Assembly (NCBI GenBank): GCA_025058175.1
Contig: JANXED010000001.1
Coordinates: 304,321-368,320, forward strand
From: Candidatus Calditenuaceae archaeon
GTDB lineage: Archaea; Thermoproteota; Nitrososphaeria_A; Caldarchaeales; Calditenuaceae
Direction of reading: 5' to 3'
DNA: 64,000 bases
The translations under genes and the position numbers were made by a program. Positions 1 to 64,000 of this stretch are shown piece after piece. How positions within the stretch are numbered: the stretch's first letter is position 1; the number at the start of each line of letters is the position of its first letter. The notes under the pieces are model-generated. The model saw only the letters and a program-made list of their open reading frames with translations, was not told the DNA's origin and searched no databases.

Positions 1-149
1 CGGTGGCTCTGGTGGTCGCGGGCCTTTCCGACGACCTCGGGCACGGAGCGGAGCTCGCGTGGGAGGTCCTCTCCTCCGGCGGGGTCGAGAGGGTCCTGAA
101 AGAGGTCGTGAGGTTGACGGGCGGTGACGGTTCGAGGCTCGAGCGGTGA
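1..149 (+). CDS. trpD: Anthranilate phosphoribosyltransferase, C-terminal end (partial)
   Basis: This is the last 48 codons of a gene that starts before the window. The reading frame begins at base 3 and stops with TGA at 147-149. The residues (AGLSDDLGHGAELAWE and then a SGG turn) fit the final helices of TrpD, which transfers anthranilate onto PRPP in tryptophan synthesis. The end overlaps the trpC start by about 26 nt, as expected for a coupled trp operon. The catalytic part lies outside the window, so the call rests on the tail match and on the trpC-F-B-A context. Confidence 0.75.
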   Translation, partial: VALVVAGLSDDLGHGAELAWEVLSSGGVERVLKEVVRLTGGDGSRLER

Positions 150-921
150 GGGAGTTCCGTACCTGGTGAGGGCGTGCGAGGACGCCATGAGTCGGGTAAG
201 GTCCGGATACTATTCGTCCGCGTGGGAGCTCGCGACGACGAGGAGGAGACTCCTGGACTCGTTGAGGAGCAGGGTCTCCGTGATCGCGGAGCTCAAGCCC
301 AGGTCTCCGACCGCTGGGGAGATCAGGTCCGTCGACGACCCGAGAGCGCTGATCGCGAGGATGATCGAGGGCGGCGCCGACGCCATCTCCGTCCTCACAG
401 TTCCCGGCGACTTCGGCGGCAGACCCGAGTACCTGAGGGCAGCCTCAGAGTCCGGTGTAGCGACGCTGATGAAGGACTTCGTCGTCTCGAGGGCGCAGCT
501 GGAGTTCGCCGCGAGGGCCGGCGCTAGCGCGGTCCTGCTGATCGCGAGGGCCTTCAGGTTGGGGCTCTGCGAGCTCGAGCTCAACGGGACGATCGGGGAG
601 GCGCACGACCTCGGCCTCGAGGTCCTCGTAGAGGTCTACAGGTCAGATGACCTGGACTACGCTATCCGCACAGACGCGGACCTCATCGGCGTCAACTCGA
701 GGGACCTGGAGACGCTGGACCTGAACCCAGAGAGGGCAAGGGCGATCGTGGCCCAAGTGCCGGAGGGCGAGAGGTGGAGGACGGTCATCGAGAGCGGCAT
801 AGGCTGCAGGTCAGACATCGAGCCCTTCCTCGAGATGGGAGTGAACAAGTTCCTCGTCGGGACCGCGGTCATGAGGGCACAGGACCCCGCTTCGGCGATC
901 AGGGCGATCAAGGGTGAGTGA
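124..921 (+). CDS. trpC: Indole-3-glycerol phosphate synthase
   Basis: Single-domain TIM barrel of 265 residues, normal for the family, which closes CdRP to indole-3-glycerol phosphate in tryptophan synthesis. The expected catalytic residues are visible: IAELKPRSP (Glu56, Lys58), LMKDF (Lys117), Glu170, GVNSRDL (Asn191) and the phosphate-binding IESGIG (Ser224). I took GTG at 124, inside the end of trpD; a GTG at 166 is a shorter alternative, because the first 15 residues are not conserved in the family. The 3' end overlaps trpF by 8 nt, so translation is probably coupled. Confidence 0.95.
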   Translation: MTVRGSSGEGVPYLVRACEDAMSRVRSGYYSSAWELATTRRRLLDSLRSRVSVIAELKPRSPTAGEIRSVDDPRALIARMIEGGADAISVLTVPGDFGGRPEYLRAASESGVATLMKDFVVSRAQLEFAARAGASAVLLIARAFRLGLCELELNGTIGEAHDLGLEVLVEVYRSDDLDYAIRTDADLIGVNSRDLETLDLNPERARAIVAQVPEGERWRTVIESGIGCRSDIEPFLEMGVNKFLVGTAVMRAQDPASAIRAIKGE

Positions 922-1528
922 GGTGGCGCTCTTCGTGAAGGTCTGCGGTATCACGAGGCTCGAGGACTTGAGGGCCGTTGCTGAGGCGGGCGCGGACGCA
1001 ATCGGGCTTGTCATAGGGTTCCCGAGCTCGCCGAGGAACCTGAGCCTCGAGGCCGCGAGGAGGATCGCGAGGGAGGCGAGGGGAGGGCCGTTCTCGATCG
1101 CCGTGCTGGAGGGCTCCGATCCGAAGCTCGTAGAGGACGTCTGCTCTGCCGTCGAGCCGTACGGTCTTCAGGTCTACGGCCCCGCGGACCCTGACTCCCT
1201 GAGGTCGTTGGGGGTGAGGTTCCTGATACGGCCAGTCGCACCAGAGGCCCGGGAGCTCCCTGAGGGCTTCGACGCGGTGCTGTTGGATCGGAGTCACGGG
1301 AAGGGGCTGCCGATCGACCTCGAGGTCGCCGCGGAGTTCGTGAGGAGGTCGAGTCTCCCCGTGATCCTCTCTGGAGGCCTGAACCCCTATAACGTCGCGG
1401 AGGTCGTCAGGAGGGTGAGGCCGTTCGGGGTCGACGCATCGTCCGGGCTCGAGTCGGCCCAGGGGGTCAAGGACTCCGCAAAGGTTAGGGCGTTCGTCGA
1501 GAGGGCGAGGAGGGCCCATGAAGGTTAG
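914..1528 (+). CDS. trpF: Phosphoribosylanthranilate isomerase
   Basis: TIM barrel of 204 residues that isomerises PRA to CdRP, the step before TrpC. The catalytic Cys is in KVCGIT (Cys11) and the general acid Asp is in VLLDRS (Asp125). The usual Gly-rich loop after this Asp is shortened to HGKGLP, a mild departure. C-terminal [10 protein letters not shown] is the phosphate-binding strand. The GTG start overlaps trpC and the stop overlaps the trpB start, so the gene sits inside a tightly packed trp operon. Confidence 0.93.
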
Positions 1529-2702
1529 GGGCAGGTTCGGGAGGTTCGGCGGCAGGTACGTCCCCGAGACGCTGGTCGAGGCCCTCGACGAGCTCGAGAG
1601 GAGCTACGAGGAGCTGAGGGACGACTCGTCGTTCAGGTCTGAGCTCGAGAGGCTGCTGAGGGACTACGCGGGCAGACCGACACCGCTCTACTTCGCCTCG
1701 AACCTCACTAAGCTGCTCGGAGGAGCGAAGGTCTACCTGAAGAGGGAGGACCTCCTCCACGGCGGGGCCCACAAGATCAACAACGCGCTCGGTCAGGCCC
1801 TCCTCGCGAGGAGGATGGGGAAGCGCAGGGTTATCGCTGAAACCGGTGCCGGGCAGCACGGCGTCGCCACAGCGATGGCCTGCGCGGTCCTCGGCCTGAA
1901 GTGCACGGTCTACATGGGCGAGCTGGACGTCGAGAGGCAGTCGGCGAACGTGAAGAGGATGAGGCTTCTCGGGGCCGAGGTCGTTCCGGTCAGGTCCGGG
2001 ACTAGGACGCTCAAGGACGCGATCAACGAGGCTATCAGGGACTGGGTCACGAACGTCGAGACCACCTACTACCTCCTCGGCTCCTGCGTCGGGCCGCACC
2101 CGTACCCGACGATCGTGAGGGACTTCCAGTCGGTGATCGGGAGGGAGTGCAGGTGCCAGGCCCTCGAGGCGGAGGGCAGGCTACCCGACTGGGTGGTCGC
2201 ATGCGTTGGCGGCGGGAGCAACGCGATCGGGATCTTCCACCCGTTCCTCGAGGACCCGGTCAAGCTGGTCGGCGTTGAAGCGGGCGGGAGGGGCGAGGGG
2301 ATCGGCGAGCACGCGGCCTCGCTCTGCAGGGGGACCGAGGGCGTCCTCCACGGGGCCTACACGTATGTCATCCAGGACGAGGACGGTCAGGTGGGGGAGA
2401 CATGGAGCGTAGCGCCGGGCCTCGACTACCCGGGCGTCGGGCCGGAGCACGCGTACTTGAAGGAGACGGGGAGGGTGGAGTACGTCGCGGTCGACGACGC
2501 AAGCGCCCTGAGGGCCTACCTGACGCTGGCGAGGACCGAGGGGATACTTCCTGCCCTCGAGCCGGCCCACGCCCTAGCCCACGCGATCGAGCTGGCGCCG
2601 ACGCTCCCGAAGGACGAGGTGGTCGTCGTGAACCTGAGCGGCAGGGGCGACAAGGACCTGGACACGGTCCTGAGGTGGCTTGAGCTTGAGGGAGCTGGCT
2701 GA
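1518..2702 (+). CDS. trpB: Tryptophan synthase beta chain (TrpB1 type)
   Basis: PLP enzyme of 394 residues that joins indole and serine. The PLP lysine is in GGAHKINN (Lys86), and the phosphate-binding loop GGGSNAIG is near residue 232. The N-terminal [15 protein letters not shown] and the overall length identify the TrpB1 type, which works in complex with TrpA, rather than the longer stand-alone TrpB2 found in many archaea. It starts at ATG 1518 within the end of trpF and overlaps the trpA start by 23 nt, consistent with matched production of the two chains. Confidence 0.96.
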
Positions 2703-3483
2703 GGCCTTCGAGGCCGCGAGGTCCGAAAACAGGGCCGCCTTCATCGGTTACCTCACGGGAGGGTATCCCGACGCGGTCCGGTGCGTAGAGGCGCTCGTCG
2801 CGATGGCCGAGGAGGGAGTGGACGTCCTCGAGGTCGGGGTTCCGTTCTCCGACCCGATAGCGGACGGCGCTACGATCCAGGAGGCGACCGCGGTTGCGCT
2901 GAGGAACGGCACCAGTCCATCGGAAGTCCTTGGGATCGTCAGGGAGGTTAGGTCCCGGGTCGGCGTCCCGGTCGTGCTGCTCGCTTACCTGAACGTCCTG
3001 TTGAGGCGAGGGCTCGAGAGGTTCGCGGCGGAGGCCAGGGATTCGGGCGTCTCGGCGGTGATCGTTCCGGACCTGCCTCTTGAGGAGTCGGAGCCCGTCG
3101 CTCGGGCGATGAGGGGCTCCGGGATAGGCGTGGTGCTGCTGGCGTCGCCGACGACGAGCGACGGTAGGCTCGCGAGGATCCTGGACGCCAGCGACGTCTT
3201 CACCTACCTGGTCTCGGTGACCGGGACGACGGGGGAGAGGGCCGAAGTGCCTAGGAGCGCGGTCCAGCTGGTCAGGCGGGCGAAGTCCCTGAGGCCTTCC
3301 ACGAGGGTCGCGGTGGGCTTCGGGGTCTCGGCGCCGGAGCACGGCAAGGTCCTCGCGTCGGAGGGAGCCGACGGGGTCGTCGTGGGGAGCAGGATCGTCT
3401 CGCTGATGAAGGAGGGCGGTGTCGGGGCGGTCAGGGAGTTCGCGAGGGGCTTCAGGCGGTCGCTGTTACGAGGCCTCCGCTAA
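2680..3483 (+). CDS. trpA: Tryptophan synthase alpha chain
   Basis: TIM barrel of 267 residues that cleaves indole-3-glycerol phosphate and passes indole to TrpB. The catalytic acids are visible in [14 protein letters not shown] (Glu51 and Asp62), and the phosphate loop GFGVSAPEH lies near residue 210. I use TTG at 2680; a second TTG at 2686 is possible. It is the last gene of the trp cluster: a gap of 33 bases with a TTAT-type box separates it from lipA. Confidence 0.94.
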
Positions 3484-3516
3484 GGCTTATCCGAGGCCGG
3501 CGTCCTCGACTTCCGG

Positions 3517-4395
3517 ATGGAGAGGCCTCCCTGGCTGAAGGTAGTCCTGCCCCACGGCCCTGTCTATGAAAGGGTGAGGGAGGTCGTCAGGAGGCACGGG
3601 CTCCACACGGTCTGTCAGTCCGCGATCTGCCCCAACGTCGGGGAGTGCTGGGGCTCGGGGACCGCCACGTTCATGATCCTCGGGGACGTCTGCACCAGGG
3701 GTTGCAGGTTCTGCGCGGTCACCCACGGCAACCCGAGGGGGTCGGTGGACCTCACGGAGCCCGAGAGGGTCGCGGCCGCGGTCTCCGAGCTAGGCCTCAG
3801 CTACGTCGTCATCACCTCGGTCTGCAGGGACGACCTCCCCGATGGGGGAGCGTCGGTCTTCGCGGAGACCGTGAGGGCGGTCAAGCGGAGGAACCCCGGC
3901 TCCCTGGTCGAGGTCCTGATTCCTGACTTCGAGGGCGAGAGGCGCGCGATCGAGGAGGTGGTGAGGGCGGGGCCGGACGTCGTCGGTCACAACGTCGAGA
4001 CCGTGAGGAGGCTCACGCCGGTGGTCAGGGACAGGAGGGCCTCCTACGAGAGGTCGCTCGCGGTCCTCAGGACGGTCAAGGAGGTCGACCCGAGGATGAT
4101 CACGAAGTCCTCGATGATGCTGGGGCTCGGCGAGACCGACGAGGAGGTCGTCGAGACGCTGAGGGACCTGAGGGCCGTTGGCGTCGACGTCGTGACGTTG
4201 GGTCAGTACCTGAGGCCGCTCGACTCGCCGCTTTACCTCCCGGTCGTCGAGTACGTGAGGCCCGAGAGGTTCAGAACGCTTGAGGAGGTCGCCTACCGGA
4301 TGGGCTTCCTCTACGTCGCCTCCGGGCCGCTCGTGAGGAGCTCCTACAGGGCCGCCGAGGCCTTCGTCGCGTCCCTGGTGAGGGGCGTTGCGTGA
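3517..4395 (+). CDS. lipA: Lipoyl synthase (radical SAM)
   Basis: Radical SAM enzyme of 292 residues that inserts two sulfurs into a protein-bound octanoyl chain. Both iron-sulfur sites are present: the auxiliary cluster CX4CX5C (Cys33, 38, 44) and the radical SAM CX3CX2C (Cys59, 63, 66). The C-terminal RSSYRA motif supplies the serine ligand of the auxiliary cluster. The ATG at 3517 lies about 26 nt after a TTAT box. It is followed directly by lipB, whose TTG start overlaps its stop, so the two are co-translated. Acceptor proteins such as GcvH or E2 are not in the window. Confidence 0.95.
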   Translation: MERPPWLKVVLPHGPVYERVREVVRRHGLHTVCQSAICPNVGECWGSGTATFMILGDVCTRGCRFCAVTHGNPRGSVDLTEPERVAAAVSELGLSYVVITSVCRDDLPDGGASVFAETVRAVKRRNPGSLVEVLIPDFEGERRAIEEVVRAGPDVVGHNVETVRRLTPVVRDRRASYERSLAVLRTVKEVDPRMITKSSMMLGLGETDEEVVETLRDLRAVGVDVVTLGQYLRPLDSPLYLPVVEYVRPERFRTLEEVAYRMGFLYVASGPLVRSSYRAAEAFVASLVRGVA

Positions 4396-5140
4396 GGCCA
4401 AGAGACTGCTCTTCTTCTGCGATCTCGGGAGGACCTCATATGACGACTGCCACCGTCTGATGCTGGGGCTGGTAGGCCTCAGGGCGAGGGGGTGCGTCGG
4501 GGACGTCGTACTCATCACCGAGCACGAGCACGTCTACACGCTCGGGAGGCACGCGAGGCCCGACCAGGTCTTTAACGACGCCGTTCCGGTGAGGACCGTC
4601 GAGAGGGCCGGAGGTCCCACCTACCACGGTCCAGGTCAGCTCGTCGCTTACCCGGTGATCAGGCTCGCGGACTGGGGGCTGGGACCCGCGGACCTCGTCA
4701 GGGCCCTAGAGGCCTCGGTGGTCTCGGTGCTCGGGGAGCTGGGGATCCGGTCGGAGCCCGGGAGCCCGTCGGGGAGGCCGGGCGTCTGGGTCGACGGCAG
4801 GAAGATCGCGTCTATTGGGATGGCGGTAAGGGACGGCGTCAGCTTCCACGGCGTCGCGCTCAACGTCTCAGCCGACCTCTCGATGTTCCGCGGGATCTCC
4901 CCCTGTGGTATGTCGCCTGACGTGATGACCTCGGTCGAGCGCGAGCTCGGCAAGCGCGTCGGCCTGGAGGCCGTCAAGCCGCTCTTCGTGAGGGAGTTCT
5001 CGGCGCTACTCGGCGCTGAACCCCTCGCGGCCCAGAGGAGGGAGCTCGAGTCCGGTGCGGTCTGGACGCTCCTCGCAGTAAGCCGGTCCCACGAGGGTCC
5101 GAGGCGCGTTCCGGCCCTGGACGATCGTCGTGAGAGGTAA
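4388..5140 (+). CDS. lipB: Octanoyl-[acyl carrier protein]-protein transferase
   Basis: Biotin/lipoate-ligase fold enzyme of 250 residues that moves an octanoyl group to a lipoyl domain. Its catalytic dyad is visible as Lys139 in DGRKIASIG and Cys173 in SPCGM. The family signature GGPTYHGPGQ is at 75-84 and FHGVALNV at 153-160. The TTG start is within the lipA stop region. LipB needs an octanoyl donor, usually acyl-ACP, which most archaea lack, so its true donor here is unclear. The tail after about residue 225 is poorly conserved. Confidence 0.92.
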   Translation: MREAKRLLFFCDLGRTSYDDCHRLMLGLVGLRARGCVGDVVLITEHEHVYTLGRHARPDQVFNDAVPVRTVERAGGPTYHGPGQLVAYPVIRLADWGLGPADLVRALEASVVSVLGELGIRSEPGSPSGRPGVWVDGRKIASIGMAVRDGVSFHGVALNVSADLSMFRGISPCGMSPDVMTSVERELGKRVGLEAVKPLFVREFSALLGAEPLAAQRRELESGAVWTLLAVSRSHEGPRRVPALDDRRER

Positions 5141-5174
5141 TACTTTGATATTTTGAGTGTCAGCGGTGAGCCAA

Positions 5175-5187
5175 ACCGAATTATATT
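5175..5187 (+). promoter_or_regulatory. BRE/TATA promoter of the 5210 RNA
   Basis: An A-rich BRE-like stretch followed by TTATATT (5181-5187) is centred 26 nt before G5210, the first base of the long terminal helix described for the RNA below. This is the normal archaeal TATA-to-start distance. No start codon follows at a matching place on the plus strand. Confidence 0.55.
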
Positions 5188-5209
5188 GGACACTTCAATA
5201 AGAATAGTT

Positions 5210-5390
5210 GGGCGGGCCGGGAGAGGTGGTGCCCAGTTCGTGGGGGAAGCCTCGCGGGCTGGGTGCCTCGCTCGGCCCCGGAGGCCCGAAAGGGCTGCTG
5301 CGACCGGGCGGGGCACGGGGACGCTCTGCCCACCGGCGGCGACCGGGAAGGTGGGCGTGAGGACCTGCCCCACCGAAAGCCCGCCCGTCG
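5210..5390 (+). ncRNA. Structured RNA of unknown family
   Basis: A GC-rich stretch of about 180 nt with no convincing reading frame folds almost completely by eye. GGGCGGGC (5210-5217) pairs perfectly with GCCCGCCC (5379-5386), closing the molecule. Inside are nested helices 5218-5226/5266-5274, 5230-5236/5259-5265 and 5239-5245/5250-5256. A GAAA tetraloop hairpin follows at 5284-5295, then a helix 5311-5315/5327-5331 and a hairpin 5350-5356/5367-5374. A TATA box sits 26 nt upstream, and a pyrimidine run (5391-5399) follows the 3' end. I looked for the conserved RNase P blocks and the SRP helix 8 motif and found neither. It could be a very reduced RNase P RNA (type T), a divergent SRP RNA or a new RNA. 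Confidence 0.6.
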
Positions 5391-5401
5391 TTTCTCCTTG
5401 A

Positions 5402-7714
5402 TCAGAGTGTAACGCCCTTTGATCTCATCAGGGACCAGATGTAATCCGGTGTGACGGGCATTCTCTCGATCGCAATGTTTAGGTGGGAGAGGGCGTCCTC
5501 GACCGCGTTCACGACGGCCTGCGCGAACCCGATGGTCGCTGCCTCGCCCACGCCCTTCGCGCCCAGCGGGTTCGGTGCGGGCGTGACGGTCCTCTCCAGG
5601 ACGAACTCCGGGACCTCGCACGCGGTCGGAACGAGGTAGTCGGCGAGGCTCTCGGTGAGGAGGTTGCCCTCGGGGCCGTAGCGGACCTCCTCGAGGAGCG
5701 CTTGACCTAGGGCCTGGACCGCGCCCCCGACGACCTGGCCCTCGACGAGCATCGGGTTGACGACGTTGCCCGCGTCGTCGACGAGCACCGCCCTCTTCAC
5801 GTCCACCCGACCGGTCTCGGGATCGACTTCCACGACCGCGACGTGGGCCCCGAACGGGTACGTCAGCTTGGGGACGTGGTGAGCGTAGGCCTCGAGTCCC
5901 ACCTCCTCTCCGTCCGGCAGCTCCGACTCGTCGTAGGCGGCCTTCGCGACCTCCTCGAAGCCCACCGACCTCTCCGGGACCCCCTTCACGCTGAACCGGC
6001 CCCCGATGAGCTCCACGTCCTCCGGCCTCGCCTCGAGGAGGTGGGCGGCGATCCTCCGCATCTTCTCCGCTACCCGCTCGCACGCCGAGAGTATCGCTGA
6101 TCCTCCCGAGACCAGGGTCCAGCTGCCCGCGGTCCCGCCCCCGTACGGCGCGCTCTGGGTGTCGCCGAAGGACAGGCTCACGTCCTCGATCCCGATCCCG
6201 AAGTAGTCGGCCACGAGCTGCGCGAAGGCGGTCAGGTCACCTTGGCCGTGCGGCGAGGTGCTGGTGAAGACGGTCACCTTCCCGTCGGGCTCGACCCTGA
6301 CCTTCGCGGACTGCGAGGCAAAGTTGCAGACCTCGACGTAGGTCGAGATCCCAATCCCGATCAGCCTCCCCTCCTGCCTCGCCCACCTCTGCTCCTCCCT
6401 CCACTTCAGGTAATCGACGAGCTCCAGCGCCCTCCGTAGGGCCTTTTCGTAGTCGCCGCTGTCGTACTCGTGTCCTCCTACCGTCTTGTAGGGGAACTCG
6501 TCCCTCCGGATGAAGTTCCTGAGCCTCAGCTCCGCGGGATCGATCCCGAGCTCCCTCGCGAGCCTCTCGACGCTCCTCTCGATCAGGAACGAAGCCTCCG
6601 GCCTTCCAGCCCCCCTGTAGGGCGCGGTCGGGACCTTGTTGGTGAAGGCCCCGACGACCTTTCCCTCGAAGCCGGTGAGCTTGTAGACGCCTGGCACCAT
6701 CCCGAGCATCCCGGTGTAGACCGACTGGGTAAGGTGGTAGAAGTAGGCGCCGACGTCGCCGATCGCCTCAACCCTCACGCCCAGAAGCCTGCCGTCCGAC
6801 TTCGCGGCCAGCTCAACCCTCGCGATCAGGCCCCTCCCGTGCGTCGTCGAGGAGAGGTTCTCGCGCCTCGTCTCGACCCACTTCACCGGCCTGCCGAGCG
6901 CGACCGACGCCGCGGGGACCGCTACGTCCTCGGGGTAGTGGGGGATCTTCGACCCGAACGCGCCCCCGACGTCCGTGACCACGACCCTCACCCTGTTCTG
7001 CGGTATGCCGAGGGCCTCTGACGTCCACTCCCTCAGGGAGTGCGGGAACTGGTGCGACGCGTGAACCTCCAACTGGCCCGTCGAGGGGTCGTAGCTCGCG
7101 AGTATACCCCTGGGCTCGATCGGCGTCGCCGCGACCCTCTGGACGGTGTGTCTGTATCTCACCACTCTGTCCGCGGACCTGAAGGCCCCGTCCGGGTCGC
7201 CGCCGACCCTGGTATAAGTGAAGGCGACGTTGTCCCCGAACTCCTCGTGGACCAACGGCGATCCGGGCCTGAGGGCCTCTTCGGGGTCCACGACGGCCTG
7301 CAGGGGCTCGTAACCGACTTCGACGAGGGCCACTGCGTCGTAGGCCGCGTACCTGTCCTCGGCGACTACCATCGCGACCGGTTCGCCCACGTACCTGACC
7401 TTCCTCTCCGCGAGCGGTTTGACCGGCGGCACCTTAGAGTACTTGGGGTTCGCGTTCACGGCCAGCGGTCCGACCCTCGGGTTCAGGTCTGCGCCAGTGA
7501 AGACCGCGACTACCCCCTGGGCCTTCACGGCCCTGCTGACGTCGATCGACCTGATGACCGCGTGCGGGTACGCGCTCCTCACGAAGGCCGCGTGTAGGGT
7601 CCTGGGGAGCCAGAGGTCGTCGATGAAGCTGCCTCTGCCGATCAGGAGCTTCCGGTCCTCGATCCTAGGGACGGGCTTCCCGACGTAGCGAGCGGCAGCC
7701 AGCCTGATACTCAT
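5402..7714 (-). CDS. Molybdenum hydroxylase large subunit (CoxL/aldehyde oxidase-like)
   Basis: Protein of 770 residues of the xanthine dehydrogenase/aldehyde oxidase/CoxL family, which binds the molybdopterin cofactor. Visible motifs are GGAFGSK (about 250-256), YRGAGRPEA (366-374) and the catalytic Glu in GVGEAATIG near the C-terminus. The loop reads PYRGAGR, which is the form II-like type and not the AYXCSFR loop of true CO dehydrogenase, so an aldehyde or other small organic substrate is more likely than CO. The FAD (medium) and 2Fe-2S (small) subunits that normally accompany it are not nearby. It is last in a minus-strand run after tyrA and converges on the 5210 RNA. Confidence 0.9.
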   Translation of the reverse strand: MSIRLAAARYVGKPVPRIEDRKLLIGRGSFIDDLWLPRTLHAAFVRSAYPHAVIRSIDVSRAVKAQGVVAVFTGADLNPRVGPLAVNANPKYSKVPPVKPLAERKVRYVGEPVAMVVAEDRYAAYDAVALVEVGYEPLQAVVDPEEALRPGSPLVHEEFGDNVAFTYTRVGGDPDGAFRSADRVVRYRHTVQRVAATPIEPRGILASYDPSTGQLEVHASHQFPHSLREWTSEALGIPQNRVRVVVTDVGGAFGSKIPHYPEDVAVPAASVALGRPVKWVETRRENLSSTTHGRGLIARVELAAKSDGRLLGVRVEAIGDVGAYFYHLTQSVYTGMLGMVPGVYKLTGFEGKVVGAFTNKVPTAPYRGAGRPEASFLIERSVERLARELGIDPAELRLRNFIRRDEFPYKTVGGHEYDSGDYEKALRRALELVDYLKWREEQRWARQEGRLIGIGISTYVEVCNFASQSAKVRVEPDGKVTVFTSTSPHGQGDLTAFAQLVADYFGIGIEDVSLSFGDTQSAPYGGGTAGSWTLVSGGSAILSACERVAEKMRRIAAHLLEARPEDVELIGGRFSVKGVPERSVGFEEVAKAAYDESELPDGEEVGLEAYAHHVPKLTYPFGAHVAVVEVDPETGRVDVKRAVLVDDAGNVVNPMLVEGQVVGGAVQALGQALLEEVRYGPEGNLLTESLADYLVPTACEVPEFVLERTVTPAPNPLGAKGVGEAATIGFAQAVVNAVEDALSHLNIAIERMPVTPDYIWSLMRSKGVTL

Positions 7715-7750
7715 CGGCAGGCCCGAGGACCGCGCGTGATAACTGTTCCC

Positions 7751-8554
7751 TCACGTGCCATCGGGCGGGGTTCTGGCCCTAGTCGCACCCCTTAGCCTCC
7801 CGTGGAAGCGTCCCAGCCTTCCGCCCTCTGAGGCCTTGAGCACCCGCTCGCAGGCTCTGATGTACCTCCTGAAGGCGGCCCTCGCGGAGCCCGACGTCAT
7901 CACGAGGTCGTCGTAGAATGAGCCGGACTCGCTCAGCGCGACCTCTGCCAACCCCTTCGCGAGCCTCATGCTGTTCGTAGGGAGGACCGCGGGAGACCTC
8001 GAGAGCGTCTCGGCTAGCGCCAACCCGATGTAATGAGTCAGGGAGACCGAGACTGAGACCGCCTTGTCGTGGTCCCTCCAGTTCATCCTGATCAGCCTCG
8101 TTCCGGGGAGCAGGGACCGTATCAGCTCCTCCTCGCGATCTACGTCTCGGGGCTCGACGTGAGCGGTGAAGGTCCCCTCCGTCGACTCGGTCTTGGGGCC
8201 GAAGAGCGGGTGCGCCAACGCCACGATCACGCCCCTGGACCTCAGGAGCTCCGCGGCCCTCACCAGAGGGCCCTTCAGCGCCGAGACGTCCACCAGGGAC
8301 CCGAACCCGAGGTCTGACTTCGCCAGCGACCTCATCAGCCTCTTGGCCTCGAGGACCGGGACCGCTAAAAGCACCATGTCGGCCCGCCGGGCAGCCTCGA
8401 AGGCATCGCCGACGGCTTCACAGCCCAGCTCCCTCGAGAGCGCGGACGCGGCCTCCTGAGTCCTGTCGTGGAGGAGGAGCGAGTGGCCCCTAGCTGCCAG
8501 CCTCCTGGCGAACCAGCCCCCCATCTGGCCGCATCCGACCAGTAGGACCCTCAA
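7751..8554 (-). CDS. tyrA: Prephenate dehydrogenase family protein
   Basis: Protein of 267 residues with an N-terminal Rossmann motif GCGQMGG (7-13) and the catalytic-region motif HPLFGP (115-120), both typical of TyrA, which oxidises prephenate (or arogenate) on the way to tyrosine. The C-terminal half is the helical dimer domain. There is no fused chorismate mutase or ACT domain. TTG at 8554 is the start. It lies 21 nt after the PAC2 gene, and no other shikimate gene is next to it, so the aromatic link is only with the trp cluster a few kilobases away on the other strand. Confidence 0.85.
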   Translation of the reverse strand: MRVLLVGCGQMGGWFARRLAARGHSLLLHDRTQEAASALSRELGCEAVGDAFEAARRADMVLLAVPVLEAKRLMRSLAKSDLGFGSLVDVSALKGPLVRAAELLRSRGVIVALAHPLFGPKTESTEGTFTAHVEPRDVDREEELIRSLLPGTRLIRMNWRDHDKAVSVSVSLTHYIGLALAETLSRSPAVLPTNSMRLAKGLAEVALSESGSFYDDLVMTSGSARAAFRRYIRACERVLKASEGGRLGRFHGRLRGATRARTPPDGT

Positions 8555-8575
8555 GCCCTCTCCGCTCGAGGGAGC

Positions 8576-9379
8576 TCACTTGATGTAGGAGGGCCTGTCC
8601 TCCTGCTCCTCGTACTCGGCTTCAAGCCTCCTGACCAGCTCCTTGAGGTCCTCGTCGCTCTCCACCAGCGAGTTGACTTTGCTCTCGAAGATCGTCGCGT
8701 CGAAGTAAAGCCTCTCCAGCCTCAGCGGGACCTCCACGATGGACGCGAGCTTCTCCAGGACCGCGAGTACCGCCCTCGGGTTCGGGATGTTCAGATACGA
8801 GGGCACGTGCCCCCAGAGCGAGACCGCCTCGAGCCCCCTCAGCGCGGAGTTGTGCATGATGAAGCTGTGCATCGAGGCCGGCCCCCTGTAGTTGGACGGG
8901 TTAAGGCCGTGGAGCATGCACTTCGCGTAGAGCCGCTCACTGGTCGTCAGGAACGAGATCCTCACGGGCTTGGTGTGGGGAGTCCTGTCGATGAGTCCGC
9001 CGACCGTCACCAGCAGCCTCGACCCGACGGAGTCCATGAGCTCGAAGAGGTTGTCGATGAACTCCTTCCAGCTGTGGGAGAGCTCGTACCCGCTCACCAG
9101 CACCAAGTCCCTGTCCTTCTTTATCGCGTAGTGGATCTCGAACGCCGGCATCTTCAGCTCCCTGATGAAACCTCCCTCGATCGTGACGATCGGCCTGTGC
9201 TGCGTGTGATCGATCAGGTCGGAGACCTCCATCCTACCCATTTCCGCGGCGCCCTCGGACTCCCTGAGGTACGCGAGGGCGAGCGTCGAGACGTTCCCCG
9301 CGTCGGCCCAGCCCCCGAACCCGACGATCGTGATCGGGTCCCTCAGCTGCGGCACCTTGATCAGGTTGAGCCTCTTCAA
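8576..9379 (-). CDS. PAC2 family protein (proteasome assembly chaperone-like)
   Basis: Protein of 267 residues of the PAC2 family. Typical features are the early VGFGGWADAGN stretch, a middle segment of the form YRGPASMHSFI, and the strand/helix around GHVPSYLNIPNPRA. The family includes eukaryotic proteasome assembly chaperones and archaeal homologues that bind proteasome components; the exact role in archaea is not settled. The C-terminus is strongly charged and acidic. TTG at 9379 is about 26 nt downstream of a CCTTTTAG box on the minus strand, so the transcript is probably leaderless. Confidence 0.85.
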   Translation of the reverse strand: MKRLNLIKVPQLRDPITIVGFGGWADAGNVSTLALAYLRESEGAAEMGRMEVSDLIDHTQHRPIVTIEGGFIRELKMPAFEIHYAIKKDRDLVLVSGYELSHSWKEFIDNLFELMDSVGSRLLVTVGGLIDRTPHTKPVRISFLTTSERLYAKCMLHGLNPSNYRGPASMHSFIMHNSALRGLEAVSLWGHVPSYLNIPNPRAVLAVLEKLASIVEVPLRLERLYFDATIFESKVNSLVESDEDLKELVRRLEAEYEEQEDRPSYIK

Positions 9380-9446
9380 CCCCAGAGACGACTATGGGCC
9401 GGTCTAAAAGGTCTTGTGTTGATAAAAGGCGATCCGATTCCTGGTC

Positions 9447-10301
9447 CTACGAGACGCGGCCGCTGATGTACGCCTCGGTCCTCGAGTCCTTCGGGGACGT
9501 GAAGATCTCCTTCGTCGGCCCGAACTCGATCAACCTGCCAATGAGGTTCTCGTCGGGCATCATAACCGCGGTGTAGTCCGAGACCCTGGCGGCCTGCTGC
9601 ATGTTGTGGGTCACGATGATGATGGTGTAGTCGTGCTTGAGGGCGACCAGCAGCCTCTCGATCTTCGAGGTGGATATCGGGTCGAGGGAGACGGTCGGTT
9701 CGTCGAGGAGCAGGACCTCGGGCTCGACTGCCAAGGCCCTCGCGATGCAGAGCCTCTGCTGCTGGCCTCCGGAGAGGGAGTAGGCATGGGCGTCGAGCCT
9801 GTCCTTCACCTCGTCCCAGAGCGCCGCCTTCACGAGCGCCTCCTGGACCCTCTTCCTGAGCTCGTCCTTGGTGAGCTTGAACCCGTTCACCCTCAGCCCG
9901 AACGCGACGTTATCAAAAATGCTCATGGGGAACGGGTTCGGCCGCTGAAAGACCATCCCGATCCGCGACCTGATGTAGACCGGGTCGACGTCCCTCGAAT
10001 AGATGTCGATCCCGTTGAAGAGGACCTTTCCACTTACGAGCGCGCCGGGTATCAGGTCGTTCATCCTGTTCAGGGACCTGAGGAGCGTAGACTTACCGCA
10101 GCCCGACGGCCCTATGATCGCGGTGATCGCGTTCCTCCTGAACTTTATGCTGATGTCCTCGATCGCGACCCGACCGTGATAGGAGACCGAGAGGTCCTCC
10201 GTTAGTATCGCCGCGTCCTTCTCCACGACTTCTCCCACCTCGTCCTTCCTCTCTGAGATGATAACCTTTATCCGCTCTAGGACCTCCTCCTCGGCGGTCA
10301 C
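9447..10301 (-). CDS. pstB: Phosphate ABC transporter ATP-binding protein
   Basis: ATPase of 284 residues that powers phosphate uptake. It shows Walker A GPSGCGKS (64-71), Q-loop [10 protein letters not shown], signature LSGGQQQR and Walker [21 protein letters not shown] is characteristic of PstB. The frame stays open to 10694, but that extra stretch lies inside pstA and is Arg/Gly-rich shadow sequence; I start at GTG 10301, which overlaps the pstA stop as GTGA. About 30 residues precede the usual PstB N-terminus. It is last in pstC-A-B, with pstS upstream. Confidence 0.95.
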
Positions 10302-11194
10302 GTCGCCTCGAGCCTCCTGTACAGTCTGTACCTCAAGTAAATTGCGGCTGAGTTGAGGGCCAGTAGGATCAGCAGCAGGACGATTATAGCCGCCGCGGAG
10401 AGCTCTTGGAAGGCCGGCAGGGGCCTCGAGATCCAGTTGAAGAGCTGAAGCGGGATCACGGTGAACCTGCTTAAGAGCGAGACCGGGTCCTCCCTGATGA
10501 AGAGGAGGCCGCTGATTATCAGTATCGGCGCCGCCTCGCCTATCGCCCTCGAGATGCCCAAGATCCCGCCCGTGAGCATCATCGGGAGGGCCCTGGGGAG
10601 GATGATCGACTTGACGACCTGGAGCCTCGTCGCCCCCAGCGCGTAGGCCCCGAACTTCAGGTCCTCCGGGACCGTCTTGATCGCCTCGACGCACGTCACC
10701 GTGACGTAGGGCAGCGTCAGTATGGCCAACGTGAAGGCCCCCGCGATCACGCTCCTCCCGAGGCCGAGCCCGTAGACCAGGAACCCGAGCCCCACGATCC
10801 CGAAGACGACCGACGGGACGCCTGCGAGGTTAGCGATGTTGTACCTGAGGACCTCCGCCCACCTCCTCCCTCCCGCGTACTCGACGAGGTAAATCGCAGA
10901 GGCGATGCTCAGGGGGATGCAGATCAGCGCTGAGAGCCCCACAGTGACGATCGTCCCTAGCACCGCCGACCTCATGCCAGCCTCCGCCGGGTTCGCCGAC
11001 GGGTACTCGGTGATCAGGTTGAGGTTGAGTCTGTCGTAACCGGTCGTCACCACGTCGAAGAGCAGGGCCGCGAGCACGGTGACGCCGAAGAAGACGCCTA
11101 GGCTCAGCACCACCGGCACGACCCTGTCGAGGGTCCTCTTGAGGTCGTTCCTCCTCTTAACCAGGTCCTCGTACCTCAGTACCTGATCTCCCAT
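10298..11194 (-). CDS. pstA: Phosphate ABC transporter permease PstA
   Basis: Integral membrane permease of 298 residues with about six transmembrane helices. The EAA-type cytoplasmic loop that contacts the ATPase reads [14 protein letters not shown], followed by the PRALP motif. The N-terminus carries a charged cytoplasmic segment before the first helix. It overlaps pstC by 19 nt and is followed by pstB with a 4-nt overlap, so the transporter subunits are coupled. Confidence 0.94.
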
Positions 11195-12096
11195 CTCCTG
11201 ATCACCTTGAGCCCTATGAAGTTCAGGGTCGCGGTAATCACGAGTAGCAGGAGCCCGACCGCGAAGAGGGACTGGTACTCGATCGTGCCGTGGGGCGCGT
11301 CTCCGGTCGCGACCTGGGCCAGGTATGAGGTCATCGTTTGCATCGACTCGCCGAGGTTGAACGAGAGGACCGGTCTGAACCCTCCGGCTATCGCGGCTAT
11401 CATCGTCTCGCCCATCGCCCTCGCGAACGCCAGGACTATTGAAGCGACGACACCGGAGAGCGCCGCAGGCAAGACCACCCTGAAGACCACGTCGATCTTC
11501 CTCGAGCCCAACGAGTAGGCCGCGAGCCTGAGGTCATAGGGGACAGCCTTCATCGCGTCGTCGCTGATCGAGACGACGATCGGCAGCGTGAGTACGCCGA
11601 TCATCAATCCGACGGCCAGCGCGTTGTGGATGGAGAGGTCCTCCCAGAAGGCCCTCAGGAAGTTCGGGGTGACGAAGTACAGGGCGAAGTAACCGTACAC
11701 GACCGTCGGTACCCCCGAGAGCGTCTCTATTACGGGCTTCATGAAGTTCCTGAACCTTTGGGACGCGTATTCGCTAAGGTAAACGGCCGCTGCGATCCCC
11801 GCGGGTCCGGCGACCGCGATCGCGATCAGGGAGGTCATCAGCGTCGCGTTGAGCAGGGGGAGGACGCCGAAGTGCTTGTCCGCGAACAACACCGTCCACT
11901 TCGTCCCGGTCAGGAACTCGATGACGCTAACTCGCGTGAAGAAGCTGACCGACTCGACGGAGAGCGTGACGAATATCACGATCAGGGCGAGAGTCGAGAC
12001 GAGGGTCGCAGCTAAGACGACGACCATGAAGAGCTTGTCCTGTGCCCGCCTCCTCTTAACGGACCTGAGGAACTGTTCAGACGAGAGATAACCCAA
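11176..12096 (-). CDS. pstC: Phosphate ABC transporter permease PstC
   Basis: Permease of 306 residues with about six membrane helices. LTGTKWTVLFADKHFGVLPL is the periplasmic segment typical of PstC, and the EAA loop DLRLAAYSLGSRKIDV precedes a PAALSG turn. The start is TTG 12096 in GGGTTAT context. A TTATAAT-type box about 30 nt upstream, in the 44-nt gap behind pstS, suggests its own promoter in addition to read-through from pstS. Confidence 0.93.
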   Translation of the reverse strand: MGYLSSEQFLRSVKRRRAQDKLFMVVVLAATLVSTLALIVIFVTLSVESVSFFTRVSVIEFLTGTKWTVLFADKHFGVLPLLNATLMTSLIAIAVAGPAGIAAAVYLSEYASQRFRNFMKPVIETLSGVPTVVYGYFALYFVTPNFLRAFWEDLSIHNALAVGLMIGVLTLPIVVSISDDAMKAVPYDLRLAAYSLGSRKIDVVFRVVLPAALSGVVASIVLAFARAMGETMIAAIAGGFRPVLSFNLGESMQTMTSYLAQVATGDAPHGTIEYQSLFAVGLLLLVITATLNFIGLKVIRRWEIRY

Positions 12097-12140
12097 GAAT
12101 TCCCACCATAACAGAAAAAGTCGGCATTATAAGCGTTTTT

Positions 12141-13301
12141 TCAGCGCGGGCCGGCGTTCCTGAGCGTGATCTGCGTAAGCCCGAAGAGCCCGTCGGTGAC
12201 ACCGGACCTCAGCAGGTGAGCCGCTAGCTCGTAGTAGACGCTCGGGAGCGGCGTGTACTTCACCTTCTTGGCGAACTCAGCGCCTTTCTGAACGTAGAAG
12301 ATCACGAACTCCTTGAGCGCAGGCTTCTCCTCGTACTTCTTCTTGTTGACGTAGATGAACAGCGGCCTCGAGAGCGGGTACCTGAACGTCGAGACGGTCT
12401 CGTCGTTGGGCTCAACGCAGGTCGAACCGGCGACGGCGTCGTCCCTGACGGGCACGATCTTCACCTTGCCCGCGGCCTCGGCGACGTAGGCGTACGGAAT
12501 GTAACCGAGGGCGAACCGCTCAGCCGCGACTCCGGCGATCAGGACGTTGTCGTCCTCGGAGGCGACGTAGTCGGTCCTCGAGGCCTTCGCCCTGCCGACG
12601 ACCCTCTCGGTGAAGTAATCGAAGGTGCCTGAGTCGGGACCAGCTCCATACAGCTTAATAGGCTGGTCCGGCCACCCAGACCTGACCTGGCTCCACCTGG
12701 TTATCTTGCTGTCGGGCTTCCAGATCTCTCTTAATTCGGAGATCGTTATACAGTCTACCCAAGTGTTGGTCGGGTGGACGACGATGGCGAGTCCCTCGAG
12801 GGCGAGCGGTACCTCGAACCAAACGATGCCATTCTTAGCCGCTGACTCTGCCTCCGCCCTGGTTATCGGCCTAGAGGCGTCGTTGATGTCGGTCTCGCCC
12901 ACCACGAACCTCTTGAAGCCGCCTCCAGTACCGGAGATCCCGACGGATATCTTGACGCCTGGGTGGAGCTTCATAAAGGCCTCAGCCGCTGCCTCCGTGA
13001 GCGGGTAGACGGTGCTGGATCCGTCGATCTCGATCGTGCCGGTCAGCCGCGGCGGCTGTGGTGGTGGCGGCGTGAAGGTTACGGTCGCGGTCACGGTCGT
13101 CGGTTGCGTCACCGTCATCACTATCCTCTCGCCAGCGGCGGTCACCGTCTGGACCCTCGTCACGGTCACCGCTGACTGCCCCACTCCTCCTCCGACGAAG
13201 AACATCGCCACCGCTCCGACGACGAGCCCCACGACCAGCATCACCGCGGACATCACGGTCGGCATCGCTGCCTGAACTCCGGACTTGGTTCCCGACGCCA
13301 T
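12141..13301 (-). CDS. pstS: Phosphate-binding protein PstS
   Basis: Extracellular solute-binding protein of 386 residues. A hydrophobic N-terminal helix (about 15-38) anchors it, followed by a Thr/Val-rich linker of TVT repeats as seen in archaeal surface lipoprotein-like receptors. The ligand-binding core starts at GTIEIDGSSTVYPL, the phosphate loop of PstS. SGTGGGFKRF and the GAGPDSGTFDYF segment match the other phosphate-contact loops. It is the first gene of the pst run and is transcribed away from the PhoU-like gene across a 135-nt AT-rich divergent promoter. Confidence 0.93.
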   Translation of the reverse strand: MASGTKSGVQAAMPTVMSAVMLVVGLVVGAVAMFFVGGGVGQSAVTVTRVQTVTAAGERIVMTVTQPTTVTATVTFTPPPPQPPRLTGTIEIDGSSTVYPLTEAAAEAFMKLHPGVKISVGISGTGGGFKRFVVGETDINDASRPITRAEAESAAKNGIVWFEVPLALEGLAIVVHPTNTWVDCITISELREIWKPDSKITRWSQVRSGWPDQPIKLYGAGPDSGTFDYFTERVVGRAKASRTDYVASEDDNVLIAGVAAERFALGYIPYAYVAEAAGKVKIVPVRDDAVAGSTCVEPNDETVSTFRYPLSRPLFIYVNKKKYEEKPALKEFVIFYVQKGAEFAKKVKYTPLPSVYYELAAHLLRSGVTDGLFGLTQITLRNAGPR

Positions 13302-13338
13302 CTCGGCGGGCCCACGATCGCGGTCAAATAAGTAGATT

Positions 13339-13378
13339 CCCTAAATTCTATATAGACTACGCAATATTCTAAATAGAA
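13339..13378. promoter_or_regulatory. Twin palindromes in the pstS/PhoU-like divergent promoter
   Basis: TCTATATAGA (13347-13356) is a perfect palindrome, and TTCTAAATAGAA (13367-13378) has perfect 5-bp arms. Their centres are 21 bp apart, two turns of B-DNA, so a dimeric regulator could bind both on one face. A CCCTAAAT box (13339-13346) abuts the first. The site lies between pstS and the AbrB-PhoU gene, which is a natural candidate for the binding protein. Confidence 0.45.
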
Positions 13379-13402
13379 CACATACGTATCAGGCCAAACA
13401 AT

Positions 13403-13410
13403 CCCTAAAT
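13403..13410 (+). promoter_or_regulatory. CCCTAAAT promoter box of the PhoU-like gene
   Basis: CCCTAAAT ends exactly 26 nt before the ATG at 13437. The same octamer with the same 26-nt gap precedes two other genes, at 16535 and 17141. It is best read as a BRE/TATA promoter giving a leaderless mRNA. Confidence 0.5.
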
Positions 13411-13436
13411 AGTAAAGGTCTGCTCTATATATACCG

Positions 13437-14468
13437 ATGAGGGCCCATGTGAGGAGGGTCCAGCAGACTGGTGGCTCCACCCTCACGGTCTCGCTGCCGA
13501 AGCTCTGGGCCGAGAAGTTCGGTCTGAGCAGGGGGAGCGAGCTGATCGAGGTCGAGGGCGAGGACGGACCGCTGATCCTGATGCCGAGGGAGGCGGTGCT
13601 CTCGGAAGGAGAGCTGGTCATCGAGCCCGGGACCACGCTGGAGCAGGCGACGAGGCGGTTGATCTCGCTCTACTTAGCCGGGTATGAGACGATCGTCGTG
13701 AGGGAGAGGGGAGGAGTGGCGATACAGAGGGCGCTGAAGAACCTGATCAGGAGGTGGCTGGTCGGCGTCGAGGTGGTCGACGAGAGGTTGGACGGGATGG
13801 TCCTGAGCGTGATGAGGCTCTACGAGAACCTGACGCCGCTGACCGTGCTCGAGCGGATGGGGACGATGGCGGCCAACATGGTCCACGACAGCCTCTCGCT
13901 GCTGGAGGACCCGTCGCCGGAAGAGGCAGCGGACCTGCTCGACCGGGACGATGAGGTCGACCGGTTCTACCACTACCTCCTCAGGTGCGTGAACGTGTCC
14001 CTGATAGACCCTAGGACCCTGAAGGCCGTAGAGGTGGGTGACCCGCAGGCCCTGATTGGTTACACACTGGTTGCGAGGAGCTTCGAGAGGGTCGCCGACC
14101 ACGCGACGACGATCGCCTCGATCTCGCTCGACAAGTCCTGGTCCTTCGACCCAATAAGCGACTTCTACCCGATCTGTCTCGAGTCGGAGCGAGCTTTCAG
14201 GAGGGCCGTCGACTTGGTCCTGAGGCCTGACCAGAGGGTGGCGTTGAGGTCCCTCGAGGAGACCGACGAGCTGCTCGCCAAGCTGGAGTCAGGGTTCTCC
14301 GAAGTCCAGGCGAAGTGCACGAGGAACGACCCGATGGTCTTGTACAGGATGCTCTTCGACAACGTGAAGAGGGTCGTCGAGTACTCGATGGACGTCTACG
14401 AGATCGCGCTCAACCTCACTACGCCTAAGCCCAAGCTCGTGTCTACGAGGCGCTCCGGGCCCACCTGA
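13437..14468 (+). CDS. AbrB-PhoU fusion, phosphate-response regulator
   Basis: Protein of 343 residues. The first 50 residues form an AbrB/SpoVT-like swapped-hairpin DNA-binding domain (QTGGSTLTVSLPKLWAEKFG). The rest is helical with two PhoU-like repeats, including YENLTPLTVLERMG and ARSFERVADHATTIAS, the latter holding the E..D-type metal-binding motif. Such AbrB-PhoU fusions are known in archaea and are thought to link phosphate status to transcription. It faces away from pstS, which strongly suggests control of the pst genes. No start ambiguity: the ATG follows a TATA-type box. Confidence 0.88.
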   Translation: MRAHVRRVQQTGGSTLTVSLPKLWAEKFGLSRGSELIEVEGEDGPLILMPREAVLSEGELVIEPGTTLEQATRRLISLYLAGYETIVVRERGGVAIQRALKNLIRRWLVGVEVVDERLDGMVLSVMRLYENLTPLTVLERMGTMAANMVHDSLSLLEDPSPEEAADLLDRDDEVDRFYHYLLRCVNVSLIDPRTLKAVEVGDPQALIGYTLVARSFERVADHATTIASISLDKSWSFDPISDFYPICLESERAFRRAVDLVLRPDQRVALRSLEETDELLAKLESGFSEVQAKCTRNDPMVLYRMLFDNVKRVVEYSMDVYEIALNLTTPKPKLVSTRRSGPT

Positions 14469-14480
14469 GTACGGTGCGGG

Positions 14481-14633
14481 TCACCTCTTGACGTACTTCA
14501 CTGGATCCCTCCTGAACTGGTCGAGGCACTGCTGCCTACAGAAGTAGTACGTCACGCCCTGATACGTGTACGCGAACTTGCTGGACCTCTCGTCGACCTT
14601 CATGCCGCAGACCGGGTCTACCGCCACGGGCAC
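14481..14633 (-). CDS. YHS-domain mini-protein
   Basis: A short gene of 50 residues starting at GTG 14633 (a second GTG is at 14627). It reads as a single YHS domain: DPVCGMKVD at the front and YYFCRQQCLDQF later, ending with a conserved-looking DPVKYV. YHS domains are Cys-containing metal- or heavy-metal-linked modules found in copper and heavy metal proteins. It lies between the PhoU-like gene (converging) and an ECF S component. The Cys pattern is C, then CX3C, enough to bind a metal ion. Function unknown. Confidence 0.8.
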   Translation of the reverse strand: MPVAVDPVCGMKVDERSSKFAYTYQGVTYYFCRQQCLDQFRRDPVKYVKR

Positions 14634-14684
14634 ACCTTGACTGATGTTGTTATAAGGCTTGTCCGTCGGGTTATCGGCCGACTC

Positions 14685-15299
14685 TCAGGCGTACCAGGGC
14701 CTCCAGTTGCCCCCTAAAGCCCCGGACCTCTTGATCGCGTCGATGACGGCCACCGAGGCGCCGATGCTGAGGACCGTGTGGAGGGCGTTGTAGAACGCTG
14801 TGTGGAGAAGGACCAGCGCTAGCCCGTGGTGGTCGGGGTTGAGGGGCGTTCCAGTGAAGGCCGAGAGCGTCGAGACCGCGAACTGCAGGAAGTCCGGGAA
14901 GAACACCATCAGCACTAAGTAGTTGGCCGCGCTCATAACCGCGACCCTCGAGAGGAGGCCGGTCGTCCAGCCTGCGACCTTCACAATCGGGAGAGTGCTC
15001 CTCCTCGTGAGGCGGGAGAAGGCCCAGATCCCCCCGACTGTGGAGATCACCGCTAGGAACTTCATCAGCGGGCCGAGCGGCGAGAACTGGCCTATGAGCA
15101 GCAGTCCGAGGAAGTAGATCGTGGAGGCCAAGAGGCCCACGGAGGGGCCGAAGCCCAGCGCTGCTACGAAGGCCGGGACCTCAGCCAGGTCGAACCTGAG
15201 GAAGGGGATCGGGGGGTAGGAGAAGCTCAGCGGGAGTACCGTCATCGTGGCCGAGATAACGCCGAGTGAGGCTCCGGTCGCGGTTCTTAAGGCGTCCAC
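14685..15299 (-). CDS. ECF transporter S component-like membrane protein (copy 1)
   Basis: Membrane protein of 204 residues with about five to six hydrophobic segments. PIPFLRFDLAEVP near residue 31 followed by FGPSVGLLAS is the pattern of the riboflavin-type (RibU-like) ECF substrate-binding subunits. Such proteins capture a vitamin and work with a shared EcfT-EcfA energising module, none of which is in the window. A paralogue lies at 15834 on the other strand, with an ArsR gene between. The 18-bp palindrome just upstream (15321-15338) probably controls it. Substrate not determined. Confidence 0.75.
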   Translation of the reverse strand: MDALRTATGASLGVISATMTVLPLSFSYPPIPFLRFDLAEVPAFVAALGFGPSVGLLASTIYFLGLLLIGQFSPLGPLMKFLAVISTVGGIWAFSRLTRRSTLPIVKVAGWTTGLLSRVAVMSAANYLVLMVFFPDFLQFAVSTLSAFTGTPLNPDHHGLALVLLHTAFYNALHTVLSIGASVAVIDAIKRSGALGGNWRPWYA

Positions 15300-15320
15300 G
15301 CCCTTACGTCACGTTACCAA

Positions 15321-15338
15321 CTACTCAATATTGAGTAG
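15321..15338. promoter_or_regulatory. 18-bp perfect palindrome, likely ArsR operator
   Basis: CTACTCAATATTGAGTAG is a perfect palindrome. It lies 22 nt before the start of the minus-strand membrane protein gene, where its promoter must be, and about 110 nt upstream of the ArsR gene. Its size and symmetry suit a winged-helix dimer of ArsR type. Confidence 0.6.
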
Positions 15339-15446
15339 ATAACCCGTTTTGGGTAGTACGGTTATGTTATTATGGTTCGGTCAGAAAGAGGGGACTTCGC
15401 GACTTCGGTGGAAACATTATTATTGGTAGAGTGATAACTGAATCAC

Positions 15447-15740
15447 GTGAACGGTGAGGAGAACGGCCTGAGGGACTTGGCGAGGGTACTGAGCGCTTTG
15501 GGTAACATCACCAGGTTGCGGATCCTCAAGCTGGTCTCTGAAACTGACAGGCCGCTTCACATCAAGGCGCTCTCGAGGGCCCTCAAGGTCCGGTACAGCG
15601 CGGTCTACAGGCACGTCGTGACGCTCAAGAAGGCTGGGATCGTGACCGTTCATGAGGTCGGGAGGTCCCGCGTCGTTGCGATCCGTCGTAAGAGGGAGTT
15701 AGATGATTTGCTAAAGATCGTTGAATCATTTGCGAGATAG
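15447..15740 (+). CDS. ArsR-family winged-helix regulator
   Basis: Protein of 97 residues with an ArsR-like winged helix throughout: ALGNITRLRILKLV (helix 2), HIKALSRALKVRYSAVYRHV (recognition helix) and a wing around VTVHEVGRSRVV. No ArsR metal-site CXC motif is present, so it probably responds to something other than a metal or lacks a ligand site. It lies between two ECF S-component paralogues, one on each side, and likely regulates both. GTG at 15447 is the start. Confidence 0.85.
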   Translation: MNGEENGLRDLARVLSALGNITRLRILKLVSETDRPLHIKALSRALKVRYSAVYRHVVTLKKAGIVTVHEVGRSRVVAIRRKRELDDLLKIVESFAR

Positions 15741-15750
15741 TGATCAACAG

Positions 15751-15790
15751 CTTAGCAGAGAATGATTACGTTTACCAAACCTTTGCTAAG
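15751..15790. repeat. Inverted repeat between ArsR and ECF S-component genes
   Basis: CTTAGCAGAG (15751-15760) and CTTTGCTAAG (15781-15790) form 10-bp arms with one mismatch and a 20-nt loop. It starts 10 nt after the ArsR stop and ends 43 nt before the next ATG. It could be an mRNA hairpin that ends ArsR transcription, or a second operator. Confidence 0.4.
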
Positions 15791-15833
15791 TTATTAACAA
15801 ATCTTAAATTGGTCATTTTCGCAGTCGTGAACG

Positions 15834-16487
15834 ATGGACCAGCAGCTCGATAGGATGCCCAAATCGATCTGGATCGCTGGCGTAGCGGCGCTGGGCGGTG
15901 CGGCGATCGCAGCGGGCATAGCTAGGCTGAGCACTCCGTTCCCGCTGCTGCCGTTCCTGAGGTTCGACGCCGCGGAGATCTTCGACGTCCTCTCGATGCT
16001 GATCTTCGGGCCGATCGGTGGTGTGGTGACGACGTTGGCCCACTGGTACGGTCTCATACTCAACGGCGGTGCGTTCGTGCCGGGCGTCGGCGAGACGATG
16101 AAGCTGACCGCGGTCCTCTCGATGCTGCTGGGCCTCTTTCTAGGCGTGAGGCTGAGCAAGGGGTCGATCTGGTGGGGGATCGTCGGCGCGATCGCCTCTA
16201 GGACGCTCGTCATGGCCCTGGTGACCTTCCTGCTCTACTACGTGCTTTTGCCTGGCGTCTACCTGCCCTTCGGCGCGAGGGCGCTCCAGAGGGTCGGGAT
16301 CACGGTGCAGGGCGAGCTGACGCTCGCGTTGCTGATGACGGTCCTGAACGCGGTCTTCAACCTGCTCCACGTCTTCGTCAGCATCCTCCCTGCTTACGCG
16401 ATCCACCGCTCAGTCATGAGGGCGCTGCCGTTCTTCAACAGGTACTCGTGGATCCCCGCGAACGCGAAGAAGGCCCTGCCGGGCTGA
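15834..16487 (+). CDS. ECF transporter S component-like membrane protein (copy 2)
   Basis: Membrane protein of 217 residues, a paralogue of the protein at 14685. It repeats the same signature as LLPFLRFDAAEIFDVLS followed by FGPIGGVV, with about six hydrophobic segments and a basic C-terminal tail. The family binds vitamins or related small molecules for ECF transporters, with RibU as the nearest type by motif. ATG at 15834 is used. It is the third gene of the ArsR-centred cluster. Confidence 0.75.
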   Translation: MDQQLDRMPKSIWIAGVAALGGAAIAAGIARLSTPFPLLPFLRFDAAEIFDVLSMLIFGPIGGVVTTLAHWYGLILNGGAFVPGVGETMKLTAVLSMLLGLFLGVRLSKGSIWWGIVGAIASRTLVMALVTFLLYYVLLPGVYLPFGARALQRVGITVQGELTLALLMTVLNAVFNLLHVFVSILPAYAIHRSVMRALPFFNRYSWIPANAKKALPG

Positions 16488-16500
16488 GGCTCCCCCTGAA

Positions 16501-16508
16501 CCCTAAAT
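16501..16508 (+). promoter_or_regulatory. CCCTAAAT promoter box of the methyltransferase gene
   Basis: The octamer ends 26 nt before ATG 16535, the same distance as at 13403 and 17107. It fixes the methyltransferase start at 16535 rather than at the upstream in-frame codon 16448, which lies inside the previous gene. Confidence 0.5.
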
Positions 16509-16534
16509 TCACCTCGTTTTCCGTTATCTCGCAG

Positions 16535-17104
16535 ATGAGGCGGAGGCTCAACCCCTTCGTGCCTTCGCCACGCGACGTCCTGGTGAGGGCCCTGAGTGAG
16601 GCGGGAGTCTGGCCTGACTCGTCCCTGGTCGACCTCGGCAGCGGCGACGGCAGGGTGCCGATGCTCGCGGCGAAGGAGTTCAGGGCTAAGGCGGTGGGCG
16701 TCGAGATCGACGGCGTCCTCGTCGAGCACGCGGAGCGAACGAGGCGGGCTTTGGGGCTGAGAGGGGCTAGGTTCGTCGAGGCCGACGCCAGAAGCGTCGA
16801 TCTGAGCTCAGTGAACTTCGTCTTTACGTACCTCACGACGGACGCCCTCGAGGCGATCAAGCCCGCGCTCCTGACCGCGGACAAGGACGCGCTGGTAATC
16901 GCGCACGGCTATCCTGTGAAGGGATGGACGCCCACGGAGGTCCTGAGGATCTGGTCCAGCTCGACGGGAAAGCACCACGTCTTCTACCTCTACAGGATCG
17001 AAGACGCACTTAGGGCTCGGGTCTCCGAGGCGCGTTCGCTGGGAGCTGTCGGTGGTGCCGCTGGTAGTCGGTTACGCGTCGCGTCGCTGTTCGAGAACAC
17101 GTAA
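16535..17104 (+). CDS. Class I SAM-dependent methyltransferase
   Basis: Protein of 189 residues from ATG 16535. SLVDLGSGDGRVPMLAA is motif I of class I methyltransferases and AVGVEIDG is the acidic end of strand 2; YLTTDALEAIKP sits where motif IV/V is expected. The fold resembles small archaeal proteins annotated as lysine or tRNA methyltransferases, but the substrate cannot be read from the sequence. The frame stays open upstream to 16448, but that part overlaps the membrane protein gene and precedes the promoter box, so I exclude it. Confidence 0.8.
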   Translation: MRRRLNPFVPSPRDVLVRALSEAGVWPDSSLVDLGSGDGRVPMLAAKEFRAKAVGVEIDGVLVEHAERTRRALGLRGARFVEADARSVDLSSVNFVFTYLTTDALEAIKPALLTADKDALVIAHGYPVKGWTPTEVLRIWSSSTGKHHVFYLYRIEDALRARVSEARSLGAVGGAAGSRLRVASLFENT

Positions 17105-17106
17105 AA

Positions 17107-17114
17107 CCCTAAAT
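17107..17114 (+). promoter_or_regulatory. CCCTAAAT promoter box of the Dps-like gene
   Basis: The octamer ends 26 nt before ATG 17141, as in the two other cases. Leaderless transcription is the simplest reading. Confidence 0.5.
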
Positions 17115-17140
17115 GCCTCAGGGCGACTGATCCGTATGCT

Positions 17141-17623
17141 ATGGGCAGGACTGGCAGGGAGATCGTGAAGGCTGACATCAACGAGGTCCTCAACGACCTC
17201 CTCCAGGCCTACGCCGACGAGTGGCTCGCGCACTACCAGTACTGGCTCGCGGCCCAGTGGATAAGGGGGATCGACGCCGACACGCTCAGGCCTGTGTTGA
17301 TGAAGCAGTCGATGGACGAGCTGAAGCACGCCGAGAAGCTGGCCCAGAGGATAATTCAGCTAGGAGGGAGGCCCGTGATGGACTTCGCGAAGCTCCTCGC
17401 GACCTCGAGGTGCGGCTACATCGCTCCGCCTGAAGACCCGACCGACATCAAGAGGGTGATCGAGGACGTCCTGAAGTCCGAGCAGTGTGCGATCAGGTTC
17501 TACAACCAGATGGTGGAGAAGTACAGGTTCACCGACGTAGTGACCTACGAGGTCTTCGAAGAGCTCCTCGAGGACGAGGTCGATGACGAGGAGGAGTGGG
17601 AGAGGTTCCTCGCGAAGCTCTGA
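17141..17623 (+). CDS. Dps-like ferritin (DPSL/thioferritin type)
   Basis: Four-helix ferritin-like protein of 160 residues. Iron ligands of bacterioferritin type are in EWLAHYQY, DELKHAEK and YEVFEELLEDEVDDEEEW. Two Cys, in SRCGYIAP (about 92) and SEQCAIRFYNQM (about 113), match the conserved Cys pair that marks the archaeal DPSL/thioferritin group, as in Sulfolobus. These proteins form 12-subunit cages that consume peroxide while storing iron and protect DNA. The start is the ATG just after a promoter box. Confidence 0.88.
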   Translation: MGRTGREIVKADINEVLNDLLQAYADEWLAHYQYWLAAQWIRGIDADTLRPVLMKQSMDELKHAEKLAQRIIQLGGRPVMDFAKLLATSRCGYIAPPEDPTDIKRVIEDVLKSEQCAIRFYNQMVEKYRFTDVVTYEVFEELLEDEVDDEEEWERFLAKL

Positions 17624-17653
17624 GCGGTCAGACTTAACGGGGACGCGGTCTTT

Positions 17654-18085
17654 TTGTGGCGCGTGAGGTCGAGTCGGGACCCTGCCGCGGCCTACTTCTC
17701 GAGCGACGTAACTGATAGGGAGAGGGCCGCGTTCGAGGCGGGCATAGCGCTGGCTACGGTCTATCACGCGCTGGTCGGGCTTCCGGCTCCCCGGACCGAC
17801 GGCGAGCTCGAGAGCCTGGCGAGAGGGGTTGCGTCGGTGGTGCTCTCGCAGCCCTTCAGGGTGGAGGTGGAGGTCAGGTTGAGGAGGCCCAAGGGCAGAG
17901 GGAGAAAGGGACCGTACTCTTACGGCGAAATAGGCCCCTCTGAGATCTACGCTAGGGTCAAGGTCAGGTACGGCGAGGCCGAGGTCGTCGGGGAGCTGGG
18001 CTTCGTGAGAGGGCTGAACTACCCGCTGATGAGGATCGTCGAGATCGGCCCGCGCTCCAGAAGCCCGAGGCGGGTTAAGCATTAA
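17654..18085 (+). CDS. mptD: Archaeal dihydroneopterin aldolase (MptD family)
   Basis: Protein of 143 residues. The N-terminal stretch AYFSSDVTDRERAAFEAG followed by YHALVGLP is the hallmark of the archaeal MptD (DUF372) family. MptD cleaves 7,8-dihydroneopterin to 6-hydroxymethyl-dihydropterin in methanopterin/tetrahydrofolate-type coenzyme synthesis. The last 25 residues are basic and variable. TTG at 17654 is used; GTG at 17663 is possible. It precedes xpf by 25 nt on the same strand with no obvious functional link. Confidence 0.8.
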   Translation: MWRVRSSRDPAAAYFSSDVTDRERAAFEAGIALATVYHALVGLPAPRTDGELESLARGVASVVLSQPFRVEVEVRLRRPKGRGRKGPYSYGEIGPSEIYARVKVRYGEAEVVGELGFVRGLNYPLMRIVEIGPRSRSPRRVKH

Positions 18086-18110
18086 TGGCCTTTGGACCGA
18101 CGGGCTGCGG

Positions 18111-18797
18111 ATGATCATGATCGACAGCAACGAGGTCGCCGAGGCGCCAGAGATCTACGAATCACTCAGGGGGAGGGCGGAGGTCGCGGTGAGGCCGCTC
18201 GAGGTCGGCGACTACTTCGTCCTCGGGTCGCAGGGGAGCGTCCTGATCGAGAGGAAGAGGGTCTTGGACTTCCTCAACAGCCTGAAGGGGCGGCTTTGGG
18301 ACCAGCTGGACCGGATGAGGCAGCACGAGGGCCCGAAGCTGATCCTCCTCGAGGGGAACATCGCGGGCTACAGGAGGACGGGTTGGAGCGAGACCGCGGT
18401 CCTCGCTCTGATCGACAAGATTGTCCTCGAGATGGGCGTCCCCATCATCCCTGTCCCCGACTCTAAAGCCACGGTCACCTACATCCTCTGGAAGGACAAG
18501 AGGCTCAGGAGCCCATCTGGGTGGAGGGAGTACCCGTTGAGGGTCGCTCGAAGGGACATGTCGCCTGCCGAGAGGGCGCTCTACGCCCTGGAGGGGATGT
18601 GCGGCCACAAGACCGCGACAGCGCTCTTAAACAGCTTCGGGACGCTCGGCGACCTGATCTGCTTCGTCAGGTCCAACCCGCTCCCCGTGGTGGAGTCGAG
18701 GCTCAGCGAGGTCAAGGTCGGAGGCAGGAGGATCCCCTCTAGCGTCGTGAGGACGATATACGAGACGGTCAACGCGTCCTTCGGGACCGGAGGATGA
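18111..18797 (+). CDS. xpf: XPF/ERCC4 structure-specific nuclease
   Basis: Protein of 228 residues: an ERCC4 nuclease domain with GDYFVLG (33-39) and the catalytic IERKR (46-50), then a helix-hairpin-helix C-terminus (GHKTATALLNSFGTL). There is no helicase part, which is the short crenarchaeal XPF layout rather than the euryarchaeal Hef fusion. It cuts branched DNA such as flaps and forks and usually works with PCNA. Only one base separates it from the topoisomerase gene, so the two probably share a transcript. Confidence 0.9.
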   Translation: MIMIDSNEVAEAPEIYESLRGRAEVAVRPLEVGDYFVLGSQGSVLIERKRVLDFLNSLKGRLWDQLDRMRQHEGPKLILLEGNIAGYRRTGWSETAVLALIDKIVLEMGVPIIPVPDSKATVTYILWKDKRLRSPSGWREYPLRVARRDMSPAERALYALEGMCGHKTATALLNSFGTLGDLICFVRSNPLPVVESRLSEVKVGGRRIPSSVVRTIYETVNASFGTGG

Positions 18798-18798
18798 G

Positions 18799-20583
18799 AT
18801 GAAGGGCGCGATAATCGTCGCGGAGAAGCCGTCGGTCGCGAGGGCGATCAGGGAGGCGCTCGCCTCGATCGGCGAAGAGGTGACTGTTGCCAGCGTCAGG
18901 GGACACGTGCTGGACGCGGACCTACCAGCGGAGTACCGCTCATGGACAAGGGTCGACCCGCTGGAGCTGATCAGGGTCAGGAGGTTCAGGTACGTCGTCA
19001 GGGACTTCGAGTCCTACAGGGCCCTCTTAGAGCTCTTCAGGTCCCACTCGCCCCTCGTGATCGCGACCGACAACGACCACGAGGGCGAGCTGATCGGCAG
19101 CGAGGTCCTCGCGATATACAGGGGCGTGAGGGGTGAGAGGAGCCCGTTCTACAGGATGAGGTTCAACTCTGTCGACAGGGACGAGATACTCAGGGCCTGG
19201 AGGAGCCTCGAGCCGGACCTCAGGTGGAGCTGGGTCAACAAGGCCGAGTTCAGGAGGACTTTCGACCTCCTGACTGGCGCGGCGTACACGAGGTTCCTCA
19301 CGCTGAGGGCCAGAAGGCTCGGGCACAGGGGACTGATCAGCTGGGGATCTTGCCAGACCCCAACGCTGAACTTCGTCGTGAAGAGGGACGCCGAGGTCGA
19401 GTCGTTCAAGCCGAGGCCCTTCTGGTACATCGAGGCTGAGCTCAGGACGAAGTCCGGCGAGGTCCTCGTGGCCGGCTCCCAGAGGTTCTGGGACGAGGAG
19501 GCGGCGAGGGAGTCTTTCGGGAGGGCGAAGGGCGTGGGGGAGGCTGTCGTCGAGGCATACTCGGAGAGGACGGTTACCCTACAGAGGCCGACGCCTCTCA
19601 GGACCGACGACGCGCTCAGGGACTTGGTGAGGATTACCGAGAGGAGCGCGAGCGAGGTGCTCGACGCGATGGAGAGGCTCTACTCCGAGGGCTACATCTC
19701 CTACCCTAGGACCGACACGAACAGATACCCGACCGGGTTCGATTTCAGAAGACCGCTCTCGGCCGTCGTCCAGTCGGGAATCGTAGAGCGGCGCGAGCTC
19801 AGGCCGGTCCCGAACCCGAGGCAGGGGAAGCACGACGACGGCGCTCATCCTCCGATCTACCCGATCAGGCCGTTCAGGTCTGGAGGATTCCTGGGCGCGA
19901 TTTGGGAGTACGTCGCGAGGAGGTTCGTGGCAAACGCGTTCCTCGAGGACGCTGCGGTGCTGAACCAGGAGGCGGTATTCGACCTCGCGGGCGTCAGGCT
20001 CAGCGCTAGCGGGAGGATGGTCGTGAAGAGGGGCTTCCTAGAGGTGTACGTGTATCAGCGGGTCAGCGACGAGCCGATCCCGAGGCTCTCGAGGGGCGAA
20101 AGGTTGGAGGTCGTCGAGGTCAGGCTCCGGAGAGGCCAGACCTCTCCGCCTCCGAGGATGACGGAGTCCGAGCTGATCGCGCTGATGGAGCGGAGCGGCA
20201 TAGGGACCGACGCGACCAGGGCCACCTTCCCCTCGCTGATAGTCGAGAGGGGCTACGCCGCGAGGGTTGGGAAGAGCCTGATCTCCACGGAGCTCGGGAG
20301 GTCTCTGATCTCTGCCCTCGAGCGCGTCGATGAGAGGCTCGTCTCCCCCGAGACGAGGAGACACGTCGAGGAGATGATGACCCTCGTCGAGAGGGACGGC
20401 CGGGACTGGAGGTCGTTGCTGGACGAGAGCGTCGCCCGGTACGAGGAGCTGCTCGCGAAGCTGGCCTCCTCGTGGCAATCGGTCGGGGGCGACGTGATGA
20501 GGGCGATAGGGGGCGCTCCGGCCGACACCAGGCCCCATCGGAGGAGGAAGAGGGCGCGCGGAGATACCGCTAAACCCTCCTGA
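18799..20583 (+). CDS. DNA topoisomerase type IA
   Basis: Protein of 594 residues. The TOPRIM domain has AEKPSVAR (8-15) and the acidic triad region ATDNDHEGELIG. The active-site tyrosine lies in EGYISYPRTDT near residue 300, and GTDATRA occurs later. There are no C-terminal zinc fingers; the protein ends in a short Arg-rich tail. It corresponds to archaeal topoisomerase III/IA, which relaxes negative supercoils and decatenates DNA. It directly follows xpf, making a small DNA-repair pair. Its 3' end overlaps the convergent CDGSH gene by 14 nt. Confidence 0.93.
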   Translation: MKGAIIVAEKPSVARAIREALASIGEEVTVASVRGHVLDADLPAEYRSWTRVDPLELIRVRRFRYVVRDFESYRALLELFRSHSPLVIATDNDHEGELIGSEVLAIYRGVRGERSPFYRMRFNSVDRDEILRAWRSLEPDLRWSWVNKAEFRRTFDLLTGAAYTRFLTLRARRLGHRGLISWGSCQTPTLNFVVKRDAEVESFKPRPFWYIEAELRTKSGEVLVAGSQRFWDEEAARESFGRAKGVGEAVVEAYSERTVTLQRPTPLRTDDALRDLVRITERSASEVLDAMERLYSEGYISYPRTDTNRYPTGFDFRRPLSAVVQSGIVERRELRPVPNPRQGKHDDGAHPPIYPIRPFRSGGFLGAIWEYVARRFVANAFLEDAAVLNQEAVFDLAGVRLSASGRMVVKRGFLEVYVYQRVSDEPIPRLSRGERLEVVEVRLRRGQTSPPPRMTESELIALMERSGIGTDATRATFPSLIVERGYAARVGKSLISTELGRSLISALERVDERLVSPETRRHVEEMMTLVERDGRDWRSLLDESVARYEELLAKLASSWQSVGGDVMRAIGGAPADTRPHRRRKRARGDTAKPS

Positions 20584-20809
20584 GCCTCGCGAGGACCTCC
20601 TGCTGGATCCCCGTCGCTGGCCCGATCAGCTCCCCGCGCTCGTCGTACATCAGGACCTCGTCGTCCCGCTCCCTCGCGACCAGTCTGTGCCTACCTGAAC
20701 AGATCGGGTAGGTCTCGGACAGGCCGCACATGCAGATCCAGACCTCCTCGCCCCTCTCCGTCACGTGCCTGTAGGGCCTCTTCGCCGCGTGGATGATGAG
20801 CCTCGGCAC
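20570..20809 (-). CDS. CDGSH iron-sulfur domain protein
   Basis: Small protein of 79 residues starting at GTG 20809. WICMCGLSETYPICSGRH is a CDGSH domain: CXC, then Ser-X3-Pro-X-Cys and GXH, giving three Cys and one His ligands for a 2Fe-2S cluster; the canonical Asp after the third Cys is Ser here. The frame is open up to 20905, but that stretch contains TATA-like boxes. A CTCTAATCT box (20831-20841, minus) ends 24 nt before the chosen start, supporting it. Role probably in electron transfer or redox sensing; partner unknown. Confidence 0.82.
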   Translation of the reverse strand: MPRLIIHAAKRPYRHVTERGEEVWICMCGLSETYPICSGRHRLVARERDDEVLMYDERGELIGPATGIQQEVLARLRRV

Positions 20810-20876
20810 GACCTGCTTTCGCGAGGGCCCAGAGATTAGAGTTCCGGTCGACCTCAGGGCTGCGGGCTGATTTAAT

Positions 20877-20887
20877 GTTATATATGC
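20877..20887 (+). promoter_or_regulatory. TATA box of the broken 20918 gene
   Basis: GTTATATATGC is a strong archaeal TATA element. Its end lies 30 nt before the ATG of the broken RHH-like gene at 20918, so a promoter survives although the gene does not. On the other strand it could also serve the CDGSH gene. Confidence 0.5.
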
Positions 20888-20917
20888 GCTGGCGATTTGA
20901 AACATTCAAAGCGTAGG

Positions 20918-21222
20918 ATGACCGACACGGTCCTGCTCGAGGTCCGGGTGAGCGCCTCGCTGTTGAGGCGGTCGATGAGCTCCGCGCTGAGGGCCTCTTC
21001 AAGAACGGGAGCGATGTGGTCGGAGAGCGGGACGCCCGGAAGCTCTACGCCGTCTCCCTGAGGAGCGAGGAGCACGTCGTCCTCTTCCCCAGACCGCCCG
21101 GGTCTTGGGAGGAGCTGATGGAGGAGGGGATGCCGTAGGTCCTGAAGGGCTTCGACCTCAACGGCGCGATGACCGCACTGGCCGTCGCCTCGCACCACGA
21201 AGTGAGGAGGTACGTCGCGTAG
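20918..21222 (+). pseudogene. Broken small RHH/antitoxin-like gene
   Basis: ATG 20918 begins MTDTVLLEVRVSASL, after which the coding frame continues only with a -1 shift near 20962. It then reads VEAVDELRAEGLFKNGSDVV, which resembles ribbon-helix-helix antitoxin/repressor sequence ('E.VDEL...G.F.N.SD.V'). An in-frame TAG interrupts at 21136-21138, and high-GC third positions continue to a second TAG at 21220. The coding signature persists across both lesions, so this is a recent pseudogene or two sequence errors. No toxin partner is visible. Confidence 0.55.
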
Positions 21223-21345
21223 GAAAAGTCCTACAGGGGGAAGATGCCTGTGACGGTCGTATCACCCTGGGAGTGTCTATGTACTACGAGGGTGTGATCG
21301 GGCGCGCTCAAACTTATCTCCGCTCGAGTCCGACGGTCTGAAGGG

Positions 21346-21984
21346 TTGGAGGTTCAGCAGGTCCTCGAGCAGCTGAGGTCCAAGGACCCGAAGGAGGTCT
21401 CGAAGAGGTGTGAGGTCGCCTTCCTCCCGCCTAGGGAGGGGGCCGGGGCCCGATACCTCGTCAACGTGCTCGACCTGACCTACTGCGTCCACCTGGACAG
21501 CGGATTGGCGGAGGAGGTCGTCACCAGGGACGAGGCCGACGAAAGCTTCACCAGGGTCCTGCTGAAGTACCTCGTCTACCAGTGCTACGTCGAGCAGGAG
21601 ACGGGCTGGGTGGGGATCGATAGGTTCTCGGGGGCTTCACAGCACCACGGCGAGTTCGTCAAGAAGGTGATGAGGCCGTTCCTCGACCACTTCGGGAATA
21701 ACGTCCAAGTCTTCAAGGCCTCCTCGAGGCAGATCGGCGGGACGCAGGAGAGGCTCGGAGGGGTCGCGTTCAGCTTCAGGTTCCTGCCTAAGGTGCGGGC
21801 GCTGGTGCAGCTCTGGCCAGGCGACGAAAGGGGGCTCAGGAAGCCATCCGCGAACATCATGTTCTCCTCTCACAGCGTCAAGATTTGGGACGGGAGGGAA
21901 GCGGTCGCGGCCTCGGAGTTCATCGTGAGAAGGCTCAGGGGTTCGAAGAGGTCCAGGAGGAGGTCCGCCAGGGCTCAGGAGTAG
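21346..21984 (+). CDS. DUF3786 domain protein
   Basis: Protein of 212 residues. The pattern ARYLVNVLDLTYCVHL, then a YLVYQC helix, HFGNNVQVF, the RQIGGTQERLGGVAFSFRFLP block and VQLWPGDE fits the DUF3786 family, often found with corrinoid or iron-sulfur proteins in anaerobes. The function is unknown. The gene ends next to the convergent cobalamin adenosyltransferase gene (10-nt overlap), which may or may not be meaningful given that family's corrinoid link. Start TTG 21346; the tail is Arg/Ser-rich. Confidence 0.7.
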   Translation: MEVQQVLEQLRSKDPKEVSKRCEVAFLPPREGAGARYLVNVLDLTYCVHLDSGLAEEVVTRDEADESFTRVLLKYLVYQCYVEQETGWVGIDRFSGASQHHGEFVKKVMRPFLDHFGNNVQVFKASSRQIGGTQERLGGVAFSFRFLPKVRALVQLWPGDERGLRKPSANIMFSSHSVKIWDGREAVAASEFIVRRLRGSKRSRRRSARAQE

Positions 21985-22535
21985 CCTCTTCCCGGCCAGA
22001 CGTCCTCGCGCCTCCCCTCCCTCTCGTTGACGAACCTCGCCAAGTAGAAGAGCAGCGTCGAGAGCCTGTTCAGGTACCTGATGACCTGCGGGTTGACCTT
22101 CTCCTTGTCCGAGAGCATGACGACGTGCCTCTCGGCCCTCCTCGCCACTGCCCTCGCGAAGTGGAGCATGGAGCCTGCCAGCGACCCCGAGGGATAGATG
22201 AAGTGCCTCAGGGGCTCGAGGGACCTGATGTACTGATCGAGGGTCATCTCGAGTGACTTCACGTCGTCCTCGGTGACCACGTCGACGCCCAATGACTTCG
22301 GGTCTTCGGCCGCGATCTCGGCGCCGATCCTAAAGAGGACCGACTGGACGCCCTTGAGGAGCTCGTCTATGTCGGCGTGTCCGTCCCTCAACACCGCCCT
22401 GCAGACCCCGATCACCGAGTTGAGCTCGTCGACCTCACCGAGGCAGTCGATCCTCAGGTTGTGCTTCCTGACCCTCTTCCCCTCGAGCAGCCACGTGCTC
22501 CCGTCGTCGCCGGTCCCGTAGATCTGCCTGGTCAA
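21975..22535 (-). CDS. Cob(I)alamin adenosyltransferase, PduO type
   Basis: Protein of 186 residues, a helical bundle. The N-terminal YGTGDDGSTWL is the ATP-binding loop (TGDKGTT type), and the cluster SLAGSMLHFARAVARRAER holds the conserved RXXXRRAER. NRLSTLLFYLARFVNE is the C-terminal signature. It makes adenosylcobalamin from cob(I)alamin and ATP. The gene runs divergently from rpoP, with 56 nt between the start codons. Confidence 0.9.
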   Translation of the reverse strand: MTRQIYGTGDDGSTWLLEGKRVRKHNLRIDCLGEVDELNSVIGVCRAVLRDGHADIDELLKGVQSVLFRIGAEIAAEDPKSLGVDVVTEDDVKSLEMTLDQYIRSLEPLRHFIYPSGSLAGSMLHFARAVARRAERHVVMLSDKEKVNPQVIRYLNRLSTLLFYLARFVNEREGRREDVWPGRGYS

Positions 22536-22591
22536 CCCGTGGTCCCGAGGGTCGAGAGATATATTTAGGGAGCGCGGCGGACCACATCGGG

Positions 22592-22783
22592 ATGTCTAAG
22601 CCGGGCTCGACTTATCAGTGCCTCAGGTGCAAGTCGCTCTTCGAGGCGGACATCAGCCCGAAGGCCGCCCAGCTGAAGTGCCCGAACTGCGGCTTCACGG
22701 TCGTCAGGAAGCCCAGGCCCTCGGTCGCTAAACTGGTCAGCTCCTCGAAGCTCTCGGAGGAGGTCAAGCTCTTCCACACCTGA
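22592..22783 (+). CDS. rpoP: DNA-directed RNA polymerase subunit P (Rpb12)
   Basis: Protein of 63 residues with one zinc ribbon: YQCLRCKSLF and LKCPNCGF give CX2C...CX2C, followed by the basic RKPRPSVAKLV typical of archaeal RpoP. It is a small structural subunit of the archaeal RNA polymerase. The N-terminus is about ten residues longer than usual, and the tail adds a charged extension. ATATATTTAGGG, a TATA-type box, lies about 25 nt upstream of ATG 22592. Confidence 0.9.
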   Translation: MSKPGSTYQCLRCKSLFEADISPKAAQLKCPNCGFTVVRKPRPSVAKLVSSSKLSEEVKLFHT

Positions 22784-22824
22784 GGGTCAAACGTATATCC
22801 GGTGTTGCGACGAGAAGAACTAGG

Positions 22825-23469
22825 ATGAGGTTCAGGGACAGGTGGGACGCCGGCAGGCGGCTGCTCCCGCTAGTGAGGGGGAAAGTGGGCAGCGAGAGCG
22901 CGGTCCTCGCGATACCGAGGGGCGGCGTGGTGGTGGGATCCGTGATAGCAGAGGGGCTCGGCGCACCCCTCGACCTGGTGATGGTGAAGAAGATAGGCGT
23001 GCCGGGAAACCCTGAGCTGGCCGCGGGCGCTGTCGCGGAGGGCGGTGAGGTCTACGTCGAAGAGGAGGTCGTCCACCTCTACGGACTCGAGAGGGAGTAC
23101 GTGGTCAGGAGGGCCGAGTCTGAGCTCGAGGCGCTGAGGAGGAAGGCCTCCGAGCTGAGGGGAGGGCTCGACCCGATACCGGTGGAGGGGAGGGATGTGG
23201 TCCTCGCCGACGACGGCATGGCCACCGGATCGACGGCGATCGCGGCCTGTAGGCACGTGAGGGGAAGGTCGCCGAGGAGGCTGATAGTGGCCGTGCCGGT
23301 CGCGTCCGTCGAGGCCGCCAGCAGGGTCTCGAGGGAGGCCGACGAGCTGGTCGCGCTCGAGGTCCCGGAGGACTTCGTCGCGGTCGGGGAGTTCTACGAG
23401 GACTTCGGCCAGGTCGACGACGGCACCGTCAGGGAGCTGATCGCACGCTCAAGGTCGAGGCGGCCGTGA
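22825..23469 (+). CDS. Phosphoribosyltransferase domain protein
   Basis: Protein of 214 residues. VLADDGMATGSTAIAAC is the PRPP-binding loop of type I phosphoribosyltransferases, and AIPRGGVVVGSVIAEGLG is the N-terminal strand-loop typical of the group of stand-alone archaeal and bacterial 'PRTase' proteins; the LDLVMVKKIGVPGNPELAAGAV segment agrees. Substrate base unknown. Its stop overlaps the start of a small membrane protein (GTGA), so the two are made together. A TATATCC box lies about 27 nt before ATG 22825. Confidence 0.82.
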   Translation: MRFRDRWDAGRRLLPLVRGKVGSESAVLAIPRGGVVVGSVIAEGLGAPLDLVMVKKIGVPGNPELAAGAVAEGGEVYVEEEVVHLYGLEREYVVRRAESELEALRRKASELRGGLDPIPVEGRDVVLADDGMATGSTAIAACRHVRGRSPRRLIVAVPVASVEAASRVSREADELVALEVPEDFVAVGEFYEDFGQVDDGTVRELIARSRSRRP

Positions 23470-23681
23470 GGGACCCGTTGCTGCTCACGGGCATCGTCCT
23501 CACCGTGCTGGGGATATCGCTGGTCGTCCTCTCGCTCCTGCCGAGGGTCCTGCCCAGGCTCGAGGAGGTCCACCCGCTGCTGCTCGTGACCGTGAGGCTC
23601 GACGGGCTCACCGTGGGGACCTCGCCGCTCCTCCTGATCGTCCTCGCGCTCCTCTACCTGCTGCTCCTGCTCCGACAATGA
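23466..23681 (+). CDS. Small two-helix membrane protein
   Basis: Protein of 71 residues with two hydrophobic helices (about 5-28 and 53-70) joined by a short polar hairpin. GTG 23466 overlaps the TGA of the phosphoribosyltransferase by 4 nt. No family recognised. The coupling suggests that the two products cooperate, for example by anchoring the enzyme to the membrane, but this is inference. Confidence 0.6.
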   Translation: MRDPLLLTGIVLTVLGISLVVLSLLPRVLPRLEEVHPLLLVTVRLDGLTVGTSPLLLIVLALLYLLLLLRQ

Positions 23682-23742
23682 GGGAAGGATCGGGGGTTAA
23701 GGCTAATAGGACGGTCCTGGATTGGCTCTTTTTGAGGGCGGT

Positions 23743-23827
23743 GCGGGGGTAGCCAAGCCTGGTCAAAGGCGCAGGGCTCAGGGCCCTGTCCCGTAGGGGT
23801 TCGTGGGTTCGAATCCCACCCCCCGCA
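23743..23827 (+). tRNA. tRNA-Leu (CAG)
   Basis: An 85-nt class II tRNA. Acceptor GCGGGGG pairs with CCCCCGC, the D arm begins with GCCAAGCCTGG, the anticodon stem CAGGG/CCCTG encloses loop CTCAGGG (anticodon CAG), a long variable arm (TCCCGTAGGGGTTC) marks it as Leu, and the T arm is GTGGGTTCGAATCCCAC. The discriminator base is A, as required for Leu. CCA is not encoded. A T-rich run follows the gene. No intron is seen. Confidence 0.97.
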
Positions 23828-23908
23828 GACAATTTTCGTGACGTCTCCTGTTTTTTGGAGCGGGTATCTATAGAGCTTCTATCAAAGAATTCTTCGCCTT
23901 CGGTAGGA

Positions 23909-24070
23909 ATGGTTTCGGGTGTTTCTCCGGTCAGCTGCAAGGGGCGGGTGACGATTCCGAGGGAGAAACTGGAGTTTTTGGGCGTCGAGCCCGGCGACTG
24001 AATGGTCTTAGTCGCCGAGGACCGCTATACCCTCATCCACAACGTCGGGCAGGGCTCCGCATGTCCGTGA
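23909..24070 (+). pseudogene. Decayed AbrB/SpoVT-type antitoxin gene
   Basis: ATG 23909 opens a frame that reads VSCKGRVTIPREKLEFLGVE, the AbrB/MazE/VapB swapped-hairpin motif (GRVTIP + LGVEPGD). The frame stops at TGA 23999 but continues in the same frame as MVLVAEDRYTLI, which fits the next strand of the same domain. A single nonsense mutation has therefore split a VapB-like antitoxin. No toxin (PIN) gene is visible next to it. The gene starts 81 nt after tRNA-Leu. Confidence 0.6.
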
Positions 24071-24132
24071 TGCTCCGCATCGCCTCCGCGCCGTAGATTC
24101 CTACCGGCCGGGTGCACCTCTGCCGCGGTATT

Positions 24133-24434
24133 TTGTCGAGGTTCCGCAACGCTGAGAACGTAAACGTTCGTTTCAGCGAGCCTGTAAACCCATCCACGCG
24201 ACGTCTTCTCGTGAACGTAGACCGCCCTCGCTCTTCTCAACCTCAGCAACGCCACCCTAACAGCGCGACCCCCGTCCCAGAGGAAGTCGAATCGTCCATG
24301 ACTGATACGTCCTCATCTACCGCGTCGGGCAGCATGAGTAGGTGCACCCCGAGACTCAACACTTGCGGTGCGGTAGGCGCGTTGGCTGCTCCGATTCCGG
24401 GTCCCACGTATTTTAGGAGGGACGGCACGAACGG
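24133..24434 (-). pseudogene. Possible decayed winged-helix (TFE-like) gene
   Basis: On the minus strand two frames join to give a protein-like text. One holds [15 protein letters not shown] and LMLPDAVDEDVSVMDD; after a frame change near 24280 the other gives RAVRVALLRLRRARAVYVHE followed by SRGWVYRLAET. The order acidic turn, VR.ALL.L, basic helix and GWVYRL resembles the winged helix of archaeal transcription factor E alpha. Stops and the frame change mean it is not functional as it stands. This identification is tentative. The rest of 23828-24434 holds nothing else I can name. Confidence 0.3.
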
Positions 24435-24443
24435 TTGAAGGAG

Positions 24444-24833
24444 ATGGCGACCTTCGACTGGGTGAGCGGGCTCTTCACGAAGCTCTACAACAACGAGATG
24501 GCGAGGAACAAGGAGTGCGTCCACAAGTACTCGAAGCTGGTGGTCGAGGTCCTCAAGACGCTCCAGAGGCACGGGTACGTGGGGGCCTTCGAGTACATCG
24601 AGGACGGCAGGGGAGGGAAGGTCGTGATACAGCTGCTCGGGAGGATCAACAAGGCGGGGCCGATAAGGCCGAGGTTCAGCGTCGGCAAGGACGGCTACGA
24701 GGAGTTCGAGAAGCGCTACCTACCGAGCAGGGACGTGGGGATCCTGGTTGTGACCACGAACCAGGGCGTGATGTCCCACAGGGAGGCGAAGCAGAAGGGG
24801 CTGGGAGGGAAGCTACTCGGGTACGTGTACTGA
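24444..24833 (+). CDS. rps8: 30S ribosomal protein S8
   Basis: Protein of 129 residues from ATG 24444. The second half, with [29 protein letters not shown] and [12 protein letters not shown], is typical of archaeal uS8, which binds the central domain of 16S rRNA. The N-terminal half is less conserved than usual. An in-frame TTG at 24435 is possible, but a GTATTTTAGG box about 26 nt before the ATG favours 24444. S8 normally sits in the large ribosomal-protein operon; here it stands alone, next to decayed DNA. Confidence 0.93.
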
Positions 24834-24840
24834 CGCGGCC

Positions 24841-25533
24841 TCAGATCATGTGGACTACCTCCCTGTAGGTCGGTCTCCTCATCAGCTCGGTCTCGTGGAG
24901 GAGCCAGGTGAGCCAAGTCAGCTCGACCGCCCTGTACCCGGTGGCCCTTGAGACCCGCTCGACCGTCCTGACGAACTCGACGTCGTCCTCGACCGGCCCG
25001 AACCCGCACTCGCTCAAGAGGCCGTTGATCACCCGCTTGACGATCCTGTCGGGCATGGAGGTATCGATGCCTCCCATCATCCTGAGGTACTGATAGGTCA
25101 CTAGGCCCACGCCCCTCAGAGACCCTACCGGGTCCTCTCTCCAACCCTCCAGCGTAGCGGAGGAGGCCCAGCGCCTCAGCCTCGAGACGTCGTCGCCCTC
25201 GAGCTCGACCAACTTGGCCGCGACGCCCCTCGCCACCTCCCAAGACCTCCCGTTCCTCCAAAAGGCCCTGACCGAGTCCACGTCGACCTCCGCGAGCTCC
25301 TCGAGGGAGGTCAGGACCCCCCGGTCGACAAGCTCTCGCTTGATCCTGGCGACCGCGGGCACGACGGACCTGAAGTAGCTCAGCCCGATCGAAGTGAAGG
25401 CCGCGTCGACCACCATCAGGACCGCGCTCCCTCCCCACCTCCTCGAGGAGAGGCACCGGTCGCAGAGCTCCTCCAGCTCCGGGAACCCAGAAGTTAGCTC
25501 GTCGAGCCTCGACCTCAGCAGCTCGAGCGACAT
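24841..25533 (-). CDS. HhH-GPD-like DNA glycosylase family protein
   Basis: Protein of 230 residues. GVGLVTYQYLRMMGGIDTSM is a helix-hairpin-helix with the spacing of the HhH-GPD superfamily, followed by PDRIVKRVI, where the Asp aligns with the catalytic Asp of endonuclease III-type enzymes. No iron-sulfur Cys cluster and no clear catalytic Lys is present. This suggests a monofunctional base-excision glycosylase or a non-catalytic relative. It converges on rps8 with 7 nt between. Confidence 0.6.
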   Translation of the reverse strand: MSLELLRSRLDELTSGFPELEELCDRCLSSRRWGGSAVLMVVDAAFTSIGLSYFRSVVPAVARIKRELVDRGVLTSLEELAEVDVDSVRAFWRNGRSWEVARGVAAKLVELEGDDVSRLRRWASSATLEGWREDPVGSLRGVGLVTYQYLRMMGGIDTSMPDRIVKRVINGLLSECGFGPVEDDVEFVRTVERVSRATGYRAVELTWLTWLLHETELMRRPTYREVVHMI

Positions 25534-25627
25534 ACGTCAAGGGCTTCCGCGGCCGCGATTTAGCGGTGCAGGGAGGAGCGGGTCCGGGGAAGATCCTTTT
25601 TAGAGAGCCGTGAGCAGGCACCTCGAG

Positions 25628-27403
25628 ATGCCGGTTAAAGGGAGGATCGTGTGGATCGCGGGCCCTGCCGTGAAGGCCGACGGCATGATGGGCGCGAGGA
25701 TGTACGAGGTCGTCAGGGTCGGGAAGGAGGGGCTCGTGGGCGAGGTGATCAAGCTCACGGGCGACGTCGCGTTCATCCAGGTCTACGAGAACACGTCGGG
25801 CCTCTCGCCTGGCGAGCCGGTGGAGGGCACGGGCGCCCCACTCTCGGTCACGCTGGGTCCCGGCATGATCGGGAGCGTTTACGACGGCATACAGAGGCCC
25901 CTCGATAGGATCGCGGAAAGGGTCGGGCCCTTCGTCAGGAGGGGCGTCAACGTCCCTCCAGTCCCCCAAGAGAAGAAGTGGCGTTTCGTCCCGACGGTCA
26001 AGAGGGGCGAGGAGGTCGAGCCCGGGACCGTCATCGGCGAGGTCCAGGAGACGCCGCTCGTCGCGACGAAGATCATGGTCCCGCCCGACGGGCCGAGGGG
26101 CGAGGTCGAGGAGGTGGCGCCGGAGGGAGAGTACGCGGTCGACGAGGTCGTCGCTGAGGTGAGGACGAAGGACGGCGTCGAGAAGGTGAGGATGGCCCAC
26201 GAGTGGCCCGTCAGGACCCCGAGGCCGTTCAAGAGGAGGCTGGACCCCGTTGTGCCTCTGATCACGGGACAGAGGGTGCTCGACGTCCTCTTCCCGATGG
26301 CGAAGGGTGGGACGGGGTGCATACCGGGCGCCTTCGGGACCGGAAAGACGGTCACGCTCCACCAGCTCGCGAAGTGGAGCGACGCGAAGGTGATCCTTCA
26401 CATCGGTTGCGGCGAGAGGGGGAACGAGGAGGCCGAGGTCCTCACCGAGTTCCCGCACCTCAAGGACCCCTACACGGGGAGGCCGCTGATGGAGAGGACC
26501 GTTCTGATCGCGAACACCAGCAACATGCCAGTCGCCGCGAGGGAGGCCAGCATCTACACCGGCGCGACCATCGCAGAGTTCTACAGGGACATGGGATACG
26601 ACGTCCTCCTGGTCGCCGACTCGACTAGCAGGTGGGCCGAGGCCCTCAGGGAGATAAGCGGGAGGCTCGAGGAGATGCCCGCGGAGGAGGGGTACCCAAG
26701 CTACCTTGCCAGCAGGCTCGCCGAGTTCTACGAGAGGGCCGGACGCGTCGAGGTGCTCGGTAGACCCGAGAGGGTCGGGAGCATGACGCTAGTGGGCGCT
26801 GTCTCTCCGCCGGGCGGCGACTTCACGGAGCCCGTCACGACCCACACGCTCAGGTTCGTGAGGACCTTCTGGGCGCTCGACCCGAACCTAGCTTACACGA
26901 GGCATTACCCCGCGATCAACTGGATGATGTCCTACTCCGGGTACGTCGAAACGGTCAAGGACTGGTGGGGGAAGAGCGTCAGCGCGGACTGGTACGAGCT
27001 GAGGGCCTACATCTATAGGCTCCTGAGGAGGGAGGAGGAGCTGCTGGAGCTCGTGAGGCTCCTCGGACCAGAGTCGCTCGCAGACGAGGAGAAGCTGATC
27101 CTCGACGTGGGCAGAATGATCAGGGAGGGTTTCCTCCAGCAGAGCGCCTTCGACGAGGTTGACTCCTACTGCTCGTCGAGGAAGCAGTACGCGCTGATGA
27201 GGCTCTTCGTCACCTTCCACAGGAACGCGGAGGAGGTCCTGAGGAAGGGCGTCCCGCTGATCAAGATCAGGCAGCTCCCGATCATCTCGAGGATCGTCAG
27301 GGCCAAGGCCGAGTTCAGGAACGACGACGTCGAGAAGATCGAGGCCCTCGAGCAGGAGGTCAGAGCTGCGATCTCGGCCCTGAAGCCTGAGATCCTCGCG
27401 TGA
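25628..27403 (+). CDS. atpA: V/A-type ATP synthase subunit A
   Basis: Catalytic subunit of 591 residues. It has Walker [12 protein letters not shown] (near residue 232), the A-subunit-specific non-homologous insert (residues about 110-190), and the motif [19 protein letters not shown]. It carries out ATP synthesis or hydrolysis in the A1 head. I start at ATG 25628 ([13 protein letters not shown]), as most homologues do; an in-frame GTG at 25610 adds six residues. No other A-ATPase subunit is next to it. Confidence 0.95.
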
Positions 27404-27409
27404 GCAGTC

Positions 27410-28201
27410 TCATCGCATCCTGAGCACCCTTATCTCGCTCCCAGGCCTGAGGTCGAGGTCGGCAGCAGCGCTCCCCATGTTCACCGAGAGCTCCAAGTAC
27501 CCCGTCCCCCCGAATGTCAGGAGGAACTCGCCCGCGCCCGAGTACCCGTAGGCCCTGACGAAGACCGCCTCGACGGTCCTGCCCCTGGATTCGACGAGGT
27601 ACCTCGAGCCGAGCTCGATCCAATCGGGTAGCGAGCCGCGATCGACGTTGGTCACGCAGTTCCCGAACCGGTCCACGTGGAGGACGACGGCCCTGAGCTC
27701 ATCATTGGCGACCGTAGGGCGGGGCAGCTCCAGCCTCACAAGTGTCATCGGGTCGACTGGGACGAGGTCGGGGAGCCTCCTAGCCGCCAGCGAGGCCGCG
27801 ACCGGCGCGAAGACGTCCCTTCCGTGGAAGGTCTCGCCCCCGAACCTCGGGAACCTCTCTAGCGGTATCGCGTAGCACGCCTCAATGACGTCCTCCGACG
27901 CGGCGGGGTAGAGGAGGCCGTTGTCCGGCCCGACGAACCAGTATCCCTTTGTCCTGACGGCCACTCCTCTCCGCTCCGTGCCCACGCCGGGGTCTACGAT
28001 CGCGAGGAACACCGAGCCCCTCGGGAAGTGCCTGTAGGCGAGGTGGAGGAGGAAGGCGCCTTGGAGGACGTTGAACGGCTCGACTTCGTGCGTGACGTCG
28101 ACGACCGTAGCGTCGGGGCAGTGCCTGAGGACGACCGCCTTCACCTCACCCGCGTAGGGGTCCTTGAGCCCGTAGTCGGAGAGGAAGCCGATCACCCTCA
28201 T
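27410..28201 (-). CDS. SAM hydrolase (DUF62, SAM hydroxide adenosyltransferase)
   Basis: Protein of 263 residues of the DUF62 family. LSDYGLKDPYAGEVKAV, AIVDPGVGTERRGVAV, GPDNGLLYPA and GGETFHGRDVFAPVAA are the family's conserved blocks, with the Asp-Arg-His set of the water-activating site visible. The enzyme splits SAM to adenosine and methionine. It is closely related to halogenases, but the chloride-binding insertion is not apparent. It lies between atpA (convergent, 6-nt gap) and the cyclodeaminase-like gene (divergent). Confidence 0.92.
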   Translation of the reverse strand: MRVIGFLSDYGLKDPYAGEVKAVVLRHCPDATVVDVTHEVEPFNVLQGAFLLHLAYRHFPRGSVFLAIVDPGVGTERRGVAVRTKGYWFVGPDNGLLYPAASEDVIEACYAIPLERFPRFGGETFHGRDVFAPVAASLAARRLPDLVPVDPMTLVRLELPRPTVANDELRAVVLHVDRFGNCVTNVDRGSLPDWIELGSRYLVESRGRTVEAVFVRAYGYSGAGEFLLTFGGTGYLELSVNMGSAAADLDLRPGSEIRVLRMR

Positions 28202-28257
28202 CGCCGGTGAGACCCCGGGAATACTGATAAATCTCGAACCGAAGGACCGATCGCGGC

Positions 28258-29214
28258 TTGGTCAGGTCGCTGAGCGACGGGGACGTCGAGCGGGCCTTGA
28301 GCCTGAGGGAGGTGATCGAGGCCGTCGAGCGGGCCTTCGCGCTCTACAGCACCGGGAGGGCCCTGATGCCCCAGAGGGTCCACGTGCCGGTAACGGAGCA
28401 CGAAGGCACCATCCTCCTCATGCCCTGTTACGTCCCGGAGATGGGCGTCTTCTCGGTGAAGTACGTCACCGTCTACCCCGGGAACCCTTCGAGGGGCCTC
28501 CCGACGATCTTCGCGTCCCTCTTGATCTCCGACCCCGCGACCGGCGAGCCGAAGGTCCTTGCGGACGCGAGGGCCGCGACCGGGATGAGGACTGGGGCCG
28601 CGACGGCCGTCTCGATAAAGCACCTCTCGAGGACAACGGAGGGAGCGCTCGGCGTAGTCGGGTGCGGCTACCAGGCGAGGTGGCAGCTTAAGGCAGCGCT
28701 CGAGGTGATGAGGGTCGAGAAGTTGTACCTCCATGACATCGTCAGGTCGAAGGCGGTCGAGCTCGGGGAGGAGGCTTCGAGGAGGTACGGGCTCGACGTG
28801 GAGGTCGCGGACGAGGTCAGGCTCCTAGCGTCCAAGAGCGACGTCATCATCACCGCAACCACCTCCTCGAAGCCCTTCCTCAAGGCGGAGTGGGTCAGGC
28901 CCGGGACACACATCTCCGCGATCGGGGCCTTCACGCCTCAGATGGCCGAGCTCGAGGCCGAGTTGGTCGCCTCCTCCAAAGTCGTGGTCGACTCGAGGGA
29001 GGCCGCGAAGGCAGAGGCCGGGGACATCATCCAGGCGGTCCAGAGGGGGCTGATGAGGTGGGAGGACGTCCACGCCGAGTTAGGAGAGGTCGTCGCCGGG
29101 ATCAGGCCCGGGAGGGAGAGCGACGAGGAGGTCACAGTCTTCAAGAGCGTCGGCCTCGCGGTCCAAGACGCCGCGGTCGCGGCCTTGCTGCTCAGGAGGA
29201 TGGGCGGGAGTTGA
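28258..29214 (+). CDS. Ornithine cyclodeaminase/alanine dehydrogenase-like enzyme
   Basis: Protein of 318 residues of the mu-crystallin/OCD family. LGVVGCGYQARWQLKA is the nucleotide-binding loop, SVKYVTVYPGNPSRGLPT the substrate-side block, and ATTSSKPFLKAEW and HISAIGAFTPQM follow in the usual order. Archaeal members have been shown to be NAD-dependent alanine dehydrogenases, so either activity is possible. TTG 28258 is the start. The following surface-protein gene can start within its stop codon. Confidence 0.88.
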   Translation: MVRSLSDGDVERALSLREVIEAVERAFALYSTGRALMPQRVHVPVTEHEGTILLMPCYVPEMGVFSVKYVTVYPGNPSRGLPTIFASLLISDPATGEPKVLADARAATGMRTGAATAVSIKHLSRTTEGALGVVGCGYQARWQLKAALEVMRVEKLYLHDIVRSKAVELGEEASRRYGLDVEVADEVRLLASKSDVIITATTSSKPFLKAEWVRPGTHISAIGAFTPQMAELEAELVASSKVVVDSREAAKAEAGDIIQAVQRGLMRWEDVHAELGEVVAGIRPGRESDEEVTVFKSVGLAVQDAAVAALLLRRMGGS

Positions 29215-29234
29215 ACCGGTTGGGCAGTGACCGG

Positions 29235-31784
29235 ATGAGGGCGCTGTCGCTGGCCTCGGCCCTCCTGACTCTCGTCCTGATCTCATCGGCCCCGGAGCCC
29301 GCGATCTCCCAGCCCACCTGGGACTTCTTGGTCCAAGTCTCGGGAGGCCCGCTCTACCCCGGCGAGACCGGCACGATCGAGGCGTCGCTGTTCAACGTCA
29401 ACTGCGTTTCAAGGACGCCCAGGCTGAGGTTCACCTATACGACCCACGCCTTCCTCAGGAACCTGACCGACGCCCAGCTGGAGGAGCTCAAAGGTCGGCT
29501 GAACTACCTGAGACAGCAGAACCTCATCCTCGACTACGTCTTCGCCGTCAACGCGACCAGGATGGTCGGCCCTACGCCCGTAGCGGATTACACGCTGGTC
29601 GTCACCGGTGCCTGCGTCGGGAAATCCGTCCACGTGAAGGCCATTAGAGTCTGGTTCCCGTGGCCCGGCCTCGGAAGGGCGCTTCACTCGGAGAGGTCCG
29701 TGGAGAGGACGCTACCACCCTTCGACGTCCCGAGCTACATCGCGACCGGCTCGACGTCCGCGTTCAGGATCGACCTGAGGTTAGAGTTCCGGGTCCCCAA
29801 AGACCTGCCTTCTGAACTCCTCGGGAGCAACAGGCCGAACGTGGAGGTGGACGCCACGGTCGAGGGGAGCACCTACACCTTCGGGAGGCCCTTCGGTCTG
29901 CCAGAGGTCAGGGTAGTCGGGGACCTCGAGGTGAAGCCGTTCAGGACCTTCAAGCTCAGGCTCCTCGACAGCGAGGGGAGGATACCGCTCTCTGGGGCCG
30001 AGGTCAGGCTGCAGGCGCATGTCTACGCCCAGTACACGCTGAGGCTCTCCTCGGACAGAGAGGGGTACGTCGCGTTCACCAGGCTGCCCGAGAGGTTCGT
30101 CTACAGCGTCACCGTCCTATATAAGACGTCCTACACCCCCGACCCGATCCCTGTCTCGTCCTTCGACGCGACGGCTCTTGAGCTCGCGAGGTTGGATTCC
30201 CTGACGACCGAGCTCTACACGCTGCGGCTGAGCGCCGCTGACATGAAAGGCAGGCCGGTAAAGGATGGAGTCGCGAGGCTGAGGCCCATCGAGGTCGTGT
30301 ACGCGGCGATCGCCCTACCCTCGGAGGTGAGGGTCTCTAACGGCACCGCTGAGTTTCGCCTGGTCCCGACTGGGAACTACACGGTCTCGCTCGAGGTGAT
30401 GGGCTTCGAGGTAGGGAGCGTCACGAGGTACGTCGGCTACCACCCGACCCACGGCAGGCTCCCGCCATCAGTGACCATGACCGCCTCGCTCGACGACATC
30501 TCCGTGACGGTGAGAGACGGCATGGGGAGGCCGTTGGCGGCTACCGTGAGCCTCACCGACCCCCGGGGCAGGGTGGTGGCCACCGTCACCTCGAGGGACG
30601 GCCGAGCGGAGTTCGTCCAGCTACCGGTCACAACGTACGGAGTCAGGGCGAGGGCGAACGATTCGCTGGGGACGACCCACTTGCGAGAGCTTCAGGCCGT
30701 GCCGGGAGCGAGCGTTACCCTCTCGTTCCCGTTCTACAGGCTCTCGGTCAGCCTGGTGACTCAGGACGGCAAGCCCCTGAGGGGAGCCGCGCTCAAGGTC
30801 CTCGACAGAGAAATCATTCTGAGGACCGGCGAGGCCTCCTTCGACCACTTCCCGGGCGGGAGCCACGTCGTCTCGGTCACCTACAAGGGGGTAGTGGTCC
30901 ACGAGTCCGCGATCAGTCTGACGTCCGACGCTGCCTTCCAGCTCAGGACGAGGGTCAACGACGTCGAGCTCAGGTTCCTGGACGCCTCCTCGAAGCCATT
31001 GAACGTCACCTGGCGCGTGGCTTACCTCGACACCGTCAACGCAGGGCATGGGACCTTTGTGAGGCTGGTCGACGTGCCCGACGTGGAGCTGAGGCTTGAA
31101 GTGTCGTTCAGGGCCATGAACTCGACCTTCAACCTCCTATCGCGGAGCATCAGGGCCTCAGAGGCCTGGCCGACCGCGAACTTCTCCCTCCCCGTCGGGG
31201 ACCTTGCCCTGATCGTGCTCTGGGAGGACGGCCTAAGGCTGGACGGGGTCCTAGTCTTGGAGGTTGCGGGCTCGAGACACTCGATGCCCCTGAGGGCCGG
31301 AGCGCCTCCAAGGGTCCCAACGTTGCCGTTCGGCGAGTACGGCTATAGCGTCGTCGACGCCCGCGGCCTCGAGGTCGCGAGGGGCAGGATCTCCCACTCC
31401 GGAGCACCGGTATCGATCAGGGTTCCCCAGACCTCGCTGACTGTGAAAGTATCGGACCAACTCGGGACCCCACTGCCCGGCGCGAGGGTCTCTGTCCTCA
31501 AGTCGGGCCTGAGATACGGGACTTCGACGACCGATGCGTCGGGCGTCGTGCGATTCTCCGGCCTGCCAGCGCTCCTGGAACCCTATGAGGTCGTGGTCGA
31601 GGTCGACGGACATAAAGTCACAACGACCGCCCTGGGTGAAGTAGCGCTGAGCGTCCCCGTTTTAGTGCTGTTTGGCGCACCGCTGCACCTCGACGTCACG
31701 GCCCAAGCCGTCCTCTGGGGGTCACTCGCGGTCATCGCGGCGGCCATCGCGATCAGCCTGTACAGGCGCAGAGTGCCTCAGTGA
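29235..31784 (+). CDS. Large secreted, membrane-anchored beta-domain protein
   Basis: Protein of 849 residues from ATG 29235. It has a signal-like hydrophobic stretch (RALSLASALLTLVLISS) and a C-terminal helix (WGSLAVIAAAIAISLY) followed by RRR, so most of it faces outside. Between lie several repeats of carboxypeptidase-regulatory/Ig-like type: the theme V.D..G.PL.GA.V.V..., then T...G.A.F..LP...Y.V recurs about six times. No catalytic motif is seen. A TTG at 29211 overlapping the previous stop codon is an alternative start. Likely an S-layer-associated or other surface protein. Confidence 0.8.
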   Translation: MRALSLASALLTLVLISSAPEPAISQPTWDFLVQVSGGPLYPGETGTIEASLFNVNCVSRTPRLRFTYTTHAFLRNLTDAQLEELKGRLNYLRQQNLILDYVFAVNATRMVGPTPVADYTLVVTGACVGKSVHVKAIRVWFPWPGLGRALHSERSVERTLPPFDVPSYIATGSTSAFRIDLRLEFRVPKDLPSELLGSNRPNVEVDATVEGSTYTFGRPFGLPEVRVVGDLEVKPFRTFKLRLLDSEGRIPLSGAEVRLQAHVYAQYTLRLSSDREGYVAFTRLPERFVYSVTVLYKTSYTPDPIPVSSFDATALELARLDSLTTELYTLRLSAADMKGRPVKDGVARLRPIEVVYAAIALPSEVRVSNGTAEFRLVPTGNYTVSLEVMGFEVGSVTRYVGYHPTHGRLPPSVTMTASLDDISVTVRDGMGRPLAATVSLTDPRGRVVATVTSRDGRAEFVQLPVTTYGVRARANDSLGTTHLRELQAVPGASVTLSFPFYRLSVSLVTQDGKPLRGAALKVLDREIILRTGEASFDHFPGGSHVVSVTYKGVVVHESAISLTSDAAFQLRTRVNDVELRFLDASSKPLNVTWRVAYLDTVNAGHGTFVRLVDVPDVELRLEVSFRAMNSTFNLLSRSIRASEAWPTANFSLPVGDLALIVLWEDGLRLDGVLVLEVAGSRHSMPLRAGAPPRVPTLPFGEYGYSVVDARGLEVARGRISHSGAPVSIRVPQTSLTVKVSDQLGTPLPGARVSVLKSGLRYGTSTTDASGVVRFSGLPALLEPYEVVVEVDGHKVTTTALGEVALSVPVLVLFGAPLHLDVTAQAVLWGSLAVIAAAIAISLYRRRVPQ

Positions 31785-31828
31785 TCTCACAGTAATACAC
31801 TCAAAGGTCCTAAGACGGCGCTTGCGCA

Positions 31829-31897
31829 TGATGTGTAAATTCTTCATCGATTATTCACGGAATCTCAAAATATGTTGTCAACATCGATTACACATCA
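31829..31897. repeat. Inverted repeats in the methyltransferase promoter region
   Basis: TGATGTGTAA (31829-31838) and TTACACATCA (31888-31897) are perfect 10-bp inverted arms 49 nt apart. Between them sits the perfect 13-bp near-palindrome ATGTTGTCAACAT (31872-31884). The region is AT-rich and lies just upstream of ATG 31934, so it probably holds the promoter and regulator sites of the methyltransferase pair. Confidence 0.45.
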
Positions 31898-31933
31898 GCG
31901 TTATAGGAGATCTCTGGCCAAGGCACGCCGAAG

Positions 31934-33118
31934 ATGCTCAGACAGATCGAGTGCGTCTCCGCCTGGGAGCTGGAGGGGACGTGGAAGGGCGCGAGGAAGT
32001 CGAGCGGCCATTCGCTCCACGCGCTCTGCTCGAGGACCGGGTCGTTCCCGCCGGCGCTCGCCCGGTTCTTCATCGAGAGGTACTCGGGGCCGGGTTCCGT
32101 GGTACTGGATCCGTTCTCCGGGAAGGGCACGGCACCTCTCGAGGCTTGTCTCGCTGGTAGGGTCGGAGTGGGGAACGACCTCGCGCCGGAGGCGTATGTG
32201 CTCACCAGGGCGAAGGTCAGGCCCGTGAGCCTAGAGGAGGTGATCGGATGGGTCAAGAGGAACAGGAGCTTCATCGAGTCCTACCGGGGCACCGACGCCC
32301 CAGAGGAGGTCCAGGTCTTCTACAGCAGGAGCACCCTGAGGCAGTTGCTGGCCGTGAGGGAGCTCCTCTCCGAGCCCGAGACGGACGTCGAGTACTTCGT
32401 GACCGCGGTGATGCTCGGGATCCTCCACGGCTCCTCCTCGGACTCGCTCTCCGTCAAGTGCTCCCACTCCTTCTCGATGTCGCCGAAGTACGTCGAGAAG
32501 GCCGTTAGGGTATCGGGGCTCAGGAGGCCCGAGAGGAACGTGGCCGACTGCATCCTGAGGCGCGCCGAGAGGGTCCTCGCGGACAGGCTCCCCCCAGTCA
32601 AGGGGATCGCGTTCGAGGGCGACGCTCGGTCCCTGCCCATCCCTCCGGAGTCCGTGGACCTGATAGTCACCTCCCCGCCCTACTTCAACATGCAGACCTA
32701 CGCGTGGGACAACTGGCTGAGGCTCTGGTTCCTCGGCCACGAATACAAGGAGGTGGCCAGGAGGCTCTTCCACACGGATTCGGTCAGCAGGTTCCTCTCC
32801 TTCGCCGAGGAGTTCCTGACGGAGTTCAACAGGGTGCTTAGGCCCGGCGGGTCCTGCTTCCTGGTGCTAGGCGTCGTGAGGCTCAGGGGGGAGACGGTCA
32901 ACATGGCCGAGCTCCTGCTGAACGTCGTCGATAGGACGGGGTTCGAGCCGGTTAGGGTGATCACCGACGAGATCCCCAAGGAGAAGAAGTACTTGATGTA
33001 CCTCGGCACCGACCAGGGCGTGAATAGGGAGGTGGTCCTGGAGCTCCTGAAGCCGGAGTCCGTCCCGGGGCGCTCCCCGCGGGCAGGTCGCGGCGGGCTG
33101 ATCTCGGTTGTTGGTTGA
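31934..33118 (+). CDS. DNA methyltransferase (N4/N6 amino-type)
   Basis: Protein of 394 residues. Motif I is VVLDPFSGKGTAPLEA (about 55-70) and motif IV is LIVTSPPYFNMQTY (about 240). The order I-then-IV with SPPY points to an exocyclic amino methyltransferase (N6-adenine or N4-cytosine). Between the motifs lies a region of about 150 residues that may recognise the target. FNRVLRPGGSCFLVLG is motif VI-like. No nuclease gene adjoins; instead the gene overlaps an unknown protein gene by 11 nt. It may be an orphan epigenetic enzyme or part of a new modification system. Confidence 0.85.
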   Translation: MLRQIECVSAWELEGTWKGARKSSGHSLHALCSRTGSFPPALARFFIERYSGPGSVVLDPFSGKGTAPLEACLAGRVGVGNDLAPEAYVLTRAKVRPVSLEEVIGWVKRNRSFIESYRGTDAPEEVQVFYSRSTLRQLLAVRELLSEPETDVEYFVTAVMLGILHGSSSDSLSVKCSHSFSMSPKYVEKAVRVSGLRRPERNVADCILRRAERVLADRLPPVKGIAFEGDARSLPIPPESVDLIVTSPPYFNMQTYAWDNWLRLWFLGHEYKEVARRLFHTDSVSRFLSFAEEFLTEFNRVLRPGGSCFLVLGVVRLRGETVNMAELLLNVVDRTGFEPVRVITDEIPKEKKYLMYLGTDQGVNREVVLELLKPESVPGRSPRAGRGGLISVVG

Positions 33119-34220
33119 GACCCACGGCGAGGTCTGCAGGCTCGGTTACCTGAGGGTCATCGCGGCCGTAGCGGCGACGCTCGAGGGGAGCGCCTCTCTG
33201 GAGTACGTGGCAGCGGTCCTCCACAACATCGCGACGAACGCGCCCTTCTCCAGCCCCGCCGAGGCCAAGACCACCGGCGTGATCAGGAACCCGGTCACAG
33301 CGAGGAACTACGTGACGCTCGCGAAGGAGCTGGGCTTCGTTAACCCGAGGTCAGGTCTGTTGGGCCCGATGGGCAGGTTCTTCATCTCGCTGAGGTCATC
33401 CGCGAAGTTCGTCGCGCTGGTCAGGGGCGACGCGAGGCTGACCCACAGGGACCTGATCTCCCTCACCCCCTTCGAGAGGTTCTTCATGCTCTACGCGGTC
33501 TACTCGAGGGACCACCTGGTCATGAAGAGGTTGATACACTTCGTGACGGAGAGGAGGGAGTTCACCAGGAACGACGGCATGAACTACCTGATGGAGGAGG
33601 TCTACCCCGAGGCCCTTAGGCTCGCCGCGTCAAGCGCGGGGAAGAGGAGGAAGGCCGAGTACCTCCAGAAGCTCGAGGAGGCGACGAGGTTCAGGGAGAT
33701 CAGGGAGAGCTACGGGAGGAAGTCCGACTGGATCAGGAGCACCCTTTACGCGAAGTACAGGCACATCGCGCCCCCGAGGATCGAGTGGTTGGTCGACCTC
33801 GGCCTGCTCGAGAAGGTCGGCAGGGGGAAGTACGCGGCCACGCAGTTCCTCCTCTCCAACGCCGAGGCTGTCAGGAAGGCGATGGAGTTCCCGCCGTCCT
33901 CCGGGGCCGACGCGCTCTTCTCCGTGATCGCGCCGCTCTACGTGAAGTACGTCAAGGCCCCCCCGAAGCAGGTCGTGCTCGAGGAGCTCTCGAGGTCCTT
34001 CAGGTCGCTCTCAGGGGGAGGAAGGGAGCCCGTGGGTCTGAGGGCCCTCGAGCTGGTCACGGCCTTCTCGCTCCTCGAGAACAACTACCTGATGACGCCG
34101 AAGGAGCTCCACAACTTCGTCAACGGGCTCACGCTCATCTACAGCGACAGGATCTACGTCGTGCCCGGCGAGGACGGCCTTTACGTCACGAGGTTCTCCG
34201 TCATGGACTCGGAGCCCTGA
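33108..34220 (+). CDS. Unknown protein coupled to the DNA methyltransferase
   Basis: Soluble, mainly helical protein of 370 residues with no family I recognise. It is rich in Arg/Leu. Two stretches look like winged-helix DNA-binding units: NPVTARNYVTLAKELGFVN (about 63-81) and IEWLVDLGLLEKVGRGKYAA (about 225-244). No nuclease, helicase or toxin motif is visible. TTG 33108 or TTG 33111 starts it, overlapping the methyltransferase gene, so the two are translated together. The natural guess is a specificity or regulatory partner, but this is inference. Confidence 0.7.
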   Translation: MLVETHGEVCRLGYLRVIAAVAATLEGSASLEYVAAVLHNIATNAPFSSPAEAKTTGVIRNPVTARNYVTLAKELGFVNPRSGLLGPMGRFFISLRSSAKFVALVRGDARLTHRDLISLTPFERFFMLYAVYSRDHLVMKRLIHFVTERREFTRNDGMNYLMEEVYPEALRLAASSAGKRRKAEYLQKLEEATRFREIRESYGRKSDWIRSTLYAKYRHIAPPRIEWLVDLGLLEKVGRGKYAATQFLLSNAEAVRKAMEFPPSSGADALFSVIAPLYVKYVKAPPKQVVLEELSRSFRSLSGGGREPVGLRALELVTAFSLLENNYLMTPKELHNFVNGLTLIYSDRIYVVPGEDGLYVTRFSVMDSEP

Positions 34221-34260
34221 CCCTGAGGTGGGAGTCGCATGGCGTCCGGGGGCGTTGTGA

Positions 34261-34824
34261 TCAGCGCCGGCGCAGCAGGTGCTCTGTCAACGACCTGAAG
34301 GCCTTGGCCCTGTGGGAGAAGAGGTTCTTCTCGTCGACCGTCATCTCGGCGAACGTTCTCGTCTCTCCCTCTGGGACGAAGACCGGGTCGAACCCGAACC
34401 CGCTTGAGCCCCTGGGAGCGTCTGCGATTCGCCCGTCGGCGCGGCCCGTGAAGACCACGACGTTCCCGTCAGAGTCGGCGAATCCTACCGCAGAGAGGAA
34501 GTGCGCCCTCCGGTCCTCGACGCCAGACATCAGCTTCAGGAGCCCTTCGATGCCTATCGTCCTGTGGACGTAGGAGGAGTAGGGACCGGGGAAGCCCCTT
34601 AGCGCCTCCACGAAGAGCCCCGCGTCCTCCACGGCCACCCGGCCTCCGAACTTGCCGTAGGCCTCGATCGCCGACGTCCTCGCTATCTCGGTGAGGTCGT
34701 CGGACTGGACCTCCGTCAGCCTCGCCCTCACCCACTCGCACTCGATGCCCATCGACGACAGGAGCCTCGAGACCTCGAACCACTTCCCCTCGTTGGAGGT
34801 GACGAACTTCAGCCCCGCCGCCAC
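34261..34824 (-). CDS. Non-canonical purine NTP pyrophosphatase (RdgB/HAM1)
   Basis: Protein of 187 residues of the ITPase family. FVTSNEGKWFEV is the substrate-binding start, and AVEDAGLFVEALRGFPGPYSSY, ADSDGNVVVFTG, GFGFDPVFVPEG and SHRAKAF are all present in order. The enzyme hydrolyses (d)ITP and XTP to monophosphates and keeps deaminated purines out of DNA and RNA. Length and motifs are standard. It converges on the unknown methyltransferase partner gene with 40 nt between. Confidence 0.95.
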   Translation of the reverse strand: MAAGLKFVTSNEGKWFEVSRLLSSMGIECEWVRARLTEVQSDDLTEIARTSAIEAYGKFGGRVAVEDAGLFVEALRGFPGPYSSYVHRTIGIEGLLKLMSGVEDRRAHFLSAVGFADSDGNVVVFTGRADGRIADAPRGSSGFGFDPVFVPEGETRTFAEMTVDEKNLFSHRAKAFRSLTEHLLRRR

Positions 34825-34910
34825 GCCGGTGAGCGCGACGTCGCGTTGATAACCGTCTTCCTGCGTCGGGCTCGTAGGATAATATCGCGGCCCTCGGACG
34901 ATGATAGGTC

Positions 34911-35471
34911 ATGGGCGAGGCCGGGACTGCCTACGAGGCGCTCCTCCGGGCGCTCGAGGAGCAGAGGAAGAGCAAGACGCTAGTTACCTTGCCCCAGTCG
35001 CTGACGTCCCTGCTCAGGTCGAGGGCTTCCCAGCTGAGGCAGTCGATCCGGACGGCCGCCGACAGAAGGTCCCTCGCTTACAGGCTAAAGGAGGCCGAGC
35101 TCGGGGCCCTCCAGCGGATGGTCTCGGAGCTCCTCGGCGAGAGGCTGAGGATCCTAATCAGGGCCGCGCAGACCGGCGCCGACCCCGGCGAGGCCCTCCC
35201 CTTCGAGCAGAGCCTCTACTCCGAGCTCAGGTCCCTCCTCGAGGACTACGCCGAGCTCGTTGAGGAGTGCTCCAGGACCCTAGACCTCTCGAGGGACTTC
35301 GCGAGGAGGGAGACGGTCACGGTGGCCTTCCTGGAGGACGCCCCCGCGCTCGTCGATGCCTCGGGCAGGAAGAGGGGGCCTTTCAGGAGAGGCAGCGTCG
35401 CCTCCCTGCCCCGCGAACTGGTCGGACCGGTAGTCTCCTCGGGGAAGGCCAGGAGAATAGGACCTCTTTGA
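34911..35471 (+). CDS. GINS complex subunit (archaeal Gins51-like)
   Basis: Protein of 186 residues with the A-then-B domain order of archaeal Gins51/15. The N-terminal two-thirds is helical (LPQSLTSLLRSRA...). The small C-terminal beta domain reads VTVAFLEDAPALVDASGRK, then GPFRRG, ASLPRELVGPVV and SGKARRI, matching the 'G..ygPf..gD...LP' pattern of GINS. It forms part of the CMG-like replication helicase with MCM and a RecJ/GAN protein. The MCM gene is not adjacent. ATG 34911. Confidence 0.8.
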   Translation: MGEAGTAYEALLRALEEQRKSKTLVTLPQSLTSLLRSRASQLRQSIRTAADRRSLAYRLKEAELGALQRMVSELLGERLRILIRAAQTGADPGEALPFEQSLYSELRSLLEDYAELVEECSRTLDLSRDFARRETVTVAFLEDAPALVDASGRKRGPFRRGSVASLPRELVGPVVSSGKARRIGPL

Positions 35472-35525
35472 GGCGCGGGGGTTCCGGGTAAACTCTTATT
35501 GTGGGGTCAACCATTCGGCGGAGGA

Positions 35526-36491
35526 ATGATCTCGCTCGTCCTCTCCGAGAGGGAGGCGCCCGGAGTAAGGACCTCCGAGGGCTACGGCGCCTTGGTGAGA
35601 AGGGGCACGACCCTCGTCAAGAGGGGCTTCGCTCACATGCTGAAGCACGGCGTCGTGATGGACGTGACCACCATCGAGCAGGCTCAGATCGCTGAGGACG
35701 CGGGCGCAGTCGCGGTGATGGTCCTGGACAAGCTGCCTTACGACGTCAGGAAGTCCGGAGGGGTCGCGAGGACCGCATCAGTCAAGGTCATCGAGGAGAT
35801 CATGGACCACGTCACGATACCTGTCATGGCGAAGTGCAGGATCGGGCACACCTGGGAGGCGAAGGTGCTGGAGGAGGTCGGGGTCGACATGATCGACGAG
35901 TCCGAGGTGCTTACGCCCGCCGACGAGGAGAGGCACATATGGAAGTGGGACTTCACGACGCCCTTCGTCTGCGGCGCCAGGGACCTCGGCGAGGCCCTCA
36001 GGAGGATCGAGGAGGGGGCCTCGATGATCAGGACCAAGGGCGAGCCCGGGACTGGCAACGTCGCCGAGGCCGTCAGGCACATGAGGCTCGTCAAGGCCGA
36101 GATCAGGAGGATCAGGGCCATCTACGAAGAGGGCGACGAGCAGGAGCTCGTGAGGGCCGCGAGGGAGATGCGGGTCTCCTACGAGGTCGTCGTCGAGACC
36201 GCGAGGCTCGGGAGGCTCCCCGTCGTGAACTTCGCCGCAGGCGGAATAGCGACCCCTGCGGACGCGGCGCTTATGATGGGCCTCGGGTGCGACGGGATCT
36301 TCGTGGGCTCGGGGATCTTCAAGTCCAACGACCCGCTCGAGAGGGCGAAGGCCATCGTGCTAGCGACCACCTACTGGGACAGGCCTGAGGTGGTCGCGGA
36401 GGCTCAAAGGATGGTCTCCGAGACCAAGTCTATGGCGGGACTCGACCTGAAGACCCTCGAGTTGAGGATGCAGGAGAGGGGCACCGGCTGA
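35526..36491 (+). CDS. pdxS: Pyridoxal 5'-phosphate synthase lyase subunit
   Basis: TIM-barrel enzyme of 321 residues from ATG 35526. It shows [38 protein letters not shown] with the Schiff-base lysine region, [10 protein letters not shown] and [19 protein letters not shown], all typical of PdxS. It joins ribose 5-phosphate, glyceraldehyde 3-phosphate and ammonia to PLP. The frame is open to TTG 35499, but a CTTATT-type box lies there, which supports the ATG. The glutaminase partner pdxT is not next to it. Confidence 0.95.
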
Positions 36492-36541
36492 AAAGGAACC
36501 CTCGCAACGCTTTATACGCAGTTCAACATATTGAGATATTC

Positions 36542-37207
36542 GTGTTATCCGTTCCCTCCCTCGAGGAGGTTGTCTACACCGCGGTACTCCTGAGCTGGGT
36601 GCTCTTCGTAGCGCTGGTCCTCACGAGATGGACCTACGACGCGATGATGCGGAGGAACTTGGAACACCACGTCGCGGTATACTACAACCGGAAGGTCATT
36701 CACGTGCTGGCCGGAGGCGTGGTCGCGGCACTCGTCCCCCATCTCTTCAAGTCCTACACGATGATCGGATTGATGGTCGCGGCTCTTGCGATCGGCAACC
36801 TTCTCCCTCATCTTAGGGGAAGGCTGTTCTACTGGTATCAGGTGAAGGAGAACATGTACGAGGTCAACTTCATCTTGATGTGGGGCGCGATCATGTTCGT
36901 CGGGTTCCTCCTGAACGACATCTGGCTCGCCGTCGTGCCGGTGATGTTCATGTCGGTTGGCGACGGCGTCACGGGCTTCGTCAGGAACGCCCTCCACCGG
37001 AGGAGGACTAAGGCCTTCGTGGGAAACCTCGCGATGATGGCGTTCTGCGTGCCCTACGGGTTCGCGGTTCTCGGCGTAAATGGCGCCGTGGCTGGACTGT
37101 TGGCCTCACTCGTCGAGAGGTTCGAGTTCGGGCCGGTCGACGACAACGTCATCGTACCCGCCACCGCCCTCGCCGTGATCTTGACCCTAGGGGCCCTCTC
37201 GGGCTGA
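36542..37207 (+). CDS. Dolichol/phytol kinase-like membrane protein
   Basis: Membrane protein of 221 residues with about six hydrophobic segments. RKVIHVLAGGVVAALVPHLF, SVGDGVTGFVRNALHRRRTK and the late VERFEFGPVDDNVIVP follow the layout of the CTP-dependent polyprenol kinase family (SEC59/DGK1/VTE5), where the D.....G and E......DN motifs bind CTP. Likely substrates are dolichol or another archaeal isoprenoid alcohol. GTG 36542 lies about 27 nt after a CTTTATAC box. Confidence 0.75.
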   Translation: MLSVPSLEEVVYTAVLLSWVLFVALVLTRWTYDAMMRRNLEHHVAVYYNRKVIHVLAGGVVAALVPHLFKSYTMIGLMVAALAIGNLLPHLRGRLFYWYQVKENMYEVNFILMWGAIMFVGFLLNDIWLAVVPVMFMSVGDGVTGFVRNALHRRRTKAFVGNLAMMAFCVPYGFAVLGVNGAVAGLLASLVERFEFGPVDDNVIVPATALAVILTLGALSG

Positions 37208-37252
37208 CCGGGGGACCGGGCGCCTGGGCGCGGGTCAGCGGATTCCTGGTGA

Positions 37253-37672
37253 TCACTCGCCCATGACCGTGACGATCAGCCTCCTCTCCCGCGGCTTCGT
37301 GTCGAGCTCGATGAGCACGACCTGCTGCCACGTCCCGAGCAGAGGTCTCCCGCCGCTTACTGGGACCGTAACGCTGGGGCCTATGATCGTAGCCCTGACG
37401 TGGGAGTGGCCGTTGTCGTCGCCCCACCGGAGGTGGTGCTTGTATACCTCGGACCTCGGGGCGATGCGCTCCAGCATCCTCGGGAGGTCCTCGATCAGCC
37501 CGGGCTCATACTCCATCGTCGAGACCGCCGCGGTCGAGCCCGCGACGAAGGCGTTCGCGATCCCCTCCTTCACGCCCGACCTCGAGACCGCTTCGGCCAC
37601 CCGGTCGGTGACGTCAAGCACGTCGCCCTCGCCCTTCGTTCTGAGCCTGAACTCGTAGGTCGCGACCTTCAT
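37253..37672 (-). CDS. YjbQ/UPF0047 family protein
   Basis: Protein of 139 residues of the UPF0047 family. AFVAGSTAAVSTMEYEPGL, KHHLRWGDDNGHSHVRATI, the PLLGTWQQVVLIELD strand and RRLIVTVMG are typical. A thiamin phosphate synthase activity has been reported for some bacterial members, but the physiological role is unclear. It is the only gene in a 550-nt gap between two plus-strand genes. Confidence 0.88.
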   Translation of the reverse strand: MKVATYEFRLRTKGEGDVLDVTDRVAEAVSRSGVKEGIANAFVAGSTAAVSTMEYEPGLIEDLPRMLERIAPRSEVYKHHLRWGDDNGHSHVRATIIGPSVTVPVSGGRPLLGTWQQVVLIELDTKPRERRLIVTVMGE

Positions 37673-37755
37673 GCCGACCGTTCGGCCTTCACCGGCTCCC
37701 GGAGGATTTGAACCGTGAATATCCTCTTTAGCGCCCTCGGGGACCGATTCGAAGG

Positions 37756-38364
37756 TTGCCGAGGATAGGCGTCCTTAACTACGGCGTCGGGAACCTCTTC
37801 AGCGTCGTCAGCGCCCTCAGGAGGCTCGGTGCAGAGGTCGAGCTGCTCGAGTCCCTCGACAGGGCGGAACTCGACGGGCTCGTGCTGCCGGGCGTCGGGA
37901 ACTTCACTGAGGGGGCGGCCAACGTCGCGTCTCATAGTGACGCGGTCCTTGAAGTGATGGGCTCGGGGACGCCGACGCTAGGGATCTGCCTCGGGATGCA
38001 GCTGCTCTTTGAGGCGAGCGAGGAGGGCGAGGGCAAGGGGCTCTCGGTCTTCAGGGGAAGGGTGGTAAGGCTCAGGACTTCCTCGAAGCTCCCGCACATC
38101 GGGTGGAACAGGCTCAAGGTTGTCAGGGACTCGGAGCTCCTCGAGGGGGTCTCCTCCGGCGAGTGGGTGTACTTCGTCCACTCCTACGCGCCCGATCCCA
38201 GAGACCGCTCGATCGTGCTCGCGACGACCGAGTACGGCGGCTACGAGTTCCCCTCGATCGTCGGGTCCAGCAACGTCTACGGCACGCAGTTCCACCCCGA
38301 AAAGTCCGGCGAGACGGGAAGGAAGGTCCTGAGGAACTTCGTCGGCCTCTGCGTCCGCAGGTGA
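37756..38364 (+). CDS. hisH: Imidazole glycerol phosphate synthase glutamine amidotransferase subunit
   Basis: Class I glutamine amidotransferase of 202 residues. LPGVGNF, the nucleophile elbow GICLGMQLLF (Cys77), and the His-Glu pair in TQFHPEKSG complete the catalytic triad. PHIGWN and EWVYFVHSYAPD are specific to HisH. It supplies ammonia to HisF in histidine synthesis. No other his gene is in the window. TTG 37756 is the start, about 26 nt after a CTCTTTAG box. Confidence 0.93.
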   Translation: MPRIGVLNYGVGNLFSVVSALRRLGAEVELLESLDRAELDGLVLPGVGNFTEGAANVASHSDAVLEVMGSGTPTLGICLGMQLLFEASEEGEGKGLSVFRGRVVRLRTSSKLPHIGWNRLKVVRDSELLEGVSSGEWVYFVHSYAPDPRDRSIVLATTEYGGYEFPSIVGSSNVYGTQFHPEKSGETGRKVLRNFVGLCVRR

Positions 38365-38390
38365 GCTCTCGTCCAGAGGGGCCGGTCTCA

Positions 38391-38402
38391 ACTTATATAA
38401 CG
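38391..38402 (+). promoter_or_regulatory. TATA box of aconitase gene
   Basis: ACTTATATAACG is a near-consensus archaeal TATA element. Its end is 23 nt before ATG 38426, implying a leaderless or very short 5' end. Confidence 0.55.
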
Positions 38403-38425
38403 AGCGTCGGCGCGACCGGTGCGGG

Positions 38426-41143
38426 ATGCCCAGGGAGCTGAGCCTTCCCTTCGGGACGTTCAGGTACTACCCGTTGAGGGAGCTCGAGGAGGTCGGGCTC
38501 GCGAAGGACGTCGACAAGATGCCGTTCTCTGTGAAGGTGCTGCTCGAGAACCTCTACAGGCACGTCGGCAACGGCGTCGTCACCGAGGAGGAGGTCAGGG
38601 CGGTGGGGCACTGGGGGACCGGACCGAGCCCCGTGGAGGAGATCCCCTTCTACCCCAGCAGAGTCCTCCTTCAGGACTTCACCGGAGTCCCGCTGATCGT
38701 CGACCTCGCGGCGATGAGGGGCGTCGCGAAAAGGCTGAACAAGGACCCTAAGCTGATCAACCCGCAGGTCCCGGTCCATCTCGTCGTAGACCACTCGATC
38801 CAGGTCGACTTCTTCAGGAGGGCCGACGCCTTCGCCCTCAACCTCGAGCTCGAGTACGAGAGGAACAGGGAGAGGTATCAGCTGCTGAAGTGGGCCCAGA
38901 ACGCCTTCGCGAACTTCCAAGTTGTCCCCCCGGGGACGGGTATCGTCCACCAGGTGAACCTCGAGTACCTTGCGACCGTCGTCGACGACAGAATCCAGGA
39001 CGGACTCAGGATCGCTTTCCCCGACACGGTCCTCGGGACCGACTCTCACACGCCGATGGTCAACGGCCTCGGGGTCCTCGGGTGGGGAGTGGGCGGTATA
39101 GAGGCGGAGGCCGTGATGCTCGGCCAGCCCTACTACATGACGGTGCCAGAGGTGGTGGGCGTGAGGCTGGTCGGAGAGCTGAGGGAGGGCGTGACTGCGA
39201 CGGACCTCGTCCTCACAGTGACCGAGCTCCTCAGGAAGAAGGACGTCGTGGGGAAGTTCGTCGAGTTCTTCGGACCGGGCCTCAGGAACGTCACGGTCCC
39301 CGACAGGGCGACGATCGCGAACATGGCCCCCGAGTACGGCGCGACGGTGGGCTTCTTCCCGATCGACGGTCACACCCTCGCATACCTCAGGCTCACCGGG
39401 AGGAGCTCAGAGAGGATCCGGCTCGTCGAGGTCTACGCGCGGGCCCAGGGGCTCTTCCTGGAGGACTACGAGTGGAGGGGGACGTACACCGAGGTCGTGG
39501 AGCTGGACCTCTCGAGCGTGGAGCCGAGCCTCGCGGGGCCCGCGAACCCCGAGGACAGGCTGGACCTCAAGCGGTTGAAAAGGATCGTAACGGAGTACAT
39601 CAGGAGGAGCAGGGGCCTCGCGGCGCAGAGGTCCGACGTCGACAGGTGGGAGGGCGAAGGGGGCGCGGAGATTGCCGGGGCGGTCTCGGTCGAGGTCACG
39701 CTCAACGGGCAGACCTATGAGCTCAGTGACGGCTCTCTGGTGATCGCGGCGATCACGAGCTGCACCAACACCTCCAACCCGACCGTAATGGTCGGCGCGG
39801 GGCTCCTCGCGAAGAAGGCCGTCGAGAGGGGCCTCTCGGTCCCGGCCTACGTCAAGACGAGCCTCGCTCCCGGATCGCAGGTCGTCGTGGAGTACCTCAG
39901 GGAGTCGGGGCTCTACCAGTACCTAGAGAGGCTGGGGTTCTCGTTGGTGGGTTACGGGTGCACCACCTGCATCGGGAACAGCGGCCCTCTGCCCCAACCG
40001 GTCGCGGAGGCGATAGAGAGGCACAACCTGATCACGTTCTCCGTCCTCAGCGGCAACAGGAACTTCGAGGGTAGGATACACCCCCAGGTCAGGGGCAACT
40101 TTCTCGCCTCCCCCATGTTGGTCGTGGCCTACGCGATAGCCGGAAGGGTCGATATCGACGTCACGGAGGAGCCGCTCGCCCTCGACGGCGAGGGGAGGCC
40201 TGTCTACCTGAAGGACATCTGGCCCTCGATGAGGGAGATCGCGGACGCGATAGAGAGGTCCGTGACCCCTGAGCTCTTCAGGAGGAAGTACACGGACGTC
40301 TTCAAGGGCGACGAGAGGTGGAGAGCGCTCGAGGCCCCGACCGGTGAGGTCTTCGTGTGGGACCCGAGCTCGACCTACATCAGGGAGCCGCCCTTCTTCG
40401 AGGGCTTCTCGCTAAGGCCCAGGGAACCCGAGGACATCGTCGGAGCCAGGGTCCTCGTACTGCTCGGCGACAGAATCACGACCGACCACATCTCCCCGGC
40501 CGGAGCGATACTGCCCGGAAGCCCTGCGGGTGAGTACCTGAGGTCCCTCGGCGTGACGCCCGACGACTTCAACACCTACGGCGCGAGGAGGGGGAACCAC
40601 GAGGTGATGATGAGGGGCACGTTCGCGAACGTGAGGCTGAAGAACCTTCTCGTCCCGGGGAGGGAGGGCTGGTGGACGAAGTACCTCCCGACCGGAGAGG
40701 TGACGACCATCTACGACGCTGCGATGAGGTACAGGGACGAGGGCGTCCCCCTCGTTGTCCTCGCTGGAAAGCAGTACGGCGCCGGCAGCTCGAGGGACTG
40801 GGCCGCGAAGGGCGTCCATCTCCTCGGTGTGAAGGCCGTCATCGCCGAGAGCTTCGAGAGGATCCACAGGAGCAACTTGGTCGGGATGGGGGTCCTGCCG
40901 CTCCAGTTCGAGAGGGGCCAGACCTGGAAGAGCCTGGGGCTCGACGGGACGGAGACCATCGACGTCCTCGGGATCTCCGAGGGCCTCTACCCGAGGAAGA
41001 AACTTCTGGTCAGGGCGAAGAAGGCCGACGGTTCGGTCGTCGAGTTCAATGCGATTGCGAGGCTCGATACTCCCATCGAGGTCGAGTATTACAGGAACGG
41101 AGGAATTCTGAACTACGTGCTGAGGAAGCTCTTGGGCCCTTAG
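38426..41143 (+). CDS. acnA: Aconitate hydratase (AcnA/IRP type)
   Basis: Protein of 905 residues of the AcnA/IRP1 type that converts citrate to isocitrate. Cluster cysteines are in AAITSCTNTSNP (first) and GYGCTTCIGNSGPL (second and third), giving the three ligands of the 4Fe-4S cluster. The C-terminal swivel domain has LLGDRITTDHISPAGAI and YGAGSSRDWAAKG. Full length, with all domains. The single TATA box and the convergent neighbour suggest that it is transcribed alone. Confidence 0.97.
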   Translation: MPRELSLPFGTFRYYPLRELEEVGLAKDVDKMPFSVKVLLENLYRHVGNGVVTEEEVRAVGHWGTGPSPVEEIPFYPSRVLLQDFTGVPLIVDLAAMRGVAKRLNKDPKLINPQVPVHLVVDHSIQVDFFRRADAFALNLELEYERNRERYQLLKWAQNAFANFQVVPPGTGIVHQVNLEYLATVVDDRIQDGLRIAFPDTVLGTDSHTPMVNGLGVLGWGVGGIEAEAVMLGQPYYMTVPEVVGVRLVGELREGVTATDLVLTVTELLRKKDVVGKFVEFFGPGLRNVTVPDRATIANMAPEYGATVGFFPIDGHTLAYLRLTGRSSERIRLVEVYARAQGLFLEDYEWRGTYTEVVELDLSSVEPSLAGPANPEDRLDLKRLKRIVTEYIRRSRGLAAQRSDVDRWEGEGGAEIAGAVSVEVTLNGQTYELSDGSLVIAAITSCTNTSNPTVMVGAGLLAKKAVERGLSVPAYVKTSLAPGSQVVVEYLRESGLYQYLERLGFSLVGYGCTTCIGNSGPLPQPVAEAIERHNLITFSVLSGNRNFEGRIHPQVRGNFLASPMLVVAYAIAGRVDIDVTEEPLALDGEGRPVYLKDIWPSMREIADAIERSVTPELFRRKYTDVFKGDERWRALEAPTGEVFVWDPSSTYIREPPFFEGFSLRPREPEDIVGARVLVLLGDRITTDHISPAGAILPGSPAGEYLRSLGVTPDDFNTYGARRGNHEVMMRGTFANVRLKNLLVPGREGWWTKYLPTGEVTTIYDAAMRYRDEGVPLVVLAGKQYGAGSSRDWAAKGVHLLGVKAVIAESFERIHRSNLVGMGVLPLQFERGQTWKSLGLDGTETIDVLGISEGLYPRKKLLVRAKKADGSVVEFNAIARLDTPIEVEYYRNGGILNYVLRKLLGP

Positions 41144-41904
41144 CCGCTGACCCTGAAAACCACCGAGACCGTTATCCTGAACTCCTGCTCCCCGGGCATC
41201 ACGGGCGTACTCTGGGCGGCGGTGCGCACGGCCTCTGCGGGTACGGCCTGCGGGATAGGCTCGTAGAGGTTAACGCTGACCCTCGAGGCGCCCACGACCC
41301 TTAGCCCGAGCTCCCTCGCGACCGTCTCGGCCTTCGCACGGGCGTCCGAGACCGCGGCCCTGAGCAGGTCCCTCGCCATTTGGCCCCTCTTCTCCTCGGA
41401 GACGTAGAAGCTCACGCCGTGTACCGCGTTCGCTCCCGCGCCCACTGCGGTGTCGAGGACCTCGCCCGCCTTACCCATGAAACCGCCCCTTAGCGTCACC
41501 TCGATCGTGTTCGTCGCGATGTAACCGACCAGTTGGCACCGGCCGGAGCTGCAGTCGTACTCGGGCCCGACTTGGATCCCGACGGTCCTGAGGTCCCTCT
41601 CGCTGATGCCCAACCCTTTCAGCGCCGAGACAACCCTGTTTGCTGCCTCAGAGGCGAGACTCATCGCCTCCGACGCGCTCTGCGCCCTGGTCAATACTCC
41701 CACGACGACCTTTGCCTCGTCGGGGACGACCTTCGCAGACGCTGAGCCCGTGACTGTAATCACGTCGTCCTCGCCGTCCCCCTGCGCGATCACCTGAACT
41801 GTCCTGCTACCAGATGTGACCGCCACCAGCCCGACAGCGAGCATCACGAGCGCCGCGATCAGCGCTAGGTCCAACGCCCTGCTTGATCCGACCCATCCGA
41901 TCAC
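41140..41904 (-). CDS. SIMPL (DUF541) family surface protein
   Basis: Protein of 254 residues. A membrane anchor (about 12-32) precedes a DUF541/SIMPL domain: ITVTGSASAKVVPDEAKVVV, SEAMSLASEAANRVVSALK, ISERDLRTVGIQVGPEY, then the C-terminal ARAKAETVARELGLRVVGA. Related proteins form ring-like oligomers outside the cell; the function is not established. Two Cys (SSGRCQL, YDCSS) could form a disulfide. The 3' end overlaps acnA by 4 nt. Confidence 0.88.
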   Translation of the reverse strand: MIGWVGSSRALDLALIAALVMLAVGLVAVTSGSRTVQVIAQGDGEDDVITVTGSASAKVVPDEAKVVVGVLTRAQSASEAMSLASEAANRVVSALKGLGISERDLRTVGIQVGPEYDCSSGRCQLVGYIATNTIEVTLRGGFMGKAGEVLDTAVGAGANAVHGVSFYVSEEKRGQMARDLLRAAVSDARAKAETVARELGLRVVGASRVSVNLYEPIPQAVPAEAVRTAAQSTPVMPGEQEFRITVSVVFRVSG

Positions 41905-42011
41905 GACGGATTTCCCGGGCGGTGTATATGTCTACTTTTCCCAGAGCGCCGAACTTGCTATAGATTTCGGGCAAATTCAGAAATATTCATCGTCACATCA
42001 CGCGAGCGGGG

Positions 42012-42593
42012 TTGAGGGTGGAGAGGGCGGTAGTCGCTGTTACGAGCAAGTGGTACGACTACGTGACGGTCGCGATGGCCGTAGCAGCGGTGGCCCTCAG
42101 CCTGCTGTTGGTCGTCTCCTGGCCTCCGCAGCAGCCCGCTATTGCCTCGGAGCGAGGGCAAACGGAGGAGGGCGATGCCGGGGTCGCGAGGGCGTTCGGG
42201 AGGGGAGAGGCCGCGGTCGCGGCTGGACCGTCCCCGGTCCTGCTGGTCGGCGCGGCGGGTGCGTGGGCGGCCTTCGTCGGGATGGTCGCCTTCAAGGGCT
42301 ACGTCAGGAGGGTCTGGACGAGGAGCTACTTCGATTACGACGTCTTCAGGCTGCTGGTAAGGATGAGGGGCGCGAGGACCAGGGTCGAGATCCTGAGGAG
42401 GCTAAACGAGCCGATGAACAGGAACCAGCTCGCGGAAGAGCTCGGGATGGACTGGAAGACCGTCGACAGGCACGTCGAGGTCCTGAGCAGGTACGGGCTG
42501 ATAGAGCTGGTCGACGAGCGGGGGAGGACCTACAGGCTCACAGAGAGCGGGAGGAAGGTCCTAGAGCTGCTAGAGGAGCTCGCGAGGCTCTGA
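42012..42593 (+). CDS. Membrane-anchored winged-helix regulator
   Basis: Protein of 193 residues. Two hydrophobic helices (about 18-36 and 71-96) flank an acidic/Ala-rich loop of about 35 residues outside the membrane. The C-terminal half is an ArsR/MarR-like winged helix, with TRVEILRRL, the recognition helix MNRNQLAEELGMDWKTVDRH, and the wing ERGRTYRLTESG. It may sense an envelope signal and act on DNA from the membrane. TTG 42012 is the start. Promoter sequence lies in the AT-rich gap after the SIMPL gene. Confidence 0.75.
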   Translation: MRVERAVVAVTSKWYDYVTVAMAVAAVALSLLLVVSWPPQQPAIASERGQTEEGDAGVARAFGRGEAAVAAGPSPVLLVGAAGAWAAFVGMVAFKGYVRRVWTRSYFDYDVFRLLVRMRGARTRVEILRRLNEPMNRNQLAEELGMDWKTVDRHVEVLSRYGLIELVDERGRTYRLTESGRKVLELLEELARL

Positions 42594-42595
42594 GG

Positions 42596-42769
42596 TCACG
42601 TCCTCTCCTTCAGGCTCTTCGTCCACCTGTACTTCCTCCACTTCGGGTCGGGGAAGCCGCAGTGGGCGCACCTCCTCGACCTGTAGTGGAAGGACCTCCT
42701 TCCGCACCTCCTGCACCTCGCGTGCGTCGGCGTCTTGAACTTACCCATCGAGGGTGTTCCCTTCGTCAC
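42596..42769 (-). CDS. 50S ribosomal protein L37e
   Basis: A short gene of 57 residues. It reads TKGTPSMGKFKTPTHARCRR and carries two zinc-binding pairs, CRRCG and CAHCG, with a basic tail (KWRKYRWTK), matching archaeal eL37. GTG 42769 overlaps the stop of the Sm-like gene (GTGA), the usual SmAP-L37e arrangement in archaea. It binds 23S rRNA and holds one zinc. Confidence 0.93.
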   Translation of the reverse strand: MTKGTPSMGKFKTPTHARCRRCGRRSFHYRSRRCAHCGFPDPKWRKYRWTKSLKERT

Positions 42770-43014
42770 CTCCCCTCATCCTCCCTCAGCTGGCCGGGGG
42801 AGATCATCACGATGTTGTCGCCCCTCAGGATCACGGTGCCGAGCCTGTTCGCGCTCCCGTCCTGGTGGACCTCCTCCGCCGGGTTCAGGACGACGTTCAT
42901 GTGCTGGTCGAAGCCTACCAGGACCCCCCTTATCATCCTGCCGCTCCTCAGCTTGATCAGCACCTGGTTCCCGAGGCTCCTGTTCAGGAGCTTCAGCGTG
43001 ATGTCGGCCGACAT
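42766..43014 (-). CDS. Sm-like (LSM) archaeal protein
   Basis: Protein of 82 residues with Sm1 (VLIKLRSGRMIRGVLVGFDQHMN) and Sm2 (GTVILRGDNIVMI) motifs, the RNA-binding heptamer fold of SmAP1. It binds U-rich RNAs and RNase P-associated proteins in archaea. It is first in a two-gene unit with L37e, and a CTTAATATGG box lies about 28 nt upstream on the minus strand. Confidence 0.94.
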   Translation of the reverse strand: MSADITLKLLNRSLGNQVLIKLRSGRMIRGVLVGFDQHMNVVLNPAEEVHQDGSANRLGTVILRGDNIVMISPGQLREDEGR

Positions 43015-43113
43015 GCCCGCAATCGCTCCCCGACCGCACGGTCCATATTAAGCTACTGGCAGCAGAGTTCGGCGAGGGAAAACGGTGATAACTGGCTCGA
43101 GCCTCGGAGGGCC

Positions 43114-44538
43114 GTGTCGTTTAGGTCCGGACGCCTTGGGGCGGAGATGCCCGAGGAGGTCGCTAGGTACGTCACATCCCTCGACGTTGACCCCGAGATC
43201 TTCGACGAGGTCCTGATGGTGAACGCGGCGCACCTCGTCTCCCTCGGGAGGGCGGGCGCGTTGGGGCGGGAGGCGCTCGAGAGGGCCTTGGATGTGCTCC
43301 GTAGGACGGAACCTTCGGCGCTTCCCATGACAGACCACAGGCTAGAGGACGTCCACATGGTTATCGAGGAGCACCTGAGGGCGTTGGTCCCGGAGGCCGG
43401 AGAGAACCTGGCCCTGGGGAAGAGCAGGAACGATGCGGTCGCCGCGGCGATAAGGCTGAGGCTGATGCGCTACGTCGCCGAGATCGTCGGGGAGGGAGCG
43501 AGGCTCGCGGAGGAGCTGGTCGCGAAGGCCTCGGCCCACGCGGAGACCCTCTTCCCGCTCTTCACCCACGAGCAGGTCGCGGCCCCGGGAACCTTCGGGT
43601 TCGTCCTGAGCTACCACGCCTCGAGGCTCCTCAAGTCCCTGAAGGCCATCGTGTCCCTCTACGACGACATCGCCGAGTCGCCGCTCGGGGCCGGACCGGT
43701 CGGAGGGACCTCGGTTCCCCACGAGCGCGTCCTCCTCTCCGAGCTCCTGGGTTTCAGGCGCGTCGCCCTCAACGCCCTCGAGGCCAGCTCCTCGAGGGAC
43801 TTCGCGGTAACGTACCTCGGCGCGCTCTGCAGGCTCTCGGTCGCGCTATCGGACCTCGCAGAGGAGGTCGTGAGGTACGTAAGCATGGGGCTCGTCGAGA
43901 TCGGGGACGAGTACTGCTCGACCAGCAGCATCATGCCCCACAAGAGGAACCCGGTCGTGGCCGAGGTCGCGAGAACCTGTTCCGCGAAGGCCCTCGCAGG
44001 GATGGTAGGGTTCGTGGCGACAATCGACCGCAGGTTCGGGGGCTACGTCCTCGACCTCCAGGAGTCGACGAGGCACCTCTGGCCGGCTTCAAAATCGGTC
44101 CTCGAGACGCTGAGGGTCCTGAGGGGGATGCTCTCTGGGATCAGGGTCACCGAGAGGGCCAGGGAGGCAGTCCACCCGGTCTCGGGGCTGACCGAGTTCG
44201 CAGCGGCGCTGGCGCTCAGGGGCAGGATGGGGTTCAGGAGGGCCCACGGGATAGCTGCGAGGCTCTCGAGGCTTGTCGTCTCGGGCGCGGGAGTCGACCG
44301 CGTCGTCGCCGAGGGAAGGGCCCTTGGGCTCGACGAGGAGTCCCTTGAGGCCCTGAAGGAGTTCCTCGACCCAGAACGCGCACTCAGGGCTTACAGGGTG
44401 ATCGGGTCGTCACACCCCCAGGAAGTCAGGAGGGCCTGCGCGGAGCTCGCGAGGGAGGCAGGGGAGCTGAGGGCCTGGGCCGAGGAGACCCTCGAGTCGA
44501 TCGCGAAGGCGAGGGAGAGGCTCCTGGGAAGGCCCTGA
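43114..44538 (+). CDS. argH: Argininosuccinate lyase
   Basis: Protein of 474 residues from GTG 43114. The superfamily signature is SSIMPHKRNPVVAEVAR, with the catalytic Ser on the loop, and the His-Glu region FTHEQVAAPGTFG is present. The frame is open far upstream, but that stretch lies in the Sm-like/L37e genes and reads as shadow. ArgH splits argininosuccinate to arginine and fumarate. It converges with the M20 deacetylase gene, 9 nt apart, and the two may belong to arginine/lysine synthesis. ArgG is not in the window. Confidence 0.9.
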   Translation: MSFRSGRLGAEMPEEVARYVTSLDVDPEIFDEVLMVNAAHLVSLGRAGALGREALERALDVLRRTEPSALPMTDHRLEDVHMVIEEHLRALVPEAGENLALGKSRNDAVAAAIRLRLMRYVAEIVGEGARLAEELVAKASAHAETLFPLFTHEQVAAPGTFGFVLSYHASRLLKSLKAIVSLYDDIAESPLGAGPVGGTSVPHERVLLSELLGFRRVALNALEASSSRDFAVTYLGALCRLSVALSDLAEEVVRYVSMGLVEIGDEYCSTSSIMPHKRNPVVAEVARTCSAKALAGMVGFVATIDRRFGGYVLDLQESTRHLWPASKSVLETLRVLRGMLSGIRVTERAREAVHPVSGLTEFAAALALRGRMGFRRAHGIAARLSRLVVSGAGVDRVVAEGRALGLDEESLEALKEFLDPERALRAYRVIGSSHPQEVRRACAELAREAGELRAWAEETLESIAKARERLLGRP

Positions 44539-44547
44539 CCGGTCCGG

Positions 44548-45591
44548 TCACTTGGGCTGGAGCTCCTCCACGGCTCCAGCGTAGATCCTCGAGGCCAGCT
44601 CGAGGTCCGAAACGCTGACCTCCTCCTCCGAGGTGTGGGCGAGGAGCGAGTTACCTGGTCCGCAGGCCGAGATGCTCATCGTCAGCTTCCAGAGGACGTT
44701 CATGTCGCTGCTCCCCGTCTTCTTGACGACCCTCGGCCTCACGCCCAGCCTGAGCATCGACCTGATCAGGGCCCTCGGGACCGGCTGGGAGACGCTGGTC
44801 TGAAACGGCTCGGTCACGTCCCTTACGGTGAAGGAGCAGTCGTAAAGCGAGCAGATCGCCTCGACCCTCTCGAGTATCGAGCGGGTCTCGACGGACGGCG
44901 GGAACCGGATGTTCACCACGGCCTCAGCGTGCTCCGGGAGCCTCGTCGGCCAATCGCCGGCCTTGATCACGGTGACCGCGGACGTCGGCTCGTCGTAGCT
45001 CCTCCCGTTGAAGACGGACCTTATGGTCTCTATCGCGTCAAGGAGCCTGTCGAGGGCCGAGTCGCCCATGTAAGGCGCCGAGCTGTGGCCTCCCCTCCCC
45101 CTGCTGGTGAGCGAAAGGGTGACGCTGCCCCGGTAGCTGATCGCGACGCCGGTGGTCCCGGTGGGCTCTCCGATGACGATGTGGTCTGCCCTGAAGCCCG
45201 AGTTGAGTAGGGCCTTCGCGCCCGAGCCCTCTCCTTCCTCGTCGATCAGGCCTCCCACCACGAGCCTGAAGCCCTTCTTCAAGACGGCCTTTGACCCCGC
45301 GAAGAGCATCGCAGCGAACGGGCCCTTCGCGTCCACCGCACCCCTCCCCTTGATCCTGTCGCCCTTCCTGACCACCTCGAGCATTCCGGGCACGGTGTCG
45401 ACGTGGCCCGCGAGGAGTATCGTCCTCTCGCCGCTACCCTTGACGAAGAGGTAGTTCCCCGCCGAGTCGACCTCGAGCCCATCGTAGCCGAGCTCCCTCT
45501 GGAGCCTCCTCATCAGCGGCTCCAGCGCCGCCTCCTGGCCGCTCGGCGTGTAGACGCGCAGTAGCTCCACCAGCACCTCGTCGACTTTCAA
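44548..45591 (-). CDS. M20-family deacetylase (LysK/ArgE-like)
   Basis: Protein of 347 residues from TTG 45591. Metal ligands are in LLAGHVDTVPG and GRGAVDAKGPFAAM, the general base Glu is in GLIDEEGEGSGA, and GEPTGTTGVAISYRGS and GHSSAPYMGDSA follow. This fits LysK, which releases lysine or ornithine from its LysW carrier, rather than bacterial ArgE. An ATG at 45630 exists, but a GTTAATAAC box lies between it and the TTG, so TTG is preferred. It may act with argH, which lies next to it. Confidence 0.85.
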   Translation of the reverse strand: MKVDEVLVELLRVYTPSGQEAALEPLMRRLQRELGYDGLEVDSAGNYLFVKGSGERTILLAGHVDTVPGMLEVVRKGDRIKGRGAVDAKGPFAAMLFAGSKAVLKKGFRLVVGGLIDEEGEGSGAKALLNSGFRADHIVIGEPTGTTGVAISYRGSVTLSLTSRGRGGHSSAPYMGDSALDRLLDAIETIRSVFNGRSYDEPTSAVTVIKAGDWPTRLPEHAEAVVNIRFPPSVETRSILERVEAICSLYDCSFTVRDVTEPFQTSVSQPVPRALIRSMLRLGVRPRVVKKTGSSDMNVLWKLTMSISACGPGNSLLAHTSEEEVSVSDLELASRIYAGAVEELQPK

Positions 45592-45694
45592 CCCGGGACT
45601 CGAGCCTCGGCGGTCGTTATTAACCGGCACCCGGCGGCGACTGATATCTCACCGGATCTAAGCTTATTACCAGTACGGGGGGCAGTTCGGGAGG

Positions 45695-47194
45695 ATGAAA
45701 CGAGAGCCCGTGGACCTGGATGGGCTGAAGGGGAGCCTAGAGGAGATCGGGGTCGTCGCGAGCGGTTCGAGGGAGAACGAGAGCCTCGTCATCCTCTACG
45801 AGGGGAAGGAGAGGGTCGTCACGAACGAGTCGCTGGTCCTGATCGAAAATAGGAACGGCAACAAGGTCCTCGCGATATGCAGGGGCGGCTTCGGGATCAA
45901 CGACTCGCTCAGGACTTCCGAGTACACTCCGGGGATCGCTTACGCGAGGAGGGGAGGGTCGACCAGCACCGCGAAGGAGTACTACGCCTTCAGGCTGGTG
46001 GCGATCGGGGACGTGACCAGCGGGAGGATCGTGCAGAACGCGAAGATCATCGCGCCCGGCTCGAGAGTCTACAGGTTCAACGAGGGGTTCAACCCTATGA
46101 CGTTCCTCTCATCGTCGGAGCAGCGGCTCGGTTACTACGCGACCGGTTACAAGACTTGGGAGGTCCCGGTCCAGGCGGAGTACATCTCATCGCACATAGG
46201 GATTTTCGGGGTCACGGGGTCCGGGAAGTCCTTCCTCTGCAGGCATCAAGTCGTGCCGATGCTCCTCAGGAACGGCTACGACGTCCTGATCTTGGACTGG
46301 AAGGGCTCTGACTACGCGCCCCACTACCCAGGGAAGGTCCTAAACATGGGAGACGTCGAGCTCGACGACGAGGCGATCATCGATTACCTTGCTTCAGCGT
46401 TGAACTACTTCGGGGGCGGCGACATAGGGAAGCGGCTCGAGCTCTACCTCGGGGAGGTGATAGCGACCCACAACTGGAAGGGTAAAGACGAGTTCGAGAC
46501 TGCGAAGAGGCTCTTGAGTGAGATGGAACGGGTGATCATTGAAGACAACACAGACCAGAGCGGGAAGCTCTCGAGGTGGGGGGACACCTACCTCAGGAAG
46601 GCGACGAGGGCCTTCAACAACCTCGACCGGCAGGACCTGAAGCCCGTGATGGGAACGATGAAGCCGAGAGAGATCGTGGAGAGGCTCAGGAGGGAGCGCC
46701 TGCTGGTCCTCGACCTGAGCTACGGCGCGAAGGAGCAGAAGCTGAGCGTCTTCCTCTCGATAGCGAGGCACCTGAAGAGGATGATGGAGGAAAAGAGGAC
46801 CATCAACGTGGCCCTGGTGATCGACGAGGCTCCCCAGTACTGTCCCTGGCAGCCGAGGGGGCTCGAGGAGAGGACCACGAAGACGCTGACGGAGCTCGCC
46901 GCGCTCGGGAGGTCCTACAAGCTGGCCCTCACGCTGATCTCCCAGGGCATCGCCGGCGAGATAGGAATCAACGCGGCCGTCAGGAGGAACCTGAACACCC
47001 TCTTCGTCGGGAGGATACACCCGCTCGATGCGCCTGAGGCGGAGAAGTACTTCGCGACGTCGTACGTCTCCAGCGACCAGCTCCTGCGGCTCCCCGAGGG
47101 CCACTTCTTCCTGATAGGGAAGCTCAACCCTTCACCCGTGCCGCTGCTGATCACCTTCGAGATACCGGAGGAGGAGCGCGTGCGTGGAGCCTGA
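45695..47194 (+). CDS. herA: HerA DNA translocase/helicase
   Basis: Protein of 499 residues. The N-terminal HAS-like barrel precedes a RecA-type ATPase: Walker A GVTGSGKSF (172-180), Walker B VALVIDEAPQY and the sensor segment LISQGIAG. HerA hexamers pump DNA and load the NurA nuclease to trim breaks for recombination. It overlaps nurA by 11 nt. Mre11 and Rad50, often adjacent, are not in the window. A GCTTATTACC box is 26 nt before ATG 45695. Confidence 0.9.
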   Translation: MKREPVDLDGLKGSLEEIGVVASGSRENESLVILYEGKERVVTNESLVLIENRNGNKVLAICRGGFGINDSLRTSEYTPGIAYARRGGSTSTAKEYYAFRLVAIGDVTSGRIVQNAKIIAPGSRVYRFNEGFNPMTFLSSSEQRLGYYATGYKTWEVPVQAEYISSHIGIFGVTGSGKSFLCRHQVVPMLLRNGYDVLILDWKGSDYAPHYPGKVLNMGDVELDDEAIIDYLASALNYFGGGDIGKRLELYLGEVIATHNWKGKDEFETAKRLLSEMERVIIEDNTDQSGKLSRWGDTYLRKATRAFNNLDRQDLKPVMGTMKPREIVERLRRERLLVLDLSYGAKEQKLSVFLSIARHLKRMMEEKRTINVALVIDEAPQYCPWQPRGLEERTTKTLTELAALGRSYKLALTLISQGIAGEIGINAAVRRNLNTLFVGRIHPLDAPEAEKYFATSYVSSDQLLRLPEGHFFLIGKLNPSPVPLLITFEIPEEERVRGA

Positions 47195-48449
47195 GAAGAT
47201 ACCGGCGGTCCTGAGGATCCCGAGGCCGCTCCAGGAGAGGTTCTACGAGCTGGCGAGGGAGGAGGTCTCGCGCCTCCTGAAGGCGATCCGGTCCGTCGAC
47301 CCTCGGTTCTTGGAGCCCTTCGAGGAGGTCGTGGGCGGTGCTAAGCGCGAGCCGCGCCGAGTCGAGTGGAGGGACTCGGTCTTCGCGATCGTAGACGGTT
47401 CCGACACCCCTTCGATCGTTGAGAGGATTGGGCTGAAGTACGGCCTCTCGGCGGCGGGCCTGAAGCTCTTCCGAGGATTGGAGGCGCTCCCGGAGGGCGA
47501 GTCCTTCGTGGGCGAGGCTCTGAGGGGCCAGGTCCACGAGAGCAAGGAGGAGTTCCTGAAGAAGCTGGACTTAGTGACCGTCTACCTCGAGAGGAGGATG
47601 GCGCTCGGGGCCCTCGAGAGGGCTGACTACGTCGTCCTGGACGGGAGCTTCTTCGGGTTCAGGGCCGGGTGCAGCAGGGTGAAGGAAAGGAAGCTCGACT
47701 GGGTCGACCCCTTCACACACAGGCGGTTCGGGTTCGTCCAGGAGCTGATCGACGAGCTGGTCGAGATGACGGAGGAGCTCCTCGGGACTGGGAGGGTTTT
47801 CGGCGTCGTGAAGCGGGTCGCGACCTCGGCGATCGACGGCTACGTGGGCTACAGGTATGGGCCCGACCGGATGCTGGGGCTCTCGGACAGGTCGGTCCTC
47901 ATGCTCGTTACTTCTCCCGGCGACGTGGTCGAGTACTCCTCGGTCTTCGACCGGCCCCATGAGGTCTACTCCTTGCTCAGGAGCATGCTCGAAGAGCGTA
48001 GCGGTGCAGTCAGCAAGGAGGTTCTAGAGAGGGACCTAGCGACTGCGGAGCGGCGGTTCAGGGTCCAGCTGGATTCGGACCTCATCCCATACGAAGCTCG
48101 AGAGAAGGAGCGTGTTGAGAGGCTAGAGAGGCTCGTGAGGCTCATAGGCTCGACGGAGAGGGCCTTCGTGAGGACTGTCGAGTCCCAGCCGCCGGTCTGC
48201 GTCGAGCTCCCGAGGGCCGCTCCGAGGGATCTGAAGGACCTCGCGGTCACCTACGCCCTCGAGACCTTCAACCCCGCGACCGGGCTGCCCATCGCGCTGG
48301 ACGTGGTCGACGACCTGGTCTCCCTCCCGAGGGGGTTGGGCTCGGAGTTCGTGGAGGAGGTGGAGGCCGAGCTTCTCAGGAGAGGTATCGACGTCGGGAG
48401 CCTACGGGCCTTCTTCAGCAGGGTCAACCCTCAGAAGGAGATCGAGTGA
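47184..48449 (+). CDS. nurA: NurA nuclease
   Basis: Protein of 421 residues. VFAIVDGSDTPSI and YVVLDGSFFGFRAG hold the Asp residues of the NurA active site, and ATSAIDGYVG follows. NurA resects 5' ends of DNA breaks with HerA. GTG 47184 lies within the end of herA, so the pair is coupled. The family is variable between the blocks; this protein is at the long end of its range. Confidence 0.85.
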   Translation: MEPEKIPAVLRIPRPLQERFYELAREEVSRLLKAIRSVDPRFLEPFEEVVGGAKREPRRVEWRDSVFAIVDGSDTPSIVERIGLKYGLSAAGLKLFRGLEALPEGESFVGEALRGQVHESKEEFLKKLDLVTVYLERRMALGALERADYVVLDGSFFGFRAGCSRVKERKLDWVDPFTHRRFGFVQELIDELVEMTEELLGTGRVFGVVKRVATSAIDGYVGYRYGPDRMLGLSDRSVLMLVTSPGDVVEYSSVFDRPHEVYSLLRSMLEERSGAVSKEVLERDLATAERRFRVQLDSDLIPYEAREKERVERLERLVRLIGSTERAFVRTVESQPPVCVELPRAAPRDLKDLAVTYALETFNPATGLPIALDVVDDLVSLPRGLGSEFVEEVEAELLRRGIDVGSLRAFFSRVNPQKEIE

Positions 48450-48515
48450 GCGTCTTCCTCGACGACCACTGAGTGAGTCAAAGTTTATTGACACCGGACA
48501 CCATGGACTGTCGGG

Positions 48516-49088
48516 TTGAAGGAGACGCCGCTGACCGGCGAGATACTGGTCAGGGACGTGATGACGAGCCCGGTGATCGAGTTGAGCGAGGAGGCGACGG
48601 CCGCGGACGCGGCGCAGCAGATGGCCAAGTACAGGATCAGCAGCGTGCTGGTGATGAGGGGGAACGAGCCGGTCGGGATCGTCACGAAGAGGGACCTCGT
48701 CGAGAAGGTCGTGGCTAAGGACCTCAAGCCGAGCGAGGTGAAGCTGAGGGACGTGATGTCCAGCCCCATTATCACCGTCAGCCCGGAGGCGACGATAGAG
48801 GATGCCATGAGGACGATGAACAAGCTCAACGTGAGCAGGCTGGTCGTCGCGTACAGGGGAAGGATTGCGGGGATCATCAGCATGAAGGACATCCTGAAGT
48901 TCACCCCGGACATCATCGAGATCGTCAGGGAGCAGTTGAGGATCAGGGGGATCGTGAGGAGGCCCGAGCCCTACTACGAGGGCTACTGCGACTCCTGCGG
49001 CGAGTGGAGCGACATGCTGCTCCGGGTCGACGACAGCTTCCTCTGCGAGGAGTGCAGGCTTGAGTCAGGTAGGGAGACGGTCGAGTGA
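48516..49088 (+). CDS. CBS-pair protein with zinc ribbon
   Basis: Protein of 190 residues. Two CBS domains (VRDVMTSPVIELS and LRDVMSSPIITVS, each with its following V..L.M helix) occupy residues 10-125. A C-terminal zinc ribbon follows: GYCDSCGEWS and FLCEECRLE. CBS pairs bind adenine nucleotides and act as energy sensors, and the ribbon suggests contact with nucleic acid or protein. TTG 48516, about 26 nt after a TTTATTGACA box. Its stop region overlaps the Mut7-C gene. Confidence 0.85.
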   Translation: MKETPLTGEILVRDVMTSPVIELSEEATAADAAQQMAKYRISSVLVMRGNEPVGIVTKRDLVEKVVAKDLKPSEVKLRDVMSSPIITVSPEATIEDAMRTMNKLNVSRLVVAYRGRIAGIISMKDILKFTPDIIEIVREQLRIRGIVRRPEPYYEGYCDSCGEWSDMLLRVDDSFLCEECRLESGRETVE

Positions 49089-49578
49089 GAGACCCAGGTT
49101 TCTGGCAGACTCTATGCACGGCAAGCTCGCCAGGTGGCTGAGGCTCCTCGGGTACGACTCGGTCTACGCCAAGTCCGACGACGACCATATCCTCCTGGAG
49201 GCCGAGAGCTCCGGGAGGGTCATCGTGACTTCGGACGTCGAGCTGCACAGGCTCGCGGTCAAGAGGGGGGTGAGGTCCGTTCTAGTCCCGCTCGAAGGCA
49301 TAGAGAGTCAGCTGGCCGCAATCGCGGAGGAGGTCTCGAGGGAGTTCGGGCTGGACGTCGAGGAGTTCTTCGAGCCCGAGGCAACTAGGTGCTCGCTATG
49401 CAACGGCGAGCTGGTCGAGGAGGGCGACGGGCGTCATTACGTCTGCACCAGCTGCGGCCAAAGGTACTGGGAAGGGAGCCACTGGTCGAGAATCGAGAGG
49501 ACGCTCGAGTCCGCGAAGAGGCTTGCGCTCAAGAGGTCGCGGCGCGCTCAGAGGGCCGGGACGTCGGAGACCGGTTAA
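49060..49578 (+). CDS. Mut7-C RNase domain protein
   Basis: Protein of 172 residues. RFLADSMHGKLARWLRLLGYD and VIVTSDVELHRL are the Mut7-C PIN-like RNase core with its acidic residues, followed by a zinc ribbon CSLCNGEL and CTSCGQRYW. These small proteins are thought to be RNases, possibly in tRNA or mRNA decay. It overlaps the CBS gene by 29 nt, so a shared operon is likely. TTG 49060 start. Confidence 0.85.
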   Translation: MSQVGRRSSERPRFLADSMHGKLARWLRLLGYDSVYAKSDDDHILLEAESSGRVIVTSDVELHRLAVKRGVRSVLVPLEGIESQLAAIAEEVSREFGLDVEEFFEPEATRCSLCNGELVEEGDGRHYVCTSCGQRYWEGSHWSRIERTLESAKRLALKRSRRAQRAGTSETG

Positions 49579-49610
49579 GGGTAAAAGGCTCGGCGGCGGA
49601 CGGAGGCCCG

Positions 49611-50252
49611 ATGGGCGAGATCGGTGAGGTGGCGGCCGCGAAGCTGATCTCGGCCGCGAGGGCCGCGATCGAGTCGGCCCTCAGGGGCGCGGACCCCAAG
49701 GAGGTCCGAGTGCCCGAGGTCTTCGAGGAAGAGGTGAGGAGGGGGGTCTTCGTGACCATCTACACGTACCCCGAGATGGAGCTGAGGGGCTGCATAGGAT
49801 ACCCCAGGCCGGTCGAGAGGCTGGAGGTGCTGACCGTTAAGGCGGCGATCGCCGCGGCCCTCCTCGACCCCCGCTTCCCGCCCCTGGAAGTCGACGAGCT
49901 CGACAGGACGGTGCTCGAGCTCAGCGTCCTCACGCCCCTCGAGCCGATAATGGTCGAGGACAGGAGGAGGATGCCGGGCGAGGTCGAGGTCGGGAGGCAT
50001 GGCCTCATGATCGAATGGAGGGGCGCATCGGGGCTCCTCTTGCCGCAGGTCGCCGTCGAGCAGGGGTGGGACGCGGAGGAGTTCCTGGTCAACGTCTGCC
50101 TCAAGGCTGGACTTCCGCCCACGACTTACCTGCGCCCTGAGTCAAGGGTCTACCGGTTCGAGGCCGAGCTCTACATCGAGGAGCGTCCCCGGGGCCCGGT
50201 GAGGAGGCTGAGGCTCATTGGGCCGGCTGCGGGGGCAAGGTGCGGCGCTTGA
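49611..50252 (+). CDS. AMMECR1 family protein
   Basis: Protein of 213 residues with the AMMECR1 core: RRGVFVTIYTYPEMELRGCIGY (residues about 40-62), AAIAAALLDPRFPPL, SVLTPLEPI and GLLLPQVAVEQGWDAEEFL. The conserved LRGCIGY motif is intact. The family is universal but its function is unknown. The frame is open upstream to 49389, but that part overlaps the Mut7-C gene; ATG 49611 follows a GGTAAAAG box. Confidence 0.88.
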   Translation: MGEIGEVAAAKLISAARAAIESALRGADPKEVRVPEVFEEEVRRGVFVTIYTYPEMELRGCIGYPRPVERLEVLTVKAAIAAALLDPRFPPLEVDELDRTVLELSVLTPLEPIMVEDRRRMPGEVEVGRHGLMIEWRGASGLLLPQVAVEQGWDAEEFLVNVCLKAGLPPTTYLRPESRVYRFEAELYIEERPRGPVRRLRLIGPAAGARCGA

Positions 50253-51403
50253 GAGCACACGTCGGCGTTTGCGGGATAGGGTTTGGACACGCGGCGAGGG
50301 CGAAGGGCGTCATCGAGGAGCTCAAGAGGGGCGGCGACGAGGTCGTTGCGACCAGCTACGCAGAGGGATTAAGCTACCTGAGGTCGAGCGGCATAGAGGT
50401 CGTCGGCGTGCAGCGGGTTGACTACGGAAGGTCACCGGACGGGAGCGTCAGCTTCAGGTGGTCAGTCATCAAGGGGACCGCACTGCCACTGAGGGTCGCG
50501 ATTCAGGTCGCGCAGGAGATGGCGGTCATGGACGCGTTCGACGCCGAGGTAGTCCTCTCGGACACGAGGGGGTCTACCGTGCTAGCGGCTAAGGCGATGG
50601 GCCTCCCGGTCGCGGTCCTCCTCAATCAGTTCAGGGTCGTCGTCAGGTCCGAGGGGTACCGGATTGCGTCCGCGCTGACGAACGCCTTCGCGGACGTCGT
50701 GGCGAGGGTCTGGTCGCTGGCCGACGAGGTGCTCATCGCCGACTACCCTCCGCCCCTCACTATCTCCAGGAGGAACCTCATCTTCAGGGAAGAGGAGCTT
50801 GAGAAGGTCGCCTACGTCGGGCCGGTCCTCGACAGGTACCCCTCCGAGCTCCCGGGGAGAAGCGAGGCAAAGGAGATGTTGGGCTTCAGTCCCTACGAGC
50901 CCCTCGTCTTGGTCCTCAACACGGGCCCCGAGTCCGAGAGGAGGGCCCTCAGGGAGAGGCTGATCAGGTCCCTCGATGCCCTGTCGGAGCACCAGCTCGT
51001 CTTCTCGCTCGGGGAGCCCGGGTCCGACCGCTGGGAGAGGCGTGGGAAACGCCTCCTCGTCTCATGGCTTCCTGACGAGAGCGTCGCGATGGCCGCGGCC
51101 GACGTCGTCGTCTCGAGGGCCGGGCACTCGACCGTCTCGAAGGCGCTCGCGTTCGGGTGCAGGCCCATCCTTTTGCCGACCCCTAATCACTCGGAGCAGC
51201 TGGGGAACGCCGAGTCGCTCTCGGAGAGGGGCGCGGCGGTCGTCCTCGACATCAGGGAGCTCACTCCTGAGAAGCTGAGGGAGGCGGTGAGGAGGGCCCT
51301 CGATCTCGACCCCGGCGCGATCGGTGAGTACGCGGAGCTCGCAGCTGCACGCAATGGCAGGGACGAGGTCGTGAGGAGGCTGAGGGCGCTGCGGGGATCA
51401 TGA
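50240..51403 (+). CDS. MurG-like glycosyltransferase (GT28 fold)
   Basis: Protein of 387 residues with a GT-B fold. The N-terminal glycine loop is GVCGIGFGHAARA, and the sugar-nucleotide pocket is marked by VSRAGHSTVSKALAFG, ILLPTPNHSEQLGNA and the preceding LLVSWLPDESVAMAAAD. It resembles archaeal 'UDP-GlcNAc:undecaprenyl' type proteins of unknown acceptor. GTG 50240 or TTG 50249 starts it; both overlap AMMECR1. The gene is followed by taw2 with a 4-nt overlap. Confidence 0.82.
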   Translation: MRRLRAHVGVCGIGFGHAARAKGVIEELKRGGDEVVATSYAEGLSYLRSSGIEVVGVQRVDYGRSPDGSVSFRWSVIKGTALPLRVAIQVAQEMAVMDAFDAEVVLSDTRGSTVLAAKAMGLPVAVLLNQFRVVVRSEGYRIASALTNAFADVVARVWSLADEVLIADYPPPLTISRRNLIFREEELEKVAYVGPVLDRYPSELPGRSEAKEMLGFSPYEPLVLVLNTGPESERRALRERLIRSLDALSEHQLVFSLGEPGSDRWERRGKRLLVSWLPDESVAMAAADVVVSRAGHSTVSKALAFGCRPILLPTPNHSEQLGNAESLSERGAAVVLDIRELTPEKLREAVRRALDLDPGAIGEYAELAAARNGRDEVVRRLRALRGS

Positions 51404-52176
51404 GGCCGCGCTACAAGGTTGTGGGCGACGTCGCGCTCGTGAGGCTCAGGGACGGCGAGGACCCGAAGGAGGTCGTCGATTACCTACTCGGCAGGCTTCC
51501 ACGGCTGAGGGCCGTGCTGGCGTACGAGGGCGTGGGGGGCGAGCTGAGGCTACCGAGGGTCAGGCTCCTCCACGGCGAGAGGCCGGTCGTCACCAGGTAC
51601 GCGGAGCACGGGGTCGTCTACGAGCTCGACGTCGAGCGGATGATGTTCTCGCTAGGGAACAAGTTCGAGAGGCTGAGGGTCGCCGCATTGACCCGGGACT
51701 GGGAGGTGGTCGTCGACGCCTTCGCGGGCATAGGACAGTTCTCGTTGCCCATCGCGGCCCTAGGGCGAGCTGTGTTCGTCCACGCGATCGAGGTCAACCC
51801 CGAGGCCTACGAGTACCTCGTCAGGAACGTGAGGGCCAACGGGCTCGAGGGGAGGGTCAGGACCCACTTGGGCGACTGCAGGGAGGTCACGAAGGGGCTG
51901 GAGGGCGTCGCAGACAGGGTCGTGATGGGCTACTTCCCCGGGACGATCGGCTACCTCGACGCCGGGCTCAGGGCCCTGAGGCCAGGTGGAGGTGTGGTCC
52001 ACCTACACGACCTGGTTGAGGGGGGCTCAGAGGAGGAGTACTGCGCCAGGGTCGTCGGCGGTGTGAAGGAGAGGGGTTATGACGTCAGGCTGCTGCGGAC
52101 CGCGCGGGTCAAGTCGTACTCGGCCAGGCTGGACCACGTGGTCCTAGATCTGCTCTGTCTTCCGAGGCGACCATGA
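51400..52176 (+). CDS. taw2: tRNA wybutosine-synthesizing protein Taw2
   Basis: Protein of 258 residues of the Trm5/TYW2 family. The Rossmann core has VVDAFAGIGQFSLPIA, HAIEVNPEAYEYLVRN and DRVVMGYFPGT, where the MGY-type block and the C-terminal SARLDHVVLDL fit aminocarboxypropyl transferases (Taw2) rather than the m1G37 enzyme Trm5. It adds an acp group from SAM to the wyosine precursor at tRNA-Phe position 37. It overlaps the convergent PhoU-like gene by 68 nt at its 3' end. Confidence 0.8.
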   Translation: MRPRYKVVGDVALVRLRDGEDPKEVVDYLLGRLPRLRAVLAYEGVGGELRLPRVRLLHGERPVVTRYAEHGVVYELDVERMMFSLGNKFERLRVAALTRDWEVVVDAFAGIGQFSLPIAALGRAVFVHAIEVNPEAYEYLVRNVRANGLEGRVRTHLGDCREVTKGLEGVADRVVMGYFPGTIGYLDAGLRALRPGGGVVHLHDLVEGGSEEEYCARVVGGVKERGYDVRLLRTARVKSYSARLDHVVLDLLCLPRRP

Positions 52177-53056
52177 CCAGCGCGTTAAGCCGCATTAGGG
52201 TACTCACTAGGTCCTCGGCGCGCCTGAAGAGCGACCTGAGGCCCGTCCTCCGCCCCGCCTCCCGCAGCGACCTCGCCAAGTCAGCGAGCTGGTCGACGAC
52301 GACCGAGTTCCTCAGCTCCACGACCAAGGCGCTCAGCTGCTCGAGCGCGTCGGCCAGATGGGCCATCGCGAGGGTCTCCTGCCTGCTGGCCGGGGCTAAG
52401 GCCTCCTCGACCTCCCTCACGAGGCGCGCGAGGTCGGATGCAATTTCGGTCAGTATCGACAAGGCGTAGAACGGGGTCTGCTCGTCGGGAATCGCGACCA
52501 TTTGGGAGACCATCCTCTTCAGGATGGAGGCGTAGCCGGAGCAGTCCTTGAGCAGCTCCTCGAGCTCCGGGCTCGGGGTTCCGCCGGTGCTCATGTCGGA
52601 CTCTGCCCTCCTGAGGGCCCTCACGAGGGACTGGAGCGCTACCGAGAGGGCCTGCTCGATCGACCTGAACGGATCCCCTGAGATCTCGACGACGATCGAG
52701 CCCTCCGACTCGAGGGCCACGAACATGCCCTGGAGCCGCTCCCTCAGCCTCCTCGACCTCACGACCAGTTCCTCTGCCCTGCCGCGCCTCGTCTGGACCC
52801 TCACCGAGGAGACGCCGGCCTCGTAGCACGCCACCATCGCGTCCTCCACCAGCTCGCCGAGCAGGTCCGCGTCCAGGGAGAGCTGGACCGAGGTCCTCCT
52901 GCCCGCCGGAACGACCCTCAGGAGCTCCCTCTCCGCGATCACGGTCACCGCCGAGCCCTTCCTCAGCCCCGACTCCTCGACCCACTCCTTCGGGAGCGTG
53001 ATCACATAGGAGCTGCCCCTGAGCTGCTGAATCCTCCTCTCGTGGAACCTAGGCAA
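52109..53056 (-). CDS. AbrB-PhoU type regulator, second copy
   Basis: Protein of 315 residues. The AbrB-like N-terminus reads QQLRGSSYVITLPKEWVEESG, followed by a helical PhoU-like region with about five helices. It differs strongly from the 13437 copy, and the second metal-binding motif is weaker. Such proteins pair with phosphate systems in archaea; here no pst genes are next to it. Its last 22 residues are read from DNA that also codes for Taw2. An ATATATTAAT box lies upstream on the minus strand. Confidence 0.75.
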   Translation of the reverse strand: MPRFHERRIQQLRGSSYVITLPKEWVEESGLRKGSAVTVIAERELLRVVPAGRRTSVQLSLDADLLGELVEDAMVACYEAGVSSVRVQTRRGRAEELVVRSRRLRERLQGMFVALESEGSIVVEISGDPFRSIEQALSVALQSLVRALRRAESDMSTGGTPSPELEELLKDCSGYASILKRMVSQMVAIPDEQTPFYALSILTEIASDLARLVREVEEALAPASRQETLAMAHLADALEQLSALVVELRNSVVVDQLADLARSLREAGRRTGLRSLFRRAEDLVSTLMRLNALVMVASEDRADLGPRGPAWPSTT

Positions 53057-53142
53057 CCCTCGAATTAATATATCATCTATAAAAAATAGTTTCTTTAGGG
53101 CCAGTACAATTTTTAACTCGGAGATGTCCCTGATGGGCCGGG

Positions 53143-53433
53143 TTGGACGAGAAGGACTCGATCGCCGCCTTCGTTCACATCTGCGCGGAGCCGAACCGCG
53201 TCGGCGAGATCGTCTCGAGCCTCTGCTCCTGCTCGAACGTGACGAGGGTCTTCAGCGTGACGGGCGAGTACGACGTGATCGCGATGGTGAGGGTTCGGGA
53301 CATCAACGAGCTCCATAGGTTCCTCAGGATGCGCGTGATGAGCTTAGTCGGCGTGAAGGGCGTCGAGACGTCGATCGTGCTGGAAGAGAGAATGGCTGAC
53401 GGTGAAGCCGCGAAACCTCCGACATCAAAATAA
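53143..53433 (+). CDS. Lrp/AsnC ligand-binding domain protein
   Basis: Protein of 96 residues that is only the RAM (ligand-binding) half of an Lrp/AsnC regulator: AFVHICAEPNRVGEIVSSL, SVTGEYDVIAMV, VMSLVGVKGVETSIVLEE. There is no HTH, so it probably modulates another regulator or an enzyme. TTG 53143. A run of Ts and TTTTTAAC lies just upstream (TATA-like). Confidence 0.85.
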   Translation: MDEKDSIAAFVHICAEPNRVGEIVSSLCSCSNVTRVFSVTGEYDVIAMVRVRDINELHRFLRMRVMSLVGVKGVETSIVLEERMADGEAAKPPTSK

Positions 53434-53461
53434 CTAGGCCAAGAGGTCACTGAGGGGGTCC

Positions 53462-53575
53462 TCAGAGCTCCTCCTCTTCCCACTCCTCTTCCTCCCACTC
53501 CTCCTCGAAGTCCTCCTCCTCTTCCCACTCCTCCCATTCTTCTTCCTCTTCCGAGAAACGCCTCGTGATCAGCAC
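53462..53575 (-). CDS. Tiny Glu/Trp-rich acidic protein
   Basis: A gene of 37 residues starting at GTG 53575. After LITRRFS the last 29 residues comprise 22 Glu, 4 Trp, 1 Asp, 1 Phe and a final Leu, spaced as EEW repeats. The TATA box CTTAATATAC (53596-53605, minus strand) is centred 25 nt before the GTG, exactly the leaderless spacing. The long pyrimidine run of the plus strand and its codon bias (GAG/GAA and TGG) would otherwise look like simple repeat. No family known to me. Confidence 0.6.
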   Translation of the reverse strand: MLITRRFSEEEEEWEEWEEEEDFEEEWEEEEWEEEEL

Positions 53576-53595
53576 ACCCGCTACCCACGGCCCCC

Positions 53596-53605
53596 GTATA
53601 TTAAG
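53596..53605 (-). promoter_or_regulatory. TATA box of the Glu/Trp protein gene
   Basis: On the minus strand CTTAATATAC is a TATA-type element centred 25 nt before the GTG start at 53575. On the plus strand it reads GTATATTAAG and could equally start a transcript near 53626. Confidence 0.45.
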
Positions 53606-53973
53606 TTGAACGGGCCGAGTCGTGGAGGGGCGTCCGGCGTAGACGGTCCGAGAAGGCCCACCGCAGCCGCGAGTCGGCCCCGATCCACATCGCTAGACCT
53701 ACCGCTGAATGACCTCCGCAAAGGACGCATGACCGAGGAGGTGCCGGACCAGGCGTCTCACGCGGTGACCTGTGAACGCTGGGCCCGGACCGTCTTAGCG
53801 GGAATCGGCAGCGCACGGCTACGCACGCCTGTACCACTGACGGGGACGTCGGCAGGGACACAGGATAACGAATGGCCCAGTAACGGGGCGCCCGTCGCCT
53901 CACGGCAACACGCGCCGAGAGAGCAGAGCGCTCGCCACCTGCCTGCGAAGCCATCAGCCAGTAGACAGTCGTC
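53606..53973. other. Unexplained 370-nt stretch
   Basis: No gene can be supported here. Two overlapping frames are open on opposite strands, but neither shows the GC-rich third positions or the AGG-based Arg codons of neighbouring genes, and the proteins read as low-complexity Arg/Ser/Pro text. GGCCGAGTCG near the start and CGAGTCGGCC near 53680 can form a helix with one mismatch. A plus-strand TATA box lies upstream. It could be an RNA gene, or a decayed gene. Confidence 0.35.
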
Positions 53974-54063
53974 ATGAGGAAGATTCGAGATATGCAATCT
54001 TTATTAACAGTCTATAAGATCGCAAAATCAAACTTAAATTTAAGAAGGTTAACAGACAAAGAT

Positions 54064-55437
54064 ATGGCTCGTGGTGAGGTCTCTAGGCGTGGATTCCTCT
54101 CGGCCCTAGCTGGTGGGGTCGCTGGGGTCGTCGTCGGCGCCGGGCTCGGTTGGTCTTTGAGGTCTCCTGAGGTCAGGGAGGTGGTCCGGACGGCCACCGT
54201 CACAGCGGCCGGCGGCGAGAGAACGATCACGGTGACGCGCCCAGGGCCGGAGACGACCGTGACCGTGACGAAGGAGGTCACGCCGGTCAGGAAGTTGCCG
54301 AAGGACACGGTGAGGATCGGCGTCCTCGGCATCAGGACGGGTCCGTGGGGGACTTATGGGACGTTCATCGAGCAGGGAGCACGGCTCGCGGCCGAGGAGA
54401 TAAACGCAGCTGGGGGGATCCTCGGCAGCAAGATCGAGCTCTCGATCCGAGACGAGGCGGCGGACGTCGTCAAGCAGGCCAGGGAGCTCGTGGAGGCCGA
54501 GAGGGTCGACTTCCTGGTGGGCGTTGACTCCAGCGGGAACGCTATGAGGGTGGGGCCGCTGATGCAGGAGCTGAACAAGATCTTGATCGTGACCCACGCA
54601 GCGACCCACAGGGTGACTGAGGAGCTCGTCTATAAGCAGAGGATCAAGCAGATCTTCCGGGTCTCCGTTCCGGTCTACCAGGACGGTATCCTAGCAGCAT
54701 TCGTGGCCAAGGACCTCCCGGTGAAGAAGTGGGCGGGCATCAACCCGGACTACGAGTACGGCAGGGTATCTTGGGACTTCTTCAAGAGGACGCTCTCGGC
54801 GCTGAGGCCGGACGTCGAGTTCGTCGCTGAGCAGTTCAATAGGAGTCCCGGAACCACGGACTTCGGCCCGTTCATCTCTGCGGTGATCGCCGCGGGCGCG
54901 GAGGGCCTCTTCTCGGTGAACTGGGCCCTCGAGGCGGTGACGATGCACAAGCAGCTTAAGGCGCTGGGAGCTTACGAGAAGCTAAGGGCGGTAATCAACC
55001 CGATGGGCTACTCGACCGACGTAGTCTACGAGCTCGGAGCTGACTATCCGACGGCCCCGCTCGGGACCTGGGTCTCGGCCAGGTACGTTTGGTTCTACCC
55101 CGACATCGAGGTCAACAGGGCTTTCGTGAGGGCCTTCAGGGCCAAGTACGGGAAGTACCCGCCGTACTCCGCCGAGACCACCTACACCGCGATCTACCTC
55201 ATCAAGTCGATCCTGGAGTCCGCCGGGACCTTCGACATCGACGCGCTGATCAAGCAAATCGAGGGGCGCGTTATAATCTCGCCAGCCGGCGTCAGGTGGG
55301 TGAGGCCTGAGGACCACCAAGCGATATATGACGTTCCGTACGGCAAGATCTCGCATACCGGAGGAGAGATCCCGGTCCTCACGAGCCTCGTCACGAGGTC
55401 GGCCTGGGAGTACTACAGGTCGCCTCCGTTCTCGTGA
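54064..55437 (+). CDS. Branched-chain amino acid ABC transporter substrate-binding protein (Tat-exported)
   Basis: Protein of 457 residues from ATG 54064. VSRRGFLSALAGGVAGVVVG is a twin-arginine signal, followed by TVT-rich linker and a type I periplasmic binding fold: IGVLGIRTGPWGTYG, EINAAGGILGSKIE, DYEYGRVSWDFF. Leu/Ile/Val-type receptors match best, but archaeal relatives bind other amides. An in-frame ATG at 53974 lies upstream of the ACTTAAATTTAA box and is not the start. First gene of the liv-like operon. Confidence 0.9.
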   Translation: MARGEVSRRGFLSALAGGVAGVVVGAGLGWSLRSPEVREVVRTATVTAAGGERTITVTRPGPETTVTVTKEVTPVRKLPKDTVRIGVLGIRTGPWGTYGTFIEQGARLAAEEINAAGGILGSKIELSIRDEAADVVKQARELVEAERVDFLVGVDSSGNAMRVGPLMQELNKILIVTHAATHRVTEELVYKQRIKQIFRVSVPVYQDGILAAFVAKDLPVKKWAGINPDYEYGRVSWDFFKRTLSALRPDVEFVAEQFNRSPGTTDFGPFISAVIAAGAEGLFSVNWALEAVTMHKQLKALGAYEKLRAVINPMGYSTDVVYELGADYPTAPLGTWVSARYVWFYPDIEVNRAFVRAFRAKYGKYPPYSAETTYTAIYLIKSILESAGTFDIDALIKQIEGRVIISPAGVRWVRPEDHQAIYDVPYGKISHTGGEIPVLTSLVTRSAWEYYRSPPFS

Positions 55438-55465
55438 CGCTACCTCACCGGCAGAGCGGTGTCAA

Positions 55466-56326
55466 ATGATCGACGCCATCCTCTATCAGGCTTTCACGGG
55501 GCTCTTCAGGTCCTCGTATTACTGGCTGATCGCGTCCGGCCTGACCCTGATCTTCGGGGTGACGAGGGTCGTCAACTTCGCCCACGCGACCTTCTTCGTG
55601 CTCGGGGGGTACACGGCCCTTACTGTGCACTCCCTCACAGGGAACTTCGTCCTCTCAGTGCTAGGCTCAGCGGCGTTGGTGGCGCTGGTGGGCCTCGCGA
55701 GCGAAGTCGCCCTCCTGAGGCCCCTCTACAGGATAGAGAACCTGTACCAGCTCCTGATGACATTCGCCCTGACCCTAATCATCAACGACGCGAGCAAGAT
55801 CATCTGGGGTCCGGAGTCGAGGTCGCTTCCGCTCCCCAGGGAGCTCTCGGCGGCGGTTTACATCGGTCCGAGGCCCTTCCCGCTCTTCTACCTCGTGGTC
55901 ATAGGGCTCGCCTTCGCGACGCTGGCCCTGCTTTACTACCTGATAGAGAGGACCTTCTGGGGGCTGAAGGTGAAGGCGACCTGGAGGGACCTCCACGTGG
56001 CCGAGGCCCTGAGAATCGACAGCAGGGGGATCTTCAGCAGGACGTTCATGCTGGGCAGCTTCCTTGCGGGGCTCGGCGGTGCCTTCATGGTGGCCTTTAC
56101 GCCCGTGGCCCCGGGGCTAGGTGACTCCCTGATCATCGTGGCCTTCGTCATCGTCGTCATAGCGGGCCTGGGCAACCTCTTGGGGGCGTTCATCTCGTCG
56201 ATGATCATCGGCGTCTCGGAGAGCCTCTTCATCATGTTCGTCCCCGAGGTCGATATCCTCCTGATCTTCGTGATCATGACCGTGGTGCTCCTGGTGAGAC
56301 CATGGGGGATCTTCGGAGAGCGGTGA
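55466..56326 (+). CDS. livH: Branched-chain amino acid ABC transporter permease LivH
   Basis: Permease of 286 residues with about eight membrane helices. SGLTLIFGVTRVVNFAHATFF is the LivH signature and GIFSRTFMLGSFLAGLGGAF the cytoplasmic loop region. The frame is open upstream to 55328, but that overlaps the binding-protein gene; ATG 55466 is preferred, 28 nt after its stop. It pairs with LivM in the membrane. Confidence 0.92.
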   Translation: MIDAILYQAFTGLFRSSYYWLIASGLTLIFGVTRVVNFAHATFFVLGGYTALTVHSLTGNFVLSVLGSAALVALVGLASEVALLRPLYRIENLYQLLMTFALTLIINDASKIIWGPESRSLPLPRELSAAVYIGPRPFPLFYLVVIGLAFATLALLYYLIERTFWGLKVKATWRDLHVAEALRIDSRGIFSRTFMLGSFLAGLGGAFMVAFTPVAPGLGDSLIIVAFVIVVIAGLGNLLGAFISSMIIGVSESLFIMFVPEVDILLIFVIMTVVLLVRPWGIFGER

Positions 56327-57246
56327 GACGGGAGGCGGCCCTGATCGGCATGATAGTGGCAGCGGCCGCGGTCGGGCTGACGCGCGACGGCTTCCTGCTC
56401 TACTTGGCCTCGCTCTTCATGGTCTTCACGATTTTCGCAAGCGCGTACAACGTGGTCTTCGGGTACCTCAAGCACGTCTCCTTCGGCCACTCGCTCTTCT
56501 TCGCGGCCGGCGCGTACGGCCTCGCCCTGACAACGACGAGGGTCGTGCCCGACATGTTCGTCGGGGTGGCGGCAGGCCTCGCGCTCGCAATCCTCTTGGC
56601 CCTCGCGGTCGGCGCCCTCACGTTGCGGCACACCAGCATCTACTTCGCGATGCTGACCCTCGCGTTCGCGATGCTCTTCTACTCGCTCCTGATCAAGTGG
56701 CGGGACGTGACCGGAGGGAGCGACGGGATATCGGGGATACCGAGGACGTCCGCGTTCTTCAGCATGCCGACTGTCGAAAGCTTCTACCCCTTGCTCTTCT
56801 TGTTCTTCGCGTTCAGCGTGCTGCTCCTGAGGTGGATCGACAGGTCGAGGCTCGGGCTGCTCCTCAGGGCCCTCGGCGACAACGAGGACAGGTTCAAGTT
56901 CACCGGACTGGGCGTCTACAAGTACAAGCTCGCCGGGCTCGTGATCTCCGGGACCTTCAGCGGCCTGGCCGGGACCCTCTATGCCCTACTGATGAGGACC
57001 GTGACCCCCGACGTCGCGTATTGGACGATGGCTGCGGAGCCCTTGATCATGACCCTCCTCGGAGGTTCGCAGTACTTCCTTGGGCCGCCGGTGGGCGCGG
57101 CCGTCTTCGTGACGGTGACCACGGTCACTGCGCGGGTCGCGGAGTTCTGGCAGCTCTTCATGGGGATCGTGCTGGTCGCGCTCCTCCTCGGAGCTAGGGG
57201 AGGGGTGCTGGGGCTGGTGGAAAGGCTATGGGGAAGGAGGTTCTGA
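56302..57246 (+). CDS. livM: Branched-chain amino acid ABC transporter permease LivM
   Basis: Permease of 314 residues. YNVVFGYLKHVSFGHSLFFAAGAY is the LivM motif, and the loop GDNEDRFKFTGLGVYKYKLAG contacts the ATPase. GGSQYFLGPPVGAAVF is the conserved late segment. The start ATG 56302 overlaps livH by 25 nt, and its stop overlaps livG by 19 nt. Confidence 0.92.
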   Translation: MGDLRRAVRREAALIGMIVAAAAVGLTRDGFLLYLASLFMVFTIFASAYNVVFGYLKHVSFGHSLFFAAGAYGLALTTTRVVPDMFVGVAAGLALAILLALAVGALTLRHTSIYFAMLTLAFAMLFYSLLIKWRDVTGGSDGISGIPRTSAFFSMPTVESFYPLLFLFFAFSVLLLRWIDRSRLGLLLRALGDNEDRFKFTGLGVYKYKLAGLVISGTFSGLAGTLYALLMRTVTPDVAYWTMAAEPLIMTLLGGSQYFLGPPVGAAVFVTVTTVTARVAEFWQLFMGIVLVALLLGARGGVLGLVERLWGRRF

Positions 57247-57926
57247 GGACCGAGGGCCTTGTGAAGAGGTTCGGCGAGTTCGTCGCCGTCAACAAGGTCT
57301 CCCTCTCCTTCGAGGAGGGCGAGAGGACCGCGATCATAGGCCCGAACGGTGCAGGGAAGACCACCTTCATCAACTTGGTCACGGGACAGCTCAGGGCCGA
57401 CGAGGGCAGTGTCTTCCTCAACGGCCGTGACATCACCGGTCTGAGCCCGCACGAGAGGGTGAAGGAAGGGCTCAACAGGACCTTTCAGATCCCCAGCGTC
57501 TTCAAGTCCCTCACCGTCGAGCAGAACCTGTTGGTGGCGACCTCTACCTCGGGAGCCGACGCTGACGAAGTGGGAGAGATCATCGAGGGGCTGGGACTCA
57601 GGCCCTACCTCACCACTAAGGCAGCGCTCCTCCCCTATGGGCTGATGAAGGTCCTAGAGCTGGGGATTGCCCTCCTCTCAAGGCCCTCGGTCCTCTTCCT
57701 CGACGAGCCCACCGCAGGCCTCAACGTCGGCGAGAAGGAGAGGATAGTCTCCTTGCTCCAGTCCCTCCCGTCGAGGGTGACCCTAGTGGTGGTCGAGCAC
57801 GACATGGACGTCGTCTTCACGCTCGCCCGCCGGATCGTGGTGATGCACAGGGGTGAGGTCCTCGCGGACGGCGCGCCGCAGGCCATAGCCGCGGACCAGA
57901 GGGTGAAGGAGGTGTACTTGGGATGA
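57228..57926 (+). CDS. livG: Branched-chain amino acid ABC transporter ATPase LivG
   Basis: ATPase of 232 residues. Walker A is GPNGAGKTTF (39-48), GLNRTFQIPSVFKSLTV the Q-loop region, Walker B PSVLFLDEPTAGLN and the switch His VEHDMDV. The signature is degenerate, LLPYGLMKVLELG in place of LSYGQQR, so the ATP-site may depend on LivF for a fully canonical half. It overlaps livF by 4 nt (ATGA). Confidence 0.9.
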   Translation: MGKEVLRTEGLVKRFGEFVAVNKVSLSFEEGERTAIIGPNGAGKTTFINLVTGQLRADEGSVFLNGRDITGLSPHERVKEGLNRTFQIPSVFKSLTVEQNLLVATSTSGADADEVGEIIEGLGLRPYLTTKAALLPYGLMKVLELGIALLSRPSVLFLDEPTAGLNVGEKERIVSLLQSLPSRVTLVVVEHDMDVVFTLARRIVVMHRGEVLADGAPQAIAADQRVKEVYLG

Positions 57927-58630
57927 GCGAGGTCCTATCGGTCCGCAACCTCGACGCCTTCTACGGGAAGGCCCAGGTCCTCTTCGACGTCAGCCTCGAC
58001 GTGAGGAGGGGCGAGATAGTCTCCCTGATAGGGAGGAACGGGGTGGGGAAGACCACCCTGCTCAAGGCCGTCATGAACATAGGGGTCTCGAAGAGGGGCA
58101 AGGTGATCTTGAACGGGACCGACGTCTCGAGGCTGCCGACCCACGCGATAGCCTCGAGGGGCGTCGCGTACGTCCCCGACTACACCGGCCTGATACCCGG
58201 CGTGTCGGTGCTCGACAACTTCAGGCTCGCGGCAGGGAGGAAGCAGGTGGACCTGAGCCAGGCGGTCGAGATCTACCCTGAGGTGAGGGGGCTGCTCGAC
58301 AGGCGGGCGGACTCCCTTAGCGGCGGCGAGAGGAAGATAGTCGCGCTCCTGAGGGCCCTCCTCATGAAGCCCTCGGTCCTGCTCGTCGACGAGCCCACTG
58401 AGGGCGTCAGCCCCATCGTGACCAACCGGATCTACAACATCATAACGACGATGAAAGAGTCGGGGCTCTCGGTGCTCCTGGTGGAGCAGGGGACGCGGTA
58501 CAAGCTCCTGACCAAGGTCTCGGACAGGGTCCTCGTTATGGTCGGAGGGAAGATAGTCTGGGAGTCGACGCCCGAGAGGTTCGACGCAGAGATCGAGCAG
58601 ATCAGGAGGTTCCTGGCTGTTGGGGTCTAG
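57923..58630 (+). CDS. livF: Branched-chain amino acid ABC transporter ATPase LivF
   Basis: ATPase of 235 residues. Walker A GRNGVGKTTLLKA, signature LSGGERKIV, Walker B PSVLLVDEPTEGVSP and the switch His region replaced by Gln (VLLVEQGTRY) as in normal LivF. It is the last gene of the operon. The base composition changes about 60-100 nt past its stop. Confidence 0.92.
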   Translation: MSEVLSVRNLDAFYGKAQVLFDVSLDVRRGEIVSLIGRNGVGKTTLLKAVMNIGVSKRGKVILNGTDVSRLPTHAIASRGVAYVPDYTGLIPGVSVLDNFRLAAGRKQVDLSQAVEIYPEVRGLLDRRADSLSGGERKIVALLRALLMKPSVLLVDEPTEGVSPIVTNRIYNIITTMKESGLSVLLVEQGTRYKLLTKVSDRVLVMVGGKIVWESTPERFDAEIEQIRRFLAVGV

Positions 58631-58697
58631 GGCGCGGACGGCTCCCCGGAGAGCGGACCTGCGCTCACTTGATATTCACCGATGTGCGAGTCACGTG

Positions 58698-58718
58698 GGG
58701 CCCGTAGCTCAGCCAGGA
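58698..58718 (+). mobile_element. tRNA 5'-end fragment at the edge of a foreign island (possible att site)
   Basis: GGGCCCGTAGCTCAGCCAGG followed by A is the 5' end of a tRNA: a 7-nt acceptor strand, TA, and the first D-arm strand GCTC with AGCCAGG. The sequence then diverges and no anticodon arm, T arm or 3' acceptor strand follows. It lies exactly where GC-rich host DNA gives way to the AT-richer island, so it looks like a remnant of integration in or next to a tRNA gene. The intact copy must be elsewhere. Confidence 0.55.
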
Positions 58719-58822
58719 ACGACAAGAACACTATAGTATGGCTCAGTGTACGATCGGGCTATCGGGGCTGTCAGACCTCCACCATATCACACGGGGCGTG
58801 TTCGTTAAGTTCCACTTAGAGA

Positions 58823-61800
58823 CTAAGAGGGTTTTCTTCTGAAATAACACCAGCAGATCCTCTTTAGCTTTTCGGGTAGTTTCTTTTCGCTCTCTTTGCT
58901 GTGATTTTCCACAGCCTTAGGCAGTATCTTCCAAGCCTCCTCCATCAGTTTACCCTGTTGCATGGCCCTCCATAGCTGGTCGACAATTATTTTGCTCTCC
59001 GAGACCTTCCTAAACATGGCTGCCAGCTTCTCTCCATCTTGGCCATGACTTGATAACGTTTCGTAAATCTGCCTTACTTTTCTGTCGGGTCTAAAAGGCC
59101 CTGTCATTGTTTTTGCTCTCTTCACTTGCTCTTCAAGTTCCTTCAAGAGATTTTCTTTTGTCATTTTCAGTAGCGGTATTATGATCTCGTAGTCTATGTT
59201 CTCTCCTTTCTTCTGACTATCTCCTTCTAAGAGGAGGTCGACGATCTCTGTCGGTGATGTGATGATTTTGTTGTTATCATAGCGATGAAGTCTCCAATAG
59301 AAGTTCTCTCCATCAGTAAACAGTACAAATATCCCCTCGAATTCTCCGTCCTTTATTGATCCTATGCCCTCCGGGATTTCTTTTATCCAATCTAGCCCCT
59401 TCTCGTTGAGTATTCTTGCCAGGATGTCTATCGGGTCTTTGGTGAATTGTTCTATTCGCCTCTCTAATAGTTCTAATACTCTGCTATCGTTTTTGGCTAT
59501 CATCGCCTGTATACTGAAGTCCTTTATGGCGGCCTCTTCACCTAGCGTTGAGGCATCCAACCCTATCGTCTCTCTTATCATCTCTAAGCGTTGGTAAAGC
59601 CTTTGCATCAGGCCAAGGAAGTATTCGAGGCTTTCAGGGTCTTCTGGGTCACCATTTCTCGGCAAGACGTTAATGAGGTACACCTCGTCGTATGGTGATC
59701 CGATTCTGTCTATTCGGCCTACACGTTGGATAAGCACTACCGGGTTCCACGGGAAGTCATAGTTTGCTACATATTGGGCGTTCTGAAGATTCTGACCAGC
59801 AGCGAGTACATCCGTGCTAACCAATATTCCGCCTACTTTGCGAAATTTCTTCACGACCTCGTCCTCTGATGTGCGTCTTCCATTATTATCAAGTCCGCCA
59901 GCCCCGGTGACTAACATAACTTTTCCAAACGTTGATTTGAGTTTGTCGTATAGATAGTGGGCCGTATCCGCGTATTGGGTAAAGATTATAATTCCATTTG
60001 GCTCTTTTATGCCTTCCACGATCTCACGTACTCTATGCTCTAAAACGTGATATTTTTCATCATCAGTGGGCAACATTTTGAGTATTGCTTCAATGGTTGA
60101 TTCGTCTTCTTTACATTTCTTTACGAATTCTTGAATTTCATCTGCGCTTAACTTGCATTTACTCAAGAGTTCACCATACTTAGTGTTGGAGAGGAGTTGG
60201 TCGGGAATTGGTAGTCTTGACACGCCATCCTCAACTTCATCTTCATCTATCATTCGGATTACATCTCCTTTCATCTTTGATGGTATGAAGACCCCATATT
60301 GCGTTGCGTATTGGCTGGTCAGGCGTATGTACTTCACTAGTCTTTCAAGGGTTTTGCGGAAGGCCTCATGGCTACTCTCCAACCTCTTGAATAGGTTTAT
60401 GACGAATATCGTCTTGACTAGTTTCTTCAAATTCTCTATCTGTTCGCGTTTGACTTTAGATATTGGGGTGCCGTCGGGTAACCTGAAGTTTCCTGCTAAC
60501 CTTTCTATTGAGAGATCGTAGAAGACCAGATTCAGCTTTTCAAGTTTTTCAGCAATCTCTTGTAGGCTAACTCTTATTGAATATCGGTCTATCTTGTCGT
60601 CGAACATCCTCTTTGGAAATCTTATCCTACCCTCTCTATCAAGGGCCTTGGCTAGTTCTCTTGAGTGTCTGACTATGAATCTTCTTAAGATATCATCCAT
60701 GTTTATTGGTTCGTTGGCTAGCCATCTTTTTTGTTGGCTTGTGAAGTATCCATAAAGTGAGTCGTATCCCATGTCGATTAGGGCATCTTCTGGCAGGTAC
60801 AGGCTCAGAAGGGAGTATAGGTCCATGAGGCTAGTGTTTACTGGTGTTGCCGTGATTAGTATTATCTGTGCCTTGTTCTTGGTTATTAATTCTCGTAGAG
60901 CGACGTACCTGTTAGTGGATGGCCTTCTGAAGTAGTGTGCTTCGTCTATTATTATCAGTTTTGGGCCTTTCTCACCTATGTATTCCTCGACTATCTCGGG
61001 ACGTTGGGAGAGCATTTCCGTTGATAAGGTGTCTATTCTTACGAGTGTATCGTTCATCTCGCTCTCCCACGTGGTGTCCAGTATGGCTTTGGGAGCGATT
61101 AAGAGGGGACGTATCCCCAGTCTGATGTATTCGTGCGCGAGTGCTAGGCCGACTCTCGATTTACCCAGTCCGGTCGAGTCCGCTATAAGGACGCCGCCGT
61201 ATCTTTCGAGCTTCTCCTTTGCGTCGATGTAAGTGAGCTGCTGATGTGCATAGAGGGTCTTGAGGAGCTTTTCCTCTCTTTCCACGATGCTCGCTTTATA
61301 GGTCTCGTAGAGCGCCTTCGCTACGACCTCGTAGGGGCTCCACGTGGTTACGTAGTTGCTCAGCATATCTAAGAATTCTCGTTTGAAATCTCGGGCGGTG
61401 CTCCATTGCTCCAGAAACCATTCGCATAATTCTTGGACGACTTCCCTGTCGGTGTTGATCATGTTGAGTTCTCTGTTAGAGATTAGGCCGCCGTAGGTGA
61501 AGGTGCTGCTTCCAACGACCCCAACACCTCTTTTCACTTCTTTTAGAGTGGGCGACGTCGCGATGAATGCCTTGCCGTGGAAGAATCTGCCCTCGATGAT
61601 TCTTACTTGGCGTTTTTCGTCTCTAAAGTACTGGATCGCTTGTTGGAGGAGCTTGAAGTATTTCGGGTCGTCCTCGTACTCTTCTAGTTCTCTTAGTATC
61701 TCATCCTCCCATTTGATGGCCTCGGTTGGTTCCCTGCCCAGCAATAGCATCATGGGTTTGTCTCCCAGTCCCTCTGCTATTGCTCCGTAGCCCCTGATGT

Positions 61801-61900
61801 TGAAGTAGGCAGACGCTATCGCTATCTCATGAAGGTCTGCGAACTCGCGGTTGAGTACGTCGGCCAGCTTCTCCCTCTTGTTATCGATTATCTTCGTCAT
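58823..61900 (-). CDS. PLD-SNF2 helicase of a defence system
   Basis: Protein of 1025 residues. A phospholipase D-like nuclease half-site lies at about 100-145 (RFFHGKAFI, then GSSTFTYGGL). The SNF2-type helicase core follows: Walker A ADSTGLGKSR (about 245), DEAH box LIIIDEAHYF, motif III ITATPVN, and motif VI QRVGRIDRIGS. The layout matches large helicases of methylase-linked defence systems (DISARM-, BREX- and Type I-like). It overlaps the upstream methyltransferase gene by 20 nt. The codon use (AAA, ATA, TCT, TTA-rich) is clearly foreign. Confidence 0.85.
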   Translation of the reverse strand: MTKIIDNKREKLADVLNREFADLHEIAIASAYFNIRGYGAIAEGLGDKPMMLLLGREPTEAIKWEDEILRELEEYEDDPKYFKLLQQAIQYFRDEKRQVRIIEGRFFHGKAFIATSPTLKEVKRGVGVVGSSTFTYGGLISNRELNMINTDREVVQELCEWFLEQWSTARDFKREFLDMLSNYVTTWSPYEVVAKALYETYKASIVEREEKLLKTLYAHQQLTYIDAKEKLERYGGVLIADSTGLGKSRVGLALAHEYIRLGIRPLLIAPKAILDTTWESEMNDTLVRIDTLSTEMLSQRPEIVEEYIGEKGPKLIIIDEAHYFRRPSTNRYVALRELITKNKAQIILITATPVNTSLMDLYSLLSLYLPEDALIDMGYDSLYGYFTSQQKRWLANEPINMDDILRRFIVRHSRELAKALDREGRIRFPKRMFDDKIDRYSIRVSLQEIAEKLEKLNLVFYDLSIERLAGNFRLPDGTPISKVKREQIENLKKLVKTIFVINLFKRLESSHEAFRKTLERLVKYIRLTSQYATQYGVFIPSKMKGDVIRMIDEDEVEDGVSRLPIPDQLLSNTKYGELLSKCKLSADEIQEFVKKCKEDESTIEAILKMLPTDDEKYHVLEHRVREIVEGIKEPNGIIIFTQYADTAHYLYDKLKSTFGKVMLVTGAGGLDNNGRRTSEDEVVKKFRKVGGILVSTDVLAAGQNLQNAQYVANYDFPWNPVVLIQRVGRIDRIGSPYDEVYLINVLPRNGDPEDPESLEYFLGLMQRLYQRLEMIRETIGLDASTLGEEAAIKDFSIQAMIAKNDSRVLELLERRIEQFTKDPIDILARILNEKGLDWIKEIPEGIGSIKDGEFEGIFVLFTDGENFYWRLHRYDNNKIITSPTEIVDLLLEGDSQKKGENIDYEIIIPLLKMTKENLLKELEEQVKRAKTMTGPFRPDRKVRQIYETLSSHGQDGEKLAAMFRKVSESKIIVDQLWRAMQQGKLMEEAWKILPKAVENHSKESEKKLPEKLKRICWCYFRRKPS

Positions 61901-64000
61901 CAGTCTCCACCTCCACAGTCTTCAGCTCTTCCTCGCGTAGTGGTCTACCTGCTTTAATCAAGCGGTCTTCGACGACTTCGACGAAGGCCTTGTGAAGCTC
62001 GTCGACGAGGCGGTCGAGTTCTTTCTCATCAAATCCGAGGGCCCGCAGAACCGCCTTATCCAGCTCACGCCTATCGGGTTGCTTAACCTCTTGATGATAT
62101 GGAAGCGGTCTTCTAGAGAAGAAAAATTCCTCATTGAAGTTTATATTTAGCTCTGATAAATTAGGCACTGGCATATTCTGATAGTCTTCAACTTTAATAT
62201 CGGTGGCACCTCCACCAAGTCTTCTGCACAATAATTCAACCGTCAGTAGAAACAAAGTGGAATTGAGATATTTCCAAATCTGTAATGAGTAGCGATGATA
62301 AAGTCCATAAAGTCTCGCATCATATAATATCGGTTTTCTGCTATATGCAATATATGCTACATTCATCCATGACATAGGTAATAGGACATGAGCGGGTTCG
62401 AAATCAGGCAGTTTATACCACGGTTGCCTCCCCTTACATGTAGGTCGCTTATGGTAGCCTTTGCTGACTCCCCATTCAATATATCTCCTTGCAAACTTGC
62501 CTGGATTCGTTGTATAGAGACATAGGGTGTTGACCGCTTTAATCAGATAGCTTCTTATCTGTTTAGGGCTTCTCAATATTGGCCTCACGTCATTTTTATC
62601 AATTACAAATCTTTCTCCACCCTCGTTCTTTATGTATATGAGTCCTTGTTGTCTTAGTTCTTCTGCTGTCCTGGCCTTTACCCCCCATTCATGAAATTTC
62701 TTGGGATTCGCCAAGTAATCGGCCTCATACAGATGAGTGACGTCTTTCATGTAGAAGAACTCGTTAGCACCGGTTTTAATTCCAAACCTTATCTCGGCGA
62801 ATTCCTTCAACTTGTGAGTCAGCTTGGGCAGTAGCACCTCCTCGAAGAATCTGGGCGCTCTTAGATAGTACCATTTCCCGGGGGCGAGCTTTCCACGCTC
62901 AATGGATTTGTAATTCCGAACGCGTGGCTCACCATATTTCTCGAGATAGATGAACTGGATGGGATGAGATGGAGGTAGTTCATCCCTCTTTAGGATTGTG
63001 ATCACAGTGTTGACGTCGGCATGGAAACTCCTCATTCTTTGGCCAATTATTGCGACGATGTGTGGTTTAAGAGCCCCCTGCAGTGTGACGCCATATCCAA
63101 CTTCAAGCCACTTGTCAGAGGTTATGAGCGCCGCAACTCCCCTAGGCCTTAACAGGCGCAGCGCTCTCACCATGAAGTAGGCGTAAATGTCAGATGTCTT
63201 GTCCAGTGTATAGGTCGAGACGTAATACTCTTTCTTCTCCTTTGTTAACTTCTCCTGCCTAACGTATGGTGGATTCATGACTATGATATCAGCAAGCGAT
63301 GGCATGTAAAACTCAACAGGCGGCCCAGAGACGATCGTCAGCCCAGTCTTCTTCACAAAGTCCTTCTGGAGCTCCTCGATCCTCCTTCTCAAAGCATTCT
63401 TCTTTTCAGGATCATGCTCGTTGAGGTATTTCGCCTTAACAGCCTCAATCTCCTCAACGAAGGCCCTATACTCCGCATCTCCTAAGAATTCATCCAGAAC
63501 CCATTGAATACCCTTAGGTACCTCCAGTGAATCCGAGATAGTCACAATGTTTACATCAAGATTCGGCAAAGGTTCGGGTTCCTTCTGATCGACTATGAGA
63601 GAGAGCCAAATCCTGAGCCTGGCGATCTCGACCGCCTCGCCCTCAATATCGAAGCCATAGAGATTCGGTATAATCTTCCTCTTGTATTGCTCTAGATCAG
63701 TCTTCCAGCCCACCGCCTCCTCGACTTCCTGAATGAGCTGGAGAATCGCTTGCATCATAACGACTAGAAAACCACCAGAGCCAACGGCTGGATCCAGGAC
63801 CTTTAGAGACAACAACTTCTCTCTAAACTCCCGTATTTCCTTCTCATTTCTACGCTGCTTCAACTTGGCAACATACTCCTCTAATCCATCGACGAACCTC
63901 ATCTCACCGTTAGGACCACTCTCAACTCTATCCTCCAGGCCAAGCCAGACTGCAAGGGCCCTCCTACACATGAAACCGATCTCATTCACTGGAGTGTAGT
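61881..64000 (-). CDS. Adenine-specific DNA methyltransferase (partial, N-terminus off window)
   Basis: At least 706 codons; the frame is still open at the window edge, where residues read YTPVNEIGFMCRRAL, the early TP-N/FM motif of this class. Motif I is LDPAVGSGGFLVVMM and motif IV IIVMNPPYVRQE, typical of N6-adenine methyltransferases of Type IIG, BREX (PglX) and DISARM systems. ITSDKWLEVGYG is motif VI-like, and a C-terminal target-recognition region follows. It is translated into the helicase gene (20-nt overlap), so the two work together as a modification-dependent defence module. Confidence 0.85.
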   Translation of the reverse strand, partial: YTPVNEIGFMCRRALAVWLGLEDRVESGPNGEMRFVDGLEEYVAKLKQRRNEKEIREFREKLLSLKVLDPAVGSGGFLVVMMQAILQLIQEVEEAVGWKTDLEQYKRKIIPNLYGFDIEGEAVEIARLRIWLSLIVDQKEPEPLPNLDVNIVTISDSLEVPKGIQWVLDEFLGDAEYRAFVEEIEAVKAKYLNEHDPEKKNALRRRIEELQKDFVKKTGLTIVSGPPVEFYMPSLADIIVMNPPYVRQEKLTKEKKEYYVSTYTLDKTSDIYAYFMVRALRLLRPRGVAALITSDKWLEVGYGVTLQGALKPHIVAIIGQRMRSFHADVNTVITILKRDELPPSHPIQFIYLEKYGEPRVRNYKSIERGKLAPGKWYYLRAPRFFEEVLLPKLTHKLKEFAEIRFGIKTGANEFFYMKDVTHLYEADYLANPKKFHEWGVKARTAEELRQQGLIYIKNEGGERFVIDKNDVRPILRSPKQIRSYLIKAVNTLCLYTTNPGKFARRYIEWGVSKGYHKRPTCKGRQPWYKLPDFEPAHVLLPMSWMNVAYIAYSRKPILYDARLYGLYHRYSLQIWKYLNSTLFLLTVELLCRRLGGGATDIKVEDYQNMPVPNLSELNINFNEEFFFSRRPLPYHQEVKQPDRRELDKAVLRALGFDEKELDRLVDELHKAFVEVVEDRLIKAGRPLREEELKTVEVETDDEDNR

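Follow-up and report, generated by a model that had tools for sequence, protein, structure and literature searches.

A pseudoknotted RNA family outside Rfam, conserved in one archaeal order and often convergent with a gene for a predicted PD-(D/E)XK-type protein

The stretch of DNA analysed here (the window, 64,000 nucleotides from a Candidatus Calditenuaceae archaeon) harbors a gene for a structured RNA, which almost certainly represents a new RNA family outside Rfam. Its fold is kept by compensatory change across genera and comprises an 8-bp closing helix, a multi-way junction and a pseudoknot. The RNA was found in 28 of the 44 genomes of the order, including those of Candidatus Calditenuis (g1, the genus of the window) and Candidatus Terraquivivens (g6), and provisionally in none outside it. 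The common order is the grouping of the genome collection used, since NCBI places only Calditenuis in Caldarchaeales. The finding adds a pseudoknotted RNA, missing from Rfam, that is conserved across several families of a single archaeal order.

The RNA gene in the window

The RNA occupies the gap between the lipB stop codon (5140) and the end of a convergent oxidase gene (5402). Upstream, on the same strand, are lipA (3517-4395) and lipB (4388-5140), while the convergent gene, on the minus strand, encodes a large subunit of the glyceraldehyde/CO dehydrogenase type (5402-7714). A first-pass annotation had placed a structured RNA here, and the features that it named are present in the sequence: the 8-bp terminal helix, a GAAA tetraloop (5288-5291), a TATA box 24-29 nt upstream of position 5210 and a pyrimidine run at the 3' end. 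The element is conserved in relatives, with covariation. The parts are listed in Table 1. Elsewhere in the window, a tRNA-Leu (CAG) at 23743-23827 is the sole Rfam match at gathering score.

Table 1. Parts of the RNA gene and its putative signals in the window.
Feature	Position	Strand	Basis
Structured RNA gene, whole element	5210..5387	+	Matches of covariance models R1 and R2, folds, covariation; ends provisionally set at the closing helix
Promoter-like BRE ACCGAA (5175-5180) and TATA box TTATAT (5181-5186)	5175..5186	+	Sequence
P1, 5' strand, GGGCGGGC	5210..5217	+	Pairs with 5379-5386; double changes at 6 of the 8 (27 sequences)
P1, 3' strand, GCCCGCCC	5379..5386	+	Partner of 5210-5217; covariation
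J1/2, 5' side, mostly [C/A]GGNANA	5218..5224	+	Invariant or near-invariant columns in alignment A12
J1/2, 3' side, GAAA (mostly GARN in the family)	5375..5378	+	Conservation in A12
P2, 5' strand	5225..5229	+	Pairs with 5370-5374; fold and covariation
P2, 3' strand	5370..5374	+	Pairs with 5225-5229; fold and covariation
P3 hairpin, conserved tip GGGG-GAAG-CCTC, loop 5246-5249	5232..5263	+	Fold, conservation; helices 3 and 4 of the 13-sequence set
P4 arm, tip CCC-GAAA-GGG (5285-5294)	5264..5315	+	Fold; helices 5 and 7 of the 13-sequence set
Pseudoknot, 5' strand CCCGG, in the P4 internal loop	5277..5281	+	Pairs with 5343-5347; helix 6 of the 13-sequence set
P5 arm, upper stem 5328-5334 with 5350-5356	5316..5369	+	Fold; helices 8 and 9 of the 13-sequence set
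Pseudoknot, 3' strand CCGGG, in the P5 apical loop	5343..5347	+	Pairs with 5277-5281
Pyrimidine run, possible terminator	5391..5399	+	Sequence; T-rich stretches after most homologues (by eye)

The RNA is likely transcribed from its own promoter, as the first-pass annotation had supposed. By eye, a promoter-like BRE/TATA-type sequence is conserved upstream of most homologues, in the form of an element of the CGAAA type followed by an AT-rich box, the two lying some 25-36 nt ahead of P1. Examples are GCAAACGTTTATATAGG in G011 and GTGAAACGTATAAATC in g6; the element is weak in G001 and G042.

The window RNA folds at -120.6 kcal/mol (z -2.96), and 1 of 200 shuffles was equally good, compared with z -1.60 and 13 of 200 for the reverse strand. 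This is above chance, although the single-sequence fold alone would not settle that there is an RNA; the proof comes from relatives. Two genus-mates retain the element with the same fold, the parts that align being 89% and 77% identical to it. A chance fold of a GC-rich gap, which a single-sequence z of only about -3 might suggest, is extremely improbable, as the covariation beats both shuffles and slides and the covariance models R1 and R2 match sequences outside their training sets (see below).

Covariation and the pseudoknot

In the alignment of 27 sequences (A12), P1 is paired in 99.5% of cells. Its 8 pairs are complete in 25 of these sequences, the exceptions being G002, with a single mismatch, and G027, with seven pairs. 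The two strands change in concert between groups, being GGGCGGGC/GCCCGCCC in the window, GCGUCGUC/GACGACGC in Terraquivivens and GGGGCGCC/GGCGCCCC in g4. Taken together, P1 and P2 are paired in 97.5% of cells (34-53% in slid controls), with 65 double-change cells against 15.7+-3.0 in shuffles and a score of 0.589 against 0.174. Two of the five measures did not separate these two helices from the shuffles, namely the number of double-change pairs (7 vs 6.0) and of pair types (19 vs 18.4).

The alignment of 13 sequences covers 79 pairs, 54 of which change on both sides, and such pairs occur in all nine helices. It contains 152 double-change cells against 52+-6 in shuffles, and none of 500 shuffles reached the native value in any of the five measures. 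RNAalifold on the 27-sequence alignment recovered 21 pairs (P1, portions of P2 and P3, and one stem that is doubtful), and recovers so little because P4 and P5 are out of register there. The most conserved letters are those of J1/2, mostly [C/A]GGNANA with GARN, and of the P3 tip, which reads GGGG-N4-CC in most sequences, with exceptions in g4 and G042. By eye, J1/2 might be read as a K-turn, of which one key position varies.

The pseudoknot, absent from the first-pass annotation, joins the P5 apical loop to nucleotides immediately 5' of the stem at the tip of P4. Its strands are CCCGG/CCGGG in the window, CCAG/CUGG in G001, CACGAC/GUCGUG in G024, CUCCG/CGGAG in three genomes of the Terraquivivens genus and CGUGAGC/GCUCACG in four g12 genomes. 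The native helix has a mean of 6.8 bp, against 4.65 bp when strands are swapped across genera (5.4 against 3.4 counting Watson-Crick pairs only). At least 5 bp are formed in 24 of 27 native cases and 53% of cross-genus swaps when G-U is allowed, and in 20 of 27 and 9%, respectively, with Watson-Crick pairs only. The native sum was never reached in 2000 one-per-genus derangements, and 5 of the 7 pseudoknot pairs change on both sides in the 13-sequence alignment.

The compact junction, the pseudoknot between arms and the conserved internal loop J1/2 would also suit a ribozyme or a metabolite-sensing RNA. We consider this quite improbable, as no Rfam ribozyme or riboswitch was found at cut-off. 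A cis riboswitch is unlikely, since P1 closes off the ends of the RNA and the genomes share no gene downstream of it on its strand.

Relation to Rfam families

An Rfam scan and a covariance model from homologues had been suggested in the first-pass annotation; the scan gave no significant match at the window RNA, models built from homologues found relatives, and the relatives share a covarying helix set. With Rfam 15 at gathering score, no family was found at the RNA, in the window or at the other loci scanned, and over 18 loci of the family rRNA and RNase P RNA were marked, this RNA never. In permissive scans of the element and two homologues, all matches were far below cut-off. One homologue has a weak match to the H/ACA guide RNA Pab19 (15.2 bits against a cut-off of 55, E 4.6); no known H/ACA family was matched at cut-off in the window and homologues, and by eye neither an ACA box nor a pseudouridylation pocket was seen near the 3' end of the RNA. 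Searches of the open-access literature yielded no description of this RNA, most subscription papers lying outside that scope.

The first-pass annotation had proposed a reduced RNase P RNA or a new class, and reported that signatures of RNase P and SRP RNA were lacking. The second proposal is supported by an RNA that lies below every Rfam gathering score and whose structure covaries across genera, whereas the first is not supported, as 23 of the 28 RNA-bearing genomes have an archaeal RNase P match elsewhere. The lack of signatures was borne out, neither RF00373 nor RF01857 matching at the RNA. Genus-mates G001-G003 carry their RNase P match elsewhere, and none was found in the window's own genome, which is 57% complete. 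A separate SRP RNA match is present in 27 of the 28 RNA-bearing genomes, including the window's genome (G000; C48:53112-53435, 80.7 bits against a cut-off of 96.5) and genus-mates G001 and G002; those of G000, G001 and G038 lie below the family cut-off. Size, GC content and the GAAA loop do resemble such RNAs, but with both families matched elsewhere in the same or sister genomes and neither at this place, we give virtually no credence to its being an RNase P or SRP RNA in reduced or unusual form.

Distribution in the order

Members were found by covariance models, a sequence pattern and synteny. With blastn the RNA was detected in two of three genus-mates, its fold retained. Model R1, built from three Calditenuis sequences (the window and two genus-mates), matched five of the six g6 genomes (E 1e-5 to 9e-4). 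Model R2, built from 11 sequences, matched nine genomes of g10, g12 and g4 (G010) outside its training set (E 1e-6 to 6e-15) and, over the genomes of the phylum, further added G042 and G043. The sequence pattern was found in 11 of 398 phylum genomes, all of g1, g6 and g13, and the reversed pattern in none. A scan for the motif and closing helix beside the nuclease-like gene described below added four g4 genomes and G031, and the RNA of G027 was found by eye. In the model searches, each genome with a significant match had just one.

Over the 398 phylum genomes, R2 found no member outside the order with five candidates scored per genome; at least eight known members (G007-G011, G031, G033 and G034) escaped this search, and the absence outside the order is provisional. 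Absence from the near-complete genomes G014 (99%) and G017 (97%), neither of which was matched with R1, R2 or R3, is likewise provisional. On 24 genomes without a match R3 gave nothing, a result of little weight in the absence of an independent positive, as its strong match, G027, is a training sequence.

Several candidates were rejected. The blastn matches in G014 and G006 (L004, L005) lie inside protein genes and were taken as chance, as was L030 (R1, E 0.93). Of 18 pattern matches in a wider contig collection, nine were bacterial, and none of these nine exceeded 14 bits with R1, the sole R1 overlap with these places being L045 (8.7 bits, E 7.5). Viral contigs gave no pattern match.

The neighbouring nuclease-like gene

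In 24 of the 28 genomes a nuclease-like gene, of about 220-270 amino acids as called, converges on the RNA. Among the 44 genomes of the order, 27 have both, one has the RNA only (G042), two the gene only (G012 and G015) and 14 neither, several of the latter being incomplete bins. Six RNA members were found solely by looking beside this gene; without them the two are adjacent in 18 of 22 genomes and the gene is present in 21 of 22. In Calditenuis both are present, apart. The absence in G006 is probably an assembly gap, as the PCNA-like gene that stands beside the cassette in congeners matches there only over the first 122 residues.

The other flank of the RNA varies by genus, with 16S rRNA in three g12 and g13 genomes, a dehydrogenase in g4, what we take to be an ACR3-like transporter in g6, and presumably Lrp-like genes in three g10 genomes. 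At the 16S rRNA loci (L034, L062 and L068), the RNA is transcribed away from the rRNA gene, the 5' end of which lies on the opposite strand some 300-425 nt upstream of the RNA; the remaining g12/g13 loci that were scanned, short ones among them, do not show this arrangement. The nuclease-like gene itself adjoins what are presumably a PCNA-like gene in g4 and a ribosomal protein S2-like gene in G010.

No Pfam family exceeded its cut-off for the neighbour protein (four scanned). Residues E51, D78, E91 and E93 are invariant over 43 rows. The structure model has a pLDDT of 93.1, and its best structural matches include XisH (2okf/2inb), AF1548 (1y88), Hjc (4tkd) and EndoMS (5gke), which we take to be PD-(D/E)XK proteins. 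Foldseek scores to these relatives are weak and VIA scores middling, the E-D-ExE residues being conserved; clamp-loader helices match residues 1-63 equally well or better, so that not all matches are nucleases. We describe the protein as having a predicted PD-(D/E)XK fold with fold relatives of moderate strength. It occurs in 36 of 61 sampled Thermoproteota genomes and in 206 database proteins, and being so common it either predates the RNA or lost it elsewhere. Proteins from L063, L068, L069 and L073-L076 belong to this widespread archaeal family of predicted PD-(D/E)XK fold.

In eight genomes of g10, g12 and g13, the nuclease gene runs into the RNA gene from the opposite strand, so that its stop codon falls at +162 to +188 of an RNA 206-216 nt long, and the RNA could be an antisense regulator of the convergent nuclease mRNA, acting via the overlapping 3' ends. 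This is improbable, as there is no overlap in G010 (g4) or in five g6 genomes, the nuclease neighbour is absent in g1, and selection acts on every helix, beyond complementarity to the neighbour.

The pair was followed at several sites. In G026 (96% complete), htrA and an Lrp-like gene are in place as in G034; between them the nuclease gene is a short remnant with stops (L114, 2110-2540), and the RNA is missing from the site where congeners carry it. In G027 (C46; L077/L108), both members of the pair come after the gene for RNase P RNA, beside which three genomes of the same genus (G014, G017 and G029) have neither. G042 (C65; L112) retains the RNA, with 80.8% of model pairs and z -4.3, and lacks the nuclease gene between the RNA and a methyltransferase-like gene.

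These sites bear on another explanation, in which the RNA is the housekeeping RNA of a ribonucleoprotein of the order, unrelated to the nuclease, and the shared neighbourhood is inherited synteny. The single significant match per genome, the strict fold, the separation from the nuclease gene in Calditenuis and the retention in G042 would fit such an RNA. It would, however, be expected in near-complete genomes, yet it has no match in G014 and G017 (provisionally) and is missing from G026. We regard this explanation as doubtful, with real weight all the same.

Possible function

Our reading as a whole, a family with its own promoter and a trans-acting RNA complexed with the PD-(D/E)XK-type protein, has in our estimate just short of an even chance of being right. 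The RNA would be transcribed from its own promoter and would act in trans as the RNA component of a complex formed with the neighbour protein. Through the pseudoknot the arms P4 and P5 would be brought together, the protein may bind at J1/2 and the P3 tip, and this binding would restrain or place the nuclease. Transcription of the RNA, its binding to the protein and the effect of that binding on the nuclease are all three inferred. The partnership with the nuclease, taken by itself, is held tentatively, our judgement leaning somewhat against it.

The asymmetry of occurrence, the RNA being rarely found without the protein and the protein often without the RNA, suggests that the RNA serves the protein and not the reverse. 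A control or scaffold role is preferred over guiding because of this same asymmetry and because no variable guide-like segment was seen. In its most specific form, which we regard as unlikely, the reading is of an RNA-controlled nuclease, in which a pseudoknotted chromosomal RNA, folded onto a PD-(D/E)XK enzyme, switches it on or off or directs it to its target. Since a candidate protein partner is known, the function of the RNA is directly testable; among these archaea, a culture of Wolframiiraptor is reported (PMC9246946). If the partnership is real, it gives an RNA part to a nuclease-like protein family common in Thermoproteota.

Comparison with known systems

Archaeal RNase P RNA (RF00373) is likewise GC-rich and structured, and it too has a closing helix as well as a pseudoknot. 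Its model, however, does not match the new RNA and has its own match elsewhere in 23 of 28 genomes. Archaeal SRP RNA (RF01857) is also the product of a stand-alone structured RNA gene and makes a contact between loops; its model too does not match here, but elsewhere in 27 of 28. The archaeal H/ACA guide RNAs (Pab19, RF02794) share with the new RNA a small size and several hairpins, whereas the new RNA is one closed multi-arm fold with a pseudoknot and scores far below their cut-off. The PD-(D/E)XK proteins XisH, AF1548, Hjc and EndoMS resemble the neighbour protein in its predicted fold and differ in that the latter remains under every Pfam cut-off in the four proteins scanned. We know of no RNA part in these enzymes, and an RNA-controlled nuclease, if true, would be a type of ribonucleoprotein nuclease not described before.
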